Origin: a virus
Length of the DNA: 20,111 nt
Virus record (IMG/VR): IMGVR_UViG_3300012228_000023
Coordinates: 1-20,111 of that record
Strand: one strand, 5' to 3'
The number at the start of each line of letters is the position of its first letter. Position 1 is the first letter of the stretch. Positions 1-20,111 of the stretch are shown here, one piece after another. The notes under the pieces were generated by a model. That model saw nothing but the letters and a program-made list of their open reading frames with translations. It had not been told where the DNA came from and made no database searches. The translations under genes and the position numbers were made by a program.

Positions 1-21
1 GTCCAGGTAGATCTGCTTCAC
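1..21 (-). CDS. Start of a gene running off the left edge (partial)
   Basis: Thirteen bases after the stop of the peptidase gene, a GTG codon at 21-19 opens a frame reading MKQIYLD to the window edge, preceded at short spacing by AGGGA. Only seven residues are visible. This beginning resembles the first beta strand of HAD-type deoxyribonucleotidases, which often start with a hydrophobic strand and DxDGV, but the motif itself lies outside the window. The start and the function are both tentative. Confidence 0.35.
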
Positions 22-33
22 GCGGTCCCTGGT

Positions 34-648
34 TTACTTCAGGTGGTTAACGACCAGGATCTCCCTGAAAGTGTGGTTGTTGTAGTACCCAGCCGATAGG
101 TTGACGGAGCACTTGTTCGCCTGGGCTCCAAGGATGGAGACGTCGGAGAATAAACCGACTTCTTCGTGGAATCCAAATGACTGGATATACGATTTGAACT
201 TTGCTGATTCGTTGTTGTAGTAGACGGCCTCGCCCTTGCCCCTTCGATCGATCTCGATAAAGTACGGAAAGAGGTCGAGGGTGTCAGCCAGGTCCACGGA
301 GGCATCCCAGGCACCTGCCCCACCGCTCTCCTCTTCGTCCAGGAATAGGACGGCGGGGTGAGGGCGTATCATATCTCTGAGTTTCAGACAGGCCCAGACT
401 CCAGCCCTGTCGTCAGCCCCCAGGCCGGTCTTGGCAGACAAGGCATTTCTTCCCCTGTCGTACGCCACGAACTTCGGTTGGGGGAATACGGTGTCCATGT
501 GCGCAACCAGGAGTGGTAGCGAAGTGTCGCCGGGCATGTAGCACCAGTTCTCACTTCGAATCGCTGTGGCATCCAGTGTACCCGCCAGGTTGTGGATCTG
601 GGGGATCGACATCTTGAGGATCTCAATGATGCCGATCTTCTTCATCAT
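34..648 (-). CDS. Small M20/M28-like zinc metallopeptidase
   Basis: A 204-residue protein with the ordered metal-site signature of co-catalytic zinc exopeptidases (clan MH): AHMDTV (H50, D52), GLGADDRAG (D79/D80), LDEEESGG (E105-E107), EIDRRG (D134) and a late histidine in YYNNHT (H192). In this clan two zincs activate water to remove N-terminal residues or cleave small peptides or amides. The protein is far shorter than typical M20 enzymes (350-450 residues) and has no room for the lid/dimerisation domain, so it is a minimal catalytic core. AAGGAG sits 6 nt upstream of the first of two tandem ATGs, so I chose 648; the second ATG at 645 is possible. It is the most downstream complete gene of the early block and follows the zinc-knuckle gene by 24 nt. 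The substrate is unknown. Confidence 0.85.
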   Translation of the reverse strand: MMKKIGIIEILKMSIPQIHNLAGTLDATAIRSENWCYMPGDTSLPLLVAHMDTVFPQPKFVAYDRGRNALSAKTGLGADDRAGVWACLKLRDMIRPHPAVLFLDEEESGGAGAWDASVDLADTLDLFPYFIEIDRRGKGEAVYYNNESAKFKSYIQSFGFHEEVGLFSDVSILGAQANKCSVNLSAGYYNNHTFREILVVNHLK

Positions 649-672
649 GAGGTACTCCTTTTTCTTAGGTGT

Positions 673-2007
673 TTAGGCAGCTTTCTCCGCCTCGATCTTG
701 TTTACGCACTCGTCGCAGTACCCTTTGGTGTTTAGATGGTCTTCGTGGAAGCGCTCTCCGCATTCCTCGCAGTCGTTGGTGACCTGCTCCACACAAGCGG
801 GGCAGTACCAGTCATCTTCGACTTCGTTCATATTCCCTGAATCAACCAGTTCTCCGCACTCCTCGCAGACACTGTAGTGGTTGTCTGCGCAGTACTCGCA
901 GACGGTTACTTCCATCATCCTCCCGTGGTGCCCCACCTGGTACGCCATTCTGGAGTACTGTTGGCGGAAGTACTCGTCGCAATGCTCGCATCGGAAGCAG
1001 TACTCGTTGTAGCATCCCTCGCAGTAGTGTTCGTCTTCCACGTAGAACATGTCGTCTTCGTGGAGCCGAGCGCCACATTCGAAGCACTCGTACCTGTTTT
1101 CTGCTGCTTCGTCGCGGCACTCTTCGGAACAGCAGTGGACGCAGGGTCCGTCGCTGTCGGTGAAGCCGTCGCTCGGAACGAACAAGGTCCCGCAGACGGA
1201 GCAGATGATCCTGTAGTCCAGGGTCAGGTTGTCGAAGTTACCCTCGGTGCACCGCCCGATCCAGGGGGTGTTGTTGTAGAAGATGTTGGTCTCTTCGGGG
1301 TGGTGTTCCTTCTTGAACGTGATCTCCGCGTTGCAGAAGGCCTCCAGGGCCCTCACGTAGATGTTGGTCGGGATCTCGATCTTGTTGTACTCGCTGTACC
1401 GGTTGGTCAGGAGTACGTGGGTGTCGTCCAGCACCTGGATGACCATCCTGCCTCGGGCGTACTTTTCGGTGTCCATCGGTGTGATGGTCAGGATCGACAT
1501 GCAGGGGGAGCCGTCGATCATGCGACCATTCTGCTCGTTGCACCCCCCGGGGCGGAAGCAGGAACCAGCATCTCCGTAGTCGGCCGTGGGTTCCCTCTCC
1601 GTGAAGTAGGGCTTGATGAACTTTGCCTCGCAGGTGAAGGAGGAGTAGAGGGTCCCGATCTCGCGGCAGAAGTCCGCGAACTTCAGGGCCACTACCGTCT
1701 TACCCAGAGTCGCTTCGAGGATCGTCTTCAGGGGGCGGGTGATCTTGGCGTTGTTGCTCTGGTAGAAGGTTCTGAAGTCGATGTCGGAAGTGTCCAGGGA
1801 GTCCTTGATCCAGGTCCGCAGTCGGTGCAACTCGAGATCTCTTTCGTAGGGCGTGTTGTAGTCGGGGAGCAGGGAGTACACCGTCCAGATGGTTTGGTCG
1901 ACTTGATTGCGGTGGCCTCCACCGTTTTCTGCCTTGATCGTGATAGCCGGTTGGGTCTTGAATCCGAACGGGAGCGGCAAGGTCTTGGTATCTTTCTTCT
2001 TGCTCAT
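673..2007 (-). CDS. 444-residue protein with a C-terminal array of zinc knuckles
   Basis: I do not recognise the N-terminal part (about residues 1-265). The C-terminal part, residues 269-434, is a string of CxxC pairs: C269/C272, C289/C292, C308/C311, C329/C332, C337/C340, C340/C343, C370/C373, C381/C384, C402/C405, C413/C416 and C431/C434. The pairs are separated by acidic, aromatic loops resembling LIM or treble-clef modules, for example CEECGELVDSG. Such arrays usually scaffold protein or nucleic-acid contacts. A Met 16 codons further upstream is in frame, but AGGAGGTGA lies directly before the ATG at 2007, and that ATG overlaps the stop of the preceding gene (ATGA). I therefore start at MSKKKD. 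Function is unknown; the zinc-binding call is strong from cysteine spacing. Confidence 0.85.
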   Translation of the reverse strand: MSKKKDTKTLPLPFGFKTQPAITIKAENGGGHRNQVDQTIWTVYSLLPDYNTPYERDLELHRLRTWIKDSLDTSDIDFRTFYQSNNAKITRPLKTILEATLGKTVVALKFADFCREIGTLYSSFTCEAKFIKPYFTEREPTADYGDAGSCFRPGGCNEQNGRMIDGSPCMSILTITPMDTEKYARGRMVIQVLDDTHVLLTNRYSEYNKIEIPTNIYVRALEAFCNAEITFKKEHHPEETNIFYNNTPWIGRCTEGNFDNLTLDYRIICSVCGTLFVPSDGFTDSDGPCVHCCSEECRDEAAENRYECFECGARLHEDDMFYVEDEHYCEGCYNEYCFRCEHCDEYFRQQYSRMAYQVGHHGRMMEVTVCEYCADNHYSVCEECGELVDSGNMNEVEDDWYCPACVEQVTNDCEECGERFHEDHLNTKGYCDECVNKIEAEKAA

Positions 2008-2150
2008 GCGGCGGTCACCTCCTGGTCTTGGGGGGGTTTGAACATCTCGGGACACCGGGATGCCATCCGGTGCAACTCTTCGCGTTCCCAGTCGAACATG
2101 ACGTCGATGATGGTGCAGAGGTAGTCAGCCTCGTCTTGGGTCATGAACAT
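2004..2150 (-). CDS. 48-residue acidic protein, unknown function
   Basis: This short frame (MFMTQDEADYLCTIID...) starts at an ATG preceded by AAAGGAGG at good spacing. Its first codons overlap the end of the upstream 51-residue frame, and its stop overlaps the next start (ATGA), so it lies in a translationally coupled chain. A longer reading from 2222 has no ribosome site. The sequence predicts a helical, acidic-aromatic N-terminal half and a Pro/Gln-rich tail. I do not recognise a family. Confidence 0.72.
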   Translation of the reverse strand: MFMTQDEADYLCTIIDVMFDWEREELHRMASRCPEMFKPPQDQEVTAA

Positions 2151-2296
2151 TGCTGGGCCTCCTTTTGTTTCAGTCTGGAAAGCACCATGGTGGCGCCTAT
2201 GTCTGAGGTCCATGGTTTCCACTTGACGGGCCGAGGGTTGCGGGGTGGTGTGTAGATCATTTTCTGGGCCGCACGTTTGAGGATGTTCCAGAGCAA
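2141..2296 (-). CDS. 51-residue basic protein with a TTG start
   Basis: The frame starts at TTG (2296-2294), directly downstream of AAAGGAGGTAGTGCC. The same initiation cassette precedes the 64-residue gene upstream, and this sets the start. The product (LWNILKRAAQKMIY...) is short and rich in Lys, Arg and Pro, with no recognisable domain. It overlaps the next gene by 10 nt, which suggests coupled translation. The in-frame ATG at 2380 lies inside the upstream gene without a ribosome site, so I rejected it. Existence is supported by the ribosome site and packing only. Confidence 0.6.
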   Translation of the reverse strand: MLWNILKRAAQKMIYTPPRNPRPVKWKPWTSDIGATMVLSRLKQKEAQQCS

Positions 2297-2300
2297 GGCA

Positions 2301-2495
2301 CTACCTCCTTTGGTTAAAGTTTTGATCGAGAACGAGATCCGCATCGATTTGGCTGTCGATAGCCACACAAAAAGATCCATCGATGTGGTGTTCGTCGCGG
2401 TCGTAGACGCGCATGGTGAGGGTTTTAACCACCCCCAAGGAGTTCAGGACGATGTGAACCTTTTTGGAATCGTATTTGACTGCGAGGATCTCCAA
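2301..2495 (-). CDS. 64-residue protein with a TTG start, unknown function
   Basis: TTG at 2495-2493 follows AAAGGGAGGTAGTGCC, whose TAG is the stop codon of the gene before it. The product alternates hydrophobic and charged residues (EILAVKYDSKKVHIVLNS...), which suggests a small beta-rich fold. No motif is recognised. Its own stop (TAG) is again embedded in the ribosome site of the following gene, making a tight cassette chain. Confidence 0.65.
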   Translation of the reverse strand: MEILAVKYDSKKVHIVLNSLGVVKTLTMRVYDRDEHHIDGSFCVAIDSQIDADLVLDQNFNQRR

Positions 2496-2499
2496 GGCA

Positions 2500-2742
2500 C
2501 TACCTCCCTTTGTTAACCGTTCCCAGGAAGTCCTGTTGACGTTCCCGGGTCTTGAGGTTCTCGGCGTCCCGCTCCAACTGTTCCAGTCGGAGTTCGCGGT
2601 CCCGGCGTTCGATCAGTTTCTGTCGCTGTTCGAGGCGGTACTGCTCACCGGTGCGGGAGTCATACCTGTCCTCGAAGTCACCCCCCAGGGCACTACCTGC
2701 CAGTGCCAGGAGTCCCACCCCGATCCACAAGAAGCGTTTCAT
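2500..2742 (-). CDS. 80-residue exported coiled-coil protein
   Basis: Residues 1-21 form a clear signal peptide (two basic residues, hydrophobic core LWIGVGLLALAGSALGG). A highly charged helix follows (about 25-72, rich in Glu, Arg, Gln and Leu), typical of a coiled coil. The ATG at 2742 overlaps the stop of the 27-residue membrane peptide gene (ATGA), so translation is probably coupled; no strong Shine-Dalgarno is seen. There is no lipobox cysteine. A periplasmic or envelope role follows from the signal peptide; beyond that the function is unknown. A longer start at 2784 would destroy the signal peptide. Confidence 0.75.
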   Translation of the reverse strand: MKRFLWIGVGLLALAGSALGGDFEDRYDSRTGEQYRLEQRQKLIERRDRELRLEQLERDAENLKTRERQQDFLGTVNKGR

Positions 2743-2822
2743 TTGTTGTTCTGGTCGATGACGCGGAACAGCAGACCGACCCACAAGACGATGGAGATGA
2801 AGATGATGACATCGGTGTTCAT
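2739..2822 (-). CDS. 27-residue single-pass membrane peptide
   Basis: The frame MNTDVIIFISIVLWVGLL... is almost entirely one transmembrane helix followed by a short polar tail (RVIDQNNK). AAGGAGG sits just before the ATG. The start overlaps the stop of the 88-residue gene and its own stop overlaps the next start (both ATGA), so it sits inside a coupled set with an exported protein. It may be an inner-membrane modulator; no family is recognised. Confidence 0.7.
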   Translation of the reverse strand: MNTDVIIFISIVLWVGLLFRVIDQNNK

Positions 2823-3085
2823 AGGGCCTCCTTGGTGGTGCGCGGTTCGTTGGGTTCGAAGCCGTACAGCATGTCCAGAAGGCATTTTCGGCAGAGTGTG
2901 ATCTCGGCGTACTCGCCGTCGCTCGAGTCGAATGACAGGCTGGGCATTGCCCCGCAGACCATGCACCCTTGGGTGTCGTTCAAAGTGACGATCAAGGAGC
3001 ATCCGTAGTTGGTTCGGATGCGGCCCCGTGGGTCGGGTTCGGGGGGCGGTAGGTGTTTGGTGAGATCGAACTCTGTACCTGGCAA
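2819..3085 (-). CDS. 88-residue zinc-ribbon-like protein, TTG start
   Basis: Two CxxC pairs (C41/C44 in CMVCG and C65/C68 in CRKC), 21 residues apart, form a probable single zinc-ribbon or treble-clef site. The N-terminus is Pro-rich (HLPPPEPDPRG). The start is TTG at 3085, set by AGGAGG five bases upstream; no ATG fits. It is the first protein gene after the tRNA-like RNA at 3189-3260 and is coupled to the 27-residue membrane gene. Partner and function are unknown. Confidence 0.78.
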   Translation of the reverse strand: MPGTEFDLTKHLPPPEPDPRGRIRTNYGCSLIVTLNDTQGCMVCGAMPSLSFDSSDGEYAEITLCRKCLLDMLYGFEPNEPRTTKEAL

Positions 3086-3188
3086 CTTGGCCTCCTGGTG
3101 GTGCGTGGTGGTTAGACAAACCGGGACGGGTCAGGAGGCTTCTGCTATCCCTGCCTTGTGAGTGCGCGCATTGCGCCCGTCTTTTGAT

Positions 3189-3260
3189 TGGCGTTCGAGG
3201 CCGGCTTGGGTACCGACTTCTCCTGGTTGAAGCCAGGCGTCCTAAGTAGACGACTCGAAC
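3189..3260 (-). ncRNA. tRNA-Glu-like RNA, copy 1 (anticodon-position TTC)
   Basis: On the minus strand this 72-nt element folds as a cloverleaf. Acceptor GTTCGAG/CTCGAAC (7 bp) is followed by G and an encoded CCA. The D-arm is CGTC/GACG with loop TACTTAG, the anticodon stem CCTGG/CCAGG with loop CTTCAA, the variable loop AGAA, and the T-stem GTCGG/CCGGC with loop TACCCAAG. The D-arm resembles tRNA-Glu (TCGTCTA...AGGAC in E. coli). Compared with a real tRNA-Glu, the anticodon loop has six bases and lacks U33, the D-loop is about four bases short and has no GG pair, and the T-loop has eight bases with an A after T54. Two further copies share all three changes. Standard decoding looks unlikely; GluRS recognition looks possible. 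Confidence 0.75.
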
Positions 3261-3266
3261 ATCGAG

Positions 3267-3361
3267 TGTGGAAGCCGGGGGTCTGTCCGCTGTATCCCCG
3301 TCTTACGACGACACATGCTCAACCAGGAGCGACCCGGGAACATTTGCTTGTGTCTTCCACA
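3267..3361 (-). ncRNA. Folded RNA element between tRNA-like copies 1 and 2
   Basis: An 8-bp closing helix (3267-3274 with 3354-3361, TGTGGAAG/CTTCCACA) encloses 79 nt and sits 6 nt from the tRNA-like element on each side. Reading the minus strand, inner helices include ACACA/TGTGT enclosing GCTC/GAGC, a small hairpin with a GTAA (GNRA-type) loop closed by CGTC/GACG, and GGGG/CCCC near the 3' side. It has no CCA, T-loop or clear anticodon arm, so I do not call it a tRNA. There is no open frame with a ribosome site. The strand is assumed from the neighbours. Confidence 0.5.
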
Positions 3362-3366
3362 AATTT

Positions 3367-3438
3367 TGGCGTTCCGTGCCAGATTGGATACTGACCTCTC
3401 TCGCTTGAGGGCGAGCGTCCTGGATAGACGAACGGAAC
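3367..3438 (-). ncRNA. tRNA-Glu-like RNA, copy 2 (anticodon-position CTC)
   Basis: Second 72-nt copy. Acceptor GTTCCGT/ACGGAAC, then G and CCA; D-arm CGTC/GACG with loop TATCCAG; anticodon stem CTCGC/GCGAG with loop CCTCAA; variable loop AGAG; T-stem GTCAG/CTGGC with loop TATCCAAT. The stems differ from copy 1 yet still pair, so base changes are compensatory. The loop anomalies are the same as in copy 1. If the missing loop base is U33, the anticodon position reads CTC (Glu). Confidence 0.75.
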
Positions 3439-3444
3439 AGGGGT

Positions 3445-3505
3445 GCCCTTCCAGCGGAGCGCCCGCGCTGGACTTAGCCCTGCACACCGGCTCTGCAGGG
3501 AGGGC
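3445..3505 (-). ncRNA. Three-way-junction RNA element
   Basis: An outer helix (3445-3449 GCCCT with 3501-3505 AGGGC) closes two perfect hairpins: CCAGCG/CGCTGG (3451-3456 with 3466-3471) and CCCTGCA/TGCAGGG (3478-3484 with 3494-3500). It lies between tRNA-like copy 2 and the stop codon of the 83-residue gene, so in the transcript it is the 3' trailer of that gene. It lacks a T-tract, so it is not a classical terminator. It could protect or help process the RNA ends; role unknown. Confidence 0.5.
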
Positions 3506-3511
3506 GTTGAT

Positions 3512-3763
3512 CTACGGAAGGGTGAGGGGTGAAGTGTAGGTTCCGGTGCTGGTACGCATCCTGATCTGTGCCTCCAGGAAGGCGACCTTGGCCTCGAGGA
3601 ACTTGATCTCCTTGAGGTACTGGTCCATGACGGCCTTCTGGAACCTGACCTTGTCCTGAAGTTCGACGTTCTTGAAGGCGATGATTGCGATGTCATCAGC
3701 ACTGGCTTCTTCCTTCTCGCCACAACAGATTCCCCGTTCGGGGTGACCGCAGTTGCAGGGCAT
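3512..3763 (-). CDS. 83-residue Cys-knuckle and coiled-coil protein
   Basis: The N-terminus holds MPCNCGHPERGICCG, with C3, C5, C13 and C14 plus H7 as a possible small metal knuckle. Residues about 28-68 form a heptad-rich charged helix, then a Thr/Ser/Pro tail. AGGAGG nine bases upstream supports the ATG at 3763. The gene is wedged between tRNA-like copy 3 (upstream in the transcript, CCA end only 24 nt before the ATG) and the three-way-junction element downstream. Release of copy 3 from the transcript would leave a short-leader mRNA. No family is recognised. Confidence 0.75.
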   Translation of the reverse strand: MPCNCGHPERGICCGEKEEASADDIAIIAFKNVELQDKVRFQKAVMDQYLKEIKFLEAKVAFLEAQIRMRTSTGTYTSPLTLP

Positions 3764-3787
3764 CAGGTATTACCTCCTGGAGAAAGT

Positions 3788-3859
3788 TGGCGTTCCCGGC
3801 CGGGTTCGATACCTGCATCTGTCGGTTGAGGCCGACCGTCCTGCTTAGACGACGGGAAC
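3788..3859 (-). ncRNA. tRNA-Glu-like RNA, copy 3 (anticodon-position CTC)
   Basis: Third 72-nt copy, lying alone between two protein genes. Acceptor GTTCCCG/CGGGAAC, then G and CCA; D-arm CGTC/GACG with loop TAAGCAG; anticodon stem GTCGG/CCGAC with loop CCTCAA; variable loop AGAT; T-stem GCAGG/CCGGC with one A-G mismatch and loop TATCGAAC, which looks like a normal TTCGAAC loop with an A inserted. Copies 1-3 agree in length to the base. The 42-residue gene ends 7 nt upstream. Confidence 0.75.
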
Positions 3860-3866
3860 GTGTGAA

Positions 3867-3995
3867 CTACGAGTGATCGGTGAGTTCGTGGACGATTCTG
3901 ATCATCTGCTTTCCAGCCCACCGACTCAATTCTCCAGCATTTACCCAGAAGAATCGGTAGAAGCGGAAACGGATGTTGCGCTGGTACGGGTGCAT
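3867..3995 (-). CDS. 42-residue basic aromatic protein
   Basis: The frame MHPYQRNIRFRFYRFFWVNA... starts at an ATG preceded by AAGGAGG at normal spacing. The N-terminal half is strongly basic and aromatic (Arg, Phe, Tyr, Trp), suggesting nucleic-acid or membrane-surface binding; the rest is a probable amphipathic helix. It ends 7 nt before tRNA-like copy 3. A longer frame from 4148 has no ribosome site and crosses the stop of another small gene. No family is recognised. Confidence 0.65.
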   Translation of the reverse strand: MHPYQRNIRFRFYRFFWVNAGELSRWAGKQMIRIVHELTDHS

Positions 3996-4059
3996 CGAGA
4001 GCCTCCTTCCGTGGAGGGTTTTCAGTCCAGTAGTAACGACTGGTCGACGCAGGGCACTA

Positions 4060-4155
4060 CTACTTAATGGCCCTGGGCCTGGGGTTTGGCAGTTGATCTG
4101 CGCCTTTGACTTGGCTTTTGACCTTCGTCTTTGGGGTGAAACTAACAAGACTCAT
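4060..4155 (-). CDS. 31-residue Lys/Pro-rich peptide
   Basis: ATG at 4155-4153 follows AAGGGGG at acceptable spacing and opens MSLVSFTPKTKVKSQVK..., ending in PNPRPRAIK and a TAG stop. The product is basic and probably unstructured. Support is limited to the ribosome site and the gene-dense setting. The stretch from its end to the next gene (3996-4059) holds only a small hairpin, CCAGT/ACTGG. Confidence 0.45.
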   Translation of the reverse strand: MSLVSFTPKTKVKSQVKGADQLPNPRPRAIK

Positions 4156-4211
4156 CGTGAGGCCCCCTTGGGCCGAACACATTGTGATCCTGCTTAAAGA
4201 TCTGAGTGTGG

Positions 4212-4310
4212 CCCAGATCCAAGCACTGACATTGCCGGCAGGTGGCGGGGCGAGAGGTCCCGGTCAGGGGGCATCTGCGCGTTGGGCCGGTTATCAGTGC
4301 TTGGTCTGGG
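4212..4310 (-). ncRNA. Long-helix RNA element (17 bp with one bulge)
   Basis: CCCAGA, a bulged T, and CCAAGCACTGA (4212-4229) pair fully with TCAGTGCTTGGTCTGGG (4294-4310). This gives 17 base pairs around a 64-nt interior that has a further CCGGC/GCCGG helix (4235-4239 with 4286-4290). A perfect helix this long is not expected by chance in 100 nt. It lies in the 170-nt gap between the 84-residue and 31-residue genes and has no T-tract. It might be an RNase III processing site, a stabiliser or a structured RNA. The strand is assumed from its neighbours. Confidence 0.6.
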
Positions 4311-4324
4311 TCAGGCTCCTGTGC

Positions 4325-4579
4325 TTACGCCGCTACGGCCTGGGCGGCCGCCTGAGCGGCCTTGTAGTTGGTGCCGGCGTTGCGGTCGATCGGCTCGTAG
4401 ACCTTCTTGACGGCCGGCTCGGTCGGCATCGCCTTGATCGTGATGAGCAGTTTGTCGTTCTTGATCAGCGGGTCCAGCCGGGCTCCGCTGAGCCGCAGGT
4501 CCTTGGAGACCGCCTTCGGGTCCGACAGGTCCTTGAGGGTGACGAAGTAGATCGTGTCCTTGTCCAGTCGCATTGCCAT
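4325..4579 (-). CDS. 84-residue protein of unknown function
   Basis: ATG at 4579 has AAAGGAGG at good spacing. The protein (MAMRLDKDTIYFVTLKDLSD...) looks like a small mixed alpha/beta domain with many Lys and Asp residues, and ends in an Ala/Gln-rich helix (KAAQAAAQAVAA). There are no cysteines, signal peptide or catalytic motif. It stands alone between two structured RNA elements (4212-4310 and 4659-4797). I do not recognise it. Confidence 0.78.
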   Translation of the reverse strand: MAMRLDKDTIYFVTLKDLSDPKAVSKDLRLSGARLDPLIKNDKLLITIKAMPTEPAVKKVYEPIDRNAGTNYKAAQAAAQAVAA

Positions 4580-4658
4580 GGTGTTGCCTCCTTTGATTTG
4601 TACTGCGTGGTTGACTGCGCCGCTTCCACCAGCGAGACGCTATTTAGGTAACAACAAG

Positions 4659-4797
4659 TATTTCTCTCCCCTCAACCCGAAGGGGGCGAGCATTGAGCCA
4701 TGTGGCGCCTCGCCCCGCGCCTGATCCCGTCGTCCGGTGGAGATCGGGGTGCAAGCGCGGGGCCACATGTGCTCAAGCGGAGCCGGGGAGAGAAATA
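4659..4797 (-). ncRNA. 139-nt highly structured RNA
   Basis: The outer helix is 13 perfect base pairs (TATTTCTCTCCCC 4659-4671 with 4785-4797). Inside lies a second helix: TTGAGC plus CATGTGGC (4693-4706) pairs with GCCACATG and GCTCAA (4762-4776) around one bulged base. A third is CCCGCGC/GCGCGGG (4714-4720 with 4755-4761), and a fourth ATCCCG/CGGGGT (4724-4729 with 4745-4750). Nearly the whole element is one long, branched rod. It fills most of the 239-nt gap between the 84- and 127-residue genes; the rest, 4580-4658, holds only the ribosome site of the 84-residue gene. I see no ORF with a ribosome site and no T-tract. No known family is recognised. Confidence 0.65.
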
Positions 4798-4818
4798 TGC
4801 TCTAAGGTCGTCTGCGGT

Positions 4819-5202
4819 CTATATTCTGTGTCGTGCGGTGGCAGGTCTGTGTTCCTTCTGCTCGACGGGCTCGATCCACCCGATGCCACCGCATGCCTCG
4901 CAGGTCTCTTCGAAGAAGCCAGCACCCGGGTCATGCTGGACCCACTTGTTCGTCTCTTCGTCCTTGGTCCAGCGTTTCTTATTGCTGTGCCAGTCGATCC
5001 TGATCTTGCCCGTGCCCGGCTCGTCGGGCTCTCCGTCGTGGTGCTCCACGCCTCCGCAGGTGGTGCAGGGCGTTCTACCCTGCTCCACGTCCAGATAGCG
5101 GTCCCATCCGGTCTTTTCGATGGTGACGTTGTCCATGAGTGTCCGCTTGGGGATCAGGAGGTCCACCTTCTTGCCGATGTCGGCCTTGCTGTAGATGGGC
5201 AT
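4819..5202 (-). CDS. 127-residue protein with a DnaJ-like zinc site
   Basis: Two CxxCGG motifs (C46/C49 in CTTCGG, C101/C104 in CEACGGIGW), 52 residues apart, resemble half of a DnaJ-type zinc centre. The intervening segment is acidic and Trp-rich. The N-terminus (MPIYSKADIGKKVDLLIPKR) looks like a small beta domain. The ATG overlaps the TAA of the SLOG gene (TAATG), with AAAGGAG upstream, so the two are coupled. The structured RNA at 4659-4797 begins 21 nt after its stop. Function is unknown. Confidence 0.8.
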   Translation of the reverse strand: MPIYSKADIGKKVDLLIPKRTLMDNVTIEKTGWDRYLDVEQGRTPCTTCGGVEHHDGEPDEPGTGKIRIDWHSNKKRWTKDEETNKWVQHDPGAGFFEETCEACGGIGWIEPVEQKEHRPATARHRI

Positions 5203-5867
5203 TAGAACGAGTCTCCTTTCGTCAGATCGAGGATGTTCTCTGCGAAGACGATCGAGGCCTGAAGGTCTTTCTCGTGCGTGATGCTCCAGAGCAACCCCTT
5301 GATCGCGTCACGGAGCATTTCGTGGTGCGAGGCGGACTCTTTACGCACCTGCATCCCGCCCCTGAGCGTGGTCTGCTGGAGGAGCAAGGTCCGAATGGTG
5401 GACTCATGCTCCGCGATGACGGCGTTGCGCTCCTGGATCTCGACTATCAGGTCCTCGTACTGCTGGTTCAGTTCCCGCCGCAGATTCACGTCGAGCGGCT
5501 GGGGCTGCTCCGGTTCGGTGGTGGGGTTGATGATGACCTTGACTCCTGCTTCTGCCGCGATACGCACCATCATCGCGGTGCCCTTGCTTGTCGCGATGTT
5601 CGAGTGGAAGGCGTATACCAGATCGGGCTTGCCCTCCACCAGCATCTGCGTGTTCCGCAGATAGCCTGCGCGCTTGCCGTGCTTCGTCCAGTCGGCCGGA
5701 TACACTTCCTTGGCGAAGCCCAACTGGTCAGCCGCGAGACCGGCCAGTCTGTCTGCGCCCCGGGCATCACCTTCGATTACGACCGTGTCCTTGCCGTGCT
5801 GGGCGAGCACCTGCAAGATCCAACCGCCGTCCGTCCACTCCCTGCTACCGCATACGAGGATTCTCAT
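5202..5867 (-). CDS. SLOG-domain (DUF2493/YspA-type) protein with C-terminal coiled coil
   Basis: Residues 1-115 match the Rossmann-like SLOG fold: MRILVCGSREWTD at the N-terminal strand and phosphate-binding turn, IEGDARGADRLA (31-42), YPADWTKHGKRAG (56-68) and RNTQML (71-76). SLOG domains bind or process nucleotide-derived ligands and recur in phage and bacterial conflict systems. The second part is different: Pro-rich linker (about 116-126), then a coiled coil (about 128-165, RRELNQQYEDLIVEIQERNA) and a further helical tail. AAAGGAG before the ATG at 5867 sets the start and the longer frame to 5930 is rejected. Its ATG overlaps the stop of the 55-residue gene upstream, and its stop overlaps the 127-residue gene. 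Ligand unknown. Confidence 0.88.
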   Translation of the reverse strand: MRILVCGSREWTDGGWILQVLAQHGKDTVVIEGDARGADRLAGLAADQLGFAKEVYPADWTKHGKRAGYLRNTQMLVEGKPDLVYAFHSNIATSKGTAMMVRIAAEAGVKVIINPTTEPEQPQPLDVNLRRELNQQYEDLIVEIQERNAVIAEHESTIRTLLLQQTTLRGGMQVRKESASHHEMLRDAIKGLLWSITHEKDLQASIVFAENILDLTKGDSF

Positions 5868-6031
5868 GACTTGCTCCTTTCGGTCTGAAGGTTCAGTTCC
5901 TTCGCGATCTGCTCTGCTCTGAAGTAGCACTTGTCGGCCTGTACGCTGTTGCCTTGGCGCACTGCATCGTTACCGCGTACGTTCCACTGGCACATCTCGC
6001 GGTACAGCCTGTTCTTGACGTGCTCTGGCAT
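5864..6031 (-). CDS. 55-residue helical protein
   Basis: ATG at 6031-6029, preceded by TAGGAGGTTCACC, opens MPEHVKNRLYREMCQWNVRG and continues to KELNLQTERSKS. It is predicted all helical, with a charged, TPR-like repeat character (RGNDAVRQGNSVQADKCYFRAEQ). It stops in an ATGA overlap with the SLOG gene, so the two are co-translated. It is the first gene after the terminator at 6066-6099. No family is recognised. Confidence 0.75.
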   Translation of the reverse strand: MPEHVKNRLYREMCQWNVRGNDAVRQGNSVQADKCYFRAEQIAKELNLQTERSKS

Positions 6032-6065
6032 GGTGAACCTCCTACGTGGGATATGGTGCTCGCAT

Positions 6066-6099
6066 AAAAAAAGCCCCCTGCGTGACCGCAGAGGGCTTC
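6066..6099 (-). terminator. Rho-independent terminator
   Basis: A 12-bp stem with one mismatch (6072-6083 with 6088-6099) and a four-base loop is followed on the minus strand by six T residues (6071-6066). It would end or attenuate transcripts carrying the two small exported/membrane genes at 6116-6438 before the SLOG operon. No T-tract exists on the other side, so it acts on the minus strand only. Confidence 0.9.
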
Positions 6100-6115
6100 G
6101 TAGGTGGTGCTTGGT

Positions 6116-6196
6116 TTACCGGTTGTCTCGGTAGCACTGGTAGCAGGTGACGATGAACAGGGCGATCAGGGAAAAACCGATGATGTTGTCGATCAT
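6116..6196 (-). CDS. 26-residue single-pass membrane peptide
   Basis: MIDNIIGFSLIALFIVTCYQ followed by CYRDNR: one hydrophobic helix with two cysteines at the membrane edge and a polar tail. Its ATG overlaps the stop of the 81-residue gene (ATGA), with no strong ribosome site of its own, so it probably depends on coupling. It is the second coupled pair of exported protein plus tiny membrane peptide in this early region; the other is at 2500-2822. Confidence 0.6.
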   Translation of the reverse strand: MIDNIIGFSLIALFIVTCYQCYRDNR

Positions 6197-6438
6197 GATC
6201 TTGTCTTGTACGGCATGTTCAGCAGGTCGAGCGGTTCGATGTAGGCAGACAGGTCCATCATGAGGAACAGTTGTTCTTCGTCTTCGCACTCGCTGTCCGT
6301 CGTGCACTCATGCAGGTGCCCGTGGCACAATGGAGCGATCTCGTACCCTGCGTGCCCCGTGGCCGCGAGTGCGACCCAGATCCAGATGGCGATTACGATT
6401 GCGGCGATGGCGATTCTCATGTTCTGCAGATTAAGCAT
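6193..6438 (-). CDS. 81-residue exported Cys/His-rich small protein
   Basis: An ATG preceded by TGGAGGTG opens MLNLQNMRIAIAAIVIAIWI: a strong signal or anchor helix up to about residue 27 (ATGHA, a plausible cleavage site). An acidic segment with C36, H38, H41, C43 and C49 follows, which could bind metal or form disulphides. A second Met at residue 7 is possible. It is the first gene after the 1.2-kb non-coding junction and so probably among the first expressed on infection. No family is recognised. Confidence 0.75.
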   Translation of the reverse strand: MLNLQNMRIAIAAIVIAIWIWVALAATGHAGYEIAPLCHGHLHECTTDSECEDEEQLFLMMDLSAYIEPLDLLNMPYKTRS

Positions 6439-6465
6439 GTGGCACCTCCAAGTGGGTTTATGAAG

Positions 6466-6741
6466 CGTTTTTGTTGTGTGACAAAGGCCGAAGGCCGACA
6501 CCGCATAGGGCAAGGGAGTTGAGGCCGACGGAAGCGACGAGATAGGGCGATGTGGGAACGAATAGGTAGTGCATTCATGAGTGACCATGAGCCCTGTCGC
6601 TGGAGGAGGGCTCAATCTCACGGCCGGCAAGCCGAAGCCGCCTCTCAGGCGGAGGCGTGGTGACGCCTCGGCAAGCGTATAGCCTCTCGCTTCTTAAGCG
6701 CAGGCCACCTGCCGGGGCCCGGCGGTTCACACAACAAAACG
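6466..6741. repeat. Inverted 9-14 bp repeat flanking 250 bp
   Basis: CGTTTTTGTTGTGTG at 6466-6480 is matched in inverted orientation by CACACAACAAAACG at 6729-6742, differing by one T in the run. The pair brackets the first quarter of the non-coding junction, next to the first early gene. Confidence 0.5.
6638..6668. repeat. Two adjacent perfect hairpins
   Basis: CCGCCT/AGGCGG (6638-6643 with 6647-6652, loop of 3) is followed directly by AGGCGT/ACGCCT (6653-6658 with 6663-6668, loop of 4). The two GC-rich stems have no spacer between them. Neither has a T-tract. Confidence 0.65.
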
Positions 6742-6981
6742 TTATTCGAGTCGAGCGATGACCTCCCCATGGCCTGTGTGGGTGGTGAGCGAAGGAGCGC
6801 AGCGACGAAGCGAATAGTGGGGAGGCGAGTGAGCGATACTTGGGTGGTTTTGGAGCGAACGGCTAGCGAGCGAGCCCGAAGGAGCGGAAGCGAGTGAGGG
6901 ATTGAGGGAGCCGAAGGCGACACATATTATCCTCACCGTACGAGCGAAGCGAGGATGCCGTGGTAGTTACGGTGTTGTGAG

Positions 6982-7005
6982 TGTGCTACCCCGCGAGGTA
7001 GCACA
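6982..7005. repeat. Perfect 9-bp hairpin
   Basis: TGTGCTACC (6982-6990) pairs perfectly with GGTAGCACA (6997-7005) around the loop CCGCGA. There is no T-run on either strand, so it is not a classical terminator; a protein-binding or processing site is possible. Confidence 0.7.
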
Positions 7006-7059
7006 TGCTTAATGGCGTGAGCGAATGCTATGCGAGCGCCATGCTTGGTTCTTCCTTTT

Positions 7060-7159
7060 TGGACTGTGTTGGTGCGAGCGGGGCCTTATGAGAGACTCAC
7101 CCGCGTCATCGCATGCTGTGCCTCTGTCTCTTCTTCTTTATGAGTGGACTGTGTTGGTG
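7060..7159. repeat. Direct repeat of 15 bp, 85 bp apart
   Basis: TGGACTGTGTTGGTG occurs at 7060-7074 and 7145-7159 without mismatch. Both copies are preceded by a pyrimidine-rich tract (cttcctttt; cttcttta). Confidence 0.7.
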
Positions 7160-7318
7160 TTAACGGCGAAGCGAGGTACGAGCGTAGCCGATGCTGTTGG
7201 TGTGCTTGGGTGTTGCATGGTGGAGCGAAGGGACTGAGCGAGTGGTGCATGGTGGCGAAAAAGGCAGTAGCCCCCGAACACACAAGCAACACTCACGCAC
7301 CCCGTTCTGCCCCTCATA

Positions 7319-7366
7319 GGCGTGCAGGAGGATAGCCCTTGACGATTAGCCATCAAGAAGCACGCC
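7319..7366. repeat. Nested inverted repeat
   Basis: GGCGTGC (7319-7325) pairs with GCACGCC (7360-7366), and inside it CTTGA (7338-7342) pairs with TCAAG (7353-7357). It lies just outside the larger inverted repeat at 7370-7519. Confidence 0.5.
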
Positions 7367-7369
7367 GTC

Positions 7370-7519
7370 GGTAGTGCTGAGCACACCAAGGCACACACCT
7401 AAGCAACACCCATGCCCCACATGGGAGGGACATTAGGCCCCCTCACGAAATAATTATGGTAGAGCCGCGGCATGGGTGTTGCTTGGGTGTGGGTCTGCCT
7501 TGGGGTGTGAAGCACTACC
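7370..7519. repeat. 150-bp imperfect inverted repeat
   Basis: The left arm (7370-7416) begins GGTAGTGCT and ends TAAGCAACACCCATGCC. The right arm (7469-7519) is its near complement, starting GGCATGGGTGTTGCTT and ending AGCACTACC. The arms differ by small gaps and a few mismatches. The 52-nt centre holds the most AT-rich spot of the junction (AAATAATTAT, 7448-7457). The shape suits a cruciform, a terminal hairpin-like processing site or an origin. Confidence 0.75.
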
Positions 7520-7614
7520 CCCTATGGGGGGAACTTCAAAGACAGCCCCTTGCGTACCCTCTTCAGAAATTTGTGGCAAAATATTGAGCCACCATGCAAC
7601 TCTTTCGGTAACCC

Positions 7615-7959
7615 CTAAGATTTCCCCTCTTTGAGGCTCACGTCAGCGACCTGCTTCAGGAACCCCATGATGTCAGACACCAGCATCGGAATGGTCTTCT
7701 CGTCGGAGATCAGGGCTGCCAGAGGTGGAACGTAGGAGCGTTCAGCGAATATGGCATGGAGTCCTTCGTGGAGGAACGTATCGAGCATCTCCTCCCGGTG
7801 TTGCCTGGGGTGGTAGGTGATCATCTTGGGACCATACCAGCACGAACCTACCCCCTTCGTGGGGGCATCCTTGCGTTCTTGAGCGGTAAAAGGTCGCAAC
7901 TTCCACCACTTACCAGCGATGAGCACCTTCTTAGGAACTGCTACTGTAGTGAGCTTCAT
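7615..7959 (-). CDS. Small HExxH metalloprotein
   Basis: A 114-residue protein carrying HEGLH (H64, E65, H68) in a hydrophobic helix (MLDTFLHEGLHAIF), the zincin metal-binding signature. The N-terminal part (GKWWKLRPFT, WYGPKMITYHPRQHREEM) fits the small beta-plus-helix layout of minimal zinc-dependent peptidase-like domains common in phages (SprT or ImmA/IrrE style). The third ligand is not obvious. GAGGAGG before the ATG fixes the start. It is the last gene of the rightward-lying late module, downstream of terminase in the transcript, facing the non-coding junction. Target unknown. Confidence 0.82.
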   Translation of the reverse strand: MKLTTVAVPKKVLIAGKWWKLRPFTAQERKDAPTKGVGSCWYGPKMITYHPRQHREEMLDTFLHEGLHAIFAERSYVPPLAALISDEKTIPMLVSDIMGFLKQVADVSLKEGKS

Positions 7960-7987
7960 AGTCCTCCTCGACCAGTCGTTACTCTTG

Positions 7988-8003
7988 GTATACGAAGGTA
8001 TAC
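7988..8003. promoter_or_regulatory. Twin palindromic hexamers, operator-like
   Basis: GTATAC occurs twice (7988-7993 and 7998-8003), separated by GAAG, so the palindromes repeat at 10 bp, one helical turn. They lie about 30 nt upstream of the HExxH gene start, in the only sizeable leader of this module (7960-8086). A GATAAT sequence on the minus strand nearby could be a -10 box, but no good -35 is seen. Confidence 0.45.
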
Positions 8004-8049
8004 TGGATTATCACTTGTAACTGACTCCTGATAATAAAACTGAGAGGAC

Positions 8050-8078
8050 ACTTAAGTCCTACTTAAGTAACACTTAAG
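8050..8078. repeat. Three ACTTAAG repeats with 11-bp period
   Basis: ACTTAAG occurs at 8050-8056, 8061-8067 and 8072-8078, exactly 11 bp apart. The first two extend to the perfect palindrome ACTTAAGT. They sit immediately after the large terminase stop. Equal helical phasing suggests a multimeric DNA-binding protein lining one face of DNA. Confidence 0.75.
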
Positions 8079-8086
8079 CAACACCT

Positions 8087-9736
8087 TCATGCCCACTTAG
8101 GAGACGCTGCATGGTTGGTACCCAGGATGTTATCCACAAACTTTCTCAGCTCAGCGTCGATCTGGTCGTTTTTCCAGTCAGCTGAAGCTGTACGGTCATC
8201 TCTCGCCATCGAGTCTACCCAATACGAAACTGCTATTGATAAGGCGTCCAATCGATCGTCGTGTTTCAACGCCCCTCGCTCACGAGTGATGTGAGTCAAC
8301 TGATAGAGGAGAGAGTAGCGGACATCAGCAAAACTTAAGTCAGACTTAAGTGCATCCAGGTCCACCACCAATCTATGTCTATTGATAACTGGTTCCAGGA
8401 CGTCTATGATCCGCTTTTCCTTCTGGATGTTGTGTTTCACTTCCTCGGTGGTGCATGGGTAGATGCGGGTCAGGATGGGAGTGAAGATGTTGGTGAACAT
8501 ACCGTCACCGAAGTTAGCCTCGATGATGATATAGTTGACCTGGTGGCGCTTGGCTATCTGCGCCAGAGCGACCAGAGTAGGCTCATCATAACCGCCCAAT
8601 AGACCACCCACTGCGGAGCAGAAGAGTGTGCCATGAAGCTGCTTAACCACTGCATAGCCAGTCTCGTCCTTCCCTCGACCTGAGGGGTCGATCGACATCA
8701 CGGACCCTTCCCAGGGGGCCCACTTTTCATCAACGAACATGGGGGAGAATAGTCGGTCTCCTGTGAACCCGACGTTGGCCAGGTCACGGAGCTGCTGCGT
8801 AACACCAGACCCCCATGCAAGACTCACGGGCCCCTTATCCGACTGACAGGGCATGACCACGAGATCCTGGGTCCTCAGAGGGTACCGCTGGAGGTCTGAT
8901 AGTGAGGTATCGAGCATGAACTGGAGAGCGAAGCCTGACTTCCCGTAGGCTGCTTCCCTCTCGGCCAGGTCTATCTCCGAGAAGCGCTTGGGGTCCGTGG
9001 GAGTACCGGCCAGGCTGGGGTTTGCTTCTAATTCTTCGAGCAGGGCTGGTGCTAAGTCCCCGTTATAGATCTGCAGAGAGGACACCTGCGGGAACCTCGC
9101 CGGCCAGATGCGGCATGAGTACCCCCGTTCTCTGAGCTTATTGTAAACAGATGCCTCGGTCTGGGGAGTGCCAAGGTACGTGATTCGTCCGACCTCTGGC
9201 ATGATAATCGCCTCGAACTCGAGGACTGTCGAGAGGAGCTTGTCCCTCTTATCTTCGGTGTCACTGTTGTTTTGAACCTCCACGTCATCAGCGATAATGT
9301 CTGTGGCACGGCTACCAGTCATTTGACCGAAGACCCCCACCGATTTCACGGAAGGAGCGTGAGCCGCTCGAGCTGGCGCCACATCGAACGCAATTTTTGA
9401 GCTACGTTGGTCATCCGTGGGCATTAGGTGTTGCAGGATCGGCATCTCACGGATAAGTCGCTGTGTAAAGATGGAGAAATCGTCGGACCGCTGCTTACTT
9501 GCTGAAACAATCAGGAACTTACGTTCAGGGTCACAGAAAAGGCACCACAGAACGTACGCCGAGGTGATCCAGGACTTCCCTTCACCTCGGAACGCCTCAA
9601 TTACCTGCCGTTTTGGTCCATACTGGAGGTAATGAGCGATCTCGTACTGTCTCGGGGTTGGATCGGGGAGCCGCAAGTGCTTCCAGACCACCCAGAGGAA
9701 GTTCCTGAAGTCGTTCTTCAGTAAATCAAGATCCAC
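8087..9736 (-). CDS. terL: Terminase large subunit, T7 gp19 type
   Basis: This 549-residue packaging motor and nuclease has FRGEGKSW (Walker A, 49-56), DIIADDVE (Walker B, 146-153) and TYLGTPQTE (coupling motif, about 186-194). The RNase H-like nuclease follows, with SIDPSGRG (D350), IIIEANFG (E406) and KHDDRLDA (D493/D494). Length and motif wording match DNA maturase B of T7-like phages (586 residues in T7). It pumps DNA into proheads and cuts concatemers together with the small subunit. The start is GTG at 9736, behind GGAGGATCTGAC, and it follows the 63-residue gene stop within a few bases. Its DNA contains two ACTTAAGT palindromes near the 3' end. Confidence 0.96.
   Translation of the reverse strand: MDLDLLKNDFRNFLWVVWKHLRLPDPTPRQYEIAHYLQYGPKRQVIEAFRGEGKSWITSAYVLWCLFCDPERKFLIVSASKQRSDDFSIFTQRLIREMPILQHLMPTDDQRSSKIAFDVAPARAAHAPSVKSVGVFGQMTGSRATDIIADDVEVQNNSDTEDKRDKLLSTVLEFEAIIMPEVGRITYLGTPQTEASVYNKLRERGYSCRIWPARFPQVSSLQIYNGDLAPALLEELEANPSLAGTPTDPKRFSEIDLAEREAAYGKSGFALQFMLDTSLSDLQRYPLRTQDLVVMPCQSDKGPVSLAWGSGVTQQLRDLANVGFTGDRLFSPMFVDEKWAPWEGSVMSIDPSGRGKDETGYAVVKQLHGTLFCSAVGGLLGGYDEPTLVALAQIAKRHQVNYIIIEANFGDGMFTNIFTPILTRIYPCTTEEVKHNIQKEKRIIDVLEPVINRHRLVVDLDALKSDLSFADVRYSLLYQLTHITRERGALKHDDRLDALSIAVSYWVDSMARDDRTASADWKNDQIDAELRKFVDNILGTNHAASPKWA
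8333..8350. repeat. Two ACTTAAGT palindromes inside the terminase gene
   Basis: ACTTAAG at 8333-8339 and 8344-8350, both extending to ACTTAAGT, again 11 bp apart. The spacing is not a multiple of three, so the two copies are read in different codon phases and the repeat is not a protein repeat. It matches the cluster at 8050-8078. Confidence 0.75.
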
Positions 9737-9737
9737 G

Positions 9738-9929
9738 TCAGATCCTCCAGAGATACGTCTTCCCGTCAGTCTGCAAGACGGGGGTTAAATTGTTGTCGAA
9801 GCAAAAGACACCCTGGATGGAGCAATCCATCTCCCATAAAGTGGTTTTCTCAGGAACTCGCTCTTCTTCCAGGATAGGGGTGAGGAGCAGGGCTGCGATC
9901 AGTAGCAGCCCCGCTTTCCCCAACCGCAT
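9738..9929 (-). CDS. 63-residue exported protein in the gp18.5 (spanin) position
   Basis: The N-terminus (MRLGKAGLLLIAALLLTPIL) is a signal peptide or anchor; a short soluble part with two cysteines (C36, C43) follows. The ATG overlaps the small terminase stop (TAATG). In T7 this slot between the two terminase genes holds gp18.5, the inner-membrane spanin, with gp18.7 nested inside. This product is too short for a classical Rz and has no lipobox, so a spanin role rests on position only. Confidence 0.7.
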   Translation of the reverse strand: MRLGKAGLLLIAALLLTPILEEERVPEKTTLWEMDCSIQGVFCFDNNLTPVLQTDGKTYLWRI

Positions 9930-10159
9930 TACTTTACAAGTCGAAGGCTCGCGTCACCAGAGGTGAACGGGAGGATCTCTGCCAAGCCAGCGAGGGGAGT
10001 TCCCCTTTTGACTTCAGCAGTTATCCCGTTATCCTTCAACATTTGGATTATGTTCTTGTAGTCCTGCGAGGAGGCCTCACCGGACTTGACCAGTTCGGTC
10101 AGCTTCTCCACGGAGACATCAAACAGAGCGCTGAGTACGGCTTCCCGCGGATTAGACAT
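9929..10159 (-). CDS. terS: Terminase small subunit, T7 gp18 type
   Basis: A 76-residue, mostly helical protein whose VEKLTELVKSGEASSQDYKN segment and following IIQMLKDNGI resemble the helical core of T7-type DNA maturase A (gp18, 89 residues). It would bind phage DNA and hand it to the large subunit, two genes downstream. The ATG at 10159 overlaps the end of the 634-residue gene by eight bases, with only a weak ribosome site, suggesting coupling; the longer frame from 10216 is rejected because it runs through that gene. Confidence 0.85.
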   Translation of the reverse strand: MSNPREAVLSALFDVSVEKLTELVKSGEASSQDYKNIIQMLKDNGITAEVKRGTPLAGLAEILPFTSGDASLRLVK

Positions 10160-12056
10160 ACGACACCGCGAGGGTGTGCGCGGCCGTGGGCACAATGTTG
10201 TGGTAAGTGTACCCACCAGAGGCCCCTTGGTCGAACACGATCTCGTCCCCTGCCACGCAGATCATTGCCGCGGTCTGGACGTAGACATGAACCTCAGCAT
10301 CCGCTGTGGGAGACTTATCCACTGCGAACTTGATGAACGGCCCAGCCTCCACCGTGTAGTCCGTGGTGAGCGTCTTGAGAGTGCCGTCCACGACGACCTT
10401 GAACACCTCGGCGGTCGCATTGTTGGCGTCGAGGCCGATCTCAGGCGTGATCTTATTCCCGAGAGCGAAGGTGTGGCACATGCGGACCAGCTCAGCAGCC
10501 GGTGGCTTCGCACCATCCACGAAGGTGCAGATGAGGCTACCGGTGCCAGAGAGGGCGTAGGTCGTGGTGACCAACCTGGTGACGTACTCACCAGCCTCCG
10601 CGGCAGCGACAACTTCAATCGTGCATGCATCGTTAGACCCAGCCATCTCGTTGACTGTGGCGAGACCGGCTTCTGCGGTGTACCCCTGCCCACCTTGAAT
10701 CACGGCGACAGTGGCTACTGCAGCGGTGGACAGCGTGAGAACGATAACCTTCCCACCCGACGCACCTTCCTGCACAACCGAGAGGATGTCTCCAACTTCG
10801 TAGGCATCCCCACCAGCGGTGACCGTAACGGTCTTGAGAGCGCCAGCAACAGGGTTGGCAACCTGGACGATCTTCGCACCAGTTGAGGTGGACCGAGGAT
10901 CGACAGTCGGCGTGGCGCCAACCTGGGTAGCCGTGAAGGTGAACGCCAGCTGCCCATCGACGTACTGAACAGCCTTGAGCCAATCCCCAGCTCTCGGAGC
11001 AGCCTTGACTCCTGTGACGGAGGCGAGGGTAGCCGAGATGGTGGGGCTGTTGAACGAAACCGTGTCCGAGGAGACGGTGTAGTCGTCAATCGAAACGATG
11101 TCGAACCGAGCGGCTTGATCCACACCCGCTCCGGTTTCCAGATGGAGACCGTCAGCGACGGTGTACCCAGAGCCACGGTTGGAGACGTAGCCAGTGGCGA
11201 TGTCGCTGCTTGCGTCGACGGTGAGAACGGTGTACTCAGCGGTCTTGTTGGCACTCTGCACGATCTTGAGAACCTGACCCGCCGTGTACGTCCCGGTAAC
11301 CGTGGAGATGTGGCCGTCCGTGATCGCGCCAACATCCCCGGCGAGATCAAGGGTTTCCCACGGATTGATGACCTCAGCAACACTCAGCGAACCACGGGAG
11401 ACCAGTACATCGTAGTAGCCGTGATCCACGCAGGTCGAGATCTGCATGTCGATGGCGGTAACCACCGCAGCCGTGGTCTTGTAGACCGCGGGATTGGCAT
11501 CGCTGCCAAGCGCGGTGATCTCGAAGACAGCCGGGGTGTGGGTCGTGGTCGCGGAGGGAGCCGTGAGTTCGGGCGCTCCGGTAGCCAGACCAAGGGTGTA
11601 GGTGTGAGTGGTGTCCACCTCATCGATAGTGAAGTCTACAATCCCGCCGTCAGGATCGACTGCAACCACGGTGACCACCGCGTCATGCGGGGAGGTTGTC
11701 CCAGTCCAGCCGTTGCAGATCAGGTGGAACGTGTTGTTAACCGCATACCCCTTGCCGGGGTTGATGAGCTTGATACCCTCGGGCTTGTTTGTCGCTTCGG
11801 TCCCGTAGATGTGCCCAGCGGTACCAGGCGTTGCCTTGCATTGGGTCGCGGCGTACAGGTCGGTCTCGGACGCAGCCGAGGCGATCGGGAGACCGTTCAC
11901 CTGGAACGCATCCCCAGGCGCCACCCAAGCAGCCCCACTGCCGGCGCACTTGCGCTGCAGCGAGAACGTCATGTCGGCCGCGGGAGTGATCTTGGTGACA
12001 CCGGTAAGCGGAACGAGTGCGTTTTGAGCAACTGTCAGAATCTTTGAAATGTTCAA
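10152..12056 (-). CDS. 634-residue beta-rich repeat protein, probable virion surface component
   Basis: The sequence is dominated by Thr, Val, Ala, Gly and short beta strands, typical of phage fibres or decoration proteins. A motif of the type GxGYxVxDxLxL recurs at about residues 98-112 (NPGKGYAVNNTFHL), 292-306 (NRGSGYTVADGLHLE), 411-426 (AGGDAYEVGDILSVV) and 453-467 (QGGQGYTAEAG). The spacing is irregular, so repeats sit in larger beta modules. The start is TTG at 12056, five bases after AAGGAGG; no ATG is suitable. It lies between holin and small terminase, where T7 has nothing comparable. It may be an inserted adhesin or tail component; I do not recognise the family. Confidence 0.8.
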   Translation of the reverse strand: MNISKILTVAQNALVPLTGVTKITPAADMTFSLQRKCAGSGAAWVAPGDAFQVNGLPIASAASETDLYAATQCKATPGTAGHIYGTEATNKPEGIKLINPGKGYAVNNTFHLICNGWTGTTSPHDAVVTVVAVDPDGGIVDFTIDEVDTTHTYTLGLATGAPELTAPSATTTHTPAVFEITALGSDANPAVYKTTAAVVTAIDMQISTCVDHGYYDVLVSRGSLSVAEVINPWETLDLAGDVGAITDGHISTVTGTYTAGQVLKIVQSANKTAEYTVLTVDASSDIATGYVSNRGSGYTVADGLHLETGAGVDQAARFDIVSIDDYTVSSDTVSFNSPTISATLASVTGVKAAPRAGDWLKAVQYVDGQLAFTFTATQVGATPTVDPRSTSTGAKIVQVANPVAGALKTVTVTAGGDAYEVGDILSVVQEGASGGKVIVLTLSTAAVATVAVIQGGQGYTAEAGLATVNEMAGSNDACTIEVVAAAEAGEYVTRLVTTTYALSGTGSLICTFVDGAKPPAAELVRMCHTFALGNKITPEIGLDANNATAEVFKVVVDGTLKTLTTDYTVEAGPFIKFAVDKSPTADAEVHVYVQTAAMICVAGDEIVFDQGASGGYTYHNIVPTAAHTLAVSYV

Positions 12057-12068
12057 TGATGCCTCCTT

Positions 12069-12563
12069 CTATTTTTTACTCGCTGTTCCTTGAACCTTCT
12101 CGAAGCTACGCATAGCCCCGAGACCTAACATCCCCCCGAGCAACACAAGAAGATCCCCCATCGGGACCTCGGGGAGTGCGGGTGCGGTGGACTGCATGCC
12201 GAACACACCTGCCACCACGGTGATGCACCAGGGGAGCAGAGGCTTGAGCAGGAAGGTATAGAAGAGTCCTAAGACGCAGACCCATCCGACAGCCGGGCGC
12301 CAGCCAGCCACAAAGAGGCTACTGTTGGCTGCTTCCAGCTGGTTGATGGCCGTCTGGGCCTGTACCAGCTTCAGTTCGAAGTCCATCTGTGCGGTTGCGG
12401 ACGCGGCTTCCAAAGCAGCCGCCTGGTACAGCAGTTCGGCTCTCTTATTGGGGTCGATGATGGCTTCCCCGGTGATCGCCGCACGAAGATCCTTAGCGAA
12501 GGTGCCGATACTGGAGAACAACCCAGCAGCCCCTCCTGCAACCAGATCTGAGACGAAACTCAT
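12069..12563 (-). CDS. Three-helix holin (GTA holin 3TM family type)
   Basis: A 164-residue protein with a long amphipathic/coiled segment (about 38-82, RAELLYQAAALEAASATAQM) and then SLFVAGWRPAVGWVCVLGL (82-100), two further hydrophobic segments (101-122 and 138-150) and RSFEKVQG near the C-terminus. The AGWRP...GW core and LLGGMLGLGAMRSFEK ending are hallmarks of the 'holin of 3TMs, for gene-transfer release' family. It would form inner-membrane lesions that release the lysozyme. AAGGAG before MSFVSD sets the start; the in-frame GTG at 12569 falls inside that ribosome site. Confidence 0.92.
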   Translation of the reverse strand: MSFVSDLVAGGAAGLFSSIGTFAKDLRAAITGEAIIDPNKRAELLYQAAALEAASATAQMDFELKLVQAQTAINQLEAANSSLFVAGWRPAVGWVCVLGLFYTFLLKPLLPWCITVVAGVFGMQSTAPALPEVPMGDLLVLLGGMLGLGAMRSFEKVQGTASKK

Positions 12564-12572
12564 AACCACTCC

Positions 12573-12683
12573 TTATTTGTTGAGGTACTTTCCAAGAAAT
12601 CCCTTCTTGGCTTCGGCATACGCGCCGATACCTACGAAGAACACAGCTATCACAAGCACACCGATGAAGTATGCGAAGTCCAT
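12573..12683 (-). CDS. 36-residue membrane peptide next to holin
   Basis: MDFAYFIGVLVIAVFFVGIG followed by AYAEAKKGFLGKYLNK: one transmembrane helix and a basic amphipathic tail. GGAGG lies a few bases before the ATG. It stops 9 nt before the holin start, so a role as antiholin, pinholin or lysis timer is possible; that is inferred from position. Confidence 0.75.
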   Translation of the reverse strand: MDFAYFIGVLVIAVFFVGIGAYAEAKKGFLGKYLNK

Positions 12684-12738
12684 ATCTAACCTCCGAAGAG
12701 TTTGGTGAAGAACTGAATGATGGCTTCCCAGATGGCCC

Positions 12739-13023
12739 TTAGGAAACCGTGATGGCGGCCGGGGGCATCGGCACCTGAAAAGGCTCGGTGTAGGAGATGG
12801 CGGGAGACTTCGCGCTGACCTGACCATCCAGATCAGACTGCAGTTCCCAAGAGTTCGTTTCGCCAGGAGTGACCTCGATGGGCCACTCGGTGACACCGGG
12901 GAGCGTTGTGTAGACTTCTACCCCGTCCTTCCAGACGCGGACCTTCATGCGCACCGAAGCTCCGCCGATCGGCGTGCCATCGGTGTACGTTGTGGCGTTC
13001 TGCCACGAGATGTGTCTCTGCAT
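12739..13023 (-). CDS. 94-residue beta-sandwich (fibronectin-III-like) protein
   Basis: The strand pattern (ATTYTDGTPI, ASVRMKVRVWKDGVEVYTT, TPGETNSWELQS, GQVSAKSPAISYTEPFQV) resembles a single FN3/Ig-like domain of the sort that decorates tail fibres. No catalytic motif is seen. The ATG follows the upstream TAG immediately (TAGATG), with GGGGGGA as ribosome site, so it is coupled to the 85-residue gene. It is likely a virion accessory or fibre-tip piece. Confidence 0.75.
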   Translation of the reverse strand: MQRHISWQNATTYTDGTPIGGASVRMKVRVWKDGVEVYTTLPGVTEWPIEVTPGETNSWELQSDLDGQVSAKSPAISYTEPFQVPMPPAAITVS

Positions 13024-13281
13024 CTATCCCCCCTGAATTTTGTGGACTATGCCGGTCGCAGACAATCCTGCCAGAACAGAGAGGACAGCGATGATTGCCC
13101 ACTTAAGGACGGAGAACTTGATGTCGCTGATCTTCCCCATGTTGCGGAGGAACTGCTGGAGTGCGGCGTGATCATTGTCGTGCTGTTCTGAAGCAATTCT
13201 GTAGCGACAGTGGAGTTCTGGGTTCTTGAAAGCCTCCTTTACTCCTTCTGCTATTGCCCATTTGATTTCGTCATGTGTCAC
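13024..13281 (-). CDS. 85-residue protein with C-terminal membrane helix
   Basis: The N-terminal soluble part has an HxxH/Cys-containing segment (PELHCRYRIASEQHDNDHAA), and a single hydrophobic helix fills residues about 58-80 (LKWAIIAVLSVLAGLSATGI). This layout occurs in small phage proteins encoded beside tail fibre or lysis genes, sometimes annotated holin-like. The start is GTG (13281), with AAAGGGCGG upstream. It lies between the beta-propeller and the FN3-like gene. Lysis regulation or fibre assembly are both possible. Confidence 0.75.
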   Translation of the reverse strand: MTHDEIKWAIAEGVKEAFKNPELHCRYRIASEQHDNDHAALQQFLRNMGKISDIKFSVLKWAIIAVLSVLAGLSATGIVHKIQGG

Positions 13282-13298
13282 TTCATCACCGCCCTTTG

Positions 13299-14054
13299 CT
13301 ATCCGATTATTGTCCCGTAAGAGTGCACCAGCGGGTTAAACGAATACGACGAACAAATCCCTGTCCAATTATAGCTGCCGCTTTCTACATCCTCCCAAGC
13401 CCCCACGCCACCGACTTTCTTTTTGATTGGGACTCCATAGGGGGAGCAGTACACATCACCATTCACAAAAATAGCGACTCCGTAATAGTTCCCGGCTGGG
13501 GGAGAGGTGTTCGCATGGTTCAAAAAGATGGTTGCAGAACTTGCGGCCCATACATCCCCCGCAGGAGAAACCGCCACTTGGAGCACCAAGCCAGGGCTGT
13601 ATCCGCTTTGGAAAGCCTGAAAATCTCCAACGCCCCCGGTCTGTTTGTAGGCGATATCCCCATGTCGGACAACGTAGATGTCGCCATTCAACGAAGAGGA
13701 CATCCCCCAGTAGAGGAGGGCTGGCTGGTTGAGAGAAACGAAATCACCGGCCGCTCCTATTTGTTTATAAATCTGTCCCGTCTCGTTGCTATATACACAA
13801 ACGTACACATCACCATTAGGAGCGACGGTTACGCCTTTGTAGGCGCGAGAGGGGAGATTTAAGGACACGAACGTGCTGCCATCCCGCGATTTGCGCCAGA
13901 CCTGGTCGTTACCCGTGGCGTACACAGACCCATCAGGGTGCGCGGCGATCCCCTGCCACGCATGTTGTGCGGGGTCTATCTCGACAAAGGCTCCCGTTCC
14001 ACCTGTTTGTTTGTAGATACCTCTTTCTTGCGTGCAGGCGTAAAGGTCAGCCAT
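13299..14054 (-). CDS. Six-bladed beta-propeller, putative receptor-binding protein
   Basis: The 251 residues consist of about six repeats of roughly 40 residues, each with YKQTGGxGxFV, then a strand with WxGI/YxGV and then GDVYV-type closing strands: YKQTGGTGAFVEID, FVSLNLPSRAYKGV, YKQIGAAGDFVSLN, YKQTGGVGDFQAF, GNYYGVAIFVNGDVY and KKVGGVGAWEDVE. This is a tachylectin/tectonin-like propeller and suggests carbohydrate binding. It follows the tail fibre gene by one base, so it may be the receptor-binding tip replacing the C-terminal part of a T7-type fibre. The DNA here looks more AT-rich than its neighbours, which would fit module exchange. No signal peptide. Confidence 0.82.
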   Translation of the reverse strand: MADLYACTQERGIYKQTGGTGAFVEIDPAQHAWQGIAAHPDGSVYATGNDQVWRKSRDGSTFVSLNLPSRAYKGVTVAPNGDVYVCVYSNETGQIYKQIGAAGDFVSLNQPALLYWGMSSSLNGDIYVVRHGDIAYKQTGGVGDFQAFQSGYSPGLVLQVAVSPAGDVWAASSATIFLNHANTSPPAGNYYGVAIFVNGDVYCSPYGVPIKKKVGGVGAWEDVESGSYNWTGICSSYSFNPLVHSYGTIIG

Positions 14055-14055
14055 C

Positions 14056-14769
14056 CTATTTCTCCACGACTAAGGTGATGGTGACGCGAGTGATCGTGGC
14101 GCAGGAGTCTACGTTGTAAGACAACACATCCCCAGCGGAGATAGTGGTTGTCCATCCGGTGAGGGCGACATCCTTCACCTTCGTGCCATCCGTGATGGTG
14201 ATGGGAGTGGCCGAAGTGATCGAGTCAGCGTCCGTGGGAGGGAAATTGGCGTAGGTGTCCTTCCAGACATCCACCACGATGCTCCCGGACTGATCTGCGT
14301 AAGCGTGGGCTTCCAGAATCGTGCAGGGGAAGGGGATCTGAAGATGCCCCTTCTCCCCAGCAAGGATCGCTTCTCCCCCTCCGTCTACCACGAGGGTGAC
14401 CGCGAAGGTGTTGTTGGCGAGGTTGAAACCATCCACTATGGTCTCCAGTTGCGTTTGACCATCGAGGAGTTCTTCGATCAAGTAGATCGCTTGCAGAGCG
14501 GCCATGTTCTGGTCTTCCTCGTTGAGCAACGAGGCGTCGGTGAAAGTGACCATCGGGTCGTAAGGCGTTGACCGGAAGATCTCGACCACTGCTCCAGATG
14601 CGGCGGTTAGAGCGATGGTGGATTCAGTCACCCAGCTCCATGTGTCGTCTTCCTGTAGAACGTCATCGAAGCGGACATGGGTGTGAGAGATGTCGAGGTA
14701 GGGGAACGTGACGGAGAGGACTTGTTCGCTGCCGGTGCCTGTGTAGAAGACTTTCGATCTATACGCCAT
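14056..14769 (-). CDS. Tail fibre protein with T7 gp17-type N-terminal domain
   Basis: Residues about 1-105 match the virion-attachment domain of T7-like tail fibres: VTFPYLDISHTHVRFDD (20-36), IFRSTPYDPMVTFTDASLL (64-82) and NEEDQNMAALQAIYLIEE (83-100). In T7 this part docks the fibre to the tail. A short beta-rich C-terminal domain replaces the long shaft and tip (237 residues against 553 in T7), so receptor contact is probably passed to other proteins such as the propeller encoded next. The ATG overlaps the lysozyme gene end by 11 nt, with AAGGGGAG upstream. Confidence 0.92.
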   Translation of the reverse strand: MAYRSKVFYTGTGSEQVLSVTFPYLDISHTHVRFDDVLQEDDTWSWVTESTIALTAASGAVVEIFRSTPYDPMVTFTDASLLNEEDQNMAALQAIYLIEELLDGQTQLETIVDGFNLANNTFAVTLVVDGGGEAILAGEKGHLQIPFPCTILEAHAYADQSGSIVVDVWKDTYANFPPTDADSITSATPITITDGTKVKDVALTGWTTTISAGDVLSYNVDSCATITRVTITLVVEK

Positions 14770-15193
14770 TCCTCACCACTCCCCTTTCCAGTTCGTTGCA
14801 GATCCTCCTGGCCCTACGGGTGACCTGGCGATACCAGAGGGAGTTCCGCGCGTGGTGCGCAGCCTCAGGCCAGTTCCCGCGGTAGATGGCTGCAAGCGTG
14901 TTCTTGAAGTTTTTGACCCCGGTGTAGCCGAGGTTGAAGATCATGTTGACCAGGGCGTGCTCACGTACCTCGTTGATCTCGACGCCGGTAGACCCGAAGA
15001 GGCGACGGAAACCTTCGATGGCTTCCTCGGTCTTCTCTCGCAGCTCTATCTCGGCATCCTCCTTCGTGATCTTGAAGTCCACCCCTGGAGCCTTGGTGCC
15101 ATACCCCCAGGTCCACTGCTTGAAATCCCAGAAGGAGATTGGGGAGAAACCTTCGTCTTTCTTGAGCTGCTCTACGATTACGTCGAGGTTCAA
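14759..15193 (-). CDS. T4-type lysozyme (GH24 endolysin)
   Basis: A 144-residue muramidase with the catalytic triad of GH24: E14 in KKDEGFS, D23 and T28 in FWDFKQWTWGYGT (T4 lysozyme E11, D20, T26). Conserved helices follow, including ALVNMIFNLGYTGVKNFKNT and SLWYRQVTRRARRICNELE (GxxFxxLW..R type). It cleaves the MurNAc-GlcNAc bond in peptidoglycan. There is no signal peptide, so it needs the holin encoded downstream. The start is TTG (15193) behind AGGAGACATACC. T7 uses an amidase (gp3.5) placed elsewhere, so this is a different lysis arrangement. Confidence 0.93.
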   Translation of the reverse strand: MNLDVIVEQLKKDEGFSPISFWDFKQWTWGYGTKAPGVDFKITKEDAEIELREKTEEAIEGFRRLFGSTGVEINEVREHALVNMIFNLGYTGVKNFKNTLAAIYRGNWPEAAHHARNSLWYRQVTRRARRICNELERGVVRNGV

Positions 15194-15215
15194 GGTATGT
15201 CTCCTGGAAATTGAA

Positions 15216-15235
15216 AGGGGCCCCGAAGGGCCCCT
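15216..15235 (-). terminator. Hairpin with TTCG loop, terminator-like
   Basis: AGGGGCCC and GGGCCCCT form a perfect 8-bp stem around TTCG (minus strand), followed by only a short T-run (TTC). It lies between the 1529-residue gene and the lysozyme ribosome site. The weak T-tract suggests partial termination or an mRNA stabilising hairpin. Confidence 0.7.
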
Positions 15236-15241
15236 GTCAGG

Positions 15242-18200
15242 TTAAGGTTGCTGGTTGTAGAAGAAGGCTTTGATACCCAGGTCCCCCTCCTTGGGGGGCT
15301 TGTAGTCGTTCACCGGGTTCTCGAGGTTCTTCTCCCTCTCCTTGTAGATGCGCTCGTCGGTCTCGTCCTGCATCTCCGCAAATGCCTCCTGGCGGAAGCT
15401 CTTGATGATGGTCATGACGAAACGTGCTTTGGTGCCAGGCTCGGCAGCCCCTGCGGACTGAACAAGGTCCTGGTACCCCGGGTCGTTGTCGATCTCGTTG
15501 CTTAAGTATTCCTCGAGATCCATCCCGTCCCGCTTGATGGTTCCCACCAGCTGGTTCCAACGAAGCCTCTCGGCCGGCGTCAGTTTCACATCACGCCACT
15601 CGTCGTCCAGCATCTCCTGGATCGGAGCCTCCATGTAGCCGATCTCCCGTCGTGCGGAAGACAGCGGCTTGCCTGGAGAGACCGCAACCGTACCCAGGAA
15701 CTCCTTCCCGTAGTTGACCATGGGTTTCCCCAGGAGGTCGAACTTCGGGTCTACGCGGGTAGGCGCCACCACCATCAGGTAGTAGTCCAGGAAGCTATGC
15801 GCTTCCCGCAGATAGGGGTTGCGCTCTGGTGCGTTGGTGTATGCCCTGATCGCAGACGAGAAGGGAACGGTCATGGCCACCGCCGTCCTGGCAGTAAGCC
15901 TTGACACCATCCCTACCCCGCGGTCACCCGCGAGGGACGCCTGGATCTCCTTGAGTTGCCTGTTGGCAGTGGAGTCCGACCAGGCTGCTGTGGTAGCTGC
16001 GAGTAGGTACGCACCCACCGTGGCAATATCCCAGTGCTGCCCACCGGGCCCCCAGCGTTCCACCGGGGTGTGCTTCTTGAGGAACTCCACGGTCTCAGGA
16101 TCGATATCCATGGATTGATCGAAGAGGTTGATCTTGTTCTTGTCGGTATCAACCCCAATGCTGTTCTGGATCGCGTACATCACCCGGCCGGTAAGACTCC
16201 AGATGTTGCCGACAGGCCAGGCGTTCTGCAGGGAGTACGCGGTATCGCCAGCGGTGAGGCTGTCCGCGTCCGGTCCTGCCGTTTTGAAGGCTGCTTTCTT
16301 GTCTGGGTCTTTCATGGGGTTCAACTTTCCCCCCAGGTACAACCCAATGCCCACCAGGTACAGCATGCGGCCCATGTAGAGTTTCGCCATGGCCGCGTCC
16401 CTGCGAGCGGGATCGACAGACTTCATATCCTTCGTCATCTCGGAGGAGAACCTCCAAAGCATCGGAGTCCGATGTCCTAACTGGCGGAGCATGTTCCATG
16501 TCGTCTGCCAGACAGGGACGATGAAGTTCACAGGGGTCATCTTGTGGATGCCCTCACCTACATTACCGATAGCTCGCCCGAGGGCACTTTCAGATCCTTG
16601 GAGATCTGTGGCCAACGAGTCACTGGCGGCTGCTTTCAGAGCCCGTTCATGGAATTGTCCATCCTTGAGGAACGGGGCGAGGTCTTCCATCTCCTCGTTC
16701 GTCGGCTTCTTCAGGTTGGACTCCAGGAACAACTGGTGCGCCTTGAGGAACCCCTGGATGAACGTCTTGCGCTCACCCTCGTTCAGGGCCTCCCCGTTGG
16801 TCTTGTTCAGTTGCTTGAAGGATTCCACGTAGGCGATTTCAGAGATCTTCGCGTAGTACCCCGGGTACCTGGCGGCTAAGTTATCCACCACCCCCAGAGC
16901 GTTGAGCGGTATGCGGGAGAGGACCCCCGTCATGTCAATGAAGTCAGCAAAGACGTTCGTCCACCCACCCTTGCGGACTCCTCCCATCTTCTCAAAGTCG
17001 AAGCTGCGGGTGGACCCGCCATACTTGGACTTGTGAGGGACGAGGAAGCTGTCAGCCAGGGTGCTCTCGAAGACTTTCGCTTTGGTGGTTGCATCCGCCT
17101 TGCCTTCTTGAGTTTGCCCACCAACTTCAGCTGCAATCCCGTAGGCTTTCTTGAATATCTCTCCGGTGTACTTCACGCCATACTTGGCGCCCATGATCTC
17201 ACCGAATGCGAAGGCGTTCGCCTGGTGGAGGCCAACACGCCCAGGCCGTCCACGTCCGCGGATCGCTTCTGCGTACTTCTCCCCAACTCTCATGATCCCG
17301 ATGGCTGTAGCGCCACCGAGGTTGATCAGCTGGGTCGCGGAGTTGGAGAAGATCCAACCCTTGTAAACCTCTACCCACCCCTTCATCTTCGGCCACGCAC
17401 CCACCTTGACGGTGAGTTTGCGTAGCCCCTGGAGGTCGGAGGCAGCCATGATGTCTTCCACGGTGATGTTGCTACGGTCTCCCTTAGCGGCCAGGGCGTA
17501 CCCTACGTCACTGAAGAATCCCGTTTCGATCTCCTGCATCCGCAGGGCGTACGCCGCGTACTTCTCGAGGTTCGCTATGTCCTGCGGGGTTGCGTCGGGG
17601 TGCAGGGAGCGGGCTGTCAGAGTCATGAGGATGGCCTTTGAAGTCTTGCTGGCCGTCATGATCATGACCGAACTCTTGGCTGTGCGGTCCGCAGCCGCCG
17701 CGGCATCCTCCAGTTTCGGGAGGGAGACGAAGTCGGCGTCGGTGATATTACGGTCGGGCCTGTTGGCTTCTCGCCACTTCGAGCCCTTCTTGGCGCGCTC
17801 TTCCTCCGTCATGGAGGCCCACACTTCCCGCTTCTTCTTCTCGGTCGTCAGACGAGCCATCTTCTCCCGGTCTTTAAGGAACGAACGGGTTTCAGGCTCG
17901 TGCGCCAATCCGTCCTTCACGATCCCGTCAATGATATCGATCATGTCCTCGACGGTTCCAAGGCGATCGGGGTGGGCCACTTCGGTAGGATCGAAGTCCT
18001 TCCCGTTGTTGACCGCTTCCCGTACCTTGAGCACCACAGCCATCGTGCGATTCTTCCTCGCCTCGGTGGCTGCATCCCGTGGCGTATTCGGGTCGGAGAC
18101 GATCCTCTCAAGGTGGGCGTTCGCCCGAAGCTTCCCGAGGTCGTACCCGACATGACGCTTAACGATATACTTTCCCGACAGTGGGCTGGTGTACTTGATG

Positions 18201-19831
18201 TCGTACTCGAATCCACCTTTGGGTAGTTCGTAGACTGCCTGGACCACACCGAAGTTCTTGTACTGTTGGTTGACGACTCGCTCGCCAACCTCGTACCGGT
18301 ACCCAGGCTCAGGTGTTTCCCAGATGGCGGCTTTATACTCCGCCTCTACCTCTGCGGCGAACTCCCGCATCTGCTGGTCCATCTCGGCGCGTGTTAAGGC
18401 GCGCGAAGGTGGGACTTCCTGGCGGAGCGCGTCATGCGCTATCTCGCCTACGGCAGACTGCTTCTTCCCCTCGACACCACGTTGTTTCGGCTCATAGAGG
18501 GCAGCCGGGGGGTCTGCAGCACGGATCAATTCCCCAATGCTGGGGCCCTCCGCTTCCTTTTCCTTGAGGAGTTTCTCCCAGTGGTTTGCTTCCGCCTTGT
18601 ACCACAGCTGCCGGCTCGACCCTTCTGGGTGGCTTGCTGCATCCGTACTCGCGGTCTTGAGGTAGTTCTTGAGTTGCTCCACGGTGTACGTCTGAGAGGG
18701 AGTGGCGCTCGGCGGTCTGATACCGCTTTCCTTCGCTGCAATCTCCCCGTTGATCTGGTCTACCAATTCCTGGTCTGCTGCATCCAGGAGGTTTCTCTTG
18801 ATATTCTCCAGGACCGCAGGGTCTTCCTTCTGCGGCTTGATCTTCCCCTCGCGGATGGCTCCCACCACCTCGAGGCGCAACTCGCTGGCTGCTTCCTTGA
18901 ACTCCGCGCTGATGGCGGGGTCCTTTTCGATGTGGTCGAGGTAGTCCACGCGGACCTTGCCGCGCTCCAGGCTCCTGTTCATGACATCTGCGATGTACTG
19001 CTCATCCTGGGTCTTGGCTATTTTGCCCAGGGCTGAGGTACCGGAGAAGATCAGGTGGAACCCTATGGACTCCCCTACCTTGAAGGCGTAGGTGCCTACA
19101 GGGGAGAGTTCCCCCTGCTCGAGGTCCTGCTTCGCTTGGGAGGCTGCGCCGAACGCTGCCCACCCAGCACCACCTTTGACCACCCCTTTCGGGATGACAT
19201 GCATGACCTGCCCCGTGGTCAGCCCCTCGAAAGCGGCCTTCACGGAGGAGCCCATGTCCTTGGTCTCAGCCCAGGTCTTCAGATACTCCTGGGCAGACAT
19301 CCCAAGGGCGAAGTCGGAGGCTCGGTTGAACAGCAACGCGACCGCGGGGGAGGCCGCTTCCGCGGCGATCTTGATCCCCTTCCCCCAGCTGGAGAGCAGA
19401 GGGAGTTCCACTGACATCGCCCCCATACCCGAGGCGAGCCCACCGAGGAACTTTGCCACGGTGGACTCCCGGGTTGATTGCGCTTCCAGGTACTCCCTCG
19501 TCTTCTTCGCTTCGTCGTAGACGTGGGTCTTCCATAAGCCGGTGGCGCCCAGATCCACTGGGATCTTGGCCAGGGCCTCAGCAGTTCTCCAGACCCCCTC
19601 CGCGAACTTCGTGGGGAGGTACATGGTGTCTGAGTCCAGCTGTTCGCTGCTACGTGTTTCCTTCTCCCGCTGACCCGCTGTGCGGATCGTGTTGTCCGCG
19701 GGGGGAGGGGTGAACGCAGGTGTTACCGATGGAGCGGGGGGCGCAGCGGGAGGAGCTTGGTTCAGCTCTTCTTGTTCCAGCCGCTTTCGCTCCTCCTCAC
19801 TGATCATGATTCCGCTGAGCTTCCCTTGCAT
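15242..19831 (-). CDS. 1529-residue internal virion / DNA-ejection protein (gp16 position)
   Basis: Size and place, directly before the tail fibre module and after a gp15-position gene, fit the large internal core protein that leaves the T7 head to build the ejection channel (T7 gp16, 1318 residues). The N-terminus (20-45) is Pro/Glu-rich. Residues about 125-270 are Gly/Ala-rich with hydrophobic stretches, suited to membrane insertion. The middle is charged and helical. The C-terminal third has further hydrophobic segments (FIVPVWQTTWNMLRQ; GRMLYLVGIGLYLGG). I see no lytic-transglycosylase motif such as that at the N-terminus of T7 gp16. The ATG overlaps the upstream stop (TAATG). A phage polyvalent-protein relation is possible but unproven. 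Confidence 0.82.
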   Translation of the reverse strand: MQGKLSGIMISEEERKRLEQEELNQAPPAAPPAPSVTPAFTPPPADNTIRTAGQREKETRSSEQLDSDTMYLPTKFAEGVWRTAEALAKIPVDLGATGLWKTHVYDEAKKTREYLEAQSTRESTVAKFLGGLASGMGAMSVELPLLSSWGKGIKIAAEAASPAVALLFNRASDFALGMSAQEYLKTWAETKDMGSSVKAAFEGLTTGQVMHVIPKGVVKGGAGWAAFGAASQAKQDLEQGELSPVGTYAFKVGESIGFHLIFSGTSALGKIAKTQDEQYIADVMNRSLERGKVRVDYLDHIEKDPAISAEFKEAASELRLEVVGAIREGKIKPQKEDPAVLENIKRNLLDAADQELVDQINGEIAAKESGIRPPSATPSQTYTVEQLKNYLKTASTDAASHPEGSSRQLWYKAEANHWEKLLKEKEAEGPSIGELIRAADPPAALYEPKQRGVEGKKQSAVGEIAHDALRQEVPPSRALTRAEMDQQMREFAAEVEAEYKAAIWETPEPGYRYEVGERVVNQQYKNFGVVQAVYELPKGGFEYDIKYTSPLSGKYIVKRHVGYDLGKLRANAHLERIVSDPNTPRDAATEARKNRTMAVVLKVREAVNNGKDFDPTEVAHPDRLGTVEDMIDIIDGIVKDGLAHEPETRSFLKDREKMARLTTEKKKREVWASMTEEERAKKGSKWREANRPDRNITDADFVSLPKLEDAAAAADRTAKSSVMIMTASKTSKAILMTLTARSLHPDATPQDIANLEKYAAYALRMQEIETGFFSDVGYALAAKGDRSNITVEDIMAASDLQGLRKLTVKVGAWPKMKGWVEVYKGWIFSNSATQLINLGGATAIGIMRVGEKYAEAIRGRGRPGRVGLHQANAFAFGEIMGAKYGVKYTGEIFKKAYGIAAEVGGQTQEGKADATTKAKVFESTLADSFLVPHKSKYGGSTRSFDFEKMGGVRKGGWTNVFADFIDMTGVLSRIPLNALGVVDNLAARYPGYYAKISEIAYVESFKQLNKTNGEALNEGERKTFIQGFLKAHQLFLESNLKKPTNEEMEDLAPFLKDGQFHERALKAAASDSLATDLQGSESALGRAIGNVGEGIHKMTPVNFIVPVWQTTWNMLRQLGHRTPMLWRFSSEMTKDMKSVDPARRDAAMAKLYMGRMLYLVGIGLYLGGKLNPMKDPDKKAAFKTAGPDADSLTAGDTAYSLQNAWPVGNIWSLTGRVMYAIQNSIGVDTDKNKINLFDQSMDIDPETVEFLKKHTPVERWGPGGQHWDIATVGAYLLAATTAAWSDSTANRQLKEIQASLAGDRGVGMVSRLTARTAVAMTVPFSSAIRAYTNAPERNPYLREAHSFLDYYLMVVAPTRVDPKFDLLGKPMVNYGKEFLGTVAVSPGKPLSSARREIGYMEAPIQEMLDDEWRDVKLTPAERLRWNQLVGTIKRDGMDLEEYLSNEIDNDPGYQDLVQSAGAAEPGTKARFVMTIIKSFRQEAFAEMQDETDERIYKEREKNLENPVNDYKPPKEGDLGIKAFFYNQQP

Positions 19832-20111
19832 TATTTACCGCCTTGAGCCTGACCTACTGGCTTGGGTTTGGGTGTATGATCTGCACCGGCGCGGTGGACA
19901 TCCCCAGGACCGCCGATGTACGCTTCCATGGCCTCGAGTTCGGGACCGGTAACGAACTTCCTGCCATACTTCTCGATCCACCCCCAGCGATCCTCAGGGA
20001 CCACAGGAGGGAGTCTTCCGTCTGCCAACATCTTCTCGATCAGCTTGGAGATCACTTCCGGTTTAGCGCGGACATAAGGCTCCAGGCCTGGAGTATTCCT
20101 GATCTTGTCCA
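19831..20111 (-). CDS. C-terminal part of a virion-module protein (partial, gp15 position)
   Basis: The frame is open to the right window edge and contributes at least 93 residues (DKIRNTPGLEPYVRAKPEVI onward). It holds a helical segment with GRLPPVVPEDRWGWIEKYGR and ends in a Gly/Pro/Lys-rich tail (TPKPKPVGQAQGGK). The GTG at 20055 is internal, not a start. By order it may be the T7 gp15-like core protein, but the tail shows no diagnostic motif. Confidence 0.7.
   Translation of the reverse strand, partial: DKIRNTPGLEPYVRAKPEVISKLIEKMLADGRLPPVVPEDRWGWIEKYGRKFVTGPELEAMEAYIGGPGDVHRAGADHTPKPKPVGQAQGGK

Follow-up and report, generated by a model that had tools for sequence, protein, structure and literature searches.

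Three 72-nt RNAs encoded on the minus strand of a 20,111-nt viral contig (IMG/VR record IMGVR_UViG_3300012228_000023, positions 1 to 20,111; hereafter the window) belong to a real family of tRNA-Glu-like elements, which was found in six copies in three T7-like phages at one to three copies per genome. Paired stems were maintained through compensated changes, and the D-stem, acceptor end and YUCAA loop were all but invariant. With about even confidence, the elements are read as non-decoding tRNA-Glu mimics that would serve as a decoy or sink for GluRS or for a host enzyme that attacks tRNA-Glu. Searches of the open-access literature found no account of such a family.

Location and fold of the elements

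Elements E1 (3189–3260), E2 (3367–3438) and E3 (3788–3859) each comprised 72 nt including CCA and were in sense with the phage genes, with G1 at 3260, 3438 and 3859 and A76 at 3189, 3367 and 3788, respectively. A plus-strand reading was rejected, since the minus strand carries the CCA and every other tRNA feature as well as the adjacent genes. The positions given for three cloverleaves in an earlier sequence-only reading of the window were correct: each element folded into four helices with a 7-bp acceptor, G73, an encoded CCA and a four-base variable loop (base 47 absent). Minimum-energy folds had z values of -3.6, -3.3 and -1.7 against dinucleotide shuffles, and scores were 94.7, 93.9 and 95.4 bits (E1, E2 and E3). 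E1 was read 5' to 3' (3260 to 3189) as GUUCGAG-UC-GUCU-ACUUA-GGAC-G-CCUGG-CUUCAA-CCAGG-AGAA-GUCGG-UACCCAAG-CCGGC-CUCGAAC-GCCA.

The acceptor and anticodon stems were GUUCGAG/CUCGAAC and CCUGG/CCAGG in E1, GUUCCGU/ACGGAAC and CUCGC/GCGAG in E2, and GUUCCCG/CGGGAAC and GUCGG/CCGAC in E3. The earlier description of stems that differ and stay paired held except in the T-stem of E3, which contained one A.G mismatch. Six-base anticodon loops were identified from sequence and alignment as CUUCAA in E1 (3227–3232; U33 absent if read C-UUC-AA) and CCUCAA in E2 (3405–3410) and E3 (3826–3831), all on the minus strand, so that U34 occurs among the window copies in E1 only and C34 in E2 and E3. Eight-base T-loops were placed by alignment, also on the minus strand, at 3205–3212 (UACCCAAG), 3383–3390 (UAUCCAAU) and 3804–3811 (UAUCGAAC), and their sequences were TACCCAAG, TATCCAAT and TATCGAAC in E1 to E3. 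The D-loop was AnnnA without GG, and the D-stem could be extended to 5 bp by C9 and G26. ARAGORN, the use of which had been proposed as a check, missed the elements as tRNAs and reported no tRNA within the whole window; Rfam gave no tRNA (RF00005) match in the window even at E ≤ 1.

Copies in two other phages

The pattern of E1–E3 was scanned against 2.9 million IMG/VR contigs and matched only two others, IMGVR_UViG_3300037484_000186 (G001; two tandem copies at 8221–8310 and 8318–8390) and IMGVR_UViG_3300044766_000021 (G002; one copy at 2123–2195). An RF00005 match was likewise absent from these copies. Both phages were T7-like and carried a T7-type RNA polymerase and a tyrosine integrase; G001 additionally carried a T7-type terminase, SSB, primase/helicase and DNA polymerase. 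All six copies shared a genomic place, past the terminase and small genes and ahead of zinc-finger-like and peptidase-like genes, and those in G001 and G002 also lay upstream of the integrase and RNA polymerase. The elements were the sole blastn matches between the window and G002, and flanking proteins were 33–52% identical.

E1 was closest to the G002 copy (81% identity) and E3 to G001 8318–8390 (82%), while the window's own copies were 71–77% identical to one another, below these best cross-phage pairs. Since the E1–G002 and E3–G001 pairs are closer than the window copies are mutually, the presence of several copies per genome apparently predates the split of the phages. The G001 copy at 8221–8310 contained a hairpin (~17 extra bases) within the T-loop, with D-stem, anticodon loop and acceptor unchanged.

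A relaxed pattern allowing other D-loop lengths matched 65 viral stretches, of which only those in G001 and G002 scored with a covariance model, a kind of check also suggested beforehand. Among 84,980 bacterial and archaeal genomes the relaxed pattern gave three matches, all by chance in protein-coding DNA. No more copies were found in ~100 records of more distant T7-like relatives (selected by terminase or polymerase); many of these are fragments missing this region, so that their lack of copies weighs little. Cultured phages showed no similarity by blastn. The covariance model (R1) gives only rough E-values and is matched by its members by construction; independent support for the family came from the pattern search made with the window's three copies, from synteny and from covariation.

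Selection on stems and loops

In a five-sequence alignment, eight pairs showed two-sided compensated changes (three in the acceptor, four in the anticodon stem and one in the T-stem), against a shuffle expectation of 3.5; the count was again eight with six sequences. Cells assigned to pairs were paired in 97% of cases vs 82% in shuffles. Covariation exceeded that of virtually every shuffle and of all slid controls, and the signal was destroyed when the pairing was shifted. The selection for structure proposed from the window's three copies was borne out by these compensated pairs, and none of the G001 or G002 copies had the broken stems that had been named as evidence against it.

Variation was unevenly distributed. 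Pairwise identity was 22% (i.e., chance) in the D-loop triplet between A14 and A21, 42% in acceptor pairs 5–7 and 55% in the anticodon stem. The D-stem, U8, C9, G26 and the GUUC/GAAC end of the acceptor were 100% identical in the six copies, all of which ended in GCCA. The six-base anticodon loop, CUUCAA or CCUCAA in every copy, was 91% identical, its sole variation being U or C at the second base (Y34). The T-loop had eight bases in five of the six (UAYCNAAN, one with G for A), and the sixth held the hairpin insert. Given this covariation and the frozen loops of all six copies, chance decay of tRNA-Glu genes can be excluded from the alignment.

Retained and lost features of tRNA-Glu

Published determinants of E. 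coli GluRS comprise U34, U35, C36, A37, U11-A24, U13-G22:A46 and the absence of base 47, with U34 a strong determinant and G1-C72 and U2-A71 weak ones (PMC9976931; PMC6523644). G1-C72, U2-A71, U11-A24, U13-G22:A46, the lack of base 47, U35, C36 and A37 were invariant in all six copies. The GluRS identity features listed in the sequence-only reading were therefore strictly kept throughout the family with the exception of U34, as position 34 was U in two copies and C in four, either giving a normal Glu anticodon. U33, the D-loop GG and a standard T-loop were missing from all six, as had been described for the window's three.

When the six-base loop is aligned to CUYUCAA, the missing base is best taken to be U33, since the usual U34/C34 alternation then coincides with the alternation observed at the second base. 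On this alignment, the frozen part of the elements would be the synthetase-facing surface, and the discarded parts the elbow and the U-turn.

Comparison with other tRNA-Glu genes and tRNA-like RNAs

The elements shared with bacterial tRNA-Glu (YUC) the 7-bp acceptor, G1-C72, U2-A71, the D-stem GUCU/GGAC, A14, A21, a four-base variable loop with A46, YUCA in the anticodon loop, G73 and CCA. Unlike bacterial tRNA-Glu, they had a six-base anticodon loop without U33, a five-base D-loop without GG and an eight-base T-loop (UAYCNAAN), and they escaped both ARAGORN and Rfam RF00005.

A near-normal gene was found in a more distant T7-like relative, IMGVR_UViG_3300037245_000763 (G007; terminase 55% identical). 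Its tRNA-Glu (6544–6617) had a seven-base anticodon loop (CUUUCAC), a normal T-loop and a short D-loop without GG, and was located downstream of the RNA polymerase, adjoining tRNA-Asp, at a locus different from that of the elements. Homologues with normal loops, which had been named as pointing to ordinary genes in decay, were thus present in part: the anticodon and T-loops of the G007 gene were normal, but its D-loop was not, and its locus was another one. Further phage tRNA-Glu genes in IMG/VR (L152, L169, L174 and L128/L158/L163) combined a seven-base anticodon loop containing U33 with a D-loop lacking GG. These altered-elbow genes, including that of G007, resembled the elements in their tRNA-Glu D-stem, short GG-less D-loop and mostly altered T-loops, and differed from them in the seven-base loop with U33 and in T-loops that read GGCAGTA or TGCGATA or were normal (G007). 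Altered-elbow phage tRNA-Glu genes already exist elsewhere, and the elements are a variant among phage tRNAs. Elbow drift is thus recurrent in phage tRNA-Glu, and the present family is distinguished by its six-base loop, which lacks U33 and is fixed across all six diverged copies. D-loop and T-loop changes appeared to pair up in the GG-less tRNA-Glu genes of L152, L169, L174, L128/L158/L163, L147 and L175 (AAAGY with NGCRNTA; GTGAT with TTTGATT), and such concerted change suggests alternative elbow contacts in phage tRNA-Glu.

Phage tRNAs that evade host defences (VapC/PrrC-insensitive tRNAs; T5 tRNA-Tyr against retron-Eco7; T5 tRNA-Lys against PARIS) are likewise phage-encoded and tRNA-sized with an altered anticodon loop, but their seven-base loop is decodable, their elbow is normal, and their effect comes from supplying usable tRNA. 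tRNA-Pyl resembles the elements in its small D-loop, which has no GG, and in lacking TPsiC in the T-loop; it differs in its six-bp anticodon stem and its decoding seven-base CUA loop, and its sequence is unrelated. The viral tRNA-like structures of TYMV and BMV and the thrS operator are, like the proposed mimics, aaRS-recognised and non-elongator, but they sit in RNA genomes or an mRNA leader, whereas the elements are separate, tRNA-sized and encoded by a DNA phage.

Proposed role and alternative explanations

The favoured reading is that a tRNA-Glu-derived, tRNA-sized RNA has been retained by the phage for a role distinct from ordinary decoding. Transcription would run in the direction of the adjacent genes and would probably be early, as suggested by the place of the elements between the terminase and the integrase and RNA polymerase genes and by a promoter-like site upstream of the G001 copies (TTGACA, 17, TATGCT with TG, i.e., an extended -10). 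This site was partly conserved in G002, and none of its type was found in the window. The RNA would probably be excised by host RNase P and end in its encoded CCA. It would retain the surface read by GluRS (acceptor end, augmented D-helix, a variable loop without base 47, and an anticodon loop with YUCA) and would be without U33, the elbow formed by D-loop and T-loop, and a normal T-loop, features on which the ribosome and probably EF-Tu rely. Such an RNA would most likely act as a decoy or sink, either binding host GluRS and possibly being charged by it, or occupying a host enzyme that attacks tRNA-Glu, for example an anticodon nuclease with a preference for tRNA-Glu such as RloC. The products of RloC cleavage hybridise mostly to probes for tRNA-Glu (PMC2610378), which shows that host defence is able to focus on tRNA-Glu. 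The fuller version, in which chargeable, non-decoding, multi-copy mimics capture GluRS, draw glutamate away from the ribosome or protect tRNA-Glu by being the preferred target, is offered more tentatively and is rather less probable than the mimic reading as such. Several apparently old copies per genome would suit a dosage-dependent sink.

Several points count against the mimic reading. U34, a strong E. coli determinant, is present in only two of the six copies; a GluRS sink would slow the phage's own translation too; and the anticodon, if read as YUC, would still be a legal Glu anticodon, as in a decoding tRNA. Loss of the elbow would not by itself imply lost decoding, because other phage tRNA-Glu genes without the D-loop GG keep a normal anticodon loop.

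In the strongest rival reading, the elements are tRNA-Glu that still decodes and that resists cutting by a host anticodon nuclease because the loop lacks the nucleotide adjoining the scissile bond. This is considered unlikely, though a serious contender. tRNA-Pyl and mitochondrial tRNAs function without a normal elbow, and YUC, A37, G73 and CCA are kept in 6/6 copies. Changes in phage tRNA anticodon loops have been predicted to evade tRNases (PMC10264068), T5-like phages escape retron-Eco7 through a supplied tRNA-Tyr (PMC11555353), and RloC removes the wobble nucleotide, with most of its activity on tRNA-Glu (PMC2610378). However, the rescuing T5 tRNA-Tyr required an intact anticodon and intact stem-loops (PMC11555353), whereas the elements have a loop one base short, with U33 gone from every copy on the Glu reading, have lost the elbow, and in one case (G001 8221–8310) carry a hairpin in the T-loop; altered-elbow phage tRNA-Glu genes elsewhere, moreover, retain the seven-base loop. 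The anticodon loop of the elements differs from that of every standard tRNA-Glu, the reference used for this comparison.

The remaining explanations are each less probable than a decoding tRNA. Cloverleaves acting as RNA-processing punctuation or mRNA-end structures would recruit RNase P and CCA-dependent enzymes to an early polycistronic transcript, for cleavage or for protection of its ends, and would not engage GluRS. The intergenic, in-sense position of the elements, their number per genome, the encoded CCA and the potential helices terminating 6–8 bases upstream all fit this, but it is improbable: the frozen D-stem and YUCAA loop amid stem turnover are left unexplained, as RNase P reads neither, and the upstream helices were individually beyond chance only in G002. 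A frameshifting or stop-reading tRNA is more doubtful still. UCA and the next A are invariant in 6/6 copies after a pyrimidine, and C32-Y33-UCA-A37 would give the anticodon UCA (for UGA), or else the six-base loop, which is of an unusual size, could serve non-triplet decoding at a phage site. However, comparison of the main orthologues across the three phages revealed no conserved extension past UGA, which was an ordinary stop; if the anticodon were UCA, nothing would account for the persistence of GluRS determinants in the D-stem; and the Y polymorphism is the usual Glu U34/C34 alternation if U33 is lost. Least credible, to the point of being nearly dismissed, are decaying tRNA genes or att remnants of the phage integrase. 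Tyrosine integrases occur in these phages, phage tRNA remnants are common and G007 has its near-normal tRNA-Glu, but decay runs against the compensated changes and frozen loops of six copies. The att reading was rejected because the probable att core lies elsewhere: a 40-bp identical stretch beside the integrase (G001 14121–14160; G002 7252–7291), ~5–6 kb from the elements, corresponds to the 5' half of tRNA-Cys and is likely the att core of both phages. In the plasmid collection this core was nearest Firmicutes-type sequences, a weak match.

Phage counter-defence by tRNA is so far known as a supply of usable tRNAs. If the mimic reading is true, a tRNA that keeps the synthetase-facing half and drops ribosome-facing features would be a different counter-defence strategy, and the parts kept by the phage would reveal which tRNA parts a host factor reads. 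The elements are small, escape the usual tRNA-finding programs and lend themselves to direct charging and decoding assays.

Other RNAs and neighbouring features

A tmRNA-derived mini-RNA of ~82 nt was observed in G007 (6780–6862, minus strand; 52.5 bits with RF00023), with the G3.U70 pair kept. Its layout was GGGGGTGA...TTCGAC, a single hairpin arm interrupted by an internal loop, GGAC, a T-arm and CACCTCCAC(CA). This corresponds to the tRNA-like domain of tmRNA and leaves no space for the tag-encoding mRNA-like domain. A specific pattern matched 33 viral stretches, of which ~16 were of this kind, with stems that varied and were mostly paired; besides G007, the contigs were L287, L288, L291, L292, L295/L296, L297, L300, L301, L304, L306, L308, L309, L311, L315 and L317. 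It is possible that these mini-tmRNAs are blockers or modulators of trans-translation, and a literature search found no description of them. Other unusual tRNA-like genes lay upstream of the G007 mini-tmRNA in the same array (6863–7080, minus strand): a minihelix of ~55 nt composed of acceptor and T-arm (GGGTGGC...GCCACCCACC), and a gene resembling tRNA-Tyr, with a CTGTAAG loop and extra arms that were long. In G002, a complete tRNA with a CAT anticodon (tRNA-Met by ARAGORN) was located ~100 bp beyond the tRNA-Cys half.

Potential multi-branched structures were seen in the window at 3446–3523 (X) and 3263–3360 (Y) and likewise upstream of the elements in G001 and G002, closed by 7–11 bp helices ending 6–8 bases before the tRNA-like RNAs. 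X, Y and their G001 and G002 counterparts are not claimed as a partner module, as such helices exceeded shuffles only in G002. Directly downstream of an 84-aa gene, the window contained an inverted repeat of ~130 nt (4197–4327; -59 kcal/mol on the minus strand), in which the single weak Rfam match of the window (a miRNA, by chance) was located. Approximately 1.5 kb of the window (~6000–7600), between a 114-aa gene after the terminase and a SLOG-domain gene, had no convincing genes and is possibly the genome-end region of this T7-like phage. A 136-bp stretch of the early region was 91% identical between G001 (6563–6749) and G002 (730–865), and ~41–44 bp of it, GAGCATGCTCGCTCCTTCGTC, recurred in G002 at 10047–10090 (minus strand) and 21844–21884 as a small repeat family.
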